Positions 1 to 64,000 of a stretch of 64,000 nucleotides of DNA are shown piece after piece. The number at the start of each line of letters is the position of its first letter. The stretch's first letter is position 1. Below the pieces are notes generated by a model, which was not told the origin of the DNA, made no database searches, and saw nothing but the letters and a program-made list of their open reading frames with translations. The position numbers and the translations under genes were made by a program. This DNA is from Mycolicibacterium monacense (GTDB taxonomy: Bacteria; Actinomycetota; Actinomycetes; Mycobacteriales; Mycobacteriaceae): assembly GCF_010731575.1 (NCBI RefSeq), contig NZ_AP022617.1, forward strand, positions 4,092,001 to 4,156,000, read 5' to 3'.

Positions 1-2607
1 CAGATACTGGCCGGAGGCGAATTCACCGGTGAGCGTGGCGGTTTCCGCGCTATAGCCGAGCGCCAGCTGCTGGGCGATGGTCACAGGTCCCAGCACGACG
101 CGCCGCTCGCCGTCTGCGAGACGGCTGGCGCCGATACGGACGATGTCGACGTCCAGCGGTACCGCGCTCTGCGTCGCCGACAACTGTGACCATGGGTCGA
201 TGAGGATGCCCGCGCCAGGGTCCGCGGCGGCCAGCGCGACGCCGTACTGCCCGGCCGCGGTGGTGGCGCTCCACGCCTGCGGCCGGGACAGCGCGTCGAC
301 AACCATCGACCGGGCGGAGACCACCGGCGCCGGCGCGGGCTGTTTGCCACCCCAGGTGACCGGGCCGACGTCGATCGAGATGTCGGGCAGCGGCCACGGC
401 AGCACCACTTCGCCTGTCCCCCAGGCTTTCCACGGAGCCGGACCTTCCAGGTGCAGGCGTAGGGTGATCGCGAGCAATGTGATGTCGAGGACGCGGACCG
501 ACACGCCCGCCATCAGGTCCGCCTGGAAGCCGAATGGATCGAACTGGATCAGCGCGTCGAGAGCGGCCGTGCCGTACACACCGGTGCCGTCGATTCCGTA
601 GCGGACGTCCAGCGCGCCGCCGAACTGGACCGTGTTGGTGGTGATCGCGGCATACGCCTCGAGCCGCAGATGAAAGGCCGGCGGCGAGATCTCGGCGCTG
701 ATGCGCCGCAGGTTGGCGAGTTCACCGGGCGGTTGATAGCGGGGATGAAAACCGCCGGCCGACAGCACGAAGGTGGGATCGGCCCCCAACCGCAGCAGCA
801 TGCCGAATTGCCCTGCGACGGTGAAGAACCCTATCCGCGAGTCGATCAACGAGGCGAGTATGAGCACGCGGTCGCCGCTGAACTCCCCATAGATCTCGGC
901 CTTGAGGTCGATGATCGGCGCGAAGTCGGCCGGGATCGCGATGCGTAGGCGGCCGAGGACGAGGATCTTCGGATCCGGCAGGGACAGGATCAGCGCCACC
1001 TCGGCGGTGACGAACGAGACGGGCCTGCCCCAGCCGAGCTTGACCATCGGGCCGATCACGAAACCGCCCTCGTGAACGGGGAAAACCGTGGCCAGCGTTT
1101 CGAGGATGGCGGGGGCGGCGCGGGCCGGGTCGTCCGGGAACAACAACCTGCTGATCGTCCCGTCACCGACCCCGGCAGCCAGCGCACGGGTGTCCGCACT
1201 CACGTTGGCGCCGACGATGCCGCCGACACCGTTGAGAGTGAACAGCAGACCGAGTTCGACGGGCGGGGAGATCTGCACCGAGATCGACACCGCGAACGAG
1301 AAGCCGTCGGGCCGATCGGTCAGCACGGCGAAGCCGGTGACCGCGACCGGTCCGATCCGTAGCGCCAACGCTCCGGAGTACCGCGTCCAGTCGGGGTGGC
1401 CGGGCACCGGAACGCGTTCGAGGAATCCGCCGCCGCGAACCGGACCGGCGTCGAGCGCGATCCCGAAGCCGTCGGGCGTCTTCAGAGACGCCTCACGCAC
1501 GAGCCGGTCTCCGAGCGGGTCGATTTCGAATCGCACCCCGAGGTTCTTCGCGGTCAGGGTCAGCGGCGAACCGATGCTGCCCTGCACCGAACTGGTGAGC
1601 GCGACGAACAGTCGGGTCCCGGTGGGCACGACGTCCAGCATGAGGCTGGTGATGCGGACCGGACCCTTCGATTTGGGCGGCACCAGTGAGATGCGCTCTC
1701 CGCGGGCCCCGCCGTTGACCGTGAAACCGTCTGCCGTGTCGATGCGCAGCGAAACGCTGCCGGTCGCGTCGGCCAGCCCCAGCGCGGCGGTCAGGGACCC
1801 GGCTGCGGAGTCGACCATCCGCAGGTCCTGCAGCCGCAGGGTCAATCCGAGTTGCGGTGCGCCGCTGTAGCGGAAGTCCCCGGCGAGCGCGACCTCACCG
1901 ACCGAGACGATCCCGAGCAGCGAGACATCGCCGGCGGCCACCTTCAGCTCGACCGATGAAGCACCGGTCACCACGGAGGCCTGCGAGCCGGCCAGCCCGA
2001 GCAGATCCGCGAACTCCCCGCTCACCGAACCGGCGTCCAGGACGCGGCGCACGATCTTGCGCAGGCCCTCGAGGCCCACCGCAGTCTTGGCGGCCGAGAC
2101 GACACCGGCCAGTGAGGCCGACGCCGCCTTGGTGAAATCAATTGTGCGCGGCTCGAATCCGACGTCGACGGCGGTGGAGAACCGGTCGATGGCCGCGATC
2201 AGCGCGTCGTAGGCTGCCTCATCGACCGGGAGGGCGAGCTGCGCGGCCAGCACGTCGGCCGACTGCATGATCTCCAGCACCACCCGGTTGAGCCGTCCCC
2301 GCAGGTAGTCGAGCGCGCGCAGCAGTAGCTCGACCGCGATGTCGCTGCGCACCGCCTCAGGCACGGGCGGACCGCCGAGCACCTGGCTGGCCGACATCGC
2401 GAATCGCGCGTCACTAGCCCGATCGTCCTCCAGCGTCTCGAATCGGAATCCGTTCTGTGTCAGGGCTTGTCGAGCCACCTCGTCGGCATAGGCCAGGATC
2501 ATCCAGCCGCCCGACGGCGCCGGTGTGGTGGCGACGAGGTAGAGCCCCGGCTGATTCATCAGCCGCTGACTGGACGGCGACCCGGTGATCGCGATGTAGT
2601 GGATCAC
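1..2607 (-). CDS. Large beta-rich protein, DUF6603-like (C-terminus beyond window)
   Basis: An open frame of 869 codons runs from a GTG at 2607 off the left edge, so the C-terminus is missing. The GTG overlaps the TGA of the upstream peptidase gene (GTGA), implying translational coupling. The N-terminal ~100 residues begin VIHYIAITGSPSSQ and look globular. The rest is long alternating hydrophobic/polar stretches rich in Gly, Leu, Val and Asp, suggesting an extended beta structure, with phrases such as LSAGGFHPRYQPP and FDPFGFQADLMAG that I associate from memory with the uncharacterised DUF6603 family of very large bacterial proteins. No signal peptide or catalytic motif is visible. Function unknown; the partner peptidase suggests processing or a shared surface role, which is inference. 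Confidence 0.6.
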   Translation of the reverse strand, partial: MIHYIAITGSPSSQRLMNQPGLYLVATTPAPSGGWMILAYADEVARQALTQNGFRFETLEDDRASDARFAMSASQVLGGPPVPEAVRSDIAVELLLRALDYLRGRLNRVVLEIMQSADVLAAQLALPVDEAAYDALIAAIDRFSTAVDVGFEPRTIDFTKAASASLAGVVSAAKTAVGLEGLRKIVRRVLDAGSVSGEFADLLGLAGSQASVVTGASSVELKVAAGDVSLLGIVSVGEVALAGDFRYSGAPQLGLTLRLQDLRMVDSAAGSLTAALGLADATGSVSLRIDTADGFTVNGGARGERISLVPPKSKGPVRITSLMLDVVPTGTRLFVALTSSVQGSIGSPLTLTAKNLGVRFEIDPLGDRLVREASLKTPDGFGIALDAGPVRGGGFLERVPVPGHPDWTRYSGALALRIGPVAVTGFAVLTDRPDGFSFAVSISVQISPPVELGLLFTLNGVGGIVGANVSADTRALAAGVGDGTISRLLFPDDPARAAPAILETLATVFPVHEGGFVIGPMVKLGWGRPVSFVTAEVALILSLPDPKILVLGRLRIAIPADFAPIIDLKAEIYGEFSGDRVLILASLIDSRIGFFTVAGQFGMLLRLGADPTFVLSAGGFHPRYQPPGELANLRRISAEISPPAFHLRLEAYAAITTNTVQFGGALDVRYGIDGTGVYGTAALDALIQFDPFGFQADLMAGVSVRVLDITLLAITLRLHLEGPAPWKAWGTGEVVLPWPLPDISIDVGPVTWGGKQPAPAPVVSARSMVVDALSRPQAWSATTAAGQYGVALAAADPGAGILIDPWSQLSATQSAVPLDVDIVRIGASRLADGERRVVLGPVTIAQQLALGYSAETATLTGEFASGQYL

Positions 2608-3848
2608 GGTTGATGCCACGCGCTCCACGAGCCATGCTTGAGCAAACCGAACAGCCCGGCGTGCACCTCGCGTTCGATCTTGGGATACACGTCGGTGTAA
2701 TTCGGCTGGAAACCGCCCTCGTCCTCGTCGGGGTTGTCGGGATTCTGACTCTTCGTCAAGCCGCACTCGATGGTGAAGGCCACACAGCGCCGGTCCACTC
2801 CTGCGGCGAACTGTCGGCTGAATGCATAGTCATCCGCGACGCCCGTGTAGGTCTCGCCGTCACCCTCCATCCCGGCGGACTGCGATACCGCATAGGTCGA
2901 GCGCCGGCGCGCGACGGGCGAGGCACCGGCCGAGTCGACGATCTCTTTGGCCATGGCGAGCCCGAGGTCGGCGAGCAGGTTGTTCAGGTCGTTGTCGACG
3001 AACTCGCCGTAGCGTGTCGCGGTGGCGGCCACGCCGTCACGCTTCCCGTCGAACGCGGTGTTGCCGAATGACATTGCGCGTTCGGTGCTCTGGTTCGTCT
3101 CCATACCCCACGGGAAGCTGACACTGCGCCCGGTCATGTGCACGTCGACGAAGACCTCCACCTTCTCGGCATCGATCAGATTCGCCACGTTGCGGGTCTC
3201 GGGTTCGGAAAGCGGACTCGGTCCGTGAAACGTGCCCGCACACGGTTTCGTAGACGCCTTGACGCGACTTGCGGCGGCGGTGTCGTAGTACCTCTGGAAG
3301 TCCCAGGCGATGTCGTAATTCCGGTTGATGTCCACACCGAGGCATGACCCTGCCACCGCGCTACGGCGGTTCTTGCGCCACAGGCGGTTCTCGGCGTTCT
3401 CCTTCGGCGCGGTGACCGAGACCCACCGGCCGTCGGGGTTCACCAGGGGAAGGACGATGATGTCGAAGCGTCGGAGTATCGCGGCCACATCTGCGGCCGC
3501 GACGACATAGGGCGCCTTGTCGTGCGCTGCGTTGCTCGGATTCTCGTACGGCACACCGCCACTCTCGAATCGCGGATAGACGATGTCCCTGGCGAGTGTC
3601 TTCGCCTCGACCAATTTCTCCGCGAAACTGAGTAGCGCGTCGGGCGGAACCCACTCCCTGGCGTGCACGCCACCGATGAACAACGCGGGAATCTTGCGCG
3701 ACGTCACCGTCCGGTCGGTCAGGGCGACAGCTGTGATCGGAAAACCGTTCGGCGCCACCCCGGGAGCGCCGACCGGTGATGCGGTGAGGTGCACCGGCCG
3801 ACACAGCTCTCGGTAGTACAGCGCAAGGTCGGCGAGTCGGTCGACCAC
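2604..3848 (-). CDS. M14-family zinc carboxypeptidase
   Basis: 414 aa from the only usable start, GTG at 3848; an in-frame stop lies about 55 bases upstream. It has the M14 layout: HARE (His62, Glu65) supplies two zinc ligands, DVH (His237) the third, NRN near 175-177 supplies the substrate-carboxylate arginine, and FTIECG places the catalytic glutamate near 361. Such enzymes remove C-terminal residues or cleave cell-wall peptides. No convincing signal peptide precedes the catalytic domain, so location is unclear. It is first in a two-gene unit with the large DUF6603-like gene, overlapping it by four bases, and diverges from the DsbA-like lipoprotein gene. The family is secure; the substrate is not known. 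Confidence 0.85.
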   Translation of the reverse strand: MVDRLADLALYYRELCRPVHLTASPVGAPGVAPNGFPITAVALTDRTVTSRKIPALFIGGVHAREWVPPDALLSFAEKLVEAKTLARDIVYPRFESGGVPYENPSNAAHDKAPYVVAAADVAAILRRFDIIVLPLVNPDGRWVSVTAPKENAENRLWRKNRRSAVAGSCLGVDINRNYDIAWDFQRYYDTAAASRVKASTKPCAGTFHGPSPLSEPETRNVANLIDAEKVEVFVDVHMTGRSVSFPWGMETNQSTERAMSFGNTAFDGKRDGVAATATRYGEFVDNDLNNLLADLGLAMAKEIVDSAGASPVARRRSTYAVSQSAGMEGDGETYTGVADDYAFSRQFAAGVDRRCVAFTIECGLTKSQNPDNPDEDEGGFQPNYTDVYPKIEREVHAGLFGLLKHGSWSAWHQP

Positions 3849-3990
3849 TTCATCAGGTTTGAGGTATCCGCCGATGACTCCCCCTCGGCCAAGCGGGCAC
3901 GATTACCGTGACGATATCGCCCACCAGGGCCGACGGCGCGTCGAATCGGCGCGGACGTGAACGGGTACGTGAAGAAGGAAGGAACTGCCG

Positions 3991-4653
3991 GTGCGCACAG
4001 CGATCCTGTTCGTCGCGACACTGTTGCTGTTCACCGTCGGGTGTTCGCGGGAGGTCACCGGAACCGCCCGCCAGGATCCGAACCAGCCGCGCGCCGCGGT
4101 GACCGAGGACGGCTACGGCATCCTCGTCGGCGATCCCGAGGCCGCGGCGCAGATCGAGGTGTTCACCGAACCGCAGTGTCCACACTGCGCCGCCCTGCAG
4201 GCCGACTTCGGCAGCGAGCTGGCCAGTTACGTCAGCCTCGGACAGTTGGCGGTGACCTATCGGCCGGTGACGTTCCTCGACCAGAACGGCGACCACTCGG
4301 CGCGGGTGAGCAACGCGATGTTCGCCGCCGCCGACGCATCGCCGCGGGCGGTGGCCTTCCAGGCGTTCGTCGAGGAGTTGTGGGCGCATCAGCAGCCCGG
4401 CGGTTCGGGACCGACCGACGCCGAGATGGCCGATATGGCCCAGAACAGCGGTATCCCCGCACCCGGCGTCGCGGCCGTCGCGGGCGGCGGCGAGGCGGTC
4501 GACACCCGGGACATGTCCGACCTCAACGTCGAACTCCTAGCGGAGATCAACATCTACGGGATCGGCACGCCGACGGTCTACGACCTGGTCAACGACGAAG
4601 TGCTCGACATCAACGACGACAACTGGCTGTCGAAGCTCATCTCGACGATCTAG
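3991..4653 (+). CDS. DsbA-like thioredoxin-fold lipoprotein
   Basis: 220 aa from a GTG preceded by a strong AAGGAAGGA ribosome site. The first 18 residues are a lipoprotein signal ending FTVGC, with Cys18 the expected lipidated residue, so the protein should sit on the outer face of the cytoplasmic membrane. The mature part carries CPHC (Cys63, Cys66), the redox motif of DsbA-type thiol oxidoreductases, followed by a helical insertion and a cis-Pro-type GTPTVYDL segment near the C-terminus. It probably introduces or rearranges disulfides in exported proteins. Transcribed divergently from the M14 peptidase gene and convergent with the alcohol dehydrogenase gene; no obvious partner. Confidence 0.82.
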   Translation: MRTAILFVATLLLFTVGCSREVTGTARQDPNQPRAAVTEDGYGILVGDPEAAAQIEVFTEPQCPHCAALQADFGSELASYVSLGQLAVTYRPVTFLDQNGDHSARVSNAMFAAADASPRAVAFQAFVEELWAHQQPGGSGPTDAEMADMAQNSGIPAPGVAAVAGGGEAVDTRDMSDLNVELLAEINIYGIGTPTVYDLVNDEVLDINDDNWLSKLISTI

Positions 4654-4662
4654 CGCCGCTTC

Positions 4663-5829
4663 CTAGGGACGCAGTGCCACGCGGATGCAGTTGTCCTGCT
4701 TGTTCTTGAACATGTCGTAGGCGCGCACACCCTGTTCGAGCGGTAGATCGTGGGTGATCAGCTTCGCCGGGTCGAGGTCGCCCTGCTCGACGTAGTCGAA
4801 CAGACGCGCCATGTACCGCTGACCGTGCTGTTGAGCCGATCTGAGCGTCAACCCCTTGTTGGTCACCACGCCCATCGGGAACTTGTCGGTCAACCCGTAG
4901 ACGCCGAGCACCGACACCACTCCGCCCTTGCGGCACGCGAGGATCGCCTGGCGCAGTGCGCTCGCCCGGTCGGTCTCCAGCCGCAGCAGCTGCTTGGCCC
5001 GGTCGTAGACCTGTTGCAGTCCGGTGCTGTGGCCCTCCATGCCGACCGCATCGATGCAGGCGTCCGGCCCGCGCCCGCCGGTCATCTCGCGCAGCGACTC
5101 CTGCACGCTGTCCGCCGCGCCGTAGTCGATGGTCTCCAGCCCGAATTCGCCTGCCAGCGAGAGGCGTTCGGGGATACGGTCGATGACGATGGCGCGTTCG
5201 GCGCCGAGCAGCAATGCGCTCTTGGCCGCCATCAGGCCCACTCCCCCGGCGCCCCAGACCGCCACGGTGTCGCCGCCGTTGACGTCGCAGAAGTCCGCGC
5301 CCATGAACCCGGTCGGCACGGCGTCGGACAGGAACAGCGCCTGTTCGTCGGTGATGTCGCCGGGGATCGGGAAACAGTTCGTATCGCCGAACGGCACCCG
5401 CACGAACTGGGCGTGCGATCCGGCGTAGCCGCCGAACGGGTGGGTGTATCCGTAGATCCCGCCGGACGGGTAGCCCAGGAGTGGTTGCTGCAGTTCGGCA
5501 TTCGGGTTGGTGGTGTCACAGCACGAGTACAGGTCGTGCTCGCAGTACCAGCACCGGTCGCACCCGATGAACGACGGGACGACGACGCGGTCGCCGACCT
5601 TGACGTCGCGGACCTCGCGGCCGGTTTCGACGATCTCACCCATGAATTCGTGCCCGAAGATGTCACCTTCCCGCATGCCAGGCAGATAACCGTCGATGAA
5701 GTGCAGATCGGATCCGCAGGTGGTGGTCAGCGTGACCTTGAGGATGACGTCGTGCGGGTTGAGGATCTCGGGATCGTCGACCGTCTCGACGGACAGCTTG
5801 TTGACGCCGTTCCAGCACAGTGCGCGCAT
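4663..5829 (-). CDS. Zinc-dependent alcohol dehydrogenase (glutathione-independent formaldehyde dehydrogenase-like)
   Basis: 388 aa, medium-chain dehydrogenase/reductase. Catalytic zinc ligands Cys38 (CGSDLH) and the GHEFMGEIVETG motif (His60, Glu61) are present, as are the structural-zinc cysteines near 90, 93, 96 and 104. GAGGVG near 193 starts the NAD(P) Rossmann fold. The long insertion after the structural zinc resembles the FdhA/glutathione-independent formaldehyde dehydrogenase branch rather than simple ethanol dehydrogenases. Start ATG has an AAGGAAGG ribosome site. It follows the SRPBCC gene after 12 bases, so they are probably one transcript. Substrate not determinable from sequence. 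Confidence 0.85.
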   Translation of the reverse strand: MRALCWNGVNKLSVETVDDPEILNPHDVILKVTLTTTCGSDLHFIDGYLPGMREGDIFGHEFMGEIVETGREVRDVKVGDRVVVPSFIGCDRCWYCEHDLYSCCDTTNPNAELQQPLLGYPSGGIYGYTHPFGGYAGSHAQFVRVPFGDTNCFPIPGDITDEQALFLSDAVPTGFMGADFCDVNGGDTVAVWGAGGVGLMAAKSALLLGAERAIVIDRIPERLSLAGEFGLETIDYGAADSVQESLREMTGGRGPDACIDAVGMEGHSTGLQQVYDRAKQLLRLETDRASALRQAILACRKGGVVSVLGVYGLTDKFPMGVVTNKGLTLRSAQQHGQRYMARLFDYVEQGDLDPAKLITHDLPLEQGVRAYDMFKNKQDNCIRVALRP

Positions 5830-5841
5830 GAGTAACCTTCC

Positions 5842-6348
5842 TTACCGCGCGGAGGGACGCGCGCTGGGGTTCTTACGGATGGTGGGGACCTCGCCGGTCT
5901 GCAACAACGCGCGGCAGCGGTAGAGCAGTTTGAACGCGAGCGCGCCGGAGAGCAGATCGGGCGCCGGGGTCTTGGTCTTCAGGGTGACCTCGGTGCCGAG
6001 GTGGTTCGGCGCGGGCCGGAAGGTGACGATGATCTCGTTTCCGTCGTCGCCGGCGAACCGCAGCCCGCCGTCGATGCTGTGGATCCGGGACTCCCACGTC
6101 GTCTCGACCGGGCCGGCGTGCAGTGTCCAGCGGTAGTGGTCGGGTCCGGTGTACTCCACGTCGCCGAGTTCGCCGAGCACGATCGACATTCGGTGCGCGT
6201 CGCGCCACAGCTCCTCGACCTCGACGACGCTGCTGGTGATGGTCACCGACTGCCCGTGCGTCGCGTCGCGTGTCTTGTCGCCGACCTTGCTGACCACGCC
6301 TGCGGCCAAGTTGGTGGCCCGGTCTCTGGCCGAGTCCAGAATCGACAT
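5842..6348 (-). CDS. SRPBCC (polyketide cyclase/START-like) protein
   Basis: 168 aa. After a short helical N-terminus (MSILDSARDRATN) the protein has the SRPBCC pattern: VTITSSVVEVEELWRDAHR opening strand and helix, YRWTLHAGPVETTWESRI mid-strands, and a C-terminal helix (LSGALAFKLLYRCRALL). These proteins form a helix-grip pocket for hydrophobic ligands. It has a good ribosome site (GGAGGGAGC) and lies directly upstream of the zinc dehydrogenase on the same strand, so a shared small hydrophobic substrate or stress role is plausible but inferred. Confidence 0.75.
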   Translation of the reverse strand: MSILDSARDRATNLAAGVVSKVGDKTRDATHGQSVTITSSVVEVEELWRDAHRMSIVLGELGDVEYTGPDHYRWTLHAGPVETTWESRIHSIDGGLRFAGDDGNEIIVTFRPAPNHLGTEVTLKTKTPAPDLLSGALAFKLLYRCRALLQTGEVPTIRKNPSARPSAR

Positions 6349-6402
6349 GTCGAGCTCCCTCCGTCGCGCGGGCGATACCCGGCGCGGGGACGGCCAAACG
6401 CG

Positions 6403-6915
6403 TCAGGACGGGACAGGCTCCCGGGCCAGCCGCTTCTGCAGTACGGCCAGACCGATCAGCGCACCACCGGCGACCAGCCAGCCGACGACGGCGATCGATC
6501 CGGCCGGGATGATCGCCAATGACGCGTCACGGTCGCGCACCCGCACGAGATCCGGGTTGTTGCGGTCGTATTCGACGTAGATGCGCATCCCCGTCTCCAA
6601 CTCCGACGGGTACAGCACGCCGAGTTCGGGACGGTAGGTGATGCGGTCGGGGGTGACGAACTCGATGGTCGACCGGCGCGGCCCGGCGCTGAGCACCGTC
6701 GCCTCGGCGACGCCCATGTGGCGTTCGATCTGGCGGTCGTTCCGCCAGGCGCCGATCACCATCAGCGCCGACTGCAGCGTCACCAGGCACGCCGCGAGGA
6801 TGATGCCGATGCGCACCCGCCGGATGATCCGCTCGGCGCGGGTCTCGTCCCCGTCGCCCCACAGATGCGGGATGACCACGCGGCGGACGGCGGCCACCCG
6901 TTCGGCCAGCCTCAC
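6403..6915 (-). CDS. DUF3592-type membrane protein (Rv0556-like)
   Basis: 170 aa from a GTG at 6915 that overlaps the menD stop (GTGA), so translation is coupled to menD. Two hydrophobic helices (about residues 35-55, [20 protein letters not shown], and 135-155) flank an extracytoplasmic region with the DUF3592 features [32 protein letters not shown]. Its position after menD matches Rv0556 of M. tuberculosis from memory. Function unknown; coupling to menD suggests a membrane role linked to quinone synthesis, which is only inference. Confidence 0.78.
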
Positions 6916-8555
6916 AGCGCGGCCTTGATCGAGGCATGCAGCGCGCGCAGCGACGACCTGTCGGCTTTCACCTCCAGCACGCGCATCCCCTCGTGCGGTT
7001 CGTCGAGTGCGTCGGCGAGCTGGCCGACCTCGATCTGGCGGTTGTCGACGTGATAGGCGCGGCACAGCGCGCCGACGTCGACGTCGTGCGGGGTGCCGAA
7101 CACCCGAGACGAAACGTCGCTGAAGCGGGGATCGCCCTGTTCGAGCAGTTCGAAGATGCCGCCGCCGTTGTCGTTCGACACCACGATCGTCAGGTTGCGC
7201 GGGGTCGGTTCGGTCGGGCCGATCAACAGGCCCGAGCTGTCGTGTACGAACGTCAGGTCGCCCATCAACGCGATGGTGCGGCCGCCGGTGCGGTCGTGGG
7301 CCAGTGCGGCGCCGATCGCCGTCGACACCGTGCCGTCGATACCGGCCACCCCGCGGTTGGAGCGCACCTGCACACCGTGGGGCGTGAACCCGACCAGCGC
7401 GGCGTCGCGCACCGGGTTGCTCGCGCCCAGCACCAGCTGATCCCCCGGCCGAACCGCGTCGGCCACCGCTGCGGCGACGTGCAGTCCGGTGGTCAGCGGG
7501 TGGGCGGCGAGTTGTTCGCGCACCGCGGCGACGGCGTGGTCGTTGACCTCCTTGCAGCGCCGCAGCCACGCCGGGTCGGGAGTGCCGCTGGTGACCGCGC
7601 GGGTTCCGGTGGCCTGCGAGTTACCGCTGACGTCGGGCCAGCGCGGCCCGGTGGTGAGCGCGTACACCGGCACCGACGGGTCGGCGAGCAGCGCGGAGAC
7701 CGGCCGGTGCAGTGTCGGGCGGCCGAGCATGATGACCTGCTTGGGCCGCAGCAGGCGCAGCGCCATCGGGTGCAGCGGATTGGCCGCAGGCGGTGCCGTC
7801 GGTTCGGCGACGGTGGGCAGGTCGGCGAGGTTCGGGTGCACGCCCGCGCCGTGACCGGCGATCACCACGGTGTCGGGGGTGAGGTCGATGTCGAGCGGCT
7901 GGTCGAACGTCACCGGCGGGGTGTGGGTCCACGGTTTGCCGTCGGGGCGGCCCGGCGGACAGGAGCCGTCGTCGTCGAAGGTGGGCACCAGCGGTTCGCG
8001 CAGCGGGATGTCGAACTGCACGGGGCCGGCGTTGGCGCTGCGCGAACCCGTCGCCGCCACCACCACCCGGCAGGTCGCCGAACGCCACTGCGCGTTGAGG
8101 GAAGTCATATCGCCCGGACTGCCTGCGCTCAATTCCGGGGCGAGACCCAGGCTGATGTTCGCCCGTACCTGGTTGCCGAAGTAGCCGAGCTGCTCGAAGG
8201 TCTGGTTCGCCCCGGTGCCGAGCAGTTCGTAGGGCCGGTTCGCGCTGAGCACGATCAGCGGCACCCGGGCGTAGTTGGCCTCGACGACGGCGGGGCCCAG
8301 GTTCGCGACCGCGGTGCCCGACGTCATCGCCACGCACACCGGCGCCCGGTCGGCGACCGCCAACCCGATCGCGAGGAAGCCGGCGGTGCGTTCGTCGATG
8401 CGGACGTGCAGCCGCAGCCGGCCCGCGCGGTCGGCGTCGGCCAGCGCGAAGGCCAGCGGTGCGTTACGCGACCCCGGGCACAGCACGACGTCGTGCACGC
8501 CGCCGCGAACGAGTTCGTCGACGACGACCCGCGCCTGTGCCGTCGAGGGGTTCAT
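6912..8555 (-). CDS. menD: MenD, SEPHCHC synthase (menaquinone biosynthesis)
   Basis: 547 aa, thiamine-diphosphate enzyme joining 2-oxoglutarate to isochorismate, an early step to menaquinone. Visible signatures: [15 protein letters not shown] at the N-terminus, [11 protein letters not shown], the [15 protein letters not shown] segment, and the TPP/Mg-binding region [11 protein letters not shown] through [11 protein letters not shown]. The true start is ATG at 8555 ([10 protein letters not shown]); the open frame continues further upstream only by chance. A TATCCT box lies six bases before the ATG inside the end of the upstream hydrolase gene, so menD may have its own leaderless promoter besides cotranscription. 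Cytosolic or membrane-associated; operon hydrolase-menD-DUF3592. Confidence 0.96.
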
Positions 8556-8557
8556 CG

Positions 8558-9340
8558 CTACAGGATATCGGCGAAGAATTTCAGCGCCGCGGCGTTGACT
8601 TCCTGCGGCCGCTCGATGAAGCCGAGGTGTCCGGCGTCGGGGATCTCCAAATAGCGGCCGTGCGGCATCGCGTCGGCGACCTCCTTGCCCAGATGCGGGG
8701 GCAACAGGACGTCGTCGGCGAACCCGATCACCAGCGTGGGGATGCGGATGCTGCGGTAGGCGGGCAGGCGGTTCTCCTTCGGGCCCACCGACCCCTGGGT
8801 CCGCAGACCGGGCGTGTACTTGGTCGGCCACATCGTGAACATCTCGATCCAGTCGCCGATCGCGCGGTCGTCGTTGATCGTCTTGGGTGAGAAGTTCTCC
8901 AGCACACGGACCTTCGCGTCAAATCGTGGCGGCAGGGTGATGCCGGCGTCGACCAGTTCCCGTTCGGCGTCGGAGAAGAAGTTGCGGGCCCGGTCGTGGC
9001 GGCCGCGGGTGGCCATCAGCACCGCGGACCGGACCAGATCCGGGCGGGCCAGCATGAGTTCCTGGGCGATGAAGGAGCCCATCGACACCGCCACGATGCG
9101 GACGGGGGCGGCGCCCAGTTTCTCGATGAGCGCTGCGGTGTCGGCGACCATCTGCTCGACGCCGAAGCCCTCGGCGTTCTCGGTGGCGCCGACGCCGCGG
9201 TTGTCGAAGGTGATGGCCCGGTAACCGTTGCGGACGAACTCCGGGACCTGGTGCAGGTGCCAGGTGCGGCCGGCGCCGCCGCGACCGGCGATGAACAGCA
9301 CCGGGATGCCGGTGCCGCGATCGTCGTAAGCGAGATTCAC
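8558..9340 (-). CDS. Alpha/beta hydrolase (BpoC-like)
   Basis: 260 aa from GTG at 9340 ([11 protein letters not shown]); longer starts exist but add a basic, non-conserved stretch. Alpha/beta hydrolase fold: oxyanion region [23 protein letters not shown], nucleophile elbow VSMGS (Ser near 103), Asp in FADDVLLPP, and His in DAGHLGF. Position between menC and menD matches Rv0554 (bpoC, annotated as a peroxidase/hydrolase) in M. tuberculosis. It could act as a MenH-type lyase or thioesterase for the pathway, but the haloperoxidase-like name does not prove that. Gap to menD is two bases. Confidence 0.85.
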
Positions 9341-9363
9341 GCGTCCCGACGCTACTCGACGGC

Positions 9364-9412
9364 GATTTCGGCGTGGTGGGTCGCGCCCAGCGCGACTGCG
9401 CACGCCGAAATC
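9364..9412 (-). terminator. Long hairpin downstream of DUF385 gene, candidate terminator
   Basis: Perfect 12-base arms GATTTCGGCGTG (9364-9375) and CACGCCGAAATC (9401-9412) enclose a second inner inverted repeat GTCGCGC/GCGCGAC. The right arm overlaps the stop codon of the DUF385 gene. There is no clear U tract, as usual in mycobacteria. It separates that gene from the bpoC-like/menD unit. Confidence 0.5.
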
Positions 9413-9914
9413 ACTCGGTCGTCTCGGTGAACGCGAGGATCGGGATGGTGCGCCCCTGGGTCAGCTTCTCGTAGTCGGCGTAGCTGGGGATCCAGTTCTT
9501 CGCCAACTCCCACAGCCGGTCGCGCTCGGCGCCGGTGACCTCCTCGCCGACGAAGGTGCCCTGGTATCCGCCGGCGGTCAGCGTGACACGCGGCTGTTTG
9601 CGCACGTTGTGGTACCAGGCGGGATGCCGGCGGCCGCCGTAGTTCGAGGCGACGACGATCACGCGGCCGTTGTCGGTGAAGTAGGTCAGCGGCGTGACGC
9701 GTTGTTCGCCCGTCTTCGCCCCGACCGAGGTGAGCAACAGCTCCGGGGTGACCATCGCCGTGGACACCCGGCCGCGGCTGACGCGCAGCAGCGGCGGGTC
9801 GATGCGCGGCACGATGTGACGAACCAGATAGCGCACCGGCCGGGGGCGCAGCAGCCTGGCACCGACTTTCAGCATCGGCGAGCCGGCGGTCGGATCCACC
9901 TCGGGTATACCCAT
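9411..9914 (-). CDS. Deazaflavin (F420)-dependent nitroreductase-family protein, DUF385
   Basis: 167 aa. The DUF385/Ddn split-barrel signature is clear: LLLTSVGAKTGEQRVTPLTYF, then VIVVASNYGGRRHPAWYHNVRKQPRVTL. Family members use F420H2 or FMN for reductions of quinones, lipids or nitroaromatics. TAGGAT ends eight bases before the ATG and uses the upstream gene's stop codon, so a leaderless transcript is possible. Follows the DJ-1 gene by 10 bases. Two further DUF385 genes occur in this window (22271 and 61330). Confidence 0.85.
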   Translation of the reverse strand: MGIPEVDPTAGSPMLKVGARLLRPRPVRYLVRHIVPRIDPPLLRVSRGRVSTAMVTPELLLTSVGAKTGEQRVTPLTYFTDNGRVIVVASNYGGRRHPAWYHNVRKQPRVTLTAGGYQGTFVGEEVTGAERDRLWELAKNWIPSYADYEKLTQGRTIPILAFTETTE

Positions 9915-9924
9915 GCGGCAGATC

Positions 9925-10662
9925 CTAGGCAGACGCCTTCCGGCGGTGGTTGCGCGCGCGGACGGCCTGCAGCGCGGTGTCCCACAGCAGCTTCGCCGAC
10001 GGCGCGAGCTGGCGGTGGGTGACGAAGGTGTCCTTGCCCAGCGCCGCGGTGGCGGCGGCCTTCGTCACGGCCGACGCTTTCGACACATGGCCGGAGTCGA
10101 ACGGCGGCTGCGGGTCGTACTCGAGGATGAGCTGCCGGACCTTGGCCTGCGCCTCGCCGGCGAGCTGCGCGGACAGCCACAGCGCGAAGTCGAGGCCCGC
10201 CGAGACGCCCGCGGCGGTGACGACCTTGCCGTCCCGCACCACGCGTTCGTCACCGACGGGGGTGACACCGAAGGGCTTGAGCAGCGGGACCGCCATCCAG
10301 TGGGAGGTGGCGCGCCTGCCGTCGAGCACCCCGGCCGCGGCGAGGATCATCGACCCCGTGCACACCGACGTCGTCCACGTGGTGGTCGCGTGCGCGGCGC
10401 GGATCCAGGCGAGCAGCTTCTCGTCCCGGGCGTGTTCGCCGGAGGTCGGGCCGCCGGGAACCAGCACGATGTCGGGTGAGGGGGTCTCGTCGAACGAGTG
10501 GGTGGCGCCGACGACGAGCACACCGGAGTCCGCGGTGACGGGTCCGGGTTCGTGCCAGACGAAGCGGATGTCGGTGTCGGGCAGGCTGCGCAGCACCTCG
10601 TAGGGGCCGATGAAGTCGAGGGCGGTGAAGCCGGGGTAGAGCACGATCGCGATCTGGGTCAT
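9925..10662 (-). CDS. DJ-1/PfpI family protein (isonitrile hydratase-like)
   Basis: 245 aa from ATG at 10662 with a GAGAGGACC ribosome site; the longer open frame upstream belongs to another reading frame of the regulator gene. DJ-1/PfpI fold: MTQIAIVLYPGFTALDFIGPYEVL at the start, DIVLVPGG, and the nucleophile elbow TSVCTGSMILAAAGVLDG with the conserved Cys near 104. Related proteins are isonitrile hydratases or amidase-like. It lies 11 bases after a GlxA-type regulator containing the same fold, a common regulator-enzyme pair. Confidence 0.82.
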   Translation of the reverse strand: MTQIAIVLYPGFTALDFIGPYEVLRSLPDTDIRFVWHEPGPVTADSGVLVVGATHSFDETPSPDIVLVPGGPTSGEHARDEKLLAWIRAAHATTTWTTSVCTGSMILAAAGVLDGRRATSHWMAVPLLKPFGVTPVGDERVVRDGKVVTAAGVSAGLDFALWLSAQLAGEAQAKVRQLILEYDPQPPFDSGHVSKASAVTKAAATAALGKDTFVTHRQLAPSAKLLWDTALQAVRARNHRRKASA

Positions 10663-10673
10663 GGGCGGTCCTC

Positions 10674-11639
10674 TCAGGCGGTGAACGTCTTGCGGTAGTG
10701 ATCGGGTGAGACGCCGAGTCGTCGGATGAAGTTGCGGCGCATGGTCTCTGCGGTTCCGAAGCCGCAGCGGGCGGCGATCGCGGTGACGGTGTCGTCGGTC
10801 TCCTCGAGTTGGCGGCGCGCGGCCTCGGTCCGGACGCGTTCGACGTAGGCGCCGGGGGCCTCGCCGACCTCGGTGCTGAACACCCGGGTGAAGTGGCGTG
10901 GGCTCATCGCCGCGCGCTGCGCCAGTTCGGCGATGCTGTGCGCGCCACCGGGTTCGGCCTCGATGGCCTCCTGGACGTCGCGGATCGGGGCACGTTTGGC
11001 GCGTGGCATCCACACCGGTGCGGCGAACTGGGTCTGTCCGCCCGGCCGGCGCAGGTACATCACCAACCACCGGGCGACGGTCTGCGCGGCCTCGGTGCCG
11101 TGGTCGTCCTCGACGAGCGCGAGTGCGAGGTCGATGCCGGCGGTGACGCCTGCGGCCGTCCACACCCTCGGTGAACTGCGGATGAAGATGGGGTCCGGGT
11201 CGACGGCGACGGCGGGGTATCGCTTGGCGAAGGCATCGGCGTAGGCCCAGTGGGTGGTGGCGGGGCAACCGTCGAGCAGACCGGCCTCGGCGGCGAGGAA
11301 GGCGCCGGTGCAGACGGTGACGACGCGGCGGGCGTGCGGGGCGGCGGCGCGCACCCAGGCGATGAGTTCGGTGTCGGCGACGGCGGTCTGGGTGCCTTCG
11401 CCGCCGGGCAGGACGAGCGTGTCGAGCGGGGTGTCCGGCTTCGGGAGCAGTTCGGCGGCGAGCGTGAGCCCGGTCCCGGTGGTGACGGGCCGGCCGCCGA
11501 GCGAGCCGACCGTGACGTGGTAGCCGTCCCTGCCGTCGGTCGCCAGGTAGCGGGAGGCGCCGGTGAACACCTCGAACGGGCCGACGAGGTCGAGTGCCTG
11601 GACGCCGGGGAACCCGACGATCAGCACCGATCTCGTCAT
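10674..11639 (-). CDS. GlxA-family AraC regulator with N-terminal DJ-1/PfpI domain
   Basis: 321 aa. Residues ~1-190 form a DJ-1/PfpI-like sensor (VLIVGFPGVQALDLVGPFEVF; VTVCTGAFLAAEAGLLDG), and the C-terminal ~110 residues carry two AraC helix-turn-helix units (HSIAELAQRAAMSPRHFTRVFSTEVG and VTAIAARCGFGTAETMRRNFIRRLGVSP). Such regulators sense small metabolites and usually activate a neighbouring DJ-1 or catabolic gene; here the DJ-1 gene starts 11 bases downstream on the same strand. Ligand unknown. Confidence 0.88.
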   Translation of the reverse strand: MTRSVLIVGFPGVQALDLVGPFEVFTGASRYLATDGRDGYHVTVGSLGGRPVTTGTGLTLAAELLPKPDTPLDTLVLPGGEGTQTAVADTELIAWVRAAAPHARRVVTVCTGAFLAAEAGLLDGCPATTHWAYADAFAKRYPAVAVDPDPIFIRSSPRVWTAAGVTAGIDLALALVEDDHGTEAAQTVARWLVMYLRRPGGQTQFAAPVWMPRAKRAPIRDVQEAIEAEPGGAHSIAELAQRAAMSPRHFTRVFSTEVGEAPGAYVERVRTEAARRQLEETDDTVTAIAARCGFGTAETMRRNFIRRLGVSPDHYRKTFTA

Positions 11640-11719
11640 GCGTTCAGTGTGAAGCGCCCCGGGACGTGGCGTCTACGCCATGGATCCCACAGATCAGGCC
11701 ATCGGGCGGGGTTCCGCGG

Positions 11720-12301
11720 TCACCACACCAACGGCGTGAGATAGGTCCGCGCGTAGCGGGTCACCGCGTCGTCGTCGGTGACGTCGAGGACGGGTGTGCT
11801 CACCTGAACCAGGGACGCCGCCAGGCGGATGTGCAGTTCGCACACGGCGAGCAGGGCGTCGTCGGGCATGGTGGCGCCCGCGGCCCGCAACGCCTTGGCC
11901 ATCGCGGTGGCCGCGCTGACGAGGAACATCCGGGCTTCGTCGAACATGCCCGTGGTGGCGGTGAAGTCGCCGTCGAGTTGCAGGAAGCGCCGCATGACGG
12001 GCTCCCCGGTGAGTAGACGCACCCCCTCCCGGAATGCGGCCACCGCCGCCTCCTGCGCACCGGCGGCCACGCTGACCGTCTGCAACCGCGCCATCGCGAA
12101 GTCGAATGTCTGCCTTCCGAGTTCGGTGATCAGCGCCTCGCGGTTGGGATACCGGCGGTACAGGGTGCTGCGGCTGACGCCGGCCTGGCGGGCGATCACG
12201 TCCATGCTCAACCGGCCGACGCCGACGAGCGCGACCTCCTCGGCGGCGGCCTTGAGGATCGCGGCTTCCTGTTCGGAGCGGTTGGCGCTGGTGCGGCGCA
12301 T
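11720..12301 (-). CDS. TetR-family regulator (MpaB module 1)
   Basis: 193 aa. The N-terminal DNA-binding domain contains ILKAAAEEVALVGVGRLSMDVIARQAGVSRSTLYRRYPNREALI (shown here only as a motif range, residues ~14-56). The remainder is helical and ligand-binding. It starts 10 bases after the stop of the MpaB-like gene on the same strand, so both are one transcript and the regulator probably controls the 35-bp palindrome in front of that gene. Confidence 0.88.
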   Translation of the reverse strand: MRRTSANRSEQEAAILKAAAEEVALVGVGRLSMDVIARQAGVSRSTLYRRYPNREALITELGRQTFDFAMARLQTVSVAAGAQEAAVAAFREGVRLLTGEPVMRRFLQLDGDFTATTGMFDEARMFLVSAATAMAKALRAAGATMPDDALLAVCELHIRLAASLVQVSTPVLDVTDDDAVTRYARTYLTPLVW

Positions 12302-12311
12302 TCAGATCAGC

Positions 12312-13268
12312 TCAGCCCGCCGGGCATCCGGGCGGCGGTGCGAACGAGTCGAGCGCGACCGACCGGTGCAACCGGACGAGCTTCTCGTATTCGATCCGGT
12401 TGCGCGCCAACGGGATCAGCAGCAGCCTGTCCGGCAGCACCCGCCACGCCACCTGCAGCAGCCGGCAGTACACCTCGAATTCCCGGTCGTGGCGCGCCTG
12501 CCAGTCGAAGCCGGTCATCTCGCGGATCCCCGGGTGCAGGATGCCGAACGAGCACACCTTGACGACGCGCCCGGCGACCGGGCGCAGCAGCAGCCACGGC
12601 GGTGTGAGCGCCCGCCGGACCGGGGCGGGCAGCAACAGCGTCGGCAGCGGCAGCCGGGTCAGGTCGGTGGTGACGCGCTGCAGGAACGGGTTCGCCCGCA
12701 GTTCGGTGGCGACCATCGCGTCGTAGTACTCCACCGCGTCGGCGTGGGTGGCGGGCAGTTTGGCGTTCTTGCCCGGCAGCTCGAGGCCGCGGAAGGCGTC
12801 GAGGAGTTGCAGGTAGGCGGCGTCGCGTTCGGCTTCGGAGAGCACGATGCCGGTGCAGGGGGTGAACGAGTTGAGCACGAGGAAGATGCCGCTGACCGCG
12901 ATCCAGCTCCACAGCTTGGGGTCGAGCGCGCTGTAGCGGACGTCGGCGAAGTCACCGCTGCCGTGGCCGCGCACGTCGCGGTGCAGCATCTTGAGCCGGT
13001 CGGATTCGGCGACCCGGTCCTCGGCGTCCCCCCAGATGGCCAGGAACGCCGAGAACCCGCTGCGCACACCACGATCGGCGAAGTTCGCGGCGAACCGTCC
13101 GGTCTTGTCCACCGCGGCCGCCACCGGGACCAGAGCCACCTCGTCGAACGCTGCCGCCCCGAAGAAGCCGCCGAGCGTGCTGCCGCTGTGTCTGCGGAAC
13201 TCGCGCATCACCTTCGGCCGGACGGCCGCGACCTGACGCTGCGGTGAAGAGTGGGCAGGTGCGACCAT
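12312..13268 (-). CDS. MpaB-like oxygenase, DUF2236 (module 1)
   Basis: 318 aa from ATG at 13268, which has a perfect GGAGGCGAC ribosome site; a GTG at 13295 is possible but falls inside the palindrome. DUF2236/MpaB family (latex-clearing-protein-like, helical, haem-binding in characterised members). Conserved elements: IWGDAEDRV with downstream MLHRDVRG, YSALDPKLWSWIAVSG, and TGFDWQARHDREFEVY. Substrate unknown; the family includes rubber and mycophenolic-acid pathway oxygenases. Followed by its TetR gene. One of three such pairs in the window. Confidence 0.82.
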   Translation of the reverse strand: MVAPAHSSPQRQVAAVRPKVMREFRRHSGSTLGGFFGAAAFDEVALVPVAAAVDKTGRFAANFADRGVRSGFSAFLAIWGDAEDRVAESDRLKMLHRDVRGHGSGDFADVRYSALDPKLWSWIAVSGIFLVLNSFTPCTGIVLSEAERDAAYLQLLDAFRGLELPGKNAKLPATHADAVEYYDAMVATELRANPFLQRVTTDLTRLPLPTLLLPAPVRRALTPPWLLLRPVAGRVVKVCSFGILHPGIREMTGFDWQARHDREFEVYCRLLQVAWRVLPDRLLLIPLARNRIEYEKLVRLHRSVALDSFAPPPGCPAG

Positions 13269-13285
13269 GTCGCCTCCAGGCGTCG

Positions 13286-13320
13286 ATGTTGACACAAAGA
13301 CTATGCTTTTGTGTCAACAT
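13286..13320. promoter_or_regulatory. 35-bp perfect palindrome, candidate TetR operator
   Basis: Arms ATGTTGACACAAA (13286-13298) and TTTGTGTCAACAT (13308-13320) are perfect inverted repeats around a 9-base AT-containing spacer. It sits 18 bases before the MpaB-like start codon and just after the menC stop, inside an otherwise GC-rich region. The next gene downstream of MpaB is a TetR regulator, its likely ligand. A terminator for menC is less likely because the stem is AT-rich without a U tract. Confidence 0.7.
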
Positions 13321-13321
13321 G

Positions 13322-14284
13322 TCAACGGCGTAGCAGTTGCAAACACCCAGCAACGCGGTCGATCCACCACTGCCGCCGCTCGGGCGGCGCGGCCAGCGCG
13401 GTCAGACGGTCCGGATCCGGTACGACCTGCGTCACGGGCAGTTGACCGTCGACGGGAACCAACGGTTCGGTGACGTCTTCGACGAACAGCCCGCCGGTAC
13501 CCAGTCCGCACGCGTGTTCCAGCCGGGGCAGTGCCGCGGCCGCGTACAGACCGTGGGAGATCCCGACGGCCGAATCCAGCGCACTGGACACCACGATCGG
13601 GATGTCGATCTGCGCCGCGATGTCGAGCAACGGACGGACCCCGCCCAGCGGGGCGACCTTGACCACCGCGATGTCGGCGGCCCCGGCCCGCACCACGTGC
13701 AGCGGATCGTCCGCCTTACGGATGCTCTCGTCCGCGGCGATGGGAATGGTTATGCGCGAGCGCAATTCGGCGAGTTCGGGCACCGTGCGGCACGGCTGTT
13801 CGAGGTACTCCAGCGATCCGTCGGCCGTCAACGCCGCCGCCGCGCCCACCGCCTCCTCCACGGTCCAGCCGCCGTTGGCGTCGACCCGCACCGTGGGCAC
13901 CGCCGCCCGCACGGCGTTCACCCGCTCGACGTCGTCGGCCAGCATCTGACCCGCCTCGGCGACCTTGACCTTGGCGGTCCGGGCGCCGGGGAAGCGCGCC
14001 AGCACCTCGGGCACCTGTGCGGCACTCACCGCCGGCACCGTCGCGTTGATCGGGATCCGGTCACGCCGCACCGCCGGCGGTGCGGAGTAGGCCGCCTCGA
14101 TCGCCGAGGCCAGCCACGTCGCCGCCTCCGGCGGTGCGTACTCGAGGAACGGCCCGAACTCACCCCACCCGGCCGGGCCCTCGATCAGCGCCAGTTCACG
14201 CACCGTGATGCCGCGGAACCGCACCCGCATCGGCAGGGCGACGACGTGCAGGCGGTCCACGAGATCATCGAGCGCGGGGTTCAC
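13322..14284 (-). CDS. menC: MenC, o-succinylbenzoate synthase
   Basis: 320 aa, enolase-superfamily enzyme dehydrating SHCHC to o-succinylbenzoate in menaquinone synthesis. Signatures: KVKVAEAG (KxK catalytic lysine), VRVDANGGW, EYLEQP and AADES metal ligands, and VVKVAPLGG with the second catalytic lysine. Length fits the actinobacterial MenC (about 320-330). Starts GTG AAC CCC. Same strand as menD, but separated from it by the MpaB/TetR, DJ-1 and DUF385 genes, whereas in M. tuberculosis menC directly precedes bpoC-menD. Confidence 0.95.
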   Translation of the reverse strand: MNPALDDLVDRLHVVALPMRVRFRGITVRELALIEGPAGWGEFGPFLEYAPPEAATWLASAIEAAYSAPPAVRRDRIPINATVPAVSAAQVPEVLARFPGARTAKVKVAEAGQMLADDVERVNAVRAAVPTVRVDANGGWTVEEAVGAAAALTADGSLEYLEQPCRTVPELAELRSRITIPIAADESIRKADDPLHVVRAGAADIAVVKVAPLGGVRPLLDIAAQIDIPIVVSSALDSAVGISHGLYAAAALPRLEHACGLGTGGLFVEDVTEPLVPVDGQLPVTQVVPDPDRLTALAAPPERRQWWIDRVAGCLQLLRR

Positions 14285-14303
14285 CCCGCCAGTCTCGCCG
14301 ACC

Positions 14304-15872
14304 TCACACCGTGGTCCGGTCCCGACCCTCCCAGAACGGTTTGCGCAGTTCCTTCTTGAGGATCTTGCCCGTCGGATTGCGGGGCAGTTCCTCGGTGATG
14401 TCGATGCTGCGCGGACACTTGTAGTGCGCCAGGCGCTCGCGGCACCATTCGGTCAGCTCCTGCTCGGATGCTGAACCCTCCACCACGACAACGGCTTTGA
14501 CCGCCTCGCCCCATTTCTCATCGGGTACGCCGATCACCGCGACCTCCGTCACCGCCGAGTGCTCCGCGAGCACCCGCTCCACCTCGATCGAGTAGACGTT
14601 CTCGCCGCCCGACATAATCATGTCCTTGAGGCGATCCTCGACGAAGATGAAACCGTCGGCGTCGATCCGCCCGACGTCACCGGTGCGGAACCAGCCGTCG
14701 GGGGTGACGGCCTCGGCCGTCGCCTCGGGTTTGTTGTGGTAGCCCTTCATCAGTTGCGGTGTGCGGAACCACAATTCGCCCTGCTGTCCGGTCGGCAGCT
14801 CGTCACCGGTGTCGGGGTCGGCGACGCGCAGCTCGGCATTCGGGATGAGCTGACCCGCGCTGACCAGCCGCTCCGGGTGTTCGGCGTCGCGGTGCGCCTC
14901 GGGCATCAGGTGGCTGATCACCCCGCACACCTCCGTCAACCCATACACCTGGATGAAGTCGGTGTCGGGCCAGGCCTTCAGGGCCTGCCGCAGCAGCGGG
15001 AGCGGCATCGGCGACGCGCCGTAACAGAAGGTCTTCAACGCCCCGAACAGCTTCACCGCGTCCGGACCCGTCTCCAGCACCTTGGCCAGAACGGCGGGCA
15101 CCAGGAAGGTGCGGTTGGCGCCCTTGAGGATCGCGTCGGCGAGCGAGGCGCCGTCGACCTCCCGCGTCATGACGGTGGGCACCCCGTCGTGGATGCCGAA
15201 CTGCACATAGGACTGGCCGCCGACGTGGAACAGCGGCATCGACACCATGTTCTTGTCGCCCTCGTCGAACCCCCAGCCGTCGTGGGCGTTGACGGTGTGG
15301 GCGATGAGGTTGGCCTGGGTGAGCTCGACACCCTTGGGGCGTCCCGTGGTGCCCGACGAGTACATGATCACGCAGACGTCGTCGGGTGCGACGTCCTCGG
15401 CGCGCCCGGTCGGCGCGGAGCCGGCGAGCAGCGCCTCGTATTCGTCGCCGTCCTGCCCGTCGGGAGTGACCTCGACGACGTGTTCGACGTGGGTGAGCCG
15501 GTCGCGGATCTTGTCGATCGTCGGGCGCAGTTCGCGGCCCACGATCAGGACCTTCGCGCCGCTGTCGCCCAGGACGTAGTCCAATTCGTCACCGGCGAGG
15601 CGGAAGTTGACGACCGCATTCGCGGCGCCGAGCGACGCCGCGGCGAACGTCAGCTCGACGCACGCCGGATGGTTCTTGTCGAGGAACGCCACCGCGTCGC
15701 CGTGGCCCACCCCGAACCGGCTCAGCGCGCCGGCGAGCCTGCGGACCCGGTCGTCCCACTGCGCCCACGTCCAGGTCCGGTCGAGATAGACGACCGCCTC
15801 GGCGTCGGGCGTGGTGTGCGCCCAGTGGTTGAGCCGGTCGTCGAGGAAGCGGGGGTCAGGCAGTCCGGGCAT
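14304..15872 (-). CDS. Acyl-CoA synthetase (FadD family)
   Basis: 522 aa, ANL superfamily. Phosphate-binding loop MYSSGTTGRPKG near 170, A5 motif YGLTEVCG, A7 WFRTGDVG, A8 DRLKDMIMSGGENVYSIEVE, and the C-terminal lysine region PRNPTGKILKKEL are all intact. It activates a carboxylic acid as acyl-AMP then acyl-CoA. Chain length cannot be told from sequence. It lies between the amidohydrolase and menC on the same strand, 19 bases before menC, and is an extra gene relative to M. tuberculosis, where these neighbours are adjacent. Confidence 0.9.
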   Translation of the reverse strand: MPGLPDPRFLDDRLNHWAHTTPDAEAVVYLDRTWTWAQWDDRVRRLAGALSRFGVGHGDAVAFLDKNHPACVELTFAAASLGAANAVVNFRLAGDELDYVLGDSGAKVLIVGRELRPTIDKIRDRLTHVEHVVEVTPDGQDGDEYEALLAGSAPTGRAEDVAPDDVCVIMYSSGTTGRPKGVELTQANLIAHTVNAHDGWGFDEGDKNMVSMPLFHVGGQSYVQFGIHDGVPTVMTREVDGASLADAILKGANRTFLVPAVLAKVLETGPDAVKLFGALKTFCYGASPMPLPLLRQALKAWPDTDFIQVYGLTEVCGVISHLMPEAHRDAEHPERLVSAGQLIPNAELRVADPDTGDELPTGQQGELWFRTPQLMKGYHNKPEATAEAVTPDGWFRTGDVGRIDADGFIFVEDRLKDMIMSGGENVYSIEVERVLAEHSAVTEVAVIGVPDEKWGEAVKAVVVVEGSASEQELTEWCRERLAHYKCPRSIDITEELPRNPTGKILKKELRKPFWEGRDRTTV

Positions 15873-15903
15873 ACCTACGAGCCTGCCATGACAACGGTGG
15901 TTG

Positions 15904-17514
15904 TCAGAGTTGTTTGGCGTAAACGCAGCGGCCCGAGAGATAGGTGGCCAGCACGTCGAGTTCGGCGATCCGCTCCGGCGGCACGCTGCGCGGATCCGCC
16001 GACAGCACCACCAGATCGCCGTACTTGCCCACCTCGATCGAGCCGATCACGTCGTCGGCGAACAGCTGCCACGCGGCGTCGAGGGTCTGGGCGCGGATCG
16101 CCTGATCGACGGTCAGCCGCTCCTCGGGCGCGAGCACCCGCCCGCTGGGCGCCGTGCGCGTCACCGCGACGCTGATGTTGCGCAACGGCTCCTCCGGGGT
16201 GACCGGCGGATCGTTGTGCAGTGAGATCCGCATACCGGTCGCGACGGCCGATCCGCAAGGCATCCAACGGTTTCCGCGTTCCGGGCCGAACAGCCCGTCG
16301 ACGATGACGTCCCCCCAGTAGTGGATCTGGTCGACGAAGATGCTGCAGGTGACGCCGAGGGCGTGCGCACGCTCGAGCTGCTCGTCGGTGATGGCGCCGA
16401 CGTGTTCGAGGCGCAGCCGATGATCGGGGCGGGGATGGGCCTCGAGCACCTCCTCGTAGACATCGAGGATCGTGTCGACCCCGGCGTCGCCGTGCACGTG
16501 ACAGGCCATCTGCCAGCCCAACGGAAAGTAGGCGCCGACGATCTCGCGCAATTGCTCGCGGGTGTAATTCGCATGACCGCACGAGCCCGGCACCACCCCG
16601 ATGGTCCGGGTGGCCGCGGTGTCCAGATAGGGAAACGTCAGGTCGACGTTGCCGATCCACGGCGAACCGTCAACCCAGATCTTGATGCCGATCTGGCGCA
16701 CCAGGTCGTCGCCGTCGCCCGGGTGCGCGGTGCTGGTCAGCTGCGGGTTGGAGACCTCATAGGCGCGCAACCGGATCGTGAGCTCGTCGCGCAGACCGTC
16801 GAGCATGGGCCGGAACACCGGATCGAACGCCATGTCCGAACACGTCGTGAGCCCCGCGCGGTTGAGTCGCGCGCACTCGGCCACCAGCATCGACGGATAG
16901 TCACTCGGTGAGACGACGCCGGCGAGCAGCGGGAACACCGCGGCGGTCTCCTCGGCGGTGCCGTCGAGTTCGCCGTCGGCGTCGCGGCCGAAGCGTGCGC
17001 CCTTCGGATCCGGGACGTCGCGGTTGAGCCCCGCCCGTTTGGCCGCGACGCTGTTGAAGAACGCCTTGTGTCCGGAGTTGTGCAGGATCACCAGCGGGCT
17101 GTCCGGTGCGATGCCGTCGAGCCACGTCAACGTCGGGTCCGGCAGCCCGTCCTGCAGCAGCGGATCCCACCCGTTGAGGTAGGCACCCTGTCGTCCGCGC
17201 CGCGCCACCTCGCTGCGCACGGCGGCGACGACCTCGTCGGCGGACCTCATCGTCACGGGACGGATGTCGACCATCCGCTCGGACAGCGCGATCGCCTCCA
17301 TCAGCGGATGCCCGTGCGCCTCCACAAGACCGGGCAGCACGCAGCCATCGCCCACGTCGAGGACCTCGGTGCCGGGCCCGATCCAGGTCTCGACGTCGGA
17401 GCGGTACCCCACGGCGACGATGCGCCCGTCGGCCACCGCGAGCGCTTCGGCCGTCGGTTGTGCGTCGTTGACGGTGAGCACGGTCCCGGTCAGGACGAGA
17501 TCGGCGGCGGGCAT
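15904..17514 (-). CDS. YtcJ-type amidohydrolase (Rv0552-like)
   Basis: 536 aa, amidohydrolase_3. Metal site motifs: EAHGHP near residue 65, HVHGDAG (residues ~340), RLEHVGAI, and a final LHNDPPVTP in place of the usual SDxPV. N-terminal beta-sandwich begins ADLVLTGTVLTVNDAQP. Probably hydrolyses an amide or ester of unknown identity, cytosolic, zinc-dependent. TAGCAT ends seven bases before the ATG with no ribosome site, so the mRNA is probably leaderless. Divergent from the YCII gene. Position and orientation match Rv0552. Confidence 0.88.
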   Translation of the reverse strand: MPAADLVLTGTVLTVNDAQPTAEALAVADGRIVAVGYRSDVETWIGPGTEVLDVGDGCVLPGLVEAHGHPLMEAIALSERMVDIRPVTMRSADEVVAAVRSEVARRGRQGAYLNGWDPLLQDGLPDPTLTWLDGIAPDSPLVILHNSGHKAFFNSVAAKRAGLNRDVPDPKGARFGRDADGELDGTAEETAAVFPLLAGVVSPSDYPSMLVAECARLNRAGLTTCSDMAFDPVFRPMLDGLRDELTIRLRAYEVSNPQLTSTAHPGDGDDLVRQIGIKIWVDGSPWIGNVDLTFPYLDTAATRTIGVVPGSCGHANYTREQLREIVGAYFPLGWQMACHVHGDAGVDTILDVYEEVLEAHPRPDHRLRLEHVGAITDEQLERAHALGVTCSIFVDQIHYWGDVIVDGLFGPERGNRWMPCGSAVATGMRISLHNDPPVTPEEPLRNISVAVTRTAPSGRVLAPEERLTVDQAIRAQTLDAAWQLFADDVIGSIEVGKYGDLVVLSADPRSVPPERIAELDVLATYLSGRCVYAKQL

Positions 17515-17542
17515 GGGCGAATGCTAATGCGATGACCTGCGG

Positions 17543-17563
17543 TTTCTCGGTAGTCGCGAGAAA
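17543..17563. promoter_or_regulatory. Inverted repeat between amidohydrolase and YCII genes
   Basis: TTTCTCG (17543-17549) and CGAGAAA (17557-17563) form a 7-base perfect dyad with a 7-base spacer, in an AT-rich patch 30-50 bases upstream of the amidohydrolase start. Candidate operator for the amidohydrolase promoter; regulator unknown. Confidence 0.4.
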
Positions 17564-17585
17564 CTTCGAGAAAAATTTCTTTTCG

Positions 17586-17613
17586 TGTCGATTTTCCGGG
17601 GGTGCCGTTCGAC
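17586..17613 (+). promoter_or_regulatory. Candidate ECF42 sigma-factor promoter of YCII gene
   Basis: TGTCGA (17586-17591) and CGAC (17610-17613) with an 18-base spacer match the -35 TGTCGA / -10 CGA(T/C) motif that, from memory of ECF42 work in Streptomyces, precedes genes for DGPF (YCII) proteins. The gene downstream is a DGPF protein, starting about 57 bases after the -10. The cognate sigma gene at 20311 is disrupted. Confidence 0.55.
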
Positions 17614-17669
17614 GTGTTTGCGAGGGCACGATGGGAGTGCCCCTTCACCACTCGAGAAGGAGACACACG

Positions 17670-18137
17670 ATGGCGCGTTACATGCTGATCATGCGGGTCG
17701 GGCCGGAGGCCGAGGCGGCCATGGCCGAACAGGAGATCGACTTCGACCAGGTCATCGAATCGATGGGCCGCTTCAACGAGGAACTCATCAAGGCCGGGGT
17801 GCTGCTGGCCGGGGAGGGTCTCACCGGTCCCGAGGAGGGTTTCGTCGTCGACTTCAACTCCGATCCACCGGTGGTGACCGACGGTCCGTACACCGAGGCC
17901 AAGGAGCTGTTCAACGGGTTCTGGATCCTCGACGTGTCCTCGAAGGAGGAGGCGAAACAGTGGGCGAAGAAGGTGCCGCTGGGGCCCGGAGTGAAGCTCG
18001 AGGTGCGGCGGGTGTCGGAGACAGAGGAGTTCCCGCAGGACAATCCGTGGGTCCAGAAGGAGATCCGGTGGAAGGCCGAACTCGCCGAGAAGCTCGCGGC
18101 GCAGGCGCGGGCCGATGCCGACAAACTGGGTCAGTAG
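17670..18137 (+). CDS. YCII-related DGPF-domain protein
   Basis: 155 aa from ATG at 17670 with AGAAGGAG ribosome site. Ferredoxin-like YCII fold: MARYMLIMRVGPEAE at the start and the family signature VVTDGPYTEAKELFNGFWIL, followed by a charged C-terminal helix. DGPF proteins are the usual targets and genomic partners of ECF42 sigma factors; biochemical role unknown. Here the sigma gene lies 2.2 kb downstream behind fadD8. The 3' end overlaps the convergent DUF3253 gene by seven bases. Confidence 0.85.
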   Translation: MARYMLIMRVGPEAEAAMAEQEIDFDQVIESMGRFNEELIKAGVLLAGEGLTGPEEGFVVDFNSDPPVVTDGPYTEAKELFNGFWILDVSSKEEAKQWAKKVPLGPGVKLEVRRVSETEEFPQDNPWVQKEIRWKAELAEKLAAQARADADKLGQ

Positions 18138-18394
18138 TCGTCCCTGGCGCGGATCCGGACGGGTCCGCGCCAGGCCGCGTCGGGATCGAGTACTTCGCCC
18201 CTCTGGGTGATCTCCACCTCGCCGGCCCTGGCCAGCTCGCGGGCGGCGTCACGCGCTCCGTCCATGAGCTCACGCCAGCGGTCTCCCCCGACGGCCCGTG
18301 CCGCGTCGGACGGGCAGATGGTCTTGGCCGGGCCGCGTTCGCGCGCCATTCGTAGGATCGTCGCCCGCAGCTCATCGCCGTCGGCTGGGACCAT
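18131..18394 (-). CDS. DUF3253 protein
   Basis: 87 aa from ATG at 18394 with GGGAGGCGCC ribosome site; the open frame continues upstream without coding character. Winged-helix-like small protein: LRATILRMARERGPAKTICPSDAARAVGG, then WRELMDGARDAARELARAGEVEITQRGEVLDP. DUF3253 proteins are small and uncharacterised, possibly nucleic-acid binding from the wHTH pattern (inference). Convergent with the YCII gene; about 210 bases separate it from the fadD8 promoter. Confidence 0.72.
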   Translation of the reverse strand: MVPADGDELRATILRMARERGPAKTICPSDAARAVGGDRWRELMDGARDAARELARAGEVEITQRGEVLDPDAAWRGPVRIRARDDY

Positions 18395-18605
18395 GGCGCC
18401 TCCCGGCATCGTCGTCCGGCAAAGCCTACGGGCACCACCCTGGGCTGGTGATCGTCGGCGGTCTGCCGCCCCAGGTGCGCGAACGTTTCGGCATTCGTGG
18501 ACCCGCGTCGTTGAAGTGGTACCCGGCCGCCCGCGCCGGGTGGTTGCGCGAACAGGGCCGCGCCCCGGCCCGGTTCTGAAATCGCGGGGACCGGCTGACT
18601 GGAAT

Positions 18606-18623
18606 TGGAACACGTTCTAGTCT
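18606..18623 (+). promoter_or_regulatory. KstR-type operator overlapping fadD8 -10 box
   Basis: TGGAACACGTTCTA (18606-18619) fits the KstR consensus TnnAACnnGTTnnA exactly. It overlaps TAGTCT (18618-18623), a -10 box ending eight bases before the fadD8 ATG. No ribosome site is visible, so the transcript is probably leaderless. A repressor bound here would block transcription until a cholesterol-derived CoA thioester releases it, as known for KstR. Confidence 0.65.
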
Positions 18624-18630
18624 GTTGGCC

Positions 18631-20229
18631 ATGAGTGATCAGCTGCGGCATTTCCTGCACTCCGGCCACCTGACGGTCGGCGCACTGAAGCGCCACAAGG
18701 ACCGGCCGGTGCTCTTCCTGGGCGACACCACGATGACCGGCGGTGAGCTCGCCGACCGCATCAGCCAGTACATCCAGGCGTTCGAGGCGCTCGGCGCGGG
18801 TACGGGCGCGGCCGTCGGCCTGCTCTCGCTCAACCGGCCCGAGGTGCTGATGATCATCGGCGCCGGCCAGACGCAGGGCTACCGCCGCACCGCACTACAC
18901 CCTCTAGGCTCGCTGGACGATCACGCCTACGTGCTGTCCGACGCCGGGGTGACGTCGCTGATCATCGATCCCAACCCGATGTTCGTCGAGCGGGCGCTGG
19001 GCCTGCTGGAGAAGGTTCCGTCGCTCAAGCAGGTCCTCACGATTGGCCCGGTCCCGGAGGAGTTGTCCGAGGTCGCGGTCGATCTGAGCGCCGAGGCGGC
19101 CAAATACCCGGCCAAACCCCTGGTGGCCGCGGATCTGCCGCCCGACCACATCGGCGGGCTGACCTACACCGGCGGCACCACCGGCAAACCCAAGGGCGTC
19201 ATCGGCACGACCCAGTCGATCACCACCATGACGACCGTCCAACTGGCCGAATGGGAGTGGCCGGAGAACCCGCGGTTCCTGATGTGCACGCCGCTGTCGC
19301 ACGCCGGTGCGGCGTTCTTCACCCCGGTCATCGTCAAGGGCGGCGAGCTGATCGTGCTGACGAAGTTCGACCCGGCCGAGGTGCTGCGCGTCATCGAGGA
19401 GCAGAAGATCACCGCGACGATGCTCGTGCCGTCGATGATCTACGCGCTGATGGACCACCCGGATTCGCACACCCGCGACCTGTCGTCGCTGGAGACGGTG
19501 TACTACGGCGCCTCGGCGATGAACCCGGTGCGCCTGAAGGAGGCGATCCGGCGGTTCGGCCCGATCTTCGCGCAGTACTACGGCCAGTCCGAGGCGCCGA
19601 TGGTGATCACCTACCTGTCGAAGAAGGAGCACGACGACAAGCGGCTGACGTCATGTGGCCGCCCGACGCTCTTCGCGCGGGTGGCGCTGCTCGGCGAGGA
19701 CGGGCAGCCGGTCCCGCAGGGCGAGGTCGGGGAGATCTGTGTCTCCGGTCCGCTGCTGTCGGGCGGCTACTGGAACCTGCCCGACGCGACGGCCGAGACC
19801 TTCCGGGACGGCTGGATGCACACCGGTGACCTGGCCCGCGAGGACGAGGACGGCTTCTACTTCATCGTCGACCGCACCAAGGACATGATCGTCACCGGCG
19901 GCTTCAACGTCTTCCCGCGCGAGGTGGAGGACGTCGTCGCCGAACATCCCCTGGTCGCGCAGGTGTGCGTGATCGGCACCCCCGACGAGAAGTGGGGTGA
20001 GGCCGTCACGGCCGTGGTGGTGCTGCGGCCCGACGCCGACTCCTCCGGAGAGGCCGTGGCGACGATGACCGCCGAGATCCAGGCGGCAGTCAAGGAGCGC
20101 AAGGGCTCGGTGCACGTGCCCAAGCAGGTGGTCGTCGCCGAGTCGGTGCCGATCACCGCGCTGGGCAAGCCCGACAAGAAGGCGGTGCGGGCGCAGTTCT
20201 GGGAGGGCGCAGGGCGAGCCGTCGGCTGA
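18631..20229 (+). CDS. fadD8: FadD8-like acyl-CoA synthetase
   Basis: 532 aa from ATG at 18631; a TTG six bases earlier is not needed. ANL superfamily: YTGGTTGKPKG phosphate loop near 177, YGQSEAPM (A5), WMHTGDLA (A7), DRTKDMIVTGGFNVFPREVE (A8), and a C-terminal catalytic lysine in ALGKPDKKAVR. The N-terminal sequence (GHLTVGALKRHKDRPVLFLGD) and its divergent position beside the amidohydrolase match Rv0551c (fadD8) from memory. A KstR-type site overlaps its promoter, suggesting a sterol or sterol-side-chain acid as substrate class (inference). Followed by a strong hairpin. Confidence 0.85.
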   Translation: MSDQLRHFLHSGHLTVGALKRHKDRPVLFLGDTTMTGGELADRISQYIQAFEALGAGTGAAVGLLSLNRPEVLMIIGAGQTQGYRRTALHPLGSLDDHAYVLSDAGVTSLIIDPNPMFVERALGLLEKVPSLKQVLTIGPVPEELSEVAVDLSAEAAKYPAKPLVAADLPPDHIGGLTYTGGTTGKPKGVIGTTQSITTMTTVQLAEWEWPENPRFLMCTPLSHAGAAFFTPVIVKGGELIVLTKFDPAEVLRVIEEQKITATMLVPSMIYALMDHPDSHTRDLSSLETVYYGASAMNPVRLKEAIRRFGPIFAQYYGQSEAPMVITYLSKKEHDDKRLTSCGRPTLFARVALLGEDGQPVPQGEVGEICVSGPLLSGGYWNLPDATAETFRDGWMHTGDLAREDEDGFYFIVDRTKDMIVTGGFNVFPREVEDVVAEHPLVAQVCVIGTPDEKWGEAVTAVVVLRPDADSSGEAVATMTAEIQAAVKERKGSVHVPKQVVVAESVPITALGKPDKKAVRAQFWEGAGRAVG

Positions 20230-20239
20230 TTCTCATCCG

Positions 20240-20297
20240 CGAGCAGACGCAAATGCTCCGCCTCGACGGCGTGTCGCGGGACATTTGCGTCTGCTCG
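20240..20297 (+). terminator. 16-bp-stem hairpin after fadD8
   Basis: CGAGCAGACGCAAATG (20240-20255) and CATTTGCGTCTGCTCG (20282-20297) are perfect complements with a 26-base loop, 10 bases after the fadD8 stop and 13 bases before the sigma gene. No U tract; a factor-assisted terminator or a dispersed palindromic element. Confidence 0.5.
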
Positions 20298-20310
20298 GCA
20301 GAATGGGCCC

Positions 20311-21561
20311 GTGGTTTCTGACATCCAGCAGACCGTCGACGCGGTGTGGCGGATGGAGGCCGCCAAGATCGTCGCCACGCTCACCCGCACCGTCGGCGAC
20401 GTCGGCTTGGCCGAGGATCTCGCCGCCGACGCCCTCGTCGACGCCCTCACCCAGTGGCCGTCGACCGGCGTGCCGAACAACCCGGGCGCCTGGCTGACCA
20501 CCGTCGCCAAACGCAAGGCGATCGACCACTGGCGGCGGCGCGACAACCTCGACGCGAAGTACACCGAACTGGCCCGCGACCTCGAAACCCACCTCGACGA
20601 ACCCGCCTGGGACCCCGACCACATCGACGACGACATCCTGCGGCTCATCTTCATCGCGGCCCACCCGGTGCTGTCGCGGTAGAACCAGATCGCGCTGACC
20701 CTTCGCGTCATCGGCGGCCTGACCACCGAGGAGATCGCCAGGGCCTTCCTGACGCCGAAAGCCACGGTGGCCCAACGCATCGTGCGGGCCAAGAAGACGC
20801 TGGCCGACGCAGAGGTCCCGTTCGAGGTGCCGCCCCGCGAGCAGTACCCGCAACGCCTGTCGGCGGTGTTGAGCGTCATCTACCTCATCTACAACGAGGG
20901 GTATTCGGCGTCCTCCGGGCAGCGTTGGATCCGCGACGAACTGTGCCGCGAGGCGCTGCGCCTGGGCCGCGTCCTCGCCGCGCTGGTGCCCGACGAACCC
21001 GAGGCCCACGGGCTGGTGGCGCTGATGGAACTGCAGAGCTCGCGGTTCGCGGCCCGTACCGACGACGCGGGCCGCCCGATCCTGCTCGAGGACCAGGACC
21101 GGACGAAATGGGACCGCGCCCAGATCGGCCGGGGCGTCGCGGCGCTGCGGCGTGCGGCGGCGGCCATCGACCGGCGAGGCACCGGGTGGGGCCCGTACGC
21201 GCTGCAGGCCGCGCTCGCCGAATGCCACGCCACCGCACCGTCGACCGCCGAGACCGACTGGCGGCGCATCGTGACCATCTACGACGCGCTGCTGCAGATC
21301 ACGCCCTCGGCCGTCGTCGAACTCAACCGCGCCGTGGCCGTCGCGATGGCCGACGGGGCCGCCGCCGCGCTCGAGATCGTCGACGGGATCACCGGGCTCG
21401 CCGACTCCTATCTATTGCCCAGCGTGCGCGGCGAACTGCTGGCCCGCCTGGGCCGCGCCGACGAGGCCGCCGCTCAGTTCGACCGGGCCGCCGCACTCGC
21501 CGACAACGAGCGCGAACGAGACGTGTTGTCCGACAAAGCCGCCCGGGTACGCCAGAGGTGA
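20311..21561 (+). pseudogene. ECF42-type sigma factor gene interrupted by an in-frame TAG
   Basis: A single frame of 417 codons encodes an ECF sigma factor with C-terminal TPR-like extension (DUF6596), except that codon 124 (20680-20682) is TAG. Before it: sigma region 2 (VGLAEDLAADALVDALTQW, NPGAWLTTVAKRKAIDHWRR). After it: region 4 (LTLRVIGGLTTEEIARAFLTPKATVAQRIVRAKK) and the extension (PPREQYPQRLSAVLSVIYLIYNEGY, then helical repeats). Relatives usually read HPxLSxEA here, so a GAG to TAG change fits. The stop separates the two sigma regions; neither half alone should work. Flanking codons look under normal selection, so the change is recent, or a sequencing error. Confidence 0.8.
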
Positions 21562-21570
21562 CGTGGCACG

Positions 21571-22263
21571 ATGGCTGAGATGACTGTGCGCGCGGCGTTG
21601 TTCGACTTCTCCGGAACACTCTTCCGTCTCGAGGAGGACGAGAGCTGGTTCACCGGTATCGAGGTCGACAACCGGGAGGTCGACGGCCACGTCCAGGCCG
21701 AGTTGCTGCGCCGCCTGACCGCGCCGACCGGGCGGTCGGTGCACATGACCCCGGAGGCCGACCACGCATGGGTCAACCGCGACCTCGCCCCACATCTGCA
21801 CCGCGAGGCCTACCTCCACGTGCTGCGCGAGTCGGGGCTCGCCGACCACCACGCCGAACAGCTCTACCGGCGGGTGGTCGACCCATCGTCGTGGACGCCC
21901 TACCCCGACACCGCCGACGTGCTCGCCGGCCTGCGCCGCCGAGGTGTGAGGACCGCGGTGGTGTCGAACATCGCGTTCGACGTGCGGCCGGCGTTCGCGG
22001 CGATCGGCGCCGACCGTGACGTCGACGAATTCGTGCTGTCCTTCGAGGTCGGCGCCACCAAACCGGCACCCGAGATCTTCACCGCCGCCCTGACGCGGCT
22101 GGGGGTGGACGCCGCCGACGCGGTGATGGTCGGCGACAGCGACGAGGCCGACGGCGGGGCGCGTGCGGTCGGCTGCCAGTTCGTCCTGGTCGACCCGTTA
22201 CCCACCACCGAACGCCCCACCGGTCTGCGCGATGCGCTGACCCTCGTCGGTCTCGAGGTCTAG
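21571..22263 (+). CDS. HAD-superfamily hydrolase
   Basis: 230 aa. HAD motif I is DFSGTLF (nucleophile Asp near 13; the usual second Asp is replaced by Ser), motif II VVSNIA, motif III lysine in GATKPAPEIF, motif IV VMVGDSDEADGG. The cap insertion is helical. HAD-IA proteins are phosphatases or dehalogenases; replacement of the second Asp may alter phosphatase chemistry. Starts ten bases after the sigma pseudogene and eight bases before the DUF385 gene. Confidence 0.85.
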   Translation: MAEMTVRAALFDFSGTLFRLEEDESWFTGIEVDNREVDGHVQAELLRRLTAPTGRSVHMTPEADHAWVNRDLAPHLHREAYLHVLRESGLADHHAEQLYRRVVDPSSWTPYPDTADVLAGLRRRGVRTAVVSNIAFDVRPAFAAIGADRDVDEFVLSFEVGATKPAPEIFTAALTRLGVDAADAVMVGDSDEADGGARAVGCQFVLVDPLPTTERPTGLRDALTLVGLEV

Positions 22264-22270
22264 GAGGGAT

Positions 22271-22729
22271 ATGCCCGAGGAACGCATCCGGCCGCCGTGG
22301 TGGCTGAAACCGCTCAACAAGGTCGTGATCGCCTCGACCAAGCTGGGACTGCCGATCTTCGGTAAGGAGGGGCCGATGATCCTGACCGTCACCGGCCGCA
22401 CGAGCGGGCGGCCGCGGACCACGCCGATCACCCCGATGTACGTCGACGGGAAACGTTATGTGGTGGGCGGCTTTCCGGGTGCGGACTGGGTGCGCAACGC
22501 CCGGGCCAACCCCGAGGTGACGCTCACCCAGAACCGCCGCGATGAGCGGGTGCGGATGGTGGAGATGTCCGTCGACGAGGCCCGGCCGCTGCTGCGGCAG
22601 TTCCCCACCCTGGTGCCCACCGGTGTGGACTTCATGAAGAACGCCGGGTTGGTCACCGACGCGACGCCCGACGAGTTCGAGGCGCTGGCCGGCCGCTGCG
22701 CCGTCTTCCGCTTCGACCCGATCACGTAG
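22271..22729 (+). CDS. DUF385 deazaflavin-dependent oxidoreductase family protein
   Basis: 152 aa, ATG at 22271 with an AGGAGG ribosome site. Split-barrel signature: ILTVTGRTSGRPRTTPITPMYVDGKRYVVGGFPGADW and VRNARANPEVTL (residues ~35-80). Likely binds F420 or another flavin; substrate unknown. Runs in the same direction as menB and ends 11 bases before it, so it may be cotranscribed with the HAD gene upstream and menB downstream. Second of three DUF385 genes in the window. Confidence 0.85.
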   Translation: MPEERIRPPWWLKPLNKVVIASTKLGLPIFGKEGPMILTVTGRTSGRPRTTPITPMYVDGKRYVVGGFPGADWVRNARANPEVTLTQNRRDERVRMVEMSVDEARPLLRQFPTLVPTGVDFMKNAGLVTDATPDEFEALAGRCAVFRFDPIT

Positions 22730-22740
22730 GTTCTGTTGCC

Positions 22741-23652
22741 ATGAGCGACAACCCCTTCGACCCGTCAGTCTGGCAACCGGTTCCCGGCTTCGACCTGACC
22801 GACACCACCTACCACCGCCACGTCGTCGACGGTGTCGCGCAGCCGACCGTGCGCGTGGCCTTCGACCGGCCCGAGGTGCGCAACGCGTTCCGCCCGCACA
22901 CCGTCGACGAGTTGTACCGGGTGCTCGACCACGCCCGGATGTCGCCCGATGTCGGCGTGGTGCTGCTCACCGGCAACGGTCCGTCGGCCAAGGACGGCGG
23001 CTGGGCGTTCTGCTCCGGCGGCGACCAGCGCATCCGCGGGCGCTCCGGCTACCAGTACGCCGCCGGCGAAACCGCCGAGACGGTCGACCCGGCCCGCGCG
23101 GGCCGGCTGCACATCCTCGAGGTGCAGCGCCTCATCCGGTTCATGCCCAAGGTGGTGATCTGCCTGGTCAATGGGTGGGCGGCCGGCGGCGGGCACAGCC
23201 TGCACGTCACCTGCGACCTCACCCTGGCCAGCCGCCAGCACGCCCGGTTCAAGCAGACCGACGCCGACGTCGGCAGCTTCGACGGCGGCTTCGGCAGCGC
23301 CTACCTCGCACGGCAGACCGGGCAGAAGTTCGCCCGCGAGATCTTCTTCCTCGGCCGCGCCTACGACGCCGAGACGATGTATCAGATGGGCGCGGTCAAC
23401 GCCGTCGTCGACCACGCCGAACTCGAATCCGAGGCGCTGCAGTGGGCCGCCGAGATCAACGGCAAGTCCCCGCAGGCGGTGCGCATGCTGAAATTCTCGT
23501 TCAACCTCATCGACGACGGGTTGGTCGGCCAGCAGGTGTTCGCCGGTGAGGCGACGCGGCTGGCGTACATGACCGACGAGGCCGTCGAGGGACGCGACGC
23601 GTTCCTGGAGAAGCGCGACCCGGACTGGTCGGCCTTCCCGCGCTACTTCTGA
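22741..23652 (+). CDS. menB: MenB, 1,4-dihydroxy-2-naphthoyl-CoA synthase
   Basis: 303 aa, crotonase superfamily. Closes the ring of o-succinylbenzoyl-CoA in menaquinone synthesis. Signatures: FCSGGDQRIRG with the oxyanion glycine, VNGWAAGGGHSLHVTCDLTLAS, DADVGSFDGGFGSAYLARQTGQKFAREIFFLG-type segment (residues ~178-208), and the long loop characteristic of MenB. Length matches actinobacterial MenB (about 300-314). Convergent with the second MpaB-like gene eight bases away. Confidence 0.96.
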   Translation: MSDNPFDPSVWQPVPGFDLTDTTYHRHVVDGVAQPTVRVAFDRPEVRNAFRPHTVDELYRVLDHARMSPDVGVVLLTGNGPSAKDGGWAFCSGGDQRIRGRSGYQYAAGETAETVDPARAGRLHILEVQRLIRFMPKVVICLVNGWAAGGGHSLHVTCDLTLASRQHARFKQTDADVGSFDGGFGSAYLARQTGQKFAREIFFLGRAYDAETMYQMGAVNAVVDHAELESEALQWAAEINGKSPQAVRMLKFSFNLIDDGLVGQQVFAGEATRLAYMTDEAVEGRDAFLEKRDPDWSAFPRYF

Positions 23653-23660
23653 CAGGCGAT

Positions 23661-24545
23661 CTACACGAACGACTTCAGCTCGCGGCGGCGCATCTTCTGG
23701 ATCACCTCGTGGTGGCGCCGTGCGTGGTAGGCCAGCGGGGTGTACGAGATGCGTTCGGGCAGAAGCCGATACGCGGTTCGGATGAACCGCCACGTCTTCT
23801 CCAGCTTGCGCTGGTCGCGGTCGGTCCAGGTGATGCCGAGGATGTCGCGGACCTCGGGCTCCATCACCCCGACGGTGGTGAGGTAGGTCGCGGCGAACAC
23901 CGGCCGTAGCGCCTTGCGCAGCGCCCACCGGGCCGGGGCGGGCAGCGTCGGGGGGACCTGACCCTTCCGCATCTCGGTGAGGATCTCGAGGATGTACGGG
24001 TGCGCGACCAGCGTTTCGGCGACCATCTTCTCGAAGTAGGCGGCGTATTCCTCGCGGGTCTGCGGGAAGTGGCTCATCGGGACCTGGACGATCTTCGCCA
24101 CCCGCACGCTGTCGCGCCACAGTTCGTCGAGTTCGGCCTCGGTGAACGGACGTCCCAGCAGCAGCGGCGCGGCCGACACCGTGGTCACGTACGCCGTGGC
24201 GATCACCCACGCGTAGGCGTCGGGATTGAGGGCGCTGATGTGCTTACCGTCGGCGTCCTTCATCTGCAGCGGTTGGTGCAGGCGCCGTAACCGGTTGCCC
24301 TCCTCGATGGCCGCCTGGCCGCCGAAGATCCACTGCTGCACCGAATCCAGTGACCGGACCGCCCGGCCGGCGGGGTCGGTCAGCGCGACCGAGTACTTCT
24401 GGGTGATGTCACCGATCACCGGGTGCATGCCCTGCATCATGAAGGCGGCGCCGTTCATCGGCAGGTACGTCCACTGGCCGGCGATACGGCCCAGCAGGGA
24501 ATCGGGTTCGACCAGCTCGACCTGTTGTTCCAGCTGCCGCGTCAT
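23661..24545 (-). CDS. MpaB-like oxygenase, DUF2236 (module 2)
   Basis: 294 aa from ATG at 24545 with a GGGAGGG ribosome site; the frame stays open to 24602 but that start lies inside the palindrome. DUF2236 features: YLPMNGAAFMMQGMHPVIGD near the N-terminus, SLDSVQQWIFGGQAAIEEGNRLRRLHQPLQ with the conserved LHQ, LNPDAYAWVIATAY, TWTDRDQRKLEKTWRFIR and YHARRHHEV. Likely a haem-dependent oxygenase-like protein of unknown substrate. Preceded by its TetR gene and a 35-bp palindrome. This pair interrupts the menB-SDR order seen in M. tuberculosis. Confidence 0.82.
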   Translation of the reverse strand: MTRQLEQQVELVEPDSLLGRIAGQWTYLPMNGAAFMMQGMHPVIGDITQKYSVALTDPAGRAVRSLDSVQQWIFGGQAAIEEGNRLRRLHQPLQMKDADGKHISALNPDAYAWVIATAYVTTVSAAPLLLGRPFTEAELDELWRDSVRVAKIVQVPMSHFPQTREEYAAYFEKMVAETLVAHPYILEILTEMRKGQVPPTLPAPARWALRKALRPVFAATYLTTVGVMEPEVRDILGITWTDRDQRKLEKTWRFIRTAYRLLPERISYTPLAYHARRHHEVIQKMRRRELKSFV

Positions 24546-24566
24546 GACCCCACCCTCCCGACGATA

Positions 24567-24601
24567 TGCATCATTGCACCTTTCTATGTTGCACTGATGC
24601 A
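24567..24601. promoter_or_regulatory. 35-bp imperfect palindrome before MpaB module 2
   Basis: TGCATCATTGCA (24567-24578) and TGCACTGATGCA (24590-24601) match 11 of 12 positions as inverted arms with an 11-base spacer; each arm is itself bounded by TGCA repeats. It lies between the TetR stop and the MpaB start, 22 bases before the ATG. Overall span equals the 35 bp of the module 1 palindrome, although the sequence differs. Confidence 0.65.
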
Positions 24602-24611
24602 CCCGCAGCGG

Positions 24612-25229
24612 TCAACCGGTCGAGAAGATCAACGCCCGCACGTAGATGTCGGCAAAGGTTTGGATCTGCTCGGTGGTCGCCAGCACCGGGGCTGCGGCCG
24701 GCACCGTGACGAACGAGTGAATGAGCCGGGCCAGGATGGCGCCGATGGTGTCGGCGTCGCCGCCGTCGTGCCCGATGTCGTTCCAGCACTGGCGAATTCG
24801 CTCGGCCACCATCGCCGCGCCCGCCCGGAACAGGGTCTGGTCGTCGTCGAGCAGCAGCTGCACCTCGCCGTCACGGATCAGCTGTTGGATCCACCGGTTG
24901 CCGCGCAGCGTCTCGAGGGTGGCCACGAACCCGTGCAGCAGCCGTTCCACGCTGTCGTCGATCGCCTCCGATTCGCGCACCACCTCGGCGCGCATCCGGT
25001 TCACCTCGAAGGCCATCGCCGCGATGACCAGGTCGTCCTTGGTGCCGATCCGGCGGTACAGCGTCGTGCGGTTGACCCGGGCCGCCTTCGCGATGTCGTC
25101 GGCGTTGGTGCGCGCGATGCCGAACCGGGTGAACCGTTCCACCGCGACCTGCAGGATCCGCTCGTCGGTGGCATCACCGGTGACGGCGTCGCCCCGGAGC
25201 AGTACCTCGACAGCGTCGGCCAGCGCCAT
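24612..25229 (-). CDS. TetR-family regulator (MpaB module 2)
   Basis: 205 aa, ATG at 25229. DNA-binding domain about residues 20-68: RILQVAVERFTRFG then TNADDIAKAARVNRTTLYRRIGTKDDL. C-terminal part is helical. TATAGT ends nine bases before the ATG, so the mRNA may be leaderless. Divergent from the SDR gene across a short region with a palindrome, and upstream of the MpaB gene, whose 35-bp palindrome it probably binds; it could control both. Confidence 0.88.
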   Translation of the reverse strand: MALADAVEVLLRGDAVTGDATDERILQVAVERFTRFGIARTNADDIAKAARVNRTTLYRRIGTKDDLVIAAMAFEVNRMRAEVVRESEAIDDSVERLLHGFVATLETLRGNRWIQQLIRDGEVQLLLDDDQTLFRAGAAMVAERIRQCWNDIGHDGGDADTIGAILARLIHSFVTVPAAAPVLATTEQIQTFADIYVRALIFSTG

Positions 25230-25237
25230 GCATCAGC

Positions 25238-25260
25238 ACTATAGGCGGCGCGCCTAGACT
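25238..25260. promoter_or_regulatory. Back-to-back promoters with palindrome (TetR / SDR)
   Basis: TAGGCG-GCG-CGCCTA (25242-25256) is a perfect 6-base dyad. It overlaps TATAGT on the minus strand (25243-25238), 8 bases before the TetR ATG, and TAGACT on the plus strand (25255-25260), 6 bases before the SDR GTG. Two leaderless promoters under one operator are suggested. Confidence 0.55.
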
Positions 25261-25266
25261 CCCGGC

Positions 25267-26142
25267 GTGAGCAAGAATCCGTTGCGTCGGCTGTCGGACA
25301 GCCTGATGCTGACGAGCATGCGGCCGTCGATGGCCGAACAGTTCCTGCAACCGCGCGCGGACGTCGACCTCACCGGTAAGCGCATCCTGCTGACCGGCGC
25401 CTCGTCGGGTATCGGCGAGGCCGCCGCGGAGAAGTTCGCCCGGCGCGGCGCCACGGTCGTCGCGGTGGCCCGCCGCCAGGATCTGCTCGACGCACTGGTC
25501 GGCCGGATCTCCGAGGCCGGTGGCGTCGCCGCGGCCCGGGCGTGCGACCTGTCCGACCTCGACGCCGTCGACGAGCTGGTGGCCGACGTGGAGGAGCGGT
25601 TCGGCGGCGTCGACATCCTGATCAACAACGCGGGCAAGTCAATTCGCCGTCCGCTGGCCGAATCGCTGGACCGCTGGCACGACGTCGAGCGGACGATGAC
25701 GCTGAACTACTACTCGCCGCTGCGGCTGATCCGCGGGCTGGCGCCGGGCATGATCGCCCGCGGCGAGGGCCACATCATCAACGTCGCGACGTGGGGCGTG
25801 TTCAGCGAGGCCTCCCCGCTGTTCGGGGTCTACGTCGCCTCGAAGGCGGCGCTGTCGGCGGTGAGCCGGGTCATCGAGACCGAATGGGCCGACAAGAGCG
25901 TGCACTCCTCAACGCTCTACTACCCGCTGGTGAAGACGCCGATGATCGCGCCCACGAGGGAGTACGACCGGGTGCCGGGGCTGAGCCCGCAGGAAGCCGC
26001 CGACTGGATGATCGCCGCGGCGCGCCACCGGCCGGTGCGGATCGCGCCCCGGATGGCCGTCACCGCGCGGGCCGTCGACTCGCTGGCGCCGACGTGGTTC
26101 AACGCCATCGTCAAGCGGCAGCAGTTCCAGCCGGGGGCCTGA
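25267..26142 (+). CDS. Short-chain dehydrogenase/reductase (Rv0547c-like)
   Basis: 291 aa, GTG start. Classical SDR: cofactor loop TGASSGIGEAAAEKF near 41-55, INNAGKSIRRP, and an active-site YVASK (Tyr near 187) with the upstream catalytic Ser position replaced or displaced (VATWGVFSEASPLFGVYVASK; Ser likely from the EAS segment). NADP(H) preference is suggested by the basic AVARRQ after strand 2. Position matches Rv0547c. Followed by the VOC gene after 21 bases. Substrate unknown. Confidence 0.88.
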   Translation: MSKNPLRRLSDSLMLTSMRPSMAEQFLQPRADVDLTGKRILLTGASSGIGEAAAEKFARRGATVVAVARRQDLLDALVGRISEAGGVAAARACDLSDLDAVDELVADVEERFGGVDILINNAGKSIRRPLAESLDRWHDVERTMTLNYYSPLRLIRGLAPGMIARGEGHIINVATWGVFSEASPLFGVYVASKAALSAVSRVIETEWADKSVHSSTLYYPLVKTPMIAPTREYDRVPGLSPQEAADWMIAAARHRPVRIAPRMAVTARAVDSLAPTWFNAIVKRQQFQPGA

Positions 26143-26163
26143 CCGCCGTGATAGACACAAGCC

Positions 26164-26535
26164 ATGGAGATCCTGGCCAGCCGGATGCTGCTGCGGCCGG
26201 CGGACTATCAACGGTCGCTGCGGTTCTACCGCGACGGGCTCGGACTCGCCATCGCGCGTGAGTACGGCGGCGGCACGGTCTTCTACGCCGGACAGTCACT
26301 GATCGAACTGGCCGCCCACGGCGGCCCCGACGCCGGCGGCACGCTGTGGCTGCAGGTGCGCGACATCCACACCGCGCAGGACGAGTTACGCGACCGCGGC
26401 GTCGAGATCGCCAGGGAGGCCCGGCAGGAGCCGTGGGGGCTGTACGAGATGCACGTGACCGACCCCGACGGCGTCACGCTGATCTTCGTGCAGGTGCCCG
26501 ACGACCATCCGTTGCGCCGGGACACGCGCGGCTGA
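26164..26535 (+). CDS. VOC-superfamily (glyoxalase-like) protein, Rv0546c-like
   Basis: 123 aa. Vicinal-oxygen-chelate fold: RMLLRPADYQRSLRFYRDGLGLAI at the N-terminus, LIELAAHG, and YEMHVTDPDGVTLIFVQVP at the C-terminus, with the conserved metal-ligand-type Glu/His positions (ELAAH, EMHV). Could be a small isomerase, dioxygenase or binding protein. A TAGACA box ends seven bases before the ATG and no ribosome site is seen. Convergent with the DUF3349 gene 26541-26849. Confidence 0.82.
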   Translation: MEILASRMLLRPADYQRSLRFYRDGLGLAIAREYGGGTVFYAGQSLIELAAHGGPDAGGTLWLQVRDIHTAQDELRDRGVEIAREARQEPWGLYEMHVTDPDGVTLIFVQVPDDHPLRRDTRG

Positions 26536-26540
26536 CGGAC

Positions 26541-26849
26541 TCAGCGCACCGGTGCGGCCAGCGGCCACCCGACCGACGCCAGCCGCGCGGCGACCTGATG
26601 GACCTCTTCGGGATTGGGTTCCTTGGCGATCACCTCGTGCACCGCGGTGCGGATCTCGTCCTCGGTGACCACGTCGGAGTCCGTCGAGCGCAGGATCGAC
26701 TGCGCGGCCCTGACGACCTCTTCCTCGGTGAGCGAGCGCTTCAGCAGTGCCAGCAGCGGAAAGTAGTCCTTCGGCGGGACACCCTGCGGGTATCCGTCGC
26801 GCAGCCAGGTGAGCACCTTGTCCATGACGCCGGCGTTGTCTGTGGTCAC
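26541..26849 (-). CDS. DUF3349 protein (downstream copy)
   Basis: 102 aa from GTG at 26849 (GAGG ribosome site); ATG at 26825 is an alternative. Helical DUF3349 pattern: VLTWLRDGYPQGVPPKDYFPLLALLKRSLTEEEV (residues ~11-44) and a C-terminal half with EIRTAVHEVIAKEPNPEEVHQVAARLASVGWPL. Last gene of the pitA group. A paralogue lies at 28632 on the other side of pitA, so the two flank the transporter. Function unknown. Confidence 0.78.
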   Translation of the reverse strand: MTTDNAGVMDKVLTWLRDGYPQGVPPKDYFPLLALLKRSLTEEEVVRAAQSILRSTDSDVVTEDEIRTAVHEVIAKEPNPEEVHQVAARLASVGWPLAAPVR

Positions 26850-26856
26850 CGCGACC

Positions 26857-27135
26857 TCACTTCGCGAACGGGAAGAGGTCGAGCCCGAACTGGTGCTCGA
26901 TCGTCGACCGGGTGATCCACAGCAGCCCGACCAGGATCACGGCCGCGACGATCGTGAACAGCGCCACGCCAAGGTATTTCAGCGCGGGGTTCGGGGCGCG
27001 GGTAACACCGTCGGCGTCGGGGGTGCCGGCTCCGGAGGAGTACGCGACCAACCCGCAGGCGAACAGCGCGGGCAGCCCCGCACCGAGGATCAGGCCGACG
27101 ACCAGCACCCGCAGGATGCTCTCGAGGTTAACCAT
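26857..27135 (-). CDS. Small membrane protein (Rv0544c-like)
   Basis: 92 aa with two hydrophobic helices, VLVVGLILGAGLPALFACGLVAY (residues ~11-33) and YLGVALFTIVAAVILVGLLWI (residues ~54-74), joined by a short loop. Length and place between pitA and a DUF3349 gene match Rv0544c. Start ATG has AAGGA upstream. Cotranscribed with pitA (29-base gap); possibly an accessory subunit of the transporter, which is inference. Confidence 0.75.
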   Translation of the reverse strand: MVNLESILRVLVVGLILGAGLPALFACGLVAYSSGAGTPDADGVTRAPNPALKYLGVALFTIVAAVILVGLLWITRSTIEHQFGLDLFPFAK

Positions 27136-27164
27136 TCGGTATGTCCTTCAGTCGTTCTCGGGTC

Positions 27165-28415
27165 TCAGACGGCCGCGACGTCTTTGGCCTTTGCGACGGG
27201 CACGGGCTCCCGCACCTCGACGGGCACCACGGAATTGGTGCTGGCGTCCCAGTCGGCGTTGACGTTGCGGTGGTCGACCTTCTGCTGCTGGGCGCGCCAC
27301 CACAGACCGAACGACGTGCCGACCAGGATCAGGAAGATCAGGCCGTCGCCCACGAGCTGGGTCGTCATCCCGGCCACCGAGTGGGAGACCCAGAAGGCCA
27401 GCGCCCCGACGAGACCCGCGGCGGGCAGGGTGATCAGCCAGGCCACCGCCATCCGGCCGGCGACGGCCCAGCGGACGTGCGCACCCGGCTTGCCGACACC
27501 GCTGCCGAGGATGGAACCCGTGGCGACGTGCGTGGTCGACAGCGCCATCCCCGCGGCGCTGGAGCTGAGGATGATCGCGGCGGACGACGCCTCGGCGGCC
27601 AGGCCCTGCGGCGACTCGATCTCGACCAGACCCTTGCCGAGTGTGCGGATGACCCGCCAACCTCCGAGGTAGGTGCCGAGGCCGATGGCCAGTGCGCAGC
27701 TGGCGATGATCCAGAACGGCAGACCGTCCTCGGCGACGTCGCCGGTCAGGTGGCCGGTGGTGATCAGGGCCAGCGCGATGACGCCCATGGTCTTCTGCGC
27801 GTCGTTGGTGCCGTGGGACAGCGCGACCAGCGACGCGGTGGCGATCTGGCCCCACCGGAAGCCCGATTCGCGCTGCTTGCGTCCCACCCTTCGGGTGATG
27901 CGGTAGATCAGCCAGGTGCCGCATCCGGCGACCAGACCGGCGATGACGGGTGCGGCGATCGCGGGGATGAGCACCTTCTGGGTGACGCCCGACCAGTTGA
28001 CGCCCGCCAGCCCGATCGCGGCAAGGCCCGCGCCCATCAGCCCGCCGAACAGCGCGTGCGACGAACTCGACGGGATGCCGAACAACCACGTCAGCAGGTT
28101 CCACAGGATGCCGCCGACCAGCCCGGCGAAGATGATGGTCAGGCCGGTGGAGGCGTCGATGTTCGGCAGCAGCGATCCGGTCTTGCTGTCCTGGATCTTG
28201 AGCACCGAGGTGGTGACGGTGACGGCCACTTCCACCGAGAGGAACGCGCCGACCAGGTTGAGCACGCCGGCCAGCGTCACGGCAGTCTTGGGCTTCAACG
28301 CGCCGGTGGCGATCGACGTGGCCATCGCGTTTCCGGTGTCGTGGAAACCGTTGGTGAAGTCGAAAGCCAGTGCTGTCGCGATGAGCAGCACCAAGATGAT
28401 CCACTCGGAACTCAC
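27165..28415 (-). CDS. pitA: PitA, low-affinity inorganic phosphate transporter
   Basis: 416 aa from GTG at 28415. PiT family (PF01384): two homologous signature regions, FDFTNGFHDTGNAMATSIATGAL near residue 19 and LVALSHGTNDAQKTMGVIALAL near residue 200, with about ten membrane helices and the conserved IPSSSSHALFGGLMGAGLA and LSTTHVATGSILGSGVG segments. Imports metal-phosphate with protons. First gene of a three-gene unit. A direct repeat resembling a RegX3/Pho box lies about 95 bases upstream. Confidence 0.93.
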   Translation of the reverse strand: MSSEWIILVLLIATALAFDFTNGFHDTGNAMATSIATGALKPKTAVTLAGVLNLVGAFLSVEVAVTVTTSVLKIQDSKTGSLLPNIDASTGLTIIFAGLVGGILWNLLTWLFGIPSSSSHALFGGLMGAGLAAIGLAGVNWSGVTQKVLIPAIAAPVIAGLVAGCGTWLIYRITRRVGRKQRESGFRWGQIATASLVALSHGTNDAQKTMGVIALALITTGHLTGDVAEDGLPFWIIASCALAIGLGTYLGGWRVIRTLGKGLVEIESPQGLAAEASSAAIILSSSAAGMALSTTHVATGSILGSGVGKPGAHVRWAVAGRMAVAWLITLPAAGLVGALAFWVSHSVAGMTTQLVGDGLIFLILVGTSFGLWWRAQQQKVDHRNVNADWDASTNSVVPVEVREPVPVAKAKDVAAV

Positions 28416-28509
28416 GAGTCCACATTCTGCTGGGCCATGGCTTCCAAAACCAAAAACTAGCGCGCCTAATTTCCGGTGTGTCCTGGGCTTTCGGCGGCTT
28501 CGGTGGGTT

Positions 28510-28531
28510 GTTCACCAACTGTTCATCCAAC
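28510..28531. promoter_or_regulatory. Pho-box-like direct repeat between pitA and DUF3349/menE
   Basis: GTTCACCAACT (28510-28520) followed at once by GTTCATCCAAC (28521-28531): two 11-base repeats, the spacing used by OmpR-family regulators, with the GTTCA core of mycobacterial RegX3 sites. It lies between divergent pitA and the DUF3349 gene. Phosphate control of pitA would make biological sense. Confidence 0.45.
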
Positions 28532-28631
28532 GTGCAGTCGCCGTTGGCCGGACGACGCTCACCACCGGCCGGAGCTACCATCGACTCCCTGCGGGCACCG
28601 GCCTTCTTCGATGCCCGGGAAAGTGACGTAA

Positions 28632-28931
28632 GTGCCCAATTTCCTCGCCAAGATCGTCGGGTGGATCACCGCCGGCTACCCCGAGGGCGTCCCGGGGCCG
28701 GACCGGGTACCGCTGCTCGCGCTGCTGCGCCGACGATTGACCGACGAGGAGGTCACGGCGGTGGCGCAGACCCTCGCCGAGCGCGGTCAGTGGGATCACG
28801 TCGACATTGCGGTGATGATCACGTCGATCACCGACGACATGCCCACCCCGGCCGACATCGAGCGCGTACGCACCCGGCTCGCGGGCCGCAGTTGGCCCAT
28901 CGACGACCGCGAACCCCGGGAGGACACATAG
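28632..28931 (+). CDS. DUF3349 protein (Rv0543c-like)
   Basis: 99 aa, GTG start. DUF3349 helical fold: FLAKIVGWITAGYPEGVPGPDRVPLLALLRRRLTDEEV (residues ~4-41) and DIAVMITSITDDMPTPADIERVRTRLAGRSWPI. Position before menE matches Rv0543c. Its TAG stop lies inside the expected menE start region, with the menE ribosome site GGAGGA within its last codons. Function unknown; structurally characterised relatives are small helical proteins. Confidence 0.8.
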   Translation: MPNFLAKIVGWITAGYPEGVPGPDRVPLLALLRRRLTDEEVTAVAQTLAERGQWDHVDIAVMITSITDDMPTPADIERVRTRLAGRSWPIDDREPREDT

Positions 28932-28936
28932 CCGTC

Positions 28937-30067
28937 CTGCGCGCCCTCGCCGTCCCGTCCGGCGCCGCGGCGCTCGACATCCTCCCGGTCGTCGAGACCC
29001 TGATGGCCGGCCGTGGCCCGGCGCTGCTGCCCACTCCGGCCGACGACGCCGACCACGCCGCGCGGTTGTCCGGGGCACTGCGCGCCGGTGCGGCGATCGA
29101 CGAGGACGTCGCCGTCGTGGTGCCGACCTCGGGGACCACCGGAACCCCAAAGGGGGCGATGCTGACCGCCGCGGCGTTGACGGCGAGCGCGCATGCCACC
29201 CATGCGCGATTGGGTGCCCCCGGCCGGTGGTTGCTCGCGCTGCCCGCCCACCACATCGCCGGACTGCAGGTGTTGGTGCGCAGTGTCGTCGCCGGCGAGC
29301 GGCCGGTCGCGATACCTGCGAGTTTCGAGCCACCCGACCTCGTGTCGGCGGTGGCGGGTATGGGCGCGGGCCGGCGGTACGTGTCGTTGGTGAGCGTGCA
29401 ACTGGACAAGGCGCTGCGCGATCCGGCGGCCACCGCGGCGCTCGCCACGTTCGACGCGGTGCTGATCGGCGGCGGCCCGATGCCGGCCGGACTGGCTGAG
29501 AAAGCCTCTGCCGCAGCGGTTCCCGTCGTCCGGACATACGGGATGAGCGAGACGGCGGGCGGCTGTGTCTACGACGGGGTGCCGCTGGACGGGGTGCGGG
29601 TGCGTCTCGAGGGATCCAGGGTCCTGCTGGGCGGGCCGACGCTGGCCAAGGGCTACCGCAACACGGTGCAGCCGGACCCCTTCGCCGAACCGGGCTGGTT
29701 CCGCACCGACGACGTCGGCGCGCTGGACGACGGTGTGTTGCGGGTGCTGGGCCGTGTCGACGACGCCGTCAGCACCGGCGGGCTGACGGTGATGCCCCCT
29801 GTCGTCGAGGCGGTGTTGTCCCGCCACCCGGCTGTCGCCGACTGTGCGGTGTTCGGGGTGGCCGACGAGCGACTCGGGCAGCGGGTGGTCGCGGCGATCG
29901 TGCTCGCCGCGGGCGCCCCGGCGCCGACGGTGGCGGACCTGCGCGCACACGTCGCGCGCGAATTGGATGCGACCGCCGCACCGCGCGAGGTGCACGTGGT
30001 GGACGAGGTGCCGCGAAGGGGGATCGGCAAGGTGGACCGCCGCGCGCTGAGCGCGCAGTTCAGCTAG
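28937..30067 (+). CDS. menE: MenE, o-succinylbenzoate-CoA ligase
   Basis: About 376 aa, a short ANL ligase that activates o-succinylbenzoate before MenB. Motifs: VVPTSGTTGTPKGAML near residue 62, YGMSETAGG (A5), WFRTDDVG (A7), GRVDDAVSTGGLTVMPPVVE (A8) and the C-terminal GIGKVDRRAL lysine. The start is uncertain: after GGAGGA (28919-28924) the in-frame codons are ATA, GCC, GTC, CTG, and the first ATG is only at 29003, which would cut conserved-looking residues (LRALAVPSG). I place the start at CTG 28937; ATA 28928 is the alternative. The 3' end is duplicated in tandem. Confidence 0.9.
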   Translation: MRALAVPSGAAALDILPVVETLMAGRGPALLPTPADDADHAARLSGALRAGAAIDEDVAVVVPTSGTTGTPKGAMLTAAALTASAHATHARLGAPGRWLLALPAHHIAGLQVLVRSVVAGERPVAIPASFEPPDLVSAVAGMGAGRRYVSLVSVQLDKALRDPAATAALATFDAVLIGGGPMPAGLAEKASAAAVPVVRTYGMSETAGGCVYDGVPLDGVRVRLEGSRVLLGGPTLAKGYRNTVQPDPFAEPGWFRTDDVGALDDGVLRVLGRVDDAVSTGGLTVMPPVVEAVLSRHPAVADCAVFGVADERLGQRVVAAIVLAAGAPAPTVADLRAHVARELDATAAPREVHVVDEVPRRGIGKVDRRALSAQFS

Positions 30068-30098
30068 CGCGCGCTGAGCGCGCAGTTCAGCTAGCGCG
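30041..30098. repeat. 27-bp tandem duplication over the menE stop
   Basis: The segment starting CGCGCGCTGAGCGCGCAGTT at 30041 recurs from 30068 with a 27-base period; identity continues to 30098. The unit contains the last menE codons (RALSAQFS) and its TAG. The second copy is non-coding for menE, but its CTAG supplies the stop codon of the convergent DUF3140 gene. Confidence 0.9.
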
Positions 30099-30432
30099 GG
30101 GGCTTGAGCGGATCGTGCCCGATCGTCATGAGCCGGTGCCGCCAGTTCTCCTGCCCGGCCGTCGGCTCCAGATCGTCGCGTCGTTCGGCATGGACGCGTT
30201 CGACCACCCGGCGCATCACATGCTCGTCGTCGGCCGTCAGGTCGCCCCGTCGTTTGCCGAGGATGTCGAGCACATGCCTGCCCGTCTGGGTGCCGGCCTG
30301 ATCGGGCAGTTCCTCGCTGCCCTCGCCGGCGGAGCGCGTGCGCAACCAGTCGAGCAGTTCGCGGGACGTCATGTTGACCACGCGGTGAAACTCGTCCCAC
30401 AGATCGTCGTCGACCTCGACGTGTCGGCTCAT
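30091..30432 (-). CDS. DUF3140 protein
   Basis: 113 aa from ATG at 30432, chosen for its AAGGAGG ribosome site over the ATG-like start nine bases upstream. DUF3140 pattern: VDDDLWDEFHRVVNMTSRELLDWLRTRSAGE (residues ~6-36), then HVLDILGKRRGDLTADDEHVMRRVVERV and a polar tail ENWRHRLMTIGHDPLKP. Small helical, probably DNA-associated or stress-related protein; function unknown. Its stop codon is formed by the duplicated menE end. Confidence 0.78.
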   Translation of the reverse strand: MSRHVEVDDDLWDEFHRVVNMTSRELLDWLRTRSAGEGSEELPDQAGTQTGRHVLDILGKRRGDLTADDEHVMRRVVERVHAERRDDLEPTAGQENWRHRLMTIGHDPLKPPR

Positions 30433-30518
30433 GTCGGCCACCTCCTTCGTCCCCGGCTACCCGTACCGCCGACGGTTAATCAATGGCCGCGCTGCGGAAG
30501 CCGGGCATGATGGGACCC

Positions 30519-31133
30519 ATGCGTCGAGAAATCACGACCGTGGAGGAACTGCGCGCGATCGTCGGCCATCCGAACAGCTACGTGGCGAACAAGGTGGGTC
30601 CGCGGCTGTCGTCGGTGCAGCAGGAGTGGTTGCGCGCCGCGTCTCTCGGTTTCGTGGCGACCGTCGACGCGCAGGGCCACCTCGACGTGTCCCCGAAGGG
30701 TGATCCGGCCGGCTTCGTCCACATCATCGACGACCGGACGATCGCGATCCCCGAACGGCCCGGCAACAAGCGGGTCGACGGCTACCTCAACGTGTTGCAG
30801 CGGCCGCGGGTCGGCACGGTGTTCGTCATCCCCGGCCGCGGCGACACCCTGCGGATCAACGGCAGCGCCACCGTGCTGGCCGACGCCGACTACTTCGACG
30901 GCATGGCGGTCAGGGGTAAGCGGCCCGTCCTCGCCCTGGAGATCCGCGTGGAAGAGGTGTTCTTCCACTGCGCTAAGGCTTTTCTGCGTTCCGGCGCGTG
31001 GAACCCGGAGTCGTGGACTCCGGATGCCGTGCCGAGCGTCGCGCAGCTGGCCAAGACGTTCAAACCGGATCTGACGCAGGCCGAACTGGACGAGTACTAC
31101 TCCCCCGACAACATGGACAAGCAGCTGTACTGA
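30519..31133 (+). CDS. Pyridoxamine 5'-phosphate oxidase-family FMN protein
   Basis: 204 aa from ATG at 30519 (MRREITTVEELR); in-frame ATGs at 30483, 30507 and 30510 are alternatives. Split-barrel features: WLRAASLGFVATVDAQGHLDVSPKGDPAGFVHIIDDRTIAIPERPGN (residues ~33-80), FVIPGRGDTLRINGSATV, and a C-terminal FFHCAKAFLRSGAWNPESW segment typical of the MSMEG_1061-type subgroup. Likely binds FMN; substrate unknown. Convergent with the small membrane protein gene beginning at 31568. Confidence 0.82.
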   Translation: MRREITTVEELRAIVGHPNSYVANKVGPRLSSVQQEWLRAASLGFVATVDAQGHLDVSPKGDPAGFVHIIDDRTIAIPERPGNKRVDGYLNVLQRPRVGTVFVIPGRGDTLRINGSATVLADADYFDGMAVRGKRPVLALEIRVEEVFFHCAKAFLRSGAWNPESWTPDAVPSVAQLAKTFKPDLTQAELDEYYSPDNMDKQLY

Positions 31134-31568
31134 TCAGCCGCCGATCCCGAGGATCGCGAGCAACCCGATCACCACGGTGGCGACGGCGAGTACACCGTGT
31201 GCGGCCACCACCGCGACCGGGAACGACCGCTCAGGGGCATCCTGGAGCGCCGCCTGGGATCCGCCGCCGACGGACTGAGCCTGCGCCCGGTGCACGGGCA
31301 ACCAACGCAGCACCATCACGACACCGAGTGCGGCCACCGGTACCAGAAGGGCCAGCGCGACCCAGCCGATCGGGTGGTTGTCGGTGAAGACGTAGACGAT
31401 CCAGAGCACCAGGCCCAAGGCCGCCAGCGCGAAATGGCCGAACACCACTGCGGGCGGCAGGTGGGTTCTCGTGCGGTCGCGATGACCGCCGCCACCAACC
31501 CATTTGGCGAGCATGAAGGCGCCGCCTCCCGCGGTCAGGATCCATGCGATCAGAGACGCGATACTCAT
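31134..31568 (-). CDS. Small polytopic membrane protein
   Basis: 144 aa from ATG at 31568, which overlaps the stop of the DUF2231 gene (ATGA). Four hydrophobic helices: SLIAWILTAGGGAFMLAKWV, VVFGHFALAALGLVLWIVYVF, WVALALLVPVAALGVVMVL, and VVAAHGVLAVATVVIGLLAIL. A His in the second and fourth helices (GHFA, AHGVL) is notable for possible haem or metal binding, but that is speculative. Translationally coupled to DUF2231, with which it probably forms a membrane complex. Confidence 0.72.
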   Translation of the reverse strand: MSIASLIAWILTAGGGAFMLAKWVGGGGHRDRTRTHLPPAVVFGHFALAALGLVLWIVYVFTDNHPIGWVALALLVPVAALGVVMVLRWLPVHRAQAQSVGGGSQAALQDAPERSFPVAVVAAHGVLAVATVVIGLLAILGIGG

Positions 31569-32107
31569 GGTTTTCCTCCCTGTGCCGGTTGTTCGACTCG
31601 TCCGAATCCCTCTGCCTGCGTCGACTCCTCGGCGACCCGCACGCCGTACCGGTAGGACAGCATTCCGCCCAGGTAACCCGACACCGCGAGCACCGCGAAG
31701 CTCACCACCGACAGTGCCAGCGGCCCGAACCCCACCGCGGCCTGCTGCGGATAGTCCGCGTGTCGCCAGGCGAAGCCGGCGATGTAGAGCGCAGTGACGG
31801 TCAGATTGAGCGCCATGTGCAGCAGGCCGATCCGGTGTGCCCGGGTGCGTGAGGGGATCGCGATCAGGTCGAGGAAGCCCACCGTCGCGGCCACGAGGGC
31901 GCCGAGCACGCCGATCGCGATGAGCCACTCCGCACCTCGGGCCAGGAAGCCCGGTCCGTCGACGAGATGCGACGCGACGTCGAAGACCAGGCTGGAAGCC
32001 CACGCCCCGATCGGCACCGTGACCAGGATCGGATGGAACGGGTGCCCGTAGGGGCCGGCCAGCAATGCGCTGACTGGGCGCTTGGCCTGCTCGAGTGGTG
32101 CGTTCAC
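31565..32107 (-). CDS. DUF2231 membrane protein
   Basis: 180 aa from GTG at 32107, with GGGAGGTGGTC upstream. DUF2231 signature GPYGHPFHPILVTVPIGAWASSLVFDV (residues ~24-50; conserved His-Pro-x-x-His-Pro) and about four membrane helices. Family members resemble cytochrome-like or metal-transport membrane proteins with no settled function. Divergent from the HTH regulator at 32214; this regulator and its operator may control the DUF2231 pair. Confidence 0.8.
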   Translation of the reverse strand: MNAPLEQAKRPVSALLAGPYGHPFHPILVTVPIGAWASSLVFDVASHLVDGPGFLARGAEWLIAIGVLGALVAATVGFLDLIAIPSRTRAHRIGLLHMALNLTVTALYIAGFAWRHADYPQQAAVGFGPLALSVVSFAVLAVSGYLGGMLSYRYGVRVAEESTQAEGFGRVEQPAQGGKP

Positions 32108-32192
32108 GACCACCTCCCACATTGCGTGGTTTTAGGCAATCAATTCTGGTCTTATCCGGGAATGCCCGTCAAGATCCCATTTCGCCAATCTT

Positions 32193-32207
32193 TGTTAGCG
32201 ATAACAT
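32193..32207 (+). promoter_or_regulatory. Operator dyad overlapping leaderless -10 of HTH regulator gene
   Basis: TGTTA-GCGA-TAACA (32193-32206) is a perfect 5-base dyad. It overlaps TAACAT (32202-32207), whose end is six bases before the GTG start at 32214. A bound regulator would cover the -10 box, suggesting autoregulation and control of the divergent DUF2231 pair. Confidence 0.5.
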
Positions 32208-32213
32208 GAGGGC

Positions 32214-32918
32214 GTGGAGGACGACCGCCCGAGCACGCACACGGGCTCCATCCGCGCGATCGCGGCGCTGGGAGACGAGCTTCGGCGACGACTGTACGAG
32301 TACGCCCGCGATGAGCGACGACCGGTGAGCCGCGACGAAGCGGCGTCGGCCGTCGGCATCTCGCGCAAGCTGGCCGCGTTCCACTTGGACAAGCTCGTCG
32401 ACGTCGGCCTGCTGCGCTTCCGCTTTCTGCAGCCTGCCGAGGCCCGTGTCGGCCGGCCTCCGAAGGTGTACGCACCTGCCGATGCCGAGTTCGCGGTGAG
32501 CATTCCGGCACGCCGACCCGACCTGCTCGCCGACATCCTGGCGCATGCAGTGCTCGACGACGGTGACCGGACATCGGCGCGGGCCGCCGCGGTGCGGGTG
32601 GCCCACCAGCGTGGCGTGGATGCCACCACCGCAGTCAAACGCCCACGGGGCGGCCGCATCGGCGCCGAGCGGGCGCTGCGCCTGGCCGAAGAGCTGCTCG
32701 TCGACTACGGGTTCGAACCCTACCGCGCGCGAGCGGGGTGCATCCGGCTGCGCAACTGCCCGTTTCACCCGCTCGCTCGCGAGCTGCCCGAGCTCGTATG
32801 CCGGCTGAACCACGCCTTCCTCGCCGGCGCGCTCGACGGGTTGGGCGCCGATACCGTCGAAGCCGTTCTGTCACCCGTCGCCGGGGAATGCTGTGTGGAA
32901 TTGCTGCCGACGCGATGA
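32214..32918 (+). CDS. Winged-helix regulator with C-terminal cysteine cluster (SufR/ArsR-like)
   Basis: 234 aa, GTG start, no ribosome site (leaderless). N-terminal winged helix: IRAIAALGDELRRRLYEYA, then VSRDEAASAVGISRKLAAFHLDKLVDVGLL and RVGRPPKVYAPAD (the wing). C-terminal half carries cysteines in the pattern C-x5-C-x13-C (GCIRLRNCPFHP ... LVC) and a late CC, like Fe-S-binding SufR-type DeoR/ArsR regulators, although spacing differs from SufR. Probably redox- or metal-responsive (inference). Divergent from the DUF2231 membrane genes. Confidence 0.8.
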   Translation: MEDDRPSTHTGSIRAIAALGDELRRRLYEYARDERRPVSRDEAASAVGISRKLAAFHLDKLVDVGLLRFRFLQPAEARVGRPPKVYAPADAEFAVSIPARRPDLLADILAHAVLDDGDRTSARAAAVRVAHQRGVDATTAVKRPRGGRIGAERALRLAEELLVDYGFEPYRARAGCIRLRNCPFHPLARELPELVCRLNHAFLAGALDGLGADTVEAVLSPVAGECCVELLPTR

Positions 32919-32941
32919 GGCCGACGTACTAGCCTGCGGCG

Positions 32942-33250
32942 ATGACCGTATATGCCGTCGCCCAGCTGCGATTCACCGACCGCACGGCCTACGACCGGTA
33001 TCAGGCGGCCTTCATGGAGGTGTTCGCCCGGTACTCCGGCACCCTGCTGGCCGCCGACGACGCGCCGCGGGTGATCGAGGGTGAGTGGACCGGCGACAAA
33101 GTGGTGCTCATGTCGTTCCCCGACGAGGCGGAGTTTCGCCGGTGGGCCGATTCTCCTGAGTACCAACAGATCTCGGTCGACCGACGGGCCGGTACGGATA
33201 CCGTGGTGCTGCTGGTCCACGGCATCGCTGCAAGCATTCGGAATCGGTGA
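32942..33250 (+). CDS. DUF1330 protein
   Basis: 102 aa. Ferredoxin-like DUF1330 fold: YAVAQLRFTDRTAYDRYQAAF, then YSGTLLAADDAPRVIEGEW and VVLMSFPDEAEFRRWADSPEYQ (typical YF/SPEY motif). TAGCCT ends six bases before the ATG and there is no ribosome site, so a leaderless mRNA is likely. Follows the HTH regulator by 23 bases but probably has its own promoter. Convergent with the universal stress protein gene without a gap. Function unknown. Confidence 0.82.
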   Translation: MTVYAVAQLRFTDRTAYDRYQAAFMEVFARYSGTLLAADDAPRVIEGEWTGDKVVLMSFPDEAEFRRWADSPEYQQISVDRRAGTDTVVLLVHGIAASIRNR

Positions 33251-34135
33251 TCAGTTGCTGCGGGCCACGATCACCGGCATTCGCGCGGACTGCACCACCT
33301 CGGAGCTGACCGAGCCGAGCAGCATGCCGGGGAACCCGCCGCGGCCGTGGCTGCCCACGACGAGCAGCTGCGCCGCCTCGGACTGCTGCAGCAACTGGTG
33401 GGCCGGGCGGTCGCGCACCAGCACCTTGCGCACCGTCACGTCGGGGTAGGTCTCGCAGTAGCCGGCCAGGCATTCGGCGACGATGCGCTCGCCACGGGCC
33501 GTGTAGTCCACCCACTTGATGTCGGGGAATTCGTAGTCGACGTCGTTCCAGGCATGGACGGCGACCAGGTCGACGCCGCGCAGGGATGCCTCTTCGAACG
33601 CGATCGCGATCGCCTGTTCGGCGGCCTTGGAGCCGTCGACCCCGACCACGACGGGAGCCTGGTCGGGGTGGTCCATCAGCGGGTCTTCGTCGTGGATCAC
33701 CGCGACCGGACACTGGGCGTGGTGCACGACGGCGGTGCTCACCGAGCCGAGCAGCCGCCTGCCCCAGGCGCCGAGGCCGCGGCTGCCGACGACGACCATG
33801 TCGGCGTCCTTGGACATCTCGATCAACGTCGCCTTCGCCTCGCCGGGGACGACCTGCCGCACCACCGTGAGCTGCCGGTTCTCGGCGGCCCGTTCGGCGA
33901 TCGCCGTCGCCTCCGCCATGACACGCTCACTGCGTTCGGACTGCCAGCGCAGATACTCCTGCGGGGCCGGGACCTCGATCCACATCTGCAGGTCCTTCGG
34001 CGCGATGACGTGGACGAGCGTGAGCGGAACCCCGCGCCGGGCGGCGTCGCGTGCCGCCCAATCCGCCGCGACCTTGCCGGCGGCGGACCCGTCGACACCG
34101 ACAACGATGCCGTGGGTGGTGACAGACGAAGACAT
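33251..34135 (-). CDS. Tandem-domain universal stress protein
   Basis: 294 aa with two Usp domains. Domain 1: GIVVGVDGSAAGKVAADWAARDAA, ending with the ATP-binding VVVGSRGLGAWGRRLLGSVS (G-x2-G-x9-GS). Domain 2: PVVVGVDGSKAAEQAIAIAFEEA, ending LLVVGSHGRGGFPGMLLGSVSSEV. Both ATP sites look intact. Expected to be cytosolic and induced by hypoxia or other stress; no DosR-type box was recognised upstream. Good GAAGGAG ribosome site. Divergent from the YdeP-like gene across 187 bases. Confidence 0.92.
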   Translation of the reverse strand: MSSSVTTHGIVVGVDGSAAGKVAADWAARDAARRGVPLTLVHVIAPKDLQMWIEVPAPQEYLRWQSERSERVMAEATAIAERAAENRQLTVVRQVVPGEAKATLIEMSKDADMVVVGSRGLGAWGRRLLGSVSTAVVHHAQCPVAVIHDEDPLMDHPDQAPVVVGVDGSKAAEQAIAIAFEEASLRGVDLVAVHAWNDVDYEFPDIKWVDYTARGERIVAECLAGYCETYPDVTVRKVLVRDRPAHQLLQQSEAAQLLVVGSHGRGGFPGMLLGSVSSEVVQSARMPVIVARSN

Positions 34136-34322
34136 GGCGCTCCTTCAGTGGGCTTCCCTACGAACACTACGGTGACAGCCGCACCAAAGTCCTCAACCCG
34201 TGTGCGTTCGCGGGCGAGGTGTTGCGCCGCGTGGTGGCGGCGGACACGAGGAAGGTCCAAACCCGTTCGCACAGTTGCGGTCCGCGCACAGCATCAGTGA
34301 AGGCCGAAGGTAGGATCCGCGG

Positions 34323-36647
34323 GTGAACAGCCGCCGCCGACCGCACCACGACCACGACGCATCCTTCGACGAGCACGCGATCGTCACCTCCGCACCCAAG
34401 ACTGAGGCCGCCGGCGTCAAGGCGGTGATGGTGTCGCTCAAACGCGGCGTCGAGCAGATGGGGGCGGTGCGCACCGCGACGGCACTGACGCGGCTCAACC
34501 AGCGGCACGGCTTCGACTGTCCCGGCTGCGCCTGGCCCGAGGACGCGGGCGGCCGGAAGCTCGCCGAGTTCTGCGAAAACGGCGCCAAAGCCGTCGCCGA
34601 GGAAGCCACCCGTCGGGTCGTGACGCCCGAGTTCTTCGCCCGCCATTCGGTCGCCGAACTCGGCGGCCGGCCCGAGTACTGGCTGTCCCAGCAGGGCCGC
34701 CTCACCCATCCGATGGTGTTGCGGCCGGGTGCCACCCATTACGAACCGATCGCCTGGGACGACGCGTACCGGCTGATCGCCGACGAACTGCGCGCGCTCG
34801 CCGACCCCGACGAAGCGGTGTTCTACACCTCCGGCCGCACCAGCAACGAGGCCGCGTTCCTCTATCAGTTGCTGGTCCGCAGCTTCGGCACCAACAACCT
34901 GCCCGACTGCTCGAACATGTGCCACGAGTCGTCGGGGGCGGCCTTGACGGAGTCGATCGGCATCGGAAAAGGCTCGGTCACCGTGGCCGACGTCGAACAC
35001 GCTGACCTCATCGTCATCGCCGGGCAGAACCCCGGCACCAACCATCCGCGGATGCTCTCGGTGTTGGAGAAGGCCAAGGCCAACGGTGCGATCGTCGTCG
35101 CGATCAACCCGCTGCCCGAGGCCGGCCTCATGCGCTTCAAGGATCCGCAGAAGGTGCACGGCGTGATCGGCCACGGGGTGGCCATCGCCGACGAGTTCGT
35201 CCAGATCCGCCTCGGCGGTGACATGGCGCTGTTCGCCGGGCTGGGGCGGCTACTGCTGGAAGCCGAGGACGCGGCTCCCGGCACGGTGCTCGATCGGGCG
35301 TTCATCGACGGGCACTGCGCGGGATTCGCCGACTACGAGGCCCAGGCGCGCGCGGTCGACCTCGACACCGTCACCGAGGCAACGGGTGTCGGCCGCGAAC
35401 AACTGCAGCGCATCGCCCGGCTGCTGATCGACTCCGAACGCACGGTGCTGTGCTGGGCGATGGGACTGACGCAGCACCGCCACGCCGTCGCCACCATCGG
35501 CGAAGCCACGAACCTGCTGCTCATGCGCGGCATGATCGGTAAACCCGGCGCCGGACTGTGCCCGGTGCGCGGCCACTCGAACGTCCAGGGTGACCGCACG
35601 ATGGGCATCTGGGAGAAGATGCCCGAGACGTTCCTGGCGGCGCTCGACGAACGGTTCGGCATCACAAGCCCCCGCAAGCACGGTATGGACACCGTCGACG
35701 CGATCCGGGCGATGCGCGACGGCCGCGCCAAGGTGTTCATCGGAATGGGGGGCAACTTCTCCTCGGCCACCCCCGACACCGACGTCACCGAGACGGCACT
35801 GCGCAATTGCACACTCACAGTGCAGATCTCGACGAAGCTCAACCGCAGCCACCTCGTACACGGCCGAACCGCGGTCATCCTGCCCACGCTGGGCCGTACC
35901 GACCGCGACGTCCAGGCCGGCGGCAAACAGGTGGTGTCGGTGGAGGATTCGATGTCGATGGTGCACCTGTCACGCGGGAGCCTGCACCCGCCGAGTGATC
36001 AGGTGCGCAGTGAGGTCGCGATCGTCTGCCAGTTGGCGCGGACACTGTTCGGTGCCGATCATCCGGTGCCGTGGGACTGGTTCGTCGCCGACTACGACCG
36101 CATCCGGGACGCGATCGCCGCCGTGGTACCCGGCTGCGCCGACTACAACGCCAGGGTCCGCAGGCCCGACGGATTCCAGCTCCCCCACCCGCCCCGCGAC
36201 GCCCGCGAATTCCACACGCACACCGGCAAAGCCAACTTCGCGGTCAACCCGCTGGAATGGGTGCCGGTGCCGCCGGGACGGCTGGTGCTGCAGACGCTGC
36301 GCAGCCACGACCAGTACAACACCACGATCTACGGGCTCGACGATCGCTATCGCGGGGTCAAGGGCGGCCGTCGCGTGGTGTTCGTGAACCCCGCCGACAT
36401 CGAGTCGCTGGGGTTGCGCGACGGGCAGCGCGTCAGCCTGATCTCGGAGTTCCCCGACGCCGACGGGTCGATCGTGGAGCGGCGTGTGGACGACTTCCTG
36501 GTGGTGCCCTACTCGACTCCGGTGGGCAATGCGGCCGCCTACTATCCCGAGACCAACCCCCTGGTGCCGCTGGATCACACCGCCGCGAAGTCGAACACCC
36601 CGGTGTCCAAGGCCGTGGTGGTCCGGCTCGAAGCGGCACAGCCGTGA
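34323..36647 (+). CDS. FdhF/YdeP-family molybdopterin oxidoreductase
   Basis: 774 aa, GTG start preceded by TAGGAT six bases upstream (leaderless). N-terminal FDCPGCAWPE (Cys66, Cys69) marks the YdeP branch. Then the molybdopterin-dinucleotide domains: SGRTSNEAAFLYQLLVRSFGTNNLPDCSNMCHE-type segment (~residues 162-197), VIAGQNPGTNHPRM, GLTQHRHAVATIGEATNLLL, KPGAGLCPVRGHSNVQGDRTMGI, and the C-terminal RSHDQYNTTIYGLDDRYRG. YdeP proteins are linked to acid resistance in E. coli; the reaction is unknown. Formate as substrate is not implied. Ends 13 bases from the convergent cyanase gene. Confidence 0.9.
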   Translation: MNSRRRPHHDHDASFDEHAIVTSAPKTEAAGVKAVMVSLKRGVEQMGAVRTATALTRLNQRHGFDCPGCAWPEDAGGRKLAEFCENGAKAVAEEATRRVVTPEFFARHSVAELGGRPEYWLSQQGRLTHPMVLRPGATHYEPIAWDDAYRLIADELRALADPDEAVFYTSGRTSNEAAFLYQLLVRSFGTNNLPDCSNMCHESSGAALTESIGIGKGSVTVADVEHADLIVIAGQNPGTNHPRMLSVLEKAKANGAIVVAINPLPEAGLMRFKDPQKVHGVIGHGVAIADEFVQIRLGGDMALFAGLGRLLLEAEDAAPGTVLDRAFIDGHCAGFADYEAQARAVDLDTVTEATGVGREQLQRIARLLIDSERTVLCWAMGLTQHRHAVATIGEATNLLLMRGMIGKPGAGLCPVRGHSNVQGDRTMGIWEKMPETFLAALDERFGITSPRKHGMDTVDAIRAMRDGRAKVFIGMGGNFSSATPDTDVTETALRNCTLTVQISTKLNRSHLVHGRTAVILPTLGRTDRDVQAGGKQVVSVEDSMSMVHLSRGSLHPPSDQVRSEVAIVCQLARTLFGADHPVPWDWFVADYDRIRDAIAAVVPGCADYNARVRRPDGFQLPHPPRDAREFHTHTGKANFAVNPLEWVPVPPGRLVLQTLRSHDQYNTTIYGLDDRYRGVKGGRRVVFVNPADIESLGLRDGQRVSLISEFPDADGSIVERRVDDFLVVPYSTPVGNAAAYYPETNPLVPLDHTAAKSNTPVSKAVVVRLEAAQP

Positions 36648-36660
36648 CGCACGCCGAGGG

Positions 36661-37113
36661 TCAGACCTCGGCGGCGGTCCAGTCGTACGGCAGGAACTTG
36701 CCGTCGAGCGTCACCACCACGCGGTCGCCGGCGGGATGCGGTTTGCGCTGAACGTCGATGCTGAAGTTGATCGCGCTCATGATGCCGTCGCCGAACTCCT
36801 CGTGGATGAGTTCCTTGATGGCCCCGCCGTACACCTGCAGCACCTCGTAGAAGCGGTAGATGGTCGGATCGGTCGGTACCGCGGTGGGCAGGCCACCGCG
36901 CATCGGGACAGTGGCGAGAACCGGTATGGCGGCCTCGTCCAGACCCAGCATGTCGACCAGGACCTTGCCGCTGTCGACGGGGATCGGATGCTGGCCGAGG
37001 AGCGCGGCGATGGTCCACATCACCGGCCGGTCGATGGCATCGGCGAGCTGTTGCCACGTCAGCTGTTTCGCGAGGCGGGCGGCCTGTTCGGCGGTGAGCT
37101 GCTCCCGGGTCAT
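36661..37113 (-). CDS. cynS: CynS, cyanase (cyanate hydratase)
   Basis: 150 aa. Converts cyanate and bicarbonate to ammonia and two CO2. Catalytic residues are visible with a constant offset from E. coli cyanase: Arg87 and Glu90 in IYRFYEVLQVYG, Ser113 in MSAINFSID. N-terminal POU-like helices LTWQQLADAIDRPVMWTIAALLGQHP and C-terminal VVVTLDGKFLPYDW. ATG overlaps the FNT stop (ATGA), so synthesis is coupled to the channel. Gives nitrogen from, and protection against, cyanate. Confidence 0.94.
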   Translation of the reverse strand: MTREQLTAEQAARLAKQLTWQQLADAIDRPVMWTIAALLGQHPIPVDSGKVLVDMLGLDEAAIPVLATVPMRGGLPTAVPTDPTIYRFYEVLQVYGGAIKELIHEEFGDGIMSAINFSIDVQRKPHPAGDRVVVTLDGKFLPYDWTAAEV

Positions 37114-37964
37114 GCGCGCGCCTCCACCGGCAGGGTGAACTGCTCCGGGTCGACGGGCCGGTTCCACTCGGTGCCGGTGCGGGCATGGGTGGCGTACAGC
37201 GTCAACCCGACGAACGCCAACCCGCCGACGAGATTGCCCACCACCGTGGGGATCTCGTTCCACACCAGGTAGTCCATGATGGAGAAGTCACCGCCGAGCA
37301 TCAGACCGGAGGGGAACAGGAACATGTTGACCACCGAGTGCTCGAAGCCCATGTAGAAGAACAGCATGATCGGCATCCACATCCCGATGACCTTGCCCGA
37401 CACCGACGTCGACATCATCGCCGCGACCACACCGGTGGAGACCATCCAGTTGCACAGCACACCGCGGATGAACAGCGTGAGCATGCCGGCGGCGCCGTGT
37501 TCGGCGTAACCGACGGTCCGGCTGTGGCCGATCTCGCCGAGCTTCTGGCCGACCTCGTTGGGATCCACGGAGAATCCGTAGGTGAAGACGATCGCCATCA
37601 TGAACGCGACGGTGAGCGCACCGGCGAAGTTGCCGAGGAACACCAGCCCCCAGTTGCGCATCACCGACCGCACCGTCACCCCGCGCCGCTTGTCGAGCAG
37701 GGCGAGCGGCACCAGCGTGAAAACCCCGGTGAGCAAATCGAATCCGAGCAGATACAGCAGGCAGAAGCCGACCGGGAACAGCACGGCGCCGGCGAGGGCG
37801 TTACCGGTCTGCACGGTGATGGTCACCGCGAATGCCGCGGCCAGCGCGAGGATCGCCCCCGCCATGTACGCGCGGATCACGGTGTCACGGGTCGACATGA
37901 ACGCCTTGGTCTCCCCGGCGTCGATCATCTTCGTGACGAATTGTGCTGGATTCACGTAGGACAT
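37110..37964 (-). CDS. Formate/nitrite transporter (FNT) family channel
   Basis: 284 aa from ATG at 37964 with AAGGAG ribosome site. FNT pentameric channel: AYMAGAILALAAAFAVTI, LLGFDLLTGVFTLVPLALLDKRRG, WGLVFLGNFAGALTVAFMMAI, LFIRGVLCNWMVSTGVVAA and FFYMGFEHSVVNMFLFPSGLMLG; the central gating His is in GFEHSVVNMF. Six membrane helices. Transports small monovalent anions. Its coupling to cynS argues for cyanate (or bicarbonate/nitrite) rather than formate here, an inference. An AC-n9-AC motif at 38079-38091 could be a GlnR site. Confidence 0.88.
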   Translation of the reverse strand: MSYVNPAQFVTKMIDAGETKAFMSTRDTVIRAYMAGAILALAAAFAVTITVQTGNALAGAVLFPVGFCLLYLLGFDLLTGVFTLVPLALLDKRRGVTVRSVMRNWGLVFLGNFAGALTVAFMMAIVFTYGFSVDPNEVGQKLGEIGHSRTVGYAEHGAAGMLTLFIRGVLCNWMVSTGVVAAMMSTSVSGKVIGMWMPIMLFFYMGFEHSVVNMFLFPSGLMLGGDFSIMDYLVWNEIPTVVGNLVGGLAFVGLTLYATHARTGTEWNRPVDPEQFTLPVEARA

Positions 37965-38172
37965 GGGTCGTCGCTCCTTTTCGGACGGTGAGTGGCAGCG
38001 GCGGACGACGGCACTGAACGTGACCTCAGCTTGGCGACTGCATGTGTCGGGCACGTAACGCGCCTTTGACAGCGCGTCACGGTTACTTCACCGACGCTGA
38101 TGACCAGCTGTGAGGCTCCCCGCGGGTGACGTGGTTCACACGGCCGCCAGCCGCACGCCATAGGCTGGCCGG

Positions 38173-39528
38173 GTGCGTGCCCACCGCAGGGAGACGATCG
38201 CCGCCGCCGTCGGCCTGCTGCTCGTGGTGACGGCGTTCATCGTGCCCCACCTCGACCTCGGTGTCGTCACTCCGTTGATCAACGCGACACCCGAACGGTT
38301 CCGCAGCTTCGCAGGCACCGCACCCGTCTTCGGGTGGTGGAACGCCCATGTCGGGTGGGGCACCGTCCCCGCCGTCTTCCTCGGCGTCGCCGCCGTCGTC
38401 TGGGGCCGAACGCTGTCGGAGCGGCTCAGCTGGCGCACGCTGGTGCCGGCGACGTGGGCCACCTCGGCGGCGTGGGCGTTCTCGCTGGCGATGGTCGACG
38501 GATGGCAACGCGGTTTCGCCGGCCGGTTGACCGCGCGCCACGAGTATCTGCGGCAGGTGCCGACCGTCACCGACATCCCCGACGCCGTCCGCACCTTCGC
38601 CGACCGCATCCTCGACTACCAACCCGATTCATGGATCACCCACGTATCCGGCCACCCGCCCGGCGCGCTGCTGACGTTCGTCTGGCTGGACCGCATCGGC
38701 CTCGGCGGCGGCGCGTGGGCCGGGCTGCTGTGCCTGCTCGCCGGATCGAGCGTGGCCGCGGCCATCCTCGTGGCGGTGCGCGCACTGGCCGACGAGCGCA
38801 CCGCCCGTCTCGCCGCGCCGTTCCTCGCGGTGGCGCCGACCGCGATCTGGGTGGCGGTGTCGGCCGACGGCTACTTCGCCGGTGTCGCGGCCTGGGGTAT
38901 CGCGCTGCTGGCGTTGGCGGTGCGCCGCGTCGGCCGCCGCCCCGAACTGTTCGCCGTCGGTGCGGGCCTGCTGCTGGGGTGGGCGGTCTTCCTCAATTAC
39001 GGCCTGGTGCTGATGGCGCTGCCCGCGCTCGCGGTGCTGATCTGCTCGGCCGACTGGCGCTCGGCGCTGCGCGCGCTGCTGCCCGCGGTCGGCGCGGCCG
39101 TCGTGATCGTCGTGGTGTTCGTCATCGCCGGGTTCTGGTGGTTCGACGGATATCAGCTGGTGCAGGAACGCTACTGGCAGGGCATCGCCGTCGACCGGCC
39201 GTTCCAGTACTGGGGCTGGGCGAATCTGGCCTCCGTCGTCTGCGCGATCGGGCTGGGCAGCGTCGCCGGGCTGGGCCGGGTCTTCGACATCGCCGCCATC
39301 CGCGCCCGCTCCGGTCTGCACCTGTTGATGCTCGGCGCCCTGGCGGCCATCCTGTGCGCCGATCTGAGCATGCTGAGCAAGGCCGAGACCGAGCGGATCT
39401 GGCTGCCGTTCACGATGTGGCTGGTTGCGGCCGGAGCGCTGCTCCCGGTGCGCGCGCAGCGGTGGTGGCTCGCGCTGAACGTGCTCGGCGCGCTGCTGAT
39501 CAACCACCTCATCCTGACCAACTGGTGA
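38173..39528 (+). CDS. Polytopic membrane protein, GT-C-type glycosyltransferase-like (Rv0541c-like)
   Basis: 451 aa, GTG start with TAGGCT six bases upstream (leaderless). About ten or more hydrophobic helices; the first is a signal-anchor (TIAAAVGLLLVVTAFIVPHLDLGVV). A large first extracytoplasmic loop holds RHEYLRQVPTVTDIP and the HPPGALLTF motif that I associate with actinobacterial GT-C enzymes. Rv0541c of M. tuberculosis, listed from memory as GT-C, has a similar length and place. It may transfer a sugar from a polyprenyl-phosphate donor to an envelope glycan; donor and acceptor unknown. Confidence 0.72.
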   Translation: MRAHRRETIAAAVGLLLVVTAFIVPHLDLGVVTPLINATPERFRSFAGTAPVFGWWNAHVGWGTVPAVFLGVAAVVWGRTLSERLSWRTLVPATWATSAAWAFSLAMVDGWQRGFAGRLTARHEYLRQVPTVTDIPDAVRTFADRILDYQPDSWITHVSGHPPGALLTFVWLDRIGLGGGAWAGLLCLLAGSSVAAAILVAVRALADERTARLAAPFLAVAPTAIWVAVSADGYFAGVAAWGIALLALAVRRVGRRPELFAVGAGLLLGWAVFLNYGLVLMALPALAVLICSADWRSALRALLPAVGAAVVIVVVFVIAGFWWFDGYQLVQERYWQGIAVDRPFQYWGWANLASVVCAIGLGSVAGLGRVFDIAAIRARSGLHLLMLGALAAILCADLSMLSKAETERIWLPFTMWLVAAGALLPVRAQRWWLALNVLGALLINHLILTNW

Positions 39529-39589
39529 CGATGCGCCGAGAACCGCCTTTTCGTGCGCCGACGGTGCGGCGGATCGGCACAATGCCCTC

Positions 39590-40834
39590 ATGGGTCCCCG
39601 GAAGTTCCCGTGGCGCAGCCCGCTCCGCGGGAGGTGGCTGACCTCCGTCCTCGGCGCCGTACTCCTGGTGACCCTGCCGATCGTCACCGTCACCGGCCTG
39701 CTCTCCTACATCGCCTACGGTCCGCAGTTCGGTCAGGCCATCCCCGCCGACGTCGGATGGCTGAAGCTGCCGACGTTCGACTGGCCGACCGACCCGGCGT
39801 GGCTGTACCGGCTGACCCAGGGGCTCCACGTCGGGCTCGGACTGATCCTGATCCCGGTGGTGCTGGCCAAGCTGTGGTCGGTGATCCCCAGACTGTTCGT
39901 CTGGCCGCCGGCCCGGTCGACCGCCCAACTGCTGGAACGGGTCTCGCTGCTGATGCTCGTCGGCGGCATCCTGTTCGAGATCGTCACCGGGGTGCTGAAC
40001 ATCCAGTACGACTACATCTTCGGCTTCAGCTTCTACACCGCCCACTACTTCGGGGCCTGGGTGTTCATCGCGGGCTTCCTGGTCCACATCGCGATCAAGA
40101 TCCCGCGGATGCGGGCCGGACTGCGGTCGATGCCGCTGCGCGCGGTGCTGCGCACCGACCGCGCCGGCACCCGGCCCGAGGCGTTCGAACCCGACGGGCT
40201 GGCGCCGGCCGACCCGGCGGAGCCGACGGTGAGTCGCCGCGGTGCGCTCGCGCTCGTCGGAGGGGGTGCGCTGCTGATGGCCGTCCTGACCGCGGGCCAG
40301 ACCCTCGGCGGCGTCACCAGACAGGCCGCGCTGCTGCTGCCCCGCGGCCGCTCCTACGGTGACGGCGCCAACGACTTCCAGGTCAACCGCACCGCCCGCG
40401 CGGCGGGCATCACCCCCGCGGCGACGGGTGCGGAGTGGGCGCTCACGCTCCGTGGCGGCCCGAGGCCGATCGTCCTCGACCGCGCCGCGCTGGCCGCCCT
40501 CCCCCAGCACACGGCCCGACTGCCGATCGCCTGCGTCGAGGGATGGTCGACCACCCAGACGTGGAGCGGGGTGCGACTGCGCGACCTCGCCGCGCTGGCC
40601 GGGGTGCCCGAACCGGCGTCGGCCCTGGTGTCCTCGGTCGAACGGCGGGGCGCGTTCAACCGGGCCCGGTTGCAGGCCAACCAGATCGCGCACGGCGATG
40701 CGCTGCTGGCGCTGCGCGTCAACGGTGCGGACCTCTCGCCGGACCACGGCTTCCCCGCCAGGGTGATCGTGCCTGCGCTACCCGGTGTGCACAACACCAA
40801 GTGGGTGTCGGCGATCGATTTCGAGGCACCGTGA
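39590..40834 (+). CDS. Membrane-anchored sulfite-oxidase-like molybdopterin oxidoreductase
   Basis: 414 aa. Residues ~1-190 form a cytochrome b561-like membrane part (LTSVLGAVLLVTLPIVTVTG; LTQGLHVGLGLILIPVVLAKLW; LMLVGGILFEIVTGVLNIQ; YTAHYFGAWVFIAGFLVHIAIK) with conserved His residues suited to haem. After an RR-containing linker (SRRGALALVGGG) comes the molybdopterin domain with LPIACVEGWSTTQTWSGVRLRDLAALAG, where Cys of IACVEG is the expected Mo ligand. A quinone-linked extracytoplasmic oxidoreductase is likely, substrate unknown. Its TGA overlaps the next ATG by one base. Confidence 0.82.
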   Translation: MGPRKFPWRSPLRGRWLTSVLGAVLLVTLPIVTVTGLLSYIAYGPQFGQAIPADVGWLKLPTFDWPTDPAWLYRLTQGLHVGLGLILIPVVLAKLWSVIPRLFVWPPARSTAQLLERVSLLMLVGGILFEIVTGVLNIQYDYIFGFSFYTAHYFGAWVFIAGFLVHIAIKIPRMRAGLRSMPLRAVLRTDRAGTRPEAFEPDGLAPADPAEPTVSRRGALALVGGGALLMAVLTAGQTLGGVTRQAALLLPRGRSYGDGANDFQVNRTARAAGITPAATGAEWALTLRGGPRPIVLDRAALAALPQHTARLPIACVEGWSTTQTWSGVRLRDLAALAGVPEPASALVSSVERRGAFNRARLQANQIAHGDALLALRVNGADLSPDHGFPARVIVPALPGVHNTKWVSAIDFEAP

Positions 40835-41418
40835 TGGCCGCGTTCCGCAGGGTGTACGGCGCGCATCCGCTGCATCTGCTGACGCTGATCGCCGGCTTCG
40901 CGCTGTTCGGCTATGCCATTGTGACGCTAGGCTTTTCGGCGCTGTGGAATCCGCGCACCTGGTGGCAGTCGATCGCGGTGTGGTTCGCCGCGGCCATCGT
41001 CGCCCACGACCTGGTGCTGTTCCCGTTCTACGCGCTCACCGACCGGATACTTGTGCTCTCCCAACGCATTCCGACACCTGTGCCGGTGCTCAACCACCTG
41101 CGCGTACCCCTGCTGGGCGCCGCACTGACGTTCGTGGTGTTCAGTCCGGGCATCCTGCAACAGGGTGCGCCCGCCTACACCGCGGCCACCGGCCTGACGC
41201 AGGAACCGTACCTCGGTCGCTGGCTGCTGCTGGTCGCCGCGATGTTCACGCTCAGCGCCGCGGTGTACGCGGTCCGGCTGGGGCGTCCCCGACAGTCCGC
41301 TACGGTGTCGCCAGCGTCGCGAGTATCCGACGCCCGGCGGGATGCAGACCCGTCATCACCAACCCCGCCTCCTCCGCCAGCGCGGCCGCACAATCCACCC
41401 CCACCGACGCCCACCTGA
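40834..41418 (+). CDS. Membrane protein coupled to the molybdoenzyme
   Basis: 194 aa, ATG at 40834 overlapping the molybdoenzyme stop (TGATG). Four hydrophobic helices: LLTLIAGFALFGYAIVTLG, WQSIAVWFAAAIVAHDLVLFPFYAL, VPLLGAALTFVVFSPGIL, and WLLLVAAMFTLSAAVYAVRL. The last ~45 residues are Pro/Ser-rich (ending PPPPTPT-like) and read through the 3' end of the convergent methyltransferase gene, a 119-base overlap. That tail looks like non-coding sequence read after loss of an earlier stop. Probably a membrane partner of the molybdoenzyme. Confidence 0.7.
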   Translation: MAAFRRVYGAHPLHLLTLIAGFALFGYAIVTLGFSALWNPRTWWQSIAVWFAAAIVAHDLVLFPFYALTDRILVLSQRIPTPVPVLNHLRVPLLGAALTFVVFSPGILQQGAPAYTAATGLTQEPYLGRWLLLVAAMFTLSAAVYAVRLGRPRQSATVSPASRVSDARRDADPSSPTPPPPPARPHNPPPPTPT

Positions 41419-41929
41419 ACCAGGGTCCGACGGTGTTCGACGATTCCAGGCGCACCAGATTCTTCTGCACACCTTGGGTTTCGGAGTCGAATTCGACGAC
41501 GCATCGGCCGCCGGGGCGCAACAGTTCGGCGGCGCGCCGGAGCACCCGCCGCGGGTCTCCGCCGAGGCCGATGTTGCCGTCGGCCAGCAACGCCGTCTGC
41601 CAGCGCCCGAGCCCGGGTAACGCCCCGAACACGTCGCGGCGCAGCGCAGGCGCACCGTTTCGCCGCGCCAGTTCGACCGCGGTGGCGGACTGGTCGACAC
41701 CCAGCGCGGGAACACCGCGCCGGACCAGGTCGGCGACCAGACGTCCTGGGCCACAACCCAGATCGATCGTCGGACCCTCACAGAGCCGCACGACGGCCCG
41801 ATCGAAGAGCCGGTCGGCGTGCCGCCCGCCGAGCCAGCTGCGCACCGGAAGCGTCTTGACCTCCCCGTCACCGCTGCGAATCCAGCACCGTTCCCCGTCG
41901 AGCGCGCGGTCGTAGAGGTTGCCCAGCAT
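41300..41929 (-). CDS. Class I SAM-dependent methyltransferase
   Basis: 209 aa from ATG at 41929, five bases after the DUF2064 stop. SAM motif I IDLGCGPGRLVADLVRRG, motif II-like ALGVDQSATAVELARRNG, LADGNIGLGGDPRRVLRRAAELLRPGGRCVVEFD (residues ~115-148). Last of three minus-strand genes with GT2 and DUF2064, so it probably methylates the product of that set. The 3' end is overlapped by the opposite-strand membrane protein gene. Confidence 0.83.
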   Translation of the reverse strand: MLGNLYDRALDGERCWIRSGDGEVKTLPVRSWLGGRHADRLFDRAVVRLCEGPTIDLGCGPGRLVADLVRRGVPALGVDQSATAVELARRNGAPALRRDVFGALPGLGRWQTALLADGNIGLGGDPRRVLRRAAELLRPGGRCVVEFDSETQGVQKNLVRLESSNTVGPWFRWASVGVDCAAALAEEAGLVMTGLHPAGRRILATLATP

Positions 41930-41933
41930 CGGA

Positions 41934-42605
41934 TCACAGCCCCGCCGCGGCCGTCGCGAACGGGAACCGCCCACCGGGCGGACATGCCCGCCGAACTGGT
42001 TCGACGTCGGCGGCGGTGTCCACATCGGCGAGCTCATCGACGATCACCACATCGAACCCCCTGTCCTGCAATGCTTTCCGGGTAAGCTCACCGGTGTCGT
42101 CCCGCGACATCGGCACCTCGCGCAGACAGTCGGCCATTGCTGCGGTGCGCACCCCGAGCAGCCACCAGCCCCCGTCGACTGCGGGGCCCAGCACCGCGTC
42201 GGCGCCGAGCAGCGTCTGTGCGCACCGGGCCAGCAGGTCGGCGGTCACCTGCGGGGTGTCCATACCGATCTGGAGAATCGGACGGTCCCCCACCGCCGCG
42301 GCCGCATCGACGTGGGCGTACGCCAGCCGTTCGGCGAACGAGTCACCGTGCTGGTCGACGACGGTGAAGCCGGCGAGTTTGGCGCGCAGCACCGCGCCGT
42401 TGTGCACGTCGTCCAGGTCGCCGGTCAGCGCGACCACCCGCGCCTGCACCGGGGTCGCCAGCACCGCGTCGAGGGTGTCGAGCAGCGCCGCCGACGCGAT
42501 CACCGCGGCCATCTCGAAGCCCACCGTCACCGCGAGCCGCGTCTTCGCCAGCCCGGGCACCGGAGCCTTGGCGACCACGAGCACCGTCACCGGCAACTGC
42601 GTCAC
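41934..42605 (-). CDS. DUF2064 (TIGR04282-type) nucleotidyl/glycosyltransferase-like protein
   Basis: 223 aa from GTG at 42605, overlapping the GT2 stop (GTGA). N-terminal VLVVAKAPVPGLAKTRLA is the nucleotide-binding signature shared with CofC/GT-A folds; IGMDTPQVTADLLARC and VLGPAVDGGWWLLGVR complete the DUF2064 pattern. Genes of this family often pair with a GT2 enzyme, as here; the substrate is unknown. Position fits Rv0540 of M. tuberculosis. Confidence 0.83.
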   Translation of the reverse strand: MTQLPVTVLVVAKAPVPGLAKTRLAVTVGFEMAAVIASAALLDTLDAVLATPVQARVVALTGDLDDVHNGAVLRAKLAGFTVVDQHGDSFAERLAYAHVDAAAAVGDRPILQIGMDTPQVTADLLARCAQTLLGADAVLGPAVDGGWWLLGVRTAAMADCLREVPMSRDDTGELTRKALQDRGFDVVIVDELADVDTAADVEPVRRACPPGGRFPFATAAAGL

Positions 42606-43258
42606 TCGATCACCCGCCAGAAGTCCAGGGCGGCCACCACGCTGCCGCGCAACGAGCCGCTGACCTTCGATCTCCCGCCGGTGCGCGGACCGTAGGTGAC
42701 GTCGAATTCCACGACGCGCCAATCCGCGGCGGCGGCGCGGACCAGTAGTTCCAGGGGATACCCGGAACGGCGATCGCGCACACCGAGCGCGAGCAGATCG
42801 TCGCGGCGGGCCACCCGCATCGGCGCGATGTCGTGGACGGGCAGACCGTGCCTGCGCCGCAACCGCCAACACACCGCGGCCGTCCCGAGCCGAGCGTGCC
42901 ACGGCCAGCGCAGCCCCGGCACCGCCCGCCGGCGGCCGACCACCAGGTGCGCGCCGCGGTCGAGCTCGGCCACCAGAGCGGGCAGCTCGCGCGGGTCGAG
43001 CGACCCGTCGGCGTCGAGGACGGCGACCACCGGGGTGCCGGCCGCCACCACACCGGCATGCACCGCGGCGCCATAGCCGGGGCGCGCCTCGTGCACCACC
43101 TCGGCCCCGTGCCGCCGGGCCACCTCCGCGGTCCCGTCGGTGCTGTTGTTGTCCACCACCAGCGCGCGGTAGCCGTCGGGAAGAGCGGCCAGCACCGCAG
43201 GCAGGGACTCCGCCTCGTCCAGGCACGGCAGCACCACCGTCACGGGACACTCGGGCAT
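42602..43258 (-). CDS. Family 2 glycosyltransferase (Rv0539-like)
   Basis: 218 aa from ATG at 43258. GT-A fold: VTVVLPCLDEAESLPAVLAALP, VVDNNSTDGTAEVARRHGAEV, ARPGYGAAVHAGV, and the DxD-type metal site VLDADGSLDP. C-terminal YPLELLVRAAAADWRVVEFDVTYGPRTGGRSKV resembles dolichyl-phosphate sugar synthases without the membrane domain. First of the three-gene set GT2-DUF2064-methyltransferase; divergent from the two-component regulator. Sugar and acceptor unknown. Confidence 0.87.
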   Translation of the reverse strand: MPECPVTVVLPCLDEAESLPAVLAALPDGYRALVVDNNSTDGTAEVARRHGAEVVHEARPGYGAAVHAGVVAAGTPVVAVLDADGSLDPRELPALVAELDRGAHLVVGRRRAVPGLRWPWHARLGTAAVCWRLRRRHGLPVHDIAPMRVARRDDLLALGVRDRRSGYPLELLVRAAAADWRVVEFDVTYGPRTGGRSKVSGSLRGSVVAALDFWRVIE

Positions 43259-43359
43259 AGCACCGAGGCTAACCACCCCCACCGGGGGCCATCTGGGGCA
43301 ACAGTGACGAATCTCTGACATCGGCGCAGGTGGCGGGCGCCGACGGCTAACCTCGAAGG

Positions 43360-44073
43360 GTGACACGCGTCCTGATCGCCGACGACGACTCCGTCGTGCG
43401 GGATGTCGTGCGCCGATACCTCGAACGGGACGGCCTCGAAGTGGCCATCGCCCGCGACGGCACCGAGGCGCTGCGACTGCTCGGCACCGAGCGGATCGAC
43501 GTCGCCGTACTCGACGTGATGATGCCCGGACCCGACGGGATGACGCTGTGCCGCACCCTGCGCCAGCGCGGCGAACACACCGTCCCGGTCATCCTGTTGA
43601 CCGCCCTCGGCGAGGAGGACGACCGCATCGCCGGACTGGAAGCCGGCGCGGACGACTACCTGACCAAACCGTTCAGCCCGCGGGAACTGGCCCTACGGGT
43701 GCGTTCGGTGCTGCGCCGTTCACCGACACCGGTCGGGGTGACCCCGGTCGACCTGACGGTCGGCGCCCTCACGATCTCTGCGGCCGCCCGCTCGGTCACC
43801 GTCGACGGCCGGCCGGTCAGCCTCACCAACCGCGAATTCGACCTGCTGCTGTTCTTCATCACCCACGCCGACACCGTGTTCACCCGCGAAGAGCTGCTCA
43901 AGCAGGTGTGGCGGTGGGATTTCGGCGATCTGTCCACGGTGACCGTGCACGTCAAACGGTTGCGTTCCAAGCTCGGCGACCAGCACCGGGTGCAGACGGT
44001 GTGGGGCCGCGGCTACATGTGGAGCGACACCGCAGGCGCCCGTGAAGGCCTGGCCAGCGGTGCCGTCAACTGA
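43360..44073 (+). CDS. OmpR-family response regulator
   Basis: 237 aa, GTG start with TAACCT six bases upstream (leaderless). Receiver domain: acidic DDD at 8-10, phospho-acceptor Asp52 in [11 protein letters not shown] switch Thr, and Lys in LTKPFS. C-terminal winged helix: [30 protein letters not shown] and [26 protein letters not shown]. Overlaps the histidine kinase gene. Divergent from GT2, convergent group boundaries suggest it may regulate the envelope-sugar or molybdoenzyme genes around it (inference). Confidence 0.94.
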
Positions 44074-45094
44074 CCTCTGGGAGATCGGCGCCTGGGCGCT
44101 GGCCTGCTCGATTCCGGTGGTGCTGGCCGGTGCGCTCGTCATCCGGCTGGCCCGCACGTGGTCGCTGGCGGTCAGCATGGTCGTGCTGGTGCTGATTCCC
44201 GTGATCGCGACCTTCACCGGCGTGCTGGGCGCCAGCGGATTCATGATCACCGAGACCTTCGAACCGATCGCCGTCGTGCTCGTGGTCGTGGCGGTGGTCA
44301 CCATCCCCGGGGCCGTGATGCTCGGCCGCTACCAGGCCCGCCGCACGGTGTGGGAACAGGAGATCCGCGACTCCGAACGGGCGGCCGAGATGTCGCGACG
44401 CCAGCTGGTCGCGTTCGTCAGCCACGATCTGCGGACCCCGCTGGCCGGGATCCGGGCGGTGTCCGAAGCCATCGCCGACGGTCTGGTCGGCGGCGACGAG
44501 GTGCGGGCCCACGCCAAGCACATCGAACAGGAGTCCATCCGCCTCTCGGAGATGGTCGACGACCTGTTCGAGATGAGCAAGATCAACGCCGGGGCGGTGC
44601 AGCCGACGTTCGACCGGGTCGCGCTCGACGAGGTGGTCGACGACGTGCTGGCCGCCCACCGCATCGCCGCCGAACGCGCGGGAGTGCAACTACGGGCCGA
44701 ACTGCCCGACGAACCCGTGCGGGTGCTGGGCAGCGACCGCGCGCTGGTGCGGGTGCTGTCCAATCTGGTGGCCAACGCCATCGCGCACACCCCGGAGGGC
44801 GGGCGCGTGCAGTTGGCGCTCGGATCCGACGAGAACGTGGCCTGGGCCCGTGTCGACGACACCGGGGTCGGCATCGACGAGGCCGACCTGCCGCGGGTGT
44901 TCGACGTCGCCTACCGCGGATCGAACGACCGTGTGCCGCGCGAGGATTCGTCGTTGCCGAGCGGTTCGGGGCTGGGGCTGGCCATCGCCGCGGGTCTGGT
45001 GCAGGCGCACCGGGGCACGTTGTCGGCGCACAACCTGGACACCGGCGCGCGCTTCGAGGTGCGGCTTCCGCTGGCCTCGGACGTCTCCGACTGA
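44042..45094 (+). CDS. Membrane sensor histidine kinase
   Basis: 350 aa from GTG at 44042; a GTG at 44060 is also plausible. Three hydrophobic helices in the first ~95 residues with only short loops, so the sensor may perceive the membrane itself; no HAMP or PAS domain is evident. H-box [19 protein letters not shown] (His128), N-box [18 protein letters not shown]1 [24 protein letters not shown]2 [20 protein letters not shown]. Overlaps the response regulator gene by 32 bases, a coupled pair. Confidence 0.92.
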
Positions 45095-45114
45095 CCGAGC
45101 GGGCCGGATCCGGT

Positions 45115-46461
45115 CTAGTTGCCCTCGGGGGCGGGTTCCGGGAGGTCCCACGAGGAGTAGGTGTACCGCTGATCGTGACGGTCCCCGGCCCCGAGCATGA
45201 ACGCCCGGTGGTATCGGCCGGTGCGCGCGATCGACGCCAACCAGGTGGCGACGGTACTGATCCGGTTGCTGACCCCGGTCAGGAAGGCGATGTGCAGCAG
45301 CCCCCACGCCACCCACCCCGCATAACCCGAGACGCGAAGCGGTCCGACCTGCAGGAGCGCGTGCCCGTGGCTGATGTAGGCGGCCGACCCCAGATCGCGG
45401 TAGCGGTAGGGGCGGCGCGGCCGGCCGGCGAGGTCGCGGCGGATGCAGGACGCCGCGTGCAGACCGCCCTGCATGGCGTTCTCGGCGACGCCGGGCAACC
45501 CCTCGCGTCCGGCGAGGTCGCCGATGACGAAGATCTCGGGGTGGCCGGCCACGGTCAGATCCGGGCCGACCGTGATGCGACCGGCCCGGTCGGTCTCCGC
45601 GCCGAGCACCTCGGCGACGTGACGGGCGAAGCGCACCGCCTCGACACCGGCGGTCCACAGCACCGTCCGGGTGCCGAACTGCTGGTCGGGCCCGCCCTGC
45701 TTCGGTGTGACGGTGATGCCGTCGCGGCGCACATCGGTCACGTGCACACCGAAGTGCAACTCCACCCCGAGTTCTCGCAGGGTGTCGTTGGCCTTGAGGG
45801 ACAGGGCGGGTGCGAAAGTCTTCAGCACACGGTCCCCGCCGTCGAAGAGCAGCACCCTGGCCTCTTCGGGATCGATGCTGTGGAACTCCTTCGCGAGCGT
45901 CTTGGTGGCCACCTCGCGGATCTGGCCGGCCAGTTCGACGCCGGTCGGTCCGCCACCGGCCACCGCGAACGTCAACCAGCTCGTCCGTTCCGGCCCCGGC
46001 GGAAGGGTCTCGGCGATCTCGAATGCGGTGAACAGGCGCTGCCGGATGTCGAGTGCGTCGTCGAGGGTCTTCATACCCGGCGCCCATTCGGCGAACTGCT
46101 CGTTGCCGAGATAGGACTGCCGCATACCGGCGGCGACGACCAGGACGTCGTAGTCGACGGTGAACGTGGTCTCGTCGGGACGCAGCGCGGTGACCGAGCG
46201 GGCGACCGGATCGAGCTCGATCGCCTCACCCAGCAGTGTCCTGATGTTGCGGTGCCGCGCGAACTCCTCGCGCAGCGGGCGGCTGATCTGCCCGATGCTC
46301 AGCTTCCCGGTTGCGCACTGGTACAGCAGCGGCTGGAACAGGTGGCCTGCGGCGCGGTCGAGCACGGTGACGTCGACGTCGGCGCGGGACAACCGCCGCG
46401 CGCAGAACAAGCCGCCGAACCCGCCGCCGATGATCAGGACCCGGGGTCTGCTGTGGCTCAT
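45115..46461 (-). CDS. Type II NADH dehydrogenase (NDH-2-like)
   Basis: 448 aa from ATG at 46461 (MSHSRPRVLIIGG). FAD site VLIIGGGFGGLFCARRL, NAD site FAVAGGGPTGVELAGQI, second FAD motif EIFVIGDLA, and the quinone-side VAENAMQGGLHAASCIRRDL. C-terminal region with hydrophobic amphipathic helices (YAGWVAWGLLHIAFLTGVSNRISTV-type, residues ~385-410) anchors it to the inner leaflet. Transfers electrons from NADH to menaquinone without pumping. Its place among menaquinone genes is functionally consistent, although the canonical ndh locus is elsewhere in M. tuberculosis. Confidence 0.88.
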   Translation of the reverse strand: MSHSRPRVLIIGGGFGGLFCARRLSRADVDVTVLDRAAGHLFQPLLYQCATGKLSIGQISRPLREEFARHRNIRTLLGEAIELDPVARSVTALRPDETTFTVDYDVLVVAAGMRQSYLGNEQFAEWAPGMKTLDDALDIRQRLFTAFEIAETLPPGPERTSWLTFAVAGGGPTGVELAGQIREVATKTLAKEFHSIDPEEARVLLFDGGDRVLKTFAPALSLKANDTLRELGVELHFGVHVTDVRRDGITVTPKQGGPDQQFGTRTVLWTAGVEAVRFARHVAEVLGAETDRAGRITVGPDLTVAGHPEIFVIGDLAGREGLPGVAENAMQGGLHAASCIRRDLAGRPRRPYRYRDLGSAAYISHGHALLQVGPLRVSGYAGWVAWGLLHIAFLTGVSNRISTVATWLASIARTGRYHRAFMLGAGDRHDQRYTYSSWDLPEPAPEGN

Positions 46462-46502
46462 CACCGCAACGCTAATCGCTGGCACCGAGGTCGCGAAGCC
46501 GA

Positions 46503-47627
46503 TCAGTCCGGCAGCGAGTTGTTCAACCGCTCCGCGGCGGACAGGTAGTCCTCGATGAACTCGCGCACCACCTCACGCGCGGGTTTGACCTTGTTCATCA
46601 GCCCCACCCCCTGGCCGACGAAGTAGGTCGCCAGCTGCTGCGCACCCGGATGCCCCTGCGCGGCGAGGATGTCGATCCTGCGCAACAGGGGTTCGGCGAG
46701 CATGTTCTGCAGGGGTAACGGCAGCGGCCGCCGATCTCCGCGCGGCGCCCAGGCCTGCGTCCAGTCCGACACCAACTGCCGGGCGGGTTTACCGGTCCGG
46801 CCCGCCGACCGCACGGTGTCCCGCGACGTCGCCGCCAGCATCTTCTGCACGGTGTGCGGGGCGGTCTCGGCCTCCTCGGTGGTCAGCCACACCGAACCGG
46901 TCCACGCCCCGTCGGCGCCCATCGCCACGGCCGCGGCCATCTGCCGTCCGGTGACGATGCCGCCGGCGGCCAGCACCGGAACCTTGGTGCCGGTCTCCTC
47001 GACGGCCGCGATGACCTCGGGGATCAGCACCAGCGTCGTCACCTCACCGCAGTGTCCGCCGGCCTCGGTGCCCTGCGCGACGATGAGGTCGACACCGGCG
47101 GCGACCTGTTTGACCGCGTGTTCGCGCGCGCCGACGAGCGCCGCCACCGGCACGCCCCGTTCGCGGCCCGCCTCGATCATGTAGTCCGGCGGGACGCCGA
47201 GCGCGTTGGCGATCAGCTTGATCGGGTGGCTCATCGCGACGTCGAGCAGTTCACGGCCGGTGTCACCGGACAGCGACGAGCCGCCGAGCTTCGGCGCACT
47301 GTCGAGTTCGATGTCGTGGTCGGCCAGCAGCTGGGTGACGAACTCGCGGTACTCGGCGGGGATGCGGTCGACCAGGTCGGTACGCGTGAGGTTCTCACCC
47401 TTGCCCTCGAACTTGGCCGGCACGATGATGTCCGCACCGTAGGGCTTCCCGCCCACCTGCTCGTCGATCCAGCTGAGCTCGCGGTCCAGCTGCTCGGGGG
47501 TGTAGGCGGTCGCCCCGAGGACGCCGAACCCGCCGGCGTTGGTCACGGCGGCGACGACGTCGCGGCAGTGGCTGAACGCGAAGAGGGGGAAGTCGATGCC
47601 GAACTGTTCACAGATCGCGGTTTTCAC
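46503..47627 (-). CDS. Nitronate monooxygenase / 2-nitropropane dioxygenase-like FMN protein
   Basis: 374 aa from GTG at 47627 (VKTAICEQFGID). TIM-barrel FMN enzyme: FAFSHCRDVVAAVTNAGGFGVLGA, VAALVGAREHAVKQVAAGVDLIVAQGTEAGGHCGEV (residues ~150-185; catalytic-type His in GGH), VPVLAAGGIVTGRQMAAAVAMGADGAWTGSVWL. May oxidise alkyl nitronates or act as an enoyl-type reductase; the family is functionally mixed. Same strand as the downstream NDH-2 gene with a 41-base gap. Confidence 0.86.
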   Translation of the reverse strand: MKTAICEQFGIDFPLFAFSHCRDVVAAVTNAGGFGVLGATAYTPEQLDRELSWIDEQVGGKPYGADIIVPAKFEGKGENLTRTDLVDRIPAEYREFVTQLLADHDIELDSAPKLGGSSLSGDTGRELLDVAMSHPIKLIANALGVPPDYMIEAGRERGVPVAALVGAREHAVKQVAAGVDLIVAQGTEAGGHCGEVTTLVLIPEVIAAVEETGTKVPVLAAGGIVTGRQMAAAVAMGADGAWTGSVWLTTEEAETAPHTVQKMLAATSRDTVRSAGRTGKPARQLVSDWTQAWAPRGDRRPLPLPLQNMLAEPLLRRIDILAAQGHPGAQQLATYFVGQGVGLMNKVKPAREVVREFIEDYLSAAERLNNSLPD

Positions 47628-47647
47628 GCAGTCAGTATCGCCCCGTG

Positions 47648-48475
47648 CTACGGGCCGAGGACGGCGGTGTGCCGCAGGAACCGCTCGATCGCCTCGAGCA
47701 TCTGTGGTCCGTCGAGCAGTTCCGGGTCGTTGTGGCCGGCGCCGGGCACGAGCACGAACTCCTTCGGTTCGGCGGCGGCGTCGTACAGGCGTCGGCTCAG
47801 CCCGGCCGGCACGATGTCGTCGCGGTCGCCGGCGATCACCAGCAGCGGCGCGTGAATCCCCGCGATCCGCTCGATCGACGGATACCGGTCCAGCAGGAGA
47901 CGCCGCACCGGCAGCCACGGGTAGTGCACCGCGCCGACGTCGGCCAGTGAGGTGAACGGTGACCGCAACACCAGTGCGGCGGGTGGACGCGCGGCAGCCA
48001 GGCCGACGGCGACCGCGCCGCCGAGCGATTCGCCGAAGTAGGCGAGGCGGTCCGGATCGACCTCCGGTTGCGCGGCCAGCCAGTCGCGGGCCGCCCTGGC
48101 GTCGGCGGCCAGACCGTCCTCGGTGGGGCGCCCCGGGTTGCCGCCGTAACCGCGGTAGTCGAACAACAGGACCGACAACCCCATTCGCCGCAGCGCCAGC
48201 GCCAACGCCGCCCGCATCGACCGGTCACCGCCGTTGCCGTTGCAGACCAGAACGGCCGGCCCGCGGTCGGCGGCCGCAAAGAACCAGGCACCCAGATCCA
48301 CACCGTCGGCGGTGCGCACCACGACGTCGCGGGCGCCGGACCACACCGCGGTCGCCGACGGCACGGGTCCCGGGGCCGGGAAGTAGATCAGCCGCCGCTG
48401 CTGGTTCCACAGCAGCGCCAATGCTCCGTTGGCCACGAGGACGACGATAACGACAAGGCGTGCCAAGCGGCGCAC
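47648..48475 (-). CDS. Membrane-anchored alpha/beta hydrolase
   Basis: 275 aa. An N-terminal helix (LARLVVIVVLVANGALALLW) anchors it; then IYFPAPG, the oxyanion region VLVCNGNGGDRSMR, FDYRGYGGNPGRPTEDGL, nucleophile GESLGGAVAVGLA, Asp in VIAGDRDDIVP, and His in PGAGHNDP. This is the ABHD13/ABHD17-type (Bem46-like) layout. Starts one base after the epimerase stop, so it is cotranscribed with it. Lipase or thioesterase activity on the membrane is plausible; substrate unknown. Confidence 0.84.
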   Translation of the reverse strand: MRRLARLVVIVVLVANGALALLWNQQRRLIYFPAPGPVPSATAVWSGARDVVVRTADGVDLGAWFFAAADRGPAVLVCNGNGGDRSMRAALALALRRMGLSVLLFDYRGYGGNPGRPTEDGLAADARAARDWLAAQPEVDPDRLAYFGESLGGAVAVGLAAARPPAALVLRSPFTSLADVGAVHYPWLPVRRLLLDRYPSIERIAGIHAPLLVIAGDRDDIVPAGLSRRLYDAAAEPKEFVLVPGAGHNDPELLDGPQMLEAIERFLRHTAVLGP

Positions 48476-48476
48476 G

Positions 48477-49508
48477 TCACGCCCGCAGCGGTGCGAAGGC
48501 GAACTCGCGCAGCCCGTCCCGCGGATCCACCACGGCCCGGAAGCCCAACTGTTCGGCCGCCCGCCGGGGTGAGGCGACGATGTGGCGCACGTCGCCGCTG
48601 CGGTACTGACCCGTCACCAACGGCGGTGCGGCGCCGCGGATCTCGCACAGTTCGCTGGCGACCTCGATGATGGAGATGGGCCGGCCGGAGCACACGTTGA
48701 AGGCCTCGAAACCCGGCAGGCCCGCCTCGATCGCGGCCAGGTTCGCCGCCGCGACGTCGTCGACGTGCACGAAATCCCGCATCTGACCGCCGTCCTCGAA
48801 AACCCGCGGCACGTCCCCGTTCTCGAGTTCGGAGCGGAAGATGGCCGCCACCCCGCTGTAGGGGGTGTCACGCGGCATGTGCGGACCGTAGACGTTGTGG
48901 TAGCGCAGGGCCACCACCGACCCGCCGGTGGCTTCGGCCCATGCCAGCGCGTAGTGCTCCTGGGCGGCTTTGCTTGCCGCGTAGAGGCTTCGGGGCCGCA
49001 CCGGCTCGTCCTCACCGACCAGTCGCCACTGCAGTTCCTCACCGCCGACGGGGCAGCGGTGCTCGAACACACCGGCGTCCAGATCGGCCCGGGTGCGCGG
49101 TAACGGGTCGACGGGTCCGTGTGCGGGACAGTCGAACCGGCCCTGCCCGTACACCACCATCGACGACGCCAGCACCAGTTTCCGCACGCCCGCGGCGAAC
49201 ATCTCGGCGAGCAGCACCGTGGTGCCGTAGTCGTTGTGACTGCCGTACGACGGTGCGTCGGCCGCGTTGACCCCGGCGCCGACCACGGCGGCCTGGTGGC
49301 AGACGGCGTCGACCCCCTCGAGCAGCGGGGCCAGGGCGTCCGCGTCCCGGACGTCGACGCGGTGTGTGTCCTCGGGCAGCGGTGCGGCTCCGCCGTGGGC
49401 GGCGGGCAGCATCACGTCGACGGCGACGACCTCGTGGCCCGCCGATTCCAGCGCCGCGCGCACCCGCGAGCCGATGAATCCGGCGGCCCCGGTCAGCAGC
49501 ACCCTCAC
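48477..49508 (-). CDS. NAD-dependent epimerase/dehydratase (Rv0536/GalE3-like)
   Basis: 343 aa, extended SDR. NAD loop LLTGAAGFIGSRV, HQAAVVGAG, catalytic SSMVVYG with YAASK (Tyr-x3-Lys), and DFVHVDDVAAANLAAI. Sequence of the sugar-binding half (YHNVYGPHMPRDTPYSGVAAIFRSELENG) fits nucleotide-sugar epimerases. Position between the MTA phosphorylase and envelope genes matches galE3 (Rv0536), but UDP-galactose specificity is not shown. Start overlaps the phosphorylase stop (ATGA-type). Confidence 0.86.
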   Translation of the reverse strand: MRVLLTGAAGFIGSRVRAALESAGHEVVAVDVMLPAAHGGAAPLPEDTHRVDVRDADALAPLLEGVDAVCHQAAVVGAGVNAADAPSYGSHNDYGTTVLLAEMFAAGVRKLVLASSMVVYGQGRFDCPAHGPVDPLPRTRADLDAGVFEHRCPVGGEELQWRLVGEDEPVRPRSLYAASKAAQEHYALAWAEATGGSVVALRYHNVYGPHMPRDTPYSGVAAIFRSELENGDVPRVFEDGGQMRDFVHVDDVAAANLAAIEAGLPGFEAFNVCSGRPISIIEVASELCEIRGAAPPLVTGQYRSGDVRHIVASPRRAAEQLGFRAVVDPRDGLREFAFAPLRA

Positions 49509-50281
49509 GGCAACTCGATCGGCAGCGTCACACCGTCGTGCGGTAGGCAGTGGTCACACGTCCGCTCGACGGCGACCTGATCGATCGCCTCGTGCACCAC
49601 CTTCTTGAACGGTACGAGGTTTCGCTGGAACTCGGCGAACACGTCGACAGCCCGGACCGCCGTTTCGCTGTCGATGCCCGCGTCCAGGTCGGTCACCAAA
49701 GCTATTGCGGCATAACACATCTCGAGTTCCCTCGCCAGCACCGCCTCGGGATACCCGGTCATGTTGACCAGCGAGAAACCCTGGCTCGCGAACCATTTGC
49801 TCTCCGCGCGGGTGGAGAACCGCGGTCCCTGGATCACCACCATGGTGCCCCCGTCGACGACCCCGGGCAGGCCGGCGGCCGCCGCGCGCAGCGTCGGGCA
49901 GTACGGATCGGCGAAGTCGACGTGGATGCCGCCGGAGTCGAAATAGGTGTCGTCGCGTCCGCTGGTGCGGTCGACGAGTTGGTCGGGCACCACCATCGAG
50001 CCCGGGCCCAGGTCGGGGGTGAGGCTGCCGACCGCGCACGGCCCGAAGATCCGCCGCACGCCGAGCGCGCGCAGCGCCCACATGTTGGCCCGGTACGGCA
50101 CGGTGTGCGGGGAGAACTCGTGGTCGACGCCGTGCCGGGGCAGGAAAGCGACCTCGTGGTCACCGACGGTGCCGACCGTGATCGCCGCGCTCGGGGCGCC
50201 GAAGGGGGTGTCGAGCCTGACGCTGCGCGCATCGGGTCCGAAGAACGAGTAGAAACCGCTGCCGCCGATGACTCCCAGCAT
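49505..50281 (-). CDS. S-methyl-5'-thioadenosine phosphorylase (Rv0535-like)
   Basis: 258 aa, PNP/MTAP family. [15 protein letters not shown] phosphate-binding start, [28 protein letters not shown] (residues ~48-75) with the conserved RH and PH-x-IPYRAN pattern, [13 protein letters not shown], and the purine pocket [14 protein letters not shown] and [31 protein letters not shown]. Salvages methylthioadenosine. A GAGGAG ribosome site precedes ATG. First gene of the minus-strand run epimerase-hydrolase; divergent from menA. Confidence 0.9.
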
Positions 50282-50373
50282 TCAGATGCTCCTCACGTGC
50301 GCGGGCATGGGACCATTCTCGACCATCGCGCACCGCGCAGGGCGGACGGACCGGCCGTGCGACGATTGCGGTC

Positions 50374-51243
50374 GTGGCAACTTTCGCCGAATGGGTCGAG
50401 GGCGCGCGCCCCCGCACGCTGCCCAACGCCGTCGCACCGGTGATCGCCGGTACCGGGGCGGCGGCGTGGCTGGACGGTGCGGTGTGGTGGAAAGCGCTGC
50501 TGGCGTTCGTCGTCGCGGTCGCGCTGATCATCGGGGTCAACTACGCCAACGACTACTCCGACGGTATCCGCGGCACCGACGACGTGCGGTCCGGGCCGCT
50601 GCGCCTGGTGGGCTCCAGGCTGGCGTCCCCGCGGGCGGTGCTCACGGCGGCCATCGCCAGCCTCGCGGTGGGGGCGGTGGCCGGTCTGGCGCTCGCGGTG
50701 GCCAGCGCCCCGTGGCTGATCGCCGTCGGCGCCGTCTGCATCGCGGGCGCGTGGCTCTACACCGGGGGTTCGAAGCCCTACGGCTACCTCGGGCTCGGCG
50801 AGGTCGCGGTGTTCGTCTTCTTCGGCCTGGTCGCGGTGCTCGGCACGCAGTACACCCAGGCGCTGCGCGTCGACTGGGTCGGGCTGGCCCTGGCCGTCGC
50901 GATGGGTGCGCTGTCGTCGGCGGTGCTGGTCGCCAACAACCTGCGCGACATCCCCACCGACCGCGAGTCGGGCAAGATCACGCTGGCCGTCCGGCTCGGC
51001 GACGCCCGCACCCGGCTGCTGTACCAGGCGCTGCTGGCCACCGCGTTCGCGCTCACGCTGGTGCTGATGCTCGCCACGCCCTGGTGTGCGGTCGGTCTGG
51101 TGGCGCTGCCGCTGGCGGTGCGGGCGGCCCGTCCGGTGCGCGGCGGGCTCGGCGGTAAGGACCTGATCCCCGTTCTTCGCGACACCGGGCTGACCATGCT
51201 GGTGTGGGCGGTCGCCGTCGCGCTCGCGCTCGCCCTCGGTTAG
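50374..51243 (+). CDS. menA: MenA, 1,4-dihydroxy-2-naphthoate polyprenyltransferase
   Basis: 289 aa, GTG start. UbiA-superfamily membrane prenyltransferase: N-terminal [22 protein letters not shown], first Asp-rich motif [15 protein letters not shown] with [13 protein letters not shown], second motif [23 protein letters not shown], and eight or nine hydrophobic helices. Attaches the polyprenyl tail to DHNA, making demethylmenaquinone. Matches Rv0534c in position and length. Convergent with the Clp_N gene 12 bases away. fabH and PE_PGRS genes found next to it in M. tuberculosis are absent. Confidence 0.95.
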
Positions 51244-51255
51244 GGCGAGCCCGGG

Positions 51256-51807
51256 TCAGGCGGCCCGGTCGAGCAGGGCCACGATGTCGGCGCGCAGCCG
51301 CGCGGCATCGACGCGCTCGGTGATCAGGCCGACGGCCACCTCGTCGCCGCCGCGCAGGATCCCCAGGAGCAGGTGTTCGCAGCCGATGACGCTGTCCCTG
51401 TGCGCCAACGCTTCCCGTAAGGCCAACTCCAGCGCCTTCTTCGCCGGTTTGACGAGCGGCGTGCCGAGGCGGCGGCGCCGCCGGGGTGCGCGGCCGGCGG
51501 AGTCGAACGCGCCGGCCCCGAACCTGCGGTCGGCGATGTCGCGGACTGCGTACAGGTCGATGCCGATCTCCCGGAGCGCCGAGGCGTCGTCGTCGAATTC
51601 GCCGGTACTCGCCGCGGCCAGTCGTTCGCGGACATCCTCGGCGGTCAACGCGTGGCCGTTCAGCATGCGCGACAGGCTCGGTCCGGCGCTTCGCAGCACG
51701 CCGACGAGGAGATGTTCGGGCCGGATGTCGTCGGCGCGCATTGCCCGTGCCTCTTCGTGCGCCACTCTCACCGCCGTGCGCGCCGGACCGCTGAACCGCT
51801 CGAACAT
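51256..51807 (-). CDS. Clp N-terminal repeat protein (ClpC-N-like, no ATPase)
   Basis: 183 aa with two Clp_N repeats: FSGPARTAVRVAHEEARAMRADDIRPEHLLVGVL (residues ~5-38) and KPAKKALELALREALAHRDSVIGCEHLLLGILRGGD (~117-152). There is no AAA+ domain, so it may act as an adaptor or decoy for the Clp machinery or bind arginine-phosphorylated or other ligands (inference). ATG lies one base after the HTH stop with AGGAGT inside the HTH gene's last codons: a coupled pair. Confidence 0.85.
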   Translation of the reverse strand: MFERFSGPARTAVRVAHEEARAMRADDIRPEHLLVGVLRSAGPSLSRMLNGHALTAEDVRERLAAASTGEFDDDASALREIGIDLYAVRDIADRRFGAGAFDSAGRAPRRRRRLGTPLVKPAKKALELALREALAHRDSVIGCEHLLLGILRGGDEVAVGLITERVDAARLRADIVALLDRAA

Positions 51808-51808
51808 C

Positions 51809-52030
51809 TCAACTCCTCCCGTTGTGCTTCTGATGAACGGCCTGCCGGCTCACGCCGAGTGCGTCGGCGATGCCCTGCCAGCTCCAGCCCTTGCGGCGCG
51901 CGTCGGCGACGTGCATGGCTTCGAGCTTCTCGACCGTGCGGCGCAGCGCCTTGACCGCCCGCAGACCGACAGCCGGATCCGCACTCGCGACAGCTTTGGT
52001 GGCTGCGTTCAGTTCGTCGATGTCGGTCAC
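51809..52030 (-). CDS. Small HTH protein, autoregulated partner of Clp_N protein
   Basis: 73 aa from GTG at 52030. N-terminal helix MTDIDELNAATKAVA, a coiled amphipathic segment VGLRAVKALRRTVEKLEAMHVADARRKG, and a C-terminal HTH WSWQGIADALGVSRQAVHQKHNG. Two identical-type palindromes, TGTCAAG-n4-CTTGACA, cover its promoter, and the leaderless start follows directly, so it is very likely a repressor of its own two-gene unit. This HTH/Clp_N pairing recurs in actinobacteria from memory. Confidence 0.84.
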   Translation of the reverse strand: MTDIDELNAATKAVASADPAVGLRAVKALRRTVEKLEAMHVADARRKGWSWQGIADALGVSRQAVHQKHNGRS

Positions 52031-52032
52031 GG

Positions 52033-52078
52033 TGTCAAGGTAACTTGACAAATCCGGAGATGTCAAGATTTCTTGACA
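52033..52078 (-). promoter_or_regulatory. Twin operators over the HTH/Clp_N promoter
   Basis: TGTCAAGGTAACTTGACA (52033-52050) and TGTCAAGATTTCTTGACA (52061-52078) are 18-base dyads centred 28 bases apart. On the minus strand a consensus -35 TTGACA (52066-52061) and a -10 TACCTT (52042-52037) with 18-base spacing sit inside them; the GTG is six bases after the -10. Binding would cover both promoter elements. Confidence 0.8.
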
Positions 52079-52149
52079 GTGGCTCTGCGGTGAGGGCGTT
52101 GCCTGTCGGCGTGTCGTCGCCCTGTGCGCAGAGTCGACGCAGCCGAACG

Positions 52150-52494
52150 TCAGCTCGTCGACGTGCCCGTCCAGTACTCGGCGAACTTGCCGTCGGCCAC
52201 CCGCAGGATGTCGTTGCCGGTGAACCGCATCGGGCCCTGTTCGCCGGTGCCGCTGCCGACCCAGCGTCCGGCCACCATGTCCCCGTCGACGAACGGGCCC
52301 AGCTCGATCTCGAAGGTCAGGTCCGACAGCATCTTGTGGGTCTGCTCGATGATCGCCTGGAGTTCCGCGGGTCCGTGCACCTGACGGTCGGGCCAATGCC
52401 CGACGAAATCGTCGGTGACCAACTCGGCGGCGACGGGTTCTCCGGCCCACAGCCGCGTGATCCACTGCTCGTAGAGGTTCTTGTGAGTCGTCAT
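52150..52494 (-). CDS. SnoaL/NTF2-like protein
   Basis: 114 aa from ATG at 52494. SnoaL-like cone fold: YEQWITRLWAGEPVAAELVTDDFVGHWPDRQVHGPAELQAIIEQTHKML (residues ~8-56), then FEIELGPFVDGDMVAGRWVGSGTG and a C-terminal RVADGKFAEYW. Typical of small isomerase/cyclase-like or binding proteins. A GTG start at 52512 is possible. Follows the aminotransferase gene after 30 bases on the same strand; function unknown. Confidence 0.8.
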   Translation of the reverse strand: MTTHKNLYEQWITRLWAGEPVAAELVTDDFVGHWPDRQVHGPAELQAIIEQTHKMLSDLTFEIELGPFVDGDMVAGRWVGSGTGEQGPMRFTGNDILRVADGKFAEYWTGTSTS

Positions 52495-52524
52495 GATCAA
52501 TCGGCTACCCACCTGCGGCGCCGG

Positions 52525-53568
52525 TCATGCCAGGGCGTCGAGGAGCCCATTCAGATCGTCGGCGGTGTTGTACAGGTGGAATCCGACGCGGACGGCCCCC
52601 GCCCGCACCGAGGCGTGGATGCCGGCGCGCTGCAGACGCTCGGCAGCGTCGTCGTGGCGGTCCGACGGCAGCGTCACGATCGCCGAGGGATGCGGCGGGA
52701 GGTCCAGTTCGGCCCGCAGGGTGTCGGCCAGGCCCACGGTGTGCGCCTCGACCGCGGCCCTGTCGAGGCCGGCCAGCCACGGAAGGGTCAGGCCCGCACC
52801 CAGCGCGCTGAACCAGGCCGGTGAGACGTCGAAGCGGCGCGCGTCGGACGCCAGCCGCAGCGGCAGCCCGTAGATCGACTCCCACGGCTGATCCCCGGCG
52901 TACCAGTTCGCGGCGTGCGGGGTCATCAGGTCGGCGGTCCGCTCACTGACCGACAGGAACGCGGTGCCGCGCGGTGCGAGCAGCCACTTGTAGACCGATG
53001 CCACCGTCACGTCGGCCCAGTCGAGGTTCAGCAGCTTCCATCCGGCGGCCTGGGTGACGTCGACGATCGTGAGCGTCCCGGTGCCCGCCACGTTCGTCCG
53101 CAGCGCCTCGGCGTCGAGCACCGCGCCCGTCGCCGACTGCACCAGGCTGACCGTCACGAAGTCGTAATCGCCGGCCCTGGCAACGAGTTCGTCGGCGGAC
53201 AGTTCGGTGAGCGAGACCCCGCGGCGAGCCTGCGCGGCGAACGGAAAGGTGGTGCTGGTGAATTCACCGGCCAGCGTGGCGCCCCGGCTGCCGTCGGGTA
53301 TGGCGGCGGCCACCAAACCCAGTGCCGCCGACGTGCTGCCGGCCATCGCCACGGTGGCGTACGGCACGCCGACCAGCGCCGCGTATGCGGCCCTGGCGTC
53401 GCGCACGGGTTGGTCGAACGACTTCGCGTCGAGCGTCCCGGCCTGCCACGCGGCAAGACAGTCGTGCAGCGCCCGCATCAGGAAATCCGGGGGCAGGCCG
53501 TACGTCGGAGAGTTGAGAAAACCTGCGGCACCGGCGAACTCGGCGCCGTACACCTGACGTGGCGTCAT
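52525..53568 (-). CDS. Class V aminotransferase-fold PLP enzyme
   Basis: 347 aa from ATG at 53568, overlapping the DUF4229 stop (ATGA). PLP fold type I: YATVAMAGSTSAALGLVAAAIPDGSRG cofactor loop, Asp in TIVDVTQAAGW, and the Schiff-base lysine in SVYKWLLAPRGTAFLSV. C-terminal small domain VRAGAVRVGFHLYNTADDLNGLLDAL is typical of cysteine-desulfurase/isopenicillin-epimerase-like members. It lacks an obvious active-site Cys loop, so desulfurase activity is less likely. Substrate unknown. Confidence 0.85.
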   Translation of the reverse strand: MTPRQVYGAEFAGAAGFLNSPTYGLPPDFLMRALHDCLAAWQAGTLDAKSFDQPVRDARAAYAALVGVPYATVAMAGSTSAALGLVAAAIPDGSRGATLAGEFTSTTFPFAAQARRGVSLTELSADELVARAGDYDFVTVSLVQSATGAVLDAEALRTNVAGTGTLTIVDVTQAAGWKLLNLDWADVTVASVYKWLLAPRGTAFLSVSERTADLMTPHAANWYAGDQPWESIYGLPLRLASDARRFDVSPAWFSALGAGLTLPWLAGLDRAAVEAHTVGLADTLRAELDLPPHPSAIVTLPSDRHDDAAERLQRAGIHASVRAGAVRVGFHLYNTADDLNGLLDALA

Positions 53569-53882
53569 GCCTGCGGGTCGCCGGGCGACTCCTCGCCGCG
53601 CAGTCGGGCCTGTAGCTGTTCGCGGTCCTTGCGCCGCTGCTCGTCGAAGGCGGCGATGCTCGCGGTGGCCCGCTGCCGCAGCGGTGCGAACATCCAGATG
53701 CCCAGGGGCAGTGCGATCACGAGTGCGAACAGGATGGCGATGACCAACGGGAACTCCCGCAAACCGAGCAGGTGGCCGACGCCCAGGATCGCCGCGGCGA
53801 GCACCGCCACCAGTAGCAAGCGGGCCCCGACGTAGATCAGCACATCGGCTACGAGACGGGCACCTTGTCGACCTTCTGACAC
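53565..53882 (-). CDS. DUF4229 membrane protein (Rv0531-like)
   Basis: 105 aa from GTG at 53882; a shorter GTG start at 53843 exists. Two adjacent hydrophobic helices (LIYVGARLLLVAVLAAAILGVGHLLG and FPLVIAILFALVIALPLGIWMFA, about residues 17-70), then a charged coiled-coil tail FDEQRRKDREQLQARLRGEE. The longer start gives the length I recall for Rv0531. Coupled to the aminotransferase gene and divergent from the 54-residue membrane protein. Function unknown. Confidence 0.78.
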   Translation of the reverse strand: MSEGRQGARLVADVLIYVGARLLLVAVLAAAILGVGHLLGLREFPLVIAILFALVIALPLGIWMFAPLRQRATASIAAFDEQRRKDREQLQARLRGEESPGDPQA

Positions 53883-53930
53883 GCACCCGAGCCTACCGAC
53901 GGCGCGTATATTCGATGTCAGGAGGTTTGA

Positions 53931-54095
53931 GTGGCGTATTTGCTCCTGATACTCGTTCTGGCCGGCTTGGTCTACATCGGCTGGCGGCTCATGCGGGTCA
54001 GCGCGACCCGGCCGCAGCGGCGTGTGATCGGGCCCGACGACGACCCGGATTTTCTCCGGCGCCTCGGCCAGGACGACAACAACCCGCGGCAGTAG
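53931..54095 (+). CDS. 54-residue single-pass membrane protein (Rv0530A-like)
   Basis: 54 aa from a GTG preceded by a strong AGGAGG. One N-terminal helix, YLLLILVLAGLVYIGWRLM, then a basic and acidic cytosolic tail ending DPDFLRRLGQDDNNPRQ. Its size and place between the MinD-like and DUF4229 genes match Rv0530A of M. tuberculosis from memory. Convergent with the MinD-like gene 16 bases away. Function unknown. Confidence 0.8.
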   Translation: MAYLLLILVLAGLVYIGWRLMRVSATRPQRRVIGPDDDPDFLRRLGQDDNNPRQ

Positions 54096-54111
54096 TCCGC
54101 TTCGTCGGCGC

Positions 54112-55278
54112 CTACCCGCGGTCCCCGTCGCGTCGCGCCGCGCCGGCGAATCCGTCGGCCACCACACCCGCCAGTTCCAGCAGCGCCTGCCGCGTCGCCG
54201 GTTTGAGCCGGTCGAGGCTGATCTCGGCGCCCTCTTCCAGATGCGGATCGAACGGCACCACCTGGACCGCGCGGCATCGCCGCGAGAAGTGGTCGGAGAC
54301 CTTCTGCAGGTCGACCTTGCCCGACCGCGGCCGCACCGCGTTGATGACGGCGATCGCGTTGGCCACCATCGCCTGATGCCCGTGCGCATCGAGCCAGTCC
54401 AGGGTGGCCGAGGCGCTGCGCGCCCCGTCGACCGAACCGGAACTGATCACCACCAGCACATCGGCGTGTGCGAGCACCGAGGTCATCGCCGAGTGCATCA
54501 GCCCGGTGCCGCAGTCGGTGAGCACCAGGCTGTAGAAGCGTTCGAGGACTTCCAGCGTGCGGGTGTAGTCGTCGGAGCTGAACGCCTCGGACACCGCCGG
54601 ATCGGTCTCCGACGCCAGCACCTCGAGCCGACTTGGCCCCTGGGAGGTGTAGGCCCGCACGTCGCTGTAGCGCTCGATGCCCTCCGCATCGCGCAGCAGG
54701 TGCCGCACCGTGGCCGTCGTCTCCAGCGGCACCTTCTGGCTCAGCGTGCCCCGATCGGGGTTGGCGTCGACGGCCACCACGCGGTCCCCGCGGATCGAGG
54801 CGAACGTGGCGCCCAGGGTGGCGGTGATCGTCGTCTTACCGACGCCGCCCTTAAGCGACAGCACCGCGATGCGATAGCAGCCGCCCAGCGGCTGCTTCAC
54901 GCGCGTGACGAGGCTGTCCTGCTGTGCGGCCTTGGGGCTTTCACCGATGTTGACGAGTTTGAACGTCGCCAGGTACAGCCACTTGCGCCACCCGTGCGAC
55001 GGGGCCTCTTTGGGCCGGCCCAGCAGGGCCACGGTGGACAGGTCGAGGTACGGGGTGGGCGGCACCGGCAGGGGCTGGGAGACGGGGTGCGAAACCGGCT
55101 GGGCGTCCAGCTGCGGTTCGGCGACGGACGGTGCCGGCGCCACCGCGGCCGGGTCGACGACCGGGATACCGGTCGGCGGGGTGGGGACAGACCACTCCGG
55201 CGGCGCCTGCGGCTCGTCGGCCGCCGGATCGCGGAACCGCTGCTGAGCCCGGAACCCGCCCGCCGAGTGGTCACCCAT
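54112..55278 (-). CDS. MinD/ParA-like ATPase with Pro-rich N-terminus (Rv0530-like)
   Basis: 388 aa from ATG at 55278, sharing one base with the ccsB stop (TGATG). Residues ~25-75 are rich in Pro, Val and Ala. The ATPase domain begins IAVLSLKGGVGKTTITATL (deviant Walker A, Lys143-Thr150), with VVAVDANPDRGTLS (switch I Asp) and VLTDCGTGL (Walker B-like), and SSGSVDGARSASATLDWL. The domain order resembles EspI/ESX-associated ParA-like ATPases. Last gene of the haem/cytochrome-maturation operon; it may localise or regulate that complex (inference). Confidence 0.85.
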   Translation of the reverse strand: MGDHSAGGFRAQQRFRDPAADEPQAPPEWSVPTPPTGIPVVDPAAVAPAPSVAEPQLDAQPVSHPVSQPLPVPPTPYLDLSTVALLGRPKEAPSHGWRKWLYLATFKLVNIGESPKAAQQDSLVTRVKQPLGGCYRIAVLSLKGGVGKTTITATLGATFASIRGDRVVAVDANPDRGTLSQKVPLETTATVRHLLRDAEGIERYSDVRAYTSQGPSRLEVLASETDPAVSEAFSSDDYTRTLEVLERFYSLVLTDCGTGLMHSAMTSVLAHADVLVVISSGSVDGARSASATLDWLDAHGHQAMVANAIAVINAVRPRSGKVDLQKVSDHFSRRCRAVQVVPFDPHLEEGAEISLDRLKPATRQALLELAGVVADGFAGAARRDGDRG

Positions 55279-56282
55279 CAGCCGACCCCGGCGTAGGAGT
55301 GCAGGCCGACGGTGACGAGGTTGATGAAGAACAGGTTGAACACCATCGCGATGAACCCGGCCACGTTGATCCACGCGGCCTTGCGGTCCCGCCACCCGGC
55401 CGTCGAGCGGGCGTGCAGGTAGGCGGCGTAGACCACCCACGCGATGAACGACACCGTCTCCTTGGGGTCCCAGCCCCAGTAGCGGCCCCACGCCTCCTCG
55501 GCCCAGATGGCGCCGAAGATCACGCCGAACCCGAACACCGGGAACGCGAAGATCGTCGTGCGGTAGGCGATGCGGTCGAGGGTCTGCGCGTCGGGCAGCC
55601 GCTGCACGATCCGCGCCACCGGGCCGTCGTGCCCGGGCTGACCGAACCGCGACATCTTGAGCAGGAACAGGATGCTGGCGACACCGCCGACGAGGAACAC
55701 CCCGGAGCCGAGGCTGACCACCGACACGTGGATGGGCAGCCAGTACGACTGCAACGCCGGCATGACGGGGGCGGCGTGTGAGTAGAGCCACCGGCCCGAC
55801 ACCGTGAGCAGGATGAGCACCGGGACCAGGACGAACACCCACAGCGCGCGGTACTGCGGCCGGCGCAACACCACCGCGGCGGCGACCAGACCGCAGAACG
55901 AGGTCAGGTTGATGAACTCGTACATGTTGCCCCACGGCACCCGTGAGGTGGACAGCCCGCGCAGCACGATGCACGCCAGCAGCAGCGCGGTGCCGACGTA
56001 GACCAGCGCCACCCCCGACGAGCCGATCCGCTCGCCGAGCGGACGCCTGGGGGTGTCGGCGACGATGCCCGGGCCTGCGCTGTCGGCGCCGACGCCTCGA
56101 CCCGATGTCGCCGCCGGGGCGGCTCCGGCGGAGACCAGCTCGCGGCGCTCCACCGTGCGGCCGCGGCTGTAGGCCAGTTCGACGGCAAGCAGCAGCAGCG
56201 CCACCACGAGCACCACGACCGAGGACGTGAACGCCCAGTCGGAGTACCGGGCCAGACCGAGGTCGATCTCGACGGTATTCAT
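55278..56282 (-). CDS. ccsB: CcsB (CcsA-type) cytochrome c synthase subunit
   Basis: 334 aa, ATG at 56282. Polytopic; contains the haem-handling motif WGRYWGWDPKETVSFIAWVVYAAYLHAR (tryptophan-rich WWD-type, residues ~255-282) and conserved His residues in SVVSLGSGVF and YLHARST context. With ResB it exports haem and attaches it to apocytochrome c. Length is typical. Two identical 12-codon upstream ORFs made by a 35-bp tandem duplication couple it to resB. Corresponds to Rv0529. Confidence 0.93.
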   Translation of the reverse strand: MNTVEIDLGLARYSDWAFTSSVVVLVVALLLLAVELAYSRGRTVERRELVSAGAAPAATSGRGVGADSAGPGIVADTPRRPLGERIGSSGVALVYVGTALLLACIVLRGLSTSRVPWGNMYEFINLTSFCGLVAAAVVLRRPQYRALWVFVLVPVLILLTVSGRWLYSHAAPVMPALQSYWLPIHVSVVSLGSGVFLVGGVASILFLLKMSRFGQPGHDGPVARIVQRLPDAQTLDRIAYRTTIFAFPVFGFGVIFGAIWAEEAWGRYWGWDPKETVSFIAWVVYAAYLHARSTAGWRDRKAAWINVAGFIAMVFNLFFINLVTVGLHSYAGVG

Positions 56283-56350
56283 GCGCGATCCGCCTTCGCT
56301 ACTCGCTGAGCGTTCATGCGCGATCCGCCTTCGCTACTCGCTGAGCGTTC
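56281..56350. repeat. 35-bp tandem duplication creating two 12-codon ORFs between resB and ccsB
   Basis: The unit starting ATGCGCGATCCGCCTTCGCT is present at 56281-56315 and 56316-56350 without mismatch. On the minus strand each unit reads AAGGCGG then ATG, and encodes MNAQRVAKADRA followed by TGA. ORF 1 spans 56352-56314, ORF 2 56317-56279. Each stop overlaps the next ATG (ATGA): resB to ORF 1, ORF 1 to ORF 2, ORF 2 to ccsB. Confidence 0.95.
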
Positions 56351-57959
56351 ATGTGACTCTCTCTCCTGACACGGCGTCGGCCTGCGTGCCGGCATGACCA
56401 GCGTCGGGGTGGCCGGCCAGCAGCCGCGCCGTCAACCGCTCGAACTCCTCGCCCCACCCGGAGTTGTCGGTGCGGGCCAGACCGCCGAATTCGACGCCAA
56501 CGGTACCCGGACCTGCCGGTGTGATCCGAACCCAGACCCGGCGGCGACGGATGATCAGCGATACGACCAGACCGGCCATCATCGTCATCGCGAACACCAG
56601 CACCCAGATCTGCGCCGGATCATGCGAGACCTGCACGTTGACGAACGGGACCGCCCCGTCGAACCGGACCACGGTGCCGTCGTCGAGCCGCGTCTCCGCC
56701 CCGAGGTCGAGGTTCACCCGGGCTTCCCGGGTCAGCCGGCCCTGCCCGACCAGCCGCTCGTCGAGGGAGAAGATGTTCTGCGGCCGGCCGGAGTCGAGGC
56801 CGGTGTCGCCGCGGTAGATGTCGATCGCGACGCCGGGGTCGCGCATCGCGGGGAAGCTGGACGACAGCAGGCTGCCGTGGAGCAGCTGCGTCGGCGCGAA
56901 CAACCCCTGGATGGCGATCTGGTTCTTGCGGCGTTCGTCGGCGTCGGGATAGGTGCCCGCCGGCGGGTCGAACCGCATCACGCCCGACGACAGGAACGTC
57001 GTCTGGTCGTCGGGGCGCCACTGCAGGGTCTGGGTGCGGGTCTGCCCGTCGGGGAACGTGACGGTGAACGTCGGTGCGTAACCGTGGCCCTGCAGGTACA
57101 CCCGGTCACCGCCGACGCGCAGCGGCTCGTTGACCTTGAGCTCGTAGGGTCGCCAGGTGCCGGTGCTCAGATCCTCGCCGGCCTGGTAGGCGATGTCCGC
57201 CGAAAACGACGTGGCCTGGCCGTTGTCCAGATAGTCGGCCTGGAAGCCGTTGACCTTCAAGCAGATCGGGTACAGCGAGGTGCCGTCGACGGTGTTGCCC
57301 GCGCGGAACGAGTCGAACGCCGCCGGCGAGGCCGAACAGAAGCCGGGGCCACCGTCGGCGATGACGATGACGTTGCCCTCGTAGCCGAACAGCTTGCCCG
57401 CGGCGATCGCGACGAGCAGGCCCAGCAGCGAGAAGTGGAAGACGATGTTGCCGAACTCCCGCAGATAGCCCTTTTCCGCGGACACCTCGGTGACCTCACC
57501 GTCGGTGCGGGTGGTCTTGCGCCAGCCCTTGAGCTCCTCGCCCATCGCGGCTGCCACCTGCTGCGGGTCGCCGGCGACCTCGGCGGTGTGGTGTTTGGGC
57601 AGCCGGCCCAGGTTCCGCGGCGCCGGCACCGGAACCGCCCGCAGGCTCTTGACGTGTTCGACCAGCCGCGGTGTCAGACAGCCTACGAGCGAGATGAACA
57701 GCAGCACGTAGATCGCCGTGAACCAGAAACTCGAGAACACGTCGAAGGCCTGCACACGGTCCAGCCACGGGCCGAGCGTGGGCCGTTCGGCGATGTACTC
57801 GGCGACCTTGGCCTCGTTGAGGCTGCGCTGCGGCAGCAGGGCGCCCGGGATGGCGGCGAGCGCCAGCAGGAACAGCAGGACCAGCGCGGTGCCCATCGAG
57901 GTGAGCGTCCGCCAGGTGTTGCGCGCGTAGGCGAGCAGCTTCGAGAACGGGCGGGGCAT
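56349..57959 (-). CDS. resB: ResB, cytochrome c biogenesis protein
   Basis: 536 aa from ATG at 57959, overlapping the ccdA stop (TGATG). Three N-terminal helices (LVLLFLLALAAIPGALLPQ, FWFTAIYVLLFISLVGCL, IVFHFSLLGLLVAIAAGKLFGYEG) and a C-terminal helix IWVLVFAMTMMAGLVVSLII frame a large extracytoplasmic domain (residues ~215-455). The helix His in FHFSLLG is the expected haem ligand. Works with CcsB in System II cytochrome c maturation. Matches Rv0528 in length and place. Confidence 0.94.
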   Translation of the reverse strand: MPRPFSKLLAYARNTWRTLTSMGTALVLLFLLALAAIPGALLPQRSLNEAKVAEYIAERPTLGPWLDRVQAFDVFSSFWFTAIYVLLFISLVGCLTPRLVEHVKSLRAVPVPAPRNLGRLPKHHTAEVAGDPQQVAAAMGEELKGWRKTTRTDGEVTEVSAEKGYLREFGNIVFHFSLLGLLVAIAAGKLFGYEGNVIVIADGGPGFCSASPAAFDSFRAGNTVDGTSLYPICLKVNGFQADYLDNGQATSFSADIAYQAGEDLSTGTWRPYELKVNEPLRVGGDRVYLQGHGYAPTFTVTFPDGQTRTQTLQWRPDDQTTFLSSGVMRFDPPAGTYPDADERRKNQIAIQGLFAPTQLLHGSLLSSSFPAMRDPGVAIDIYRGDTGLDSGRPQNIFSLDERLVGQGRLTREARVNLDLGAETRLDDGTVVRFDGAVPFVNVQVSHDPAQIWVLVFAMTMMAGLVVSLIIRRRRVWVRITPAGPGTVGVEFGGLARTDNSGWGEEFERLTARLLAGHPDAGHAGTQADAVSGERVT

Positions 57960-58738
57960 CAGATCGGCAACCTGACGTCGCTGACGAAACCGTCGCGCAC
58001 CCACGCCACGAAGTCGTTCCACACCCCGGTGACCAGTGCGGCGCCCACGATCAGCAGCAGCACTCCCCCGAAGATCTGGATGGTGCGGGTGTGCCGGCGC
58101 AGCCAGCCCAGCCCCTGCACCGCGCGCGCCGAACCGAATGCCAGCAGCACGAACGGGATGCCGAGGCCCAGGCAGTAGGCGATGACCAGCGCGACGCCGC
58201 GGGCGACGCTGGCGCCGTCGGTCGCCGACGCGACCGTGATGACCCCGGTCAGCGTGGGTCCCAGGCACGGCGTCCAGCCGAGTGCGAACACCGCGCCCAG
58301 CAGCGGCGCACCGGCGACGGTGGACAGCTGACGAGGGGTGAACCGGGCCTGCCGCTGCAGCGCGGGGATCAACCCGATGAACACCAGACCCATGATGATC
58401 GTGACGACTCCGCCGATGCGTTGCAGCAGAAGCTGATTCGTGATCAGCGTCGTCGTCATGCCGAGCACCGCGACGGTGCCGAGCAGGAACACCGCGGTGA
58501 ACCCGGCGACGAACAGCCCGGCGGCGCCGGCCACCTTGAGCCGCCGGGTGCGCACGGCGACGGCGCCGGAGCCGGTCTCGTCGGTGTCGACGCCCACCAC
58601 CGCGGCCAGATAGGACAGGTAGCCCGGCACCAGCGGCACCACGCACGGCGAGGCGAACGACACCAGCCCGGCCAGCACGCAGAGCCCCATCGCCAGGGCC
58701 ACCGGGCCGGCCGCGGCGATCTCGGCGAATCCGGTCAC
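57959..58738 (-). CDS. ccdA: CcdA, thiol-disulfide electron carrier
   Basis: 259 aa. DsbD-beta/CcdA family: LAGLVSFASPCVVPLVPGYLSYLAAVVG carries the first redox Cys (residues ~22-49), and LLGAVFALGWTPCLGPTLTGVITVAS the second (residues ~153-178), within six membrane helices. Passes electrons from cytosolic thioredoxin to the extracytoplasmic TlpA lipoprotein, which keeps apocytochrome CXXCH reduced. ATG overlaps the TlpA stop (ATGA). Corresponds to Rv0527. Confidence 0.95.
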   Translation of the reverse strand: MTGFAEIAAAGPVALAMGLCVLAGLVSFASPCVVPLVPGYLSYLAAVVGVDTDETGSGAVAVRTRRLKVAGAAGLFVAGFTAVFLLGTVAVLGMTTTLITNQLLLQRIGGVVTIIMGLVFIGLIPALQRQARFTPRQLSTVAGAPLLGAVFALGWTPCLGPTLTGVITVASATDGASVARGVALVIAYCLGLGIPFVLLAFGSARAVQGLGWLRRHTRTIQIFGGVLLLIVGAALVTGVWNDFVAWVRDGFVSDVRLPI

Positions 58739-59346
58739 GGCTGGGCCCCCGCATCGGCCGCAGGTTCGGCGGCGAGGCGTTCGACGACCGGCTGCAGGTC
58801 CTCGGCGAGCAGCTCCCGCAGGAACACCGCCGCGACCCGGTGCTCGCGGTCGAGGACCACGGTCGACGGGATGACCGTCGTCGGGTACTTACCGCCGAAG
58901 GCGATCATGGTGCGCATCGGCGGGTCGTAGATCGACGGGAACGTGATGCCGCGGTCGCGGACGAAGTCCACCGCGGCCTCCCGGTTGTTGTCCCGCACGT
59001 CGATGCCCAGGAAGGCCACACCCTTTGCGCGGGTCGCGTCGTAGACCTGTTGCAGTTCGCCGATCTCGGTGCGGCACGGCGCGCACCACTGGCCCCAGAC
59101 GTTGATCACGACGACCTGGCCCGCGAAGTCGTCGAGCGACAACGTCTTGGCCGGGTCCAGCAGGTCGGGGCCGGACAGCGCGCCGGGTCTGCCGCGGTCG
59201 GCGGGCGGGTCGTAGAAGATGTCGGTCTTGCCGCCGGGCGCCACGAACTCGAAGGTGCCGCCCTGGGCGACGGCGTCGTCACCGGTGGAGCAGCCGGCCA
59301 GCGCGACCACCGCCACGCTTGCCAGCACGATCCACCACCGCCTCAC
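58735..59346 (-). CDS. TlpA/ResA-like thioredoxin lipoprotein (CcsX role)
   Basis: 203 aa from GTG at 59346 overlapping the phosphatase stop (GTGA); the open frame upstream is not coding. Lipoprotein signal WWIVLASVAVVALAGC with Cys19. AhpC/TSA-thioredoxin domain: LSLDDFAGQVVVINVWGQWCAPCRTEIGELQQVY with the WCxPC redox pair (residues ~80-115), and cis-Pro near PTTVIPSTVVLDREHRVAAVF. Reduces apocytochrome c thiols. Corresponds to Rv0526. Confidence 0.92.
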   Translation of the reverse strand: MRRWWIVLASVAVVALAGCSTGDDAVAQGGTFEFVAPGGKTDIFYDPPADRGRPGALSGPDLLDPAKTLSLDDFAGQVVVINVWGQWCAPCRTEIGELQQVYDATRAKGVAFLGIDVRDNNREAAVDFVRDRGITFPSIYDPPMRTMIAFGGKYPTTVIPSTVVLDREHRVAAVFLRELLAEDLQPVVERLAAEPAADAGAQP

Positions 59347-59951
59347 TGTCCGGACAGCTCCGCGTAACCCCAGCCGACGTATTCGTCGCCGTGGAAGTAG
59401 AACGAGGTGACCGAGGCGAGGTTGCACAGCCGCCGGGTCGGGAAGTGGTGCAACGGCTTTCCGGTGACCGCACGGCGCAGCGTCTCCACCGGCAGCTGGT
59501 GGCTGACGCACACCGCCTCGTGGCCTGCGGCCTTCTCCCGCGCCCGGTGTAGCGCCGCGGTCATCCGCTCGGCGATGTCGCGGTACGGCTCACCCCACGA
59601 CGGGGTGCGCGGGTTGCGCAGGTGGCGCCAGTTGGCCGGATTGCGCAGCGCACCGTCGCCGGGTGAGACCCTCTTGCCCTGGAAGACGTTGAGCGATTCG
59701 ATCAGTTCGTCGTCGGTGTCGATGGACAGCCCGTGCGCCGCCGCGATCGGGCCGGCGGTCTCCTGGGCGCGTTCCAGCGGAGAGGCCACCACATAGACGA
59801 CGTCGCGGTGGGCGAGCCAGGCGGCGACGGCCTCGGCCTGGGCCCGGCCGCGTTCGGACAGGTGGTAGTCCGGCAGCCGGCCGTACAGGATCCCCTCGGG
59901 GTTGTGCACCTCACCGTGCCGCATCACGTGCACGATCGTCTTCTCGGTCAT
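59343..59951 (-). CDS. Histidine phosphatase-family protein (Rv0525-like)
   Basis: 202 aa. Histidine phosphatase signature [16 protein letters not shown] with catalytic RHGE at residues 11-14, second His in [17 protein letters not shown], and [10 protein letters not shown]. Substrate unknown; the family includes phosphoglycerate mutases and many small-molecule phosphatases. ATG overlaps the hemL stop (ATGA) and its own stop overlaps the lipoprotein start, so it is embedded in the haem and cytochrome operon. Confidence 0.9.
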
Positions 59952-61264
59952 GCGGGCCTACTCGCTTCCGCGGCGGCACGGGCCGCGCCGGGCAGGGCGG
60001 CGGCGATGCGGTCGAACGCCTCGTCGTCGAGGGCCGCCGAGACGAACCACGCCTCGAACGCGCTGGGCGGCGGATAGACGCCGGCGTCGAGCAGGGCGTG
60101 GAAGAACGGCGGGAAGCGCCAGGTCTCGCTCGCGCGGGCGGTGGCGAAGTCGCCGACCGGTTCGGCGGTGAAGAACACCGACAGCATGTTGCCGCCGCGC
60201 TGGACGCGGTGGGTGACACCGGCGTCGGTGAGGGCGTCGGTGAGCAGACCGGCCAGCCGGTCGGCGTTCTTGTCCAGCGCCGCGTACACCGCATCGTCGG
60301 CGGTGCGCAGCGTCGCCAATCCGGCGGCCATCGCCACGGGGTTCCCCGACAGGGTGCCGGCCTGGTACACCGGGCCCAGCGGCGCGAGCCGTTCCATCAC
60401 CTCGGCGCGACCGCCGAACGCCGCGGCGGGCAGGCCGCCGCTCATCACCTTGCCGAAGGTGAACAGGTCGCCGTCGACCGGATCGAGGCCGTACCACCCC
60501 GACCGGCTGACCCGGAACCCGGTCATCACCTCGTCGAGGATCAGCAGCGCGCCGTGTTCTTCGGTGATGCGCCGCAGTGCGGCGTTGAAGCCGGGCTCCG
60601 GTGGGACGGCACCCATGTTGCCCGGGCTGGCCTCGGTGATGACGGCGGCGATCTGGTCGCCGACCTGCTCGAAGATCTCGTCGACGGCGTCGACGTCGTT
60701 GTAGGGCAGCACGATGGTGTCGGCGGTGGCCGCACCCGTCACACCCGGCGAGGACGGCAGGCCCAGCGTGGCGACACCCGAACCGGCGTCGGCGAGCAGC
60801 GCGTCGCTGTGGCCGTGGTAGCAGCCGGAGAACTTGACGATCTTGGGTCGGCCGGTGAACCCGCGGGCCAACCGGATCGCGCTCATCGTGGCCTCGGTGC
60901 CGGAGTTGACCATCCGCAACCGCTCGACGGGCGCGACACGGGAGATGATCTCGGAGGCCAGTTCGGTCTCCGACGGCGTCGGCGCACCGAACGACAGACC
61001 GTCGGCGGCGACGCGCTGCACCGCCTCGACGACGGCCGGGTGGGCGTGGCCGAGGATCATCGGCCCCCAGGAGCACACCAGGTCGACGTAGCGGTTGTCA
61101 TCGGCGTCGGTCAGCCAGTAGCCGTTGGCCGAGGTGATGAAGCGGGGTGTTCCGCCGACGGCGTTGAACGCCCGGACCGGGGAGTTGACCCCGCCGGGGA
61201 TGACAGCGCACGCATCAGCGAACAGCCGCGCCGACTGCTCGGTCGCGGTGTGGTGAGCACCCAT
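59948..61264 (-). CDS. hemL: HemL, glutamate-1-semialdehyde 2,1-aminomutase
   Basis: 438 aa from ATG at 61264 ([10 protein letters not shown]); a GTG six bases earlier is less likely. Class III aminotransferase: [22 protein letters not shown] start, [43 protein letters not shown], and the PLP lysine in [17 protein letters not shown]. Makes 5-aminolevulinate, the first committed haem precursor by the C5 route. First gene of an operon running through cytochrome c maturation to the MinD-like gene. Corresponds to Rv0524. Confidence 0.96.
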
Positions 61265-61329
61265 GACCACCAGTGTCCCAGCCGCGTCGAACCCGTCAAC
61301 TACAGGGTGTAGTGGGAACTGTCATACCG

Positions 61330-61713
61330 CTATTTCGGCACGAGCGCGAACACCGGATGGTCGGCGTCGCCCGGCAGCCGGCGGAAGTACCCCGCGACGG
61401 CACGTCCCGCTTTCTCCCGGTAGGCGGCGAGGACGACGGGGCGTTCGGACTCGGCGACCTCGCGCGCGACGTATGCCGTCGAACCGATCGTCGCGGTCCC
61501 GGATGCCCGCAGGTTCTTCACCCACTGCGCCTCGCCGCGCGTCGACACCACGTACCTGTGACCGCTCACCTCGACGGGGATGACCGGAACACTCTGCAGC
61601 CCGCCAGTGCGGCGACGGCTGACGGTCAGTGTTTCGGCCCCGCCCACACCGGTGACCTTCGCGATCCGGTTGAAGACCACGCGGGTGAACCACGGCGGCT
61701 CGAGGTACGCCAT
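61330..61713 (-). CDS. DUF385 deazaflavin-type reductase (short)
   Basis: 127 aa. Split-barrel DUF385 pattern: FNRIAKVTGVGGAETLTVSRRRTGGLQSVPVIPVEVSGHRYVVSTRGEAQWVKNLRASGTATI (residues ~14-77). Shorter at the C-terminus than the two other DUF385 proteins here, ending RLPGDADHPVFALVPK. Probably binds F420 or FMN. Starts 28 bases after the PPOX gene stop on the same strand, so the two flavin-type genes may be one transcript. Substrate unknown. Confidence 0.82.
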   Translation of the reverse strand: MAYLEPPWFTRVVFNRIAKVTGVGGAETLTVSRRRTGGLQSVPVIPVEVSGHRYVVSTRGEAQWVKNLRASGTATIGSTAYVAREVAESERPVVLAAYREKAGRAVAGYFRRLPGDADHPVFALVPK

Positions 61714-61741
61714 GACGGTAAGTGTGCGGGCGTGGGATCGG

Positions 61742-62233
61742 TCAGGGCAACCGTCCGTGCCAGGTGAGCACTTCCCCCGCCCCCTGGGTCATCACCGTTC
61801 CCGGCATCACGCGCAGCCGGTACGGCGTCAGGCGCAGCGCGGCGAATTCGTCGGATGTCGGCCCGCCGCTCCACTGCGGAATGACGTACGGGTCGTAACC
61901 GACCGGTTCCGGACCGTCGGCGAATTTCTGCCACACCGCCGTGCGGGTCTCGTCGTCGGTGTACCACTCGACGAGGCAGTCGGCGCTGCAGGTGTCCTGG
62001 GTCGGGGTCCAATAGTTCACGGATACGTACGGATTCGCGTGCAGGTGGGCGCGCTTGACCGGTGACGGCACCGTCGCGATCCAGCCGAACAGATCGGTGC
62101 CGTCCCACTCCCAGATGGGGTGGAGCACCCGCGATCGCGGGCGGCTGTTGGCGTCGACGGTGGCCACCGACGCCCACACGATCGCGTGCGCCATTTCGAC
62201 GAACGCCGGCGCGGTGCGGTCCAGGGTGTGCAC
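61742..62233 (-). CDS. PPOX-family (flavin/F420 split-barrel) protein
   Basis: 163 aa, GTG start. Split-barrel: AIVWASVATVDANSRPRSRVLHPIWEWDGTDLFGWIATV (residues ~17-56), HLHANPYVSVNYWTPTQDTCSADC, and EWYTDDETRTAVWQKF. TAGGGT ends six bases before the GTG and no ribosome site is present, so the transcript is probably leaderless. Likely an FMN- or F420-binding oxidoreductase of unknown substrate. Upstream of the DUF385 gene. Confidence 0.82.
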   Translation of the reverse strand: MHTLDRTAPAFVEMAHAIVWASVATVDANSRPRSRVLHPIWEWDGTDLFGWIATVPSPVKRAHLHANPYVSVNYWTPTQDTCSADCLVEWYTDDETRTAVWQKFADGPEPVGYDPYVIPQWSGGPTSDEFAALRLTPYRLRVMPGTVMTQGAGEVLTWHGRLP

Positions 62234-62321
62234 ACCCTCACCCTAAGGCGCAGCGACGCGACACTGAACTCACGCAGGGACCCTCTCGGGCTTCCGCTGC
62301 GTGCGTTCCGTCTCGCGACCG

Positions 62322-62675
62322 TCAGCCGGACTCCGAACTTGCCTCGGCCTTGTTTTCGGCCTTGTCTTCGGCCTTGTCCTGCCCGCCGTCCTGACCGCCG
62401 GTGCCCTCACCGCCCTCGTCCTTGCCGAACTTGGGTTCGCCGTTCTCGTCGACCCAGTCGTTGACCGCGGTCCCGGCGACCGTTCCGCCGGTGCCCGGCA
62501 TCACGATCGTGGGCCGCTCCTCCTCGTACTCCTTGCGCATCTCCTTGGCCACTTCGCGGTGCTCGTCCGTGACCTCGGGTTTCTCGGTGATCTTGGCGTC
62601 GGGATCGTCGGCTACCTTCTGCGACGCGTTCGCCTCGGCCCCGGTCTGTTCTTCGTCCTTGTCGTCGCTGCTCAT
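62322..62675 (-). CDS. Acidic, probably disordered protein
   Basis: 117 aa, very rich in Glu, Asp, Lys and Gly, with almost no hydrophobic core. The middle (PTIVMPGTGGTVAGTAVNDWVDENGEP, residues ~55-81) is the only ordered-looking part; the tail repeats KAEDKAENKAEA. No signal peptide. Codon usage and a clean start-stop suggest a real gene, and similar short acidic proteins occur in mycobacteria. Function unknown. About 80 bases on either side hold no other feature I can see. Confidence 0.6.
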   Translation of the reverse strand: MSSDDKDEEQTGAEANASQKVADDPDAKITEKPEVTDEHREVAKEMRKEYEEERPTIVMPGTGGTVAGTAVNDWVDENGEPKFGKDEGGEGTGGQDGGQDKAEDKAENKAEASSESG

Positions 62676-62721
62676 GCGCTAACGACTGCCCGAATGTGTG
62701 ACCCGCGAAACAGAAGCCTGG

Positions 62722-63315
62722 TTACGCCGGTACGGCTCTCAGTGCGGCGGGCAGGCTCGGCAGGAAATGCTGGGTGGCGAACGCCCGGAGGTCGTCGGCG
62801 GTGTCCAGCGGTTGCATACTCGGCAGCAGCAGCACCGTCGCGGCGTAGCGCAGGATGACGTCGGCGAGTTCGTTGACCGCCCGCGGGCCGATCCGTTCGG
62901 CGAATCCGGCCGGGAAGATCACCCGCAACGCCTCGGCCATCCGCTCGACGGCCGCCGCCCAGTGCTGATGCGCCAGGGCGAGCACGAAACCGGGATCCTC
63001 GGCGAGCATGCCGTTGAGGATCCGGTGCCCGCGGAACTTGAGAATGGACAGCGTGAACGCCTCGACGTAGTAATTCGCCTGCGGCCCGGCCTCTTTGAGC
63101 TCGAGCGCGATGTCGGCGAACAGCGCGACATTCTCCCGCTCCACCACCGCCGCCACCAGTTCGTCGCGGTTGGCGAAGCGCCGGTAGATCGTGGTGCGGC
63201 TGACGCCCGCGCGCCGGGCGACGTCGTCGAGGGCGACCCGACGGAAACCGTGCCGTTCGAACTCGACGACCGCGGCGTCGAGGATCGCTTCGGTGGCGCT
63301 ATCCGGCTTGTGCAT
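62722..63315 (-). CDS. TetR-family regulator (MpaB module 3)
   Basis: 197 aa from ATG at 63315, inside the last codons of the MpaB-like gene (17-base overlap). DNA-binding domain: [44 protein letters not shown] (residues ~10-53). C-terminal helical domain with [18 protein letters not shown]. Cotranscribed with the MpaB-like gene and probably its regulator; the operator would lie beyond the right edge. Confidence 0.88.
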
Positions 63316-64000
63316 AGCCGCGTTGGGCGTACTTGTTGTAGCGGACGCTCATCGGCAGCCGGTCCCACACCCAGTTGACCGGCCGGGACCGCCAGAACGC
63401 CGCGAAGCGCTGGTAGCGCCGTTCCTGGCGTTCACTCCACGGCAGGTCGAGCAGGTGCCGGGCCTGGGGCGGCAGCCCACCGGTGGTGAGGAACGCCGCG
63501 AGCGGATCGAAGGCGATCGACAGCACCCGCCACACCGTGGGGTGCACACCCTTGGGGCACGGAAAGCCCTTGGTCACGTAGCCGACGCCGTATCTGGCGG
63601 TCTGGTGCGCGATGACGGTCTCGTCGAGCATCCGCTCCCAGTACTGCTCGAACTCGGCGTACGTCGCTGGCATCGGCCGGTCGCTGACGCCGTAGCGGCG
63701 GTACCAGGTCTTCGACTCCAGGTAGATCTGCTCCTTCTCCGCACGCGTCAGGCGCTTGACGAAGGTGTCGGCGAAGTAGAGGACCTGCTCGACGAACGTC
63801 GCGTGCGCCCAGAAGTAGGTCTCCGGATCCAGCGCGTGGTAGCGCGAACCGTCGGGCATCTCGCCCTTGATGTCGTGGTGGAAGTCGCGGACGTTGAAGC
63901 CCTCGTTCCGGTCGTCTGATCCGTAGACCGTCATGAAGATCGGCGGTAGCGACCGTTTGACGCGCGCGGCGGTGTCGGAGAAGAACACCGAGTGGTCCAG
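63299..64000 (-). CDS. MpaB-like oxygenase, DUF2236 (module 3, N-terminus beyond window)
   Basis: The frame is open to the right edge (234 codons visible); the ATG at 63988 is internal, since [14 protein letters not shown] reads as normal family sequence. DUF2236 motifs: [50 protein letters not shown] (~residues 20-80 of the visible part), [20 protein letters not shown], and C-terminal [27 protein letters not shown]. This is closer to the canonical DUF2236 form (HALDPE, WAH) than modules 1 and 2. Overlaps its TetR gene. Confidence 0.85.

What the first reader, a model, noticed from the sequence alone, without database searches (positions are those of the whole stretch)
20311..21561. ECF42 sigma factor gene killed by one TAG while its target promoter survives
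Codon 124 of an otherwise intact 417-codon ECF42/TPR-type sigma gene is TAG, between sigma regions 2 and 4. Relatives usually have Glu there (LSxEA), so GAG to TAG is the simplest cause. The DGPF/YCII gene at 17670 keeps a TGTCGA-n18-CGAC promoter of the ECF42 type (recalled motif). Either the regulon is silenced, another sigma factor drives it, or TAG is read through or internally restarted.
Basis: partly seen in the sequence, partly recalled or inferred. Interest (0 to 1): 0.72.

Follow-up and report, generated by a model that had tools for sequence, protein, structure and literature searches.

The report
Strain-level break in ECF42 sigma gene
One mycobacterial strain carries a stop codon inside a gene-switch protein (an ECF42 sigma factor) that near-identical strains keep intact, while the conserved promoter that the protein most likely serves is still there: mostly an ordinary broken allele, but in a genome with three parallel switches whose promoters differ.

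Summary
The TAG (20680-20682) is in the given sequence and splits an ECF42-type sigma gene. All 50 mycobacterial orthologues examined are open there, and so are seven near-identical proteins on unnamed contigs. The break is therefore young and strain-level, or a base-call error; it is not an old pseudogene. By Pfam the TAG lies inside sigma region 4 (residues 113-164), not between regions 2 and 4; the first in-frame restart (GTG 20767) keeps about a quarter of region 4. None of 46 tRNAs has anticodon CTA.

Two open ECF42 paralogues exist, each beside its own YCII gene, but their promoters carry CGTC, not CGAC (18 of 18 motifs against 50 of 50). Substitution is possible but not expected to be full.

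Best reading: a recent null allele of a one-promoter sigma/YCII module. A second broken allele of the gene (apparent 16-bp duplication) exists.

The parts
20311..20679 (+). upstream piece of the sigma gene (123 codons): sigma region 2 plus the first 11 residues of the region-4 match
   Evidence: region limits from near-identical allele P0002
20680..20682 (+). in-frame TAG, codon 124, inside sigma region 4
   Evidence: sense codon in 50 of 50 mycobacterial orthologues and in 7 of 7 near-identical alleles (sequences, compared)
20683..21561 (+). downstream piece: rest of region 4, DUF6596 and C-terminal extension, ending in TGA
20767..21561 (+). 264-codon restart frame (GTG), also held as a predicted protein; keeps residues 153-164 of the region-4 match 113-164
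   Evidence: (P0001, 2 contigs)
20299..20304 (+). CAGAAT, -10-like element 6 nt before GTG 20311; suggests a leaderless sigma mRNA not driven by the TGTCGA promoter (inference)
   Evidence: -10-like element before the start in 49 of 50 orthologues against 100 of 5000 random stretches, pattern widened after inspection; narrower pattern 36 of 50 against 10 of 5000; TANNNT rule from passages of PMC3898074
17586..17613 (+). ECF42-type promoter TGTCGA-n18-CGAC of the YCII gene
17670..18137 (+). YCII/DGPF-family gene, presumed target
   Evidence: Pfam YCII; co-inherited with the sigma gene
18131..18613 (-). DUF3253 gene between target and sigma gene; matched in only part of the relatives
18625..20229 (+). 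AMP-binding (acyl-CoA-ligase-like) gene between YCII and sigma; a 27-residue remnant in G002
20240..20297 (+). 58-bp palindromic repeat in the spacer before the sigma gene

Best explanation
The window carries a recent, strain-level loss-of-function allele of an ECF42-type one-component sigma factor. In intact relatives the sigma gene appears to be transcribed from its own housekeeping-type -10 as a leaderless mRNA, and the C-terminal DUF6596/TPR-like extension gates the sigma core, which then opens essentially one promoter (TGTCGA-n17/18-CGAC) in front of a YCII gene. In this strain translation stops inside region 4, so no polypeptide has both region 2 and a complete region 4, and the YCII promoter has lost its proper sigma factor. 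Shown: TAG, intact alleles and orthologues, conserved promoter, co-inheritance, distinct paralogue promoters, no CTA tRNA. Inferred: that this sigma reads this promoter, that the allele is null, that the paralogues do not fully replace it, that the near-identical alleles are of the same species, and the gating by the extension (from review passages on other ECF42 proteins).
For: Sense codon in 50 of 50 mycobacterial loci. Near-identical alleles elsewhere: six distinct 416-residue proteins (P0002-P0007) on 9 unnamed contigs, and P0023; the window's downstream piece is identical to that of P0002 and its upstream piece differs at one residue. dN/dS of the pieces against IS-1742 and IS-1496 is 0.13-0.19, well below 1. 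TAG inside region 4; restart keeps 12 of 52 residues of it. No CTA anticodon in 46 of 46 tRNAs. Promoter in 39 of 40 YCII upstreams, none in sense controls; fuller motif once in the genome. Sigma orthologue (>=75%) in 9 of 36 other same-genus genomes, all 9 with the YCII orthologue (>=74%); the one extra YCII genome (G008, 70% complete) has its contig end inside the ligase gene.
Against: No RNA or protein data. No DNA of the near-identical alleles and no reads could be fetched, so a base-call error remains open. The dN/dS of the pieces lies at or above the upper end of the six neighbours compared (0.04-0.15), and the upstream piece gives 0.37 between IS-1742 and IS-1496, so the gene may be under weaker constraint than its neighbours. 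The -35 (TGTCGA) and much of the recognition helix are shared with two paralogues, so the promoter may still be used. IS-1496 has an open sigma gene but a changed -35 (TGTCTA), so loss at this module may matter little. TPR repeats are below Pfam's cut-off. In S. meliloti, overexpressed RpoE10 (ECF42) did not raise its adjacent YCII gene (PMC6180224 passages).
Confidence: 0.72

Rival explanations
1. Base-call or assembly error: the strain's gene is intact and the TAG exists only in the record.
For: Seven of seven near-identical alleles other than P0001 are open here; the rest of the frame shows no other stop.
Against: The assembly is a single contig of 6.04 Mb, completeness 100; the frame is kept on both sides; the 264-residue restart protein stands for 2 contigs, though these may be one assembly deposited twice; the window also differs from all seven alleles at residue 109, so it is a distinct allele unless that is an error too.
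Confidence: 0.17
2. The sigma gene is null but the YCII promoter is served by one of the two ECF42-type paralogues (G000:C1 1527296-1528492 or 5043989-5045164), so nothing is silenced. This is compatible with the null allele and its confidence is not exclusive of it.
For: Both paralogues have open frames and their YCII promoters share TGTCGA and nearly the same spacing; the -10 differs by one base (CGTC against CGAC); the region-4 recognition helix is similar. The recalled ECF42 consensus allows either base.
Against: CGAC in 50 of 50 group-A motifs and CGTC in 18 of 18 group-B and -C motifs points to separate specificities; spacer 18 in 38 of 50 for A, 17 in 18 of 18 for B and C; region-2 sequences differ.
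Confidence: 0.25
3. TAG is read through, or the two pieces work together, so sigma activity persists.
For: The frame below the TAG is intact and close to relatives.
Against: No CTA anticodon in 46 of 46 tRNAs; TAG is the ordinary end codon of this same gene in 20 of 50 orthologues; the intact look is explained by the youth of the allele; restart keeps 12 of 52 region-4 residues.
Confidence: 0.04

Closest known systems
ECF42 sigma factors of Streptomyces venezuelae (Sven_0747, Sven_4377, Sven_7131)
   Same: long C-terminal extension said to be essential, and YCII-type neighbour (passages of PMC8999054); promoter motif TGTCGA/CGA(T)C recalled
   Different: here broken by TAG; sigma gene parted from the YCII gene by other genes and with its own -10-like element; three modules with two kinds of -10 in one genome. 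The primary paper was not held
RpoE10 of Sinorhizobium meliloti (ECF42)
   Same: sigma gene downstream of a YCII gene, few targets (passages of PMC6180224)
   Different: overexpressed RpoE10 did not raise its adjacent YCII gene; the promoter sequences shown in that table hold TGTCGG, not TGTCGA
ECF-10 of Pseudomonas putida
   Same: named as an ECF42 member in the review passage
   Different: not compared here by sequence; its paper was not held
Paralogues B (5043989-5045164) and C (1527296-1528492) of the same genome
   Same: sigma region 2 and DUF6596 above cut-off, YCII neighbour, TGTCGA -35
   Different: open frames, directly after their YCII gene, -10 CGTC; 35-47% identical to the pieces; region 4 of C below Pfam's cut-off

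Membership tests
ECF42 sigma factors | sigma region 2 and region 4 | tested here: met
   Sigma70_r2 and Sigma70_r4_2 above cut-off in the near-identical allele P0002; the window's own copy is cut inside region 4
ECF42 sigma factors | C-terminal extension of about 200 residues | tested here: met
   residues 165-416 of P0002 lie beyond region 4, with DUF6596 at 182-283, E 3e-40; for the window piece
ECF42 sigma factors | TPR repeats in the extension | tested here: inconclusive
   TPR_2 match below the curated cut-off (E 0.02 in P0002); structure prediction unavailable
ECF42 sigma factors | YCII/DGPF gene in the neighbourhood | tested here: met
ECF42 sigma factors | promoter TGTCGA / CGA(T)C (motif recalled, not read in a paper) | tested here: met
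   39 of 40 orthologous YCII upstreams
ECF42 sigma factors | no anti-sigma gene beside it | tested here: met
   the six sequences scanned (both sigma pieces and four neighbours) give no anti-sigma family; further neighbours not scanned
ECF42 sigma factors | assignment by the ECF-group HMM | not testable with these tools
   no ECF-group models; of the NCBIfam families listed none reaches its cut-off (for P0011 and the upstream piece only the best 25 are listed)
ECF42 sigma factors | functional sigma factor in this strain | not testable with these tools
   would need RNA or protein data
old (decayed) pseudogene | further lesions or dN/dS near 1 | tested here: not met
   one stop only; dN/dS 0.13-0.19 against IS-1742 and IS-1496; downstream piece identical to that of P0002

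The most novel reading that the evidence does not exclude
Loss of this sigma factor is recurrent and perhaps favoured within the species. Two independent lesions of the same gene (TAG here; in P0023 an apparent 16-bp tandem duplication that replaces the last 44 native residues) are seen among eight distinct alleles, and a neighbour (IS-1496) has a changed -35 at the same promoter. The three-module genome (one -35, two kinds of -10, one YCII gene each) would then be a natural knock-out for testing how ECF42 paralogues are kept apart by the -10 element.
Probability: 0.2. Interest if true: 0.5.

Novelty: new member of a known kind. Interest (0 to 1): 0.36.

Why it matters
As a broken gene it is ordinary. 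What is useful is the context: a sigma factor with what looks like a single conserved promoter, a natural null allele of it, near-identical intact alleles for comparison, and two paralogous modules whose promoters keep the -35 but differ consistently at the -10. That makes promoter insulation among ECF42 paralogues directly testable. No study of this in mycobacteria stood out in the listings of the searches made here; the library lacks most subscription journals.

Tried and rejected
Old pseudogene: rejected (one lesion, near-identical intact alleles). Natural amber suppressor: rejected as far as 46 tRNAs show. Functional restart: disfavoured. The bare pattern as evidence: rejected, since TGTCGA-n15-20-CGACY occurs 217 times in the genome against 62 for the reversed pattern. 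NCBIfam gave no group name. Structure prediction of an intact orthologue never finished. Two papers on ECF42 proteins (PMC6182237, PMC4135749) were not held; what is said of them comes from review passages. A search for print on the 58-bp repeat found one paper, whose title and abstract are unrelated. The labels HAD aside, gene names such as amidohydrolase, second ligase, nitroreductase-like and ECH are my own labels from recall and come from no call.

Full report
What is there. The given sequence has TAG at 20680-20682, in frame in a 417-codon stretch 20311-21561. The upstream piece matches Sigma70_r2 and the downstream piece DUF6596. In the near-identical protein P0002 the region-4 match covers residues 113-164, so codon 124 is inside region 4. 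The first ATG/GTG/TTG frame after the stop begins at GTG 20767, residue 153; a product from there keeps 12 of the 52 region-4 residues.

Host. The genome is one contig of 6,042,466 bases. The best named matches to the restart piece are Mycobacterium sp. IS-1742 and IS-1496 (90%) and M. doricum (90%). No tool names the species itself. Because the genus holds a listed germ, the broken gene was handled as separate pieces.

Orthologues and alleles. L034-L083, 50 loci titled Mycobacterium, Mycolicibacterium or Mycobacteriaceae (some of them metagenome bins, and L064 titled only Actinomycetota), were studied; the 30 others were left out. All 50 are open from the start of the match through the site to near the end of the gene, with a sense codon there. 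The order YCII - (DUF3253) - ligase - sigma - HAD - nitroreductase-like - ECH recurs in most, with gaps where contigs or the 6-kb flanks end or genes have moved. In the protein set (8000 best candidates scored, 120 listed) the 264-residue restart frame stands for 2 contigs, one of them the window's own; six distinct 416-residue alleles with 99-100% identity over the query stand for 9 contigs; and a 427-residue allele P0023 (100% over 83% of the query) for one. Against P0002 the window differs at residue 109 and at the stop only; P0003-P0007 each differ from the window at one further residue. P0023 agrees with the native frame to residue 372, then continues in another frame from a point 16 bases further back, as a 16-bp tandem duplication would give. 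A search with the 123-residue upstream piece (139 hits, best 120 listed) found no identical free-standing protein; P0147, 85 residues, is 98% identical over 69% of it.

Age. dN/dS of the two pieces against IS-1742 and IS-1496 is 0.13-0.19; the six neighbouring genes compared give 0.04-0.15, so the pieces lie at or above the neighbours' upper end. Against PS03-16 the pieces give 0.15 and 0.25, within the neighbours' 0.12-0.37. Between IS-1742 and IS-1496 the pieces give 0.37 and 0.17 (all). All values are well below 1: the gene was constrained, if perhaps less than its neighbours. The intact look of the downstream frame is therefore no sign of read-through. The 46 tRNA matches include none with anticodon CTA, and 20 of 50 orthologues themselves end in TAG (27 in TGA, 3 in TAA).

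Promoter. TGTCGA-n18-CGAC lies at 17586-17613. By itself it is weak evidence. Across relatives it is strong: 39 of 40 YCII upstreams, beginning at -81 to -107, against 0 in the sense upstreams of the sigma gene (50), ligase (46), HAD (44), ECH (43), nitroreductase-like (43), amidohydrolase (33), second ligase (46) and DUF3253 (18) genes. Antisense hits: 22 of 33 for the divergent amidohydrolase, which most likely are the same sites seen from the other side, 2 of 46 for the second ligase and 1 of 50 for the sigma gene. The exception among the 40, IS-1496, reads TGTCTA at the -35. TGTCGATTN{8,13}CGTTCGAC occurs once in the whole genome and its reversed control not at all; weaker targets could be missed by so strict a pattern. 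In a wider set of 61 loci, 9 show no YCII match; of the other 52, 50 have the motif, and the two without are IS-1496 and L079, whose locus holds only 38 bases upstream. Some genomes occur twice in that set and the window is one of them.

Paralogues. The genome has three DUF6596 genes and five YCII genes, three of which lie near them. Upstream of the other two modules' YCII genes TGTCGA-n17-CGTC is conserved: 10 of 10 loci for B and 8 of 9 for C, own genome included, L167 without it; the pattern allowed CGAC and CGTC alike. The broken gene's group has CGAC in 50 of 50 motifs. In consensus sequences the region-4 recognition helix is alike in the three groups and region 2 is less so. I infer that the -35 is shared and the -10 sets the modules apart. 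Cross-use remains possible.

Module. In the same genus, 9 of 36 other genomes have the sigma orthologue and all nine have the YCII orthologue; G008 has the YCII orthologue, but its contig ends inside the ligase gene. In G002 (4.0 Mb; its contig length equals that given for the M. doricum protein) the ligase is a 27-residue remnant, the amidohydrolase is cut and HAD is not found within the 1.5 kb held downstream, yet YCII (94%) and an open sigma gene (87-89%) remain, about 120 nt apart. A -10-like element just before the sigma start codon is found in 49 of 50 orthologues against 100 of 5000 random stretches, with a pattern widened after inspection; the narrower pattern gave 36 of 50 against 10 of 5000, and strict TANNNT 9 of 50 against 78 of 5000. 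With the TANNNT rule of PMC3898074 (passages seen) this suggests a leaderless sigma mRNA made by the housekeeping sigma.

Mechanism. From passages of PMC8999054 and PMC9023288, ECF42 proteins need their C-terminal extension for activity, and a protein partner is proposed to act through it; PMC8999054 suggests a role for the YCII protein. PMC8103513 (passage) names the TPR extension. In this strain neither piece can supply a sigma factor with region 2 and a complete region 4, so the YCII promoter has most likely lost its proper sigma. Whether the YCII gene is silent is not shown.

Verdict. A recent null allele (or, less likely, a base-call error) of a conserved, apparently one-promoter ECF42 module; an ordinary kind of event in an informative setting.

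Noticed in passing
window 20240-20297; L236-L243: A palindromic repeat, 58 bp in most of the copies listed (57-59), with arms CGAGCAGACRCAAA and inner arms that differ but largely stay complementary: 21 of 61 genomes, all in the window's genus (1 of 22 genera), 13 copies in the own genome, 41 in G006 (list of places capped). One paper holds the 13-mer GAGCAGACGCAAA, by title and abstract unrelated.
   Followed up: partly
L035 spacer before 5545: In IS-1496 the same spacer holds tandem GTCGGCTGAGCCGAC repeats instead of the palindrome.
   Followed up: no
L035, upstream of 3030: IS-1496 has an open sigma gene but TGTCTA instead of TGTCGA at the YCII promoter.
   Followed up: partly
L244 1312-4066 (G020): Another ECF42-type paralogue in a same-genus genome, after a gene with two YCII-like halves, is split: regions 2 and 4 on one side, a partial DUF6596 on the other, with about 1.5 kb between that holds a transposase-like frame (transposase and double YCII judged by eye).
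   Followed up: partly
G000:C1:4173612 and 2956363: Two further YCII genes of the genome; none of the three DUF6596 genes lies near them.
   Followed up: no
P0147: An 85-residue protein 98% identical to part of the upstream piece on a 1464-base contig; contig end or a third lesion, not decided.
   Followed up: no
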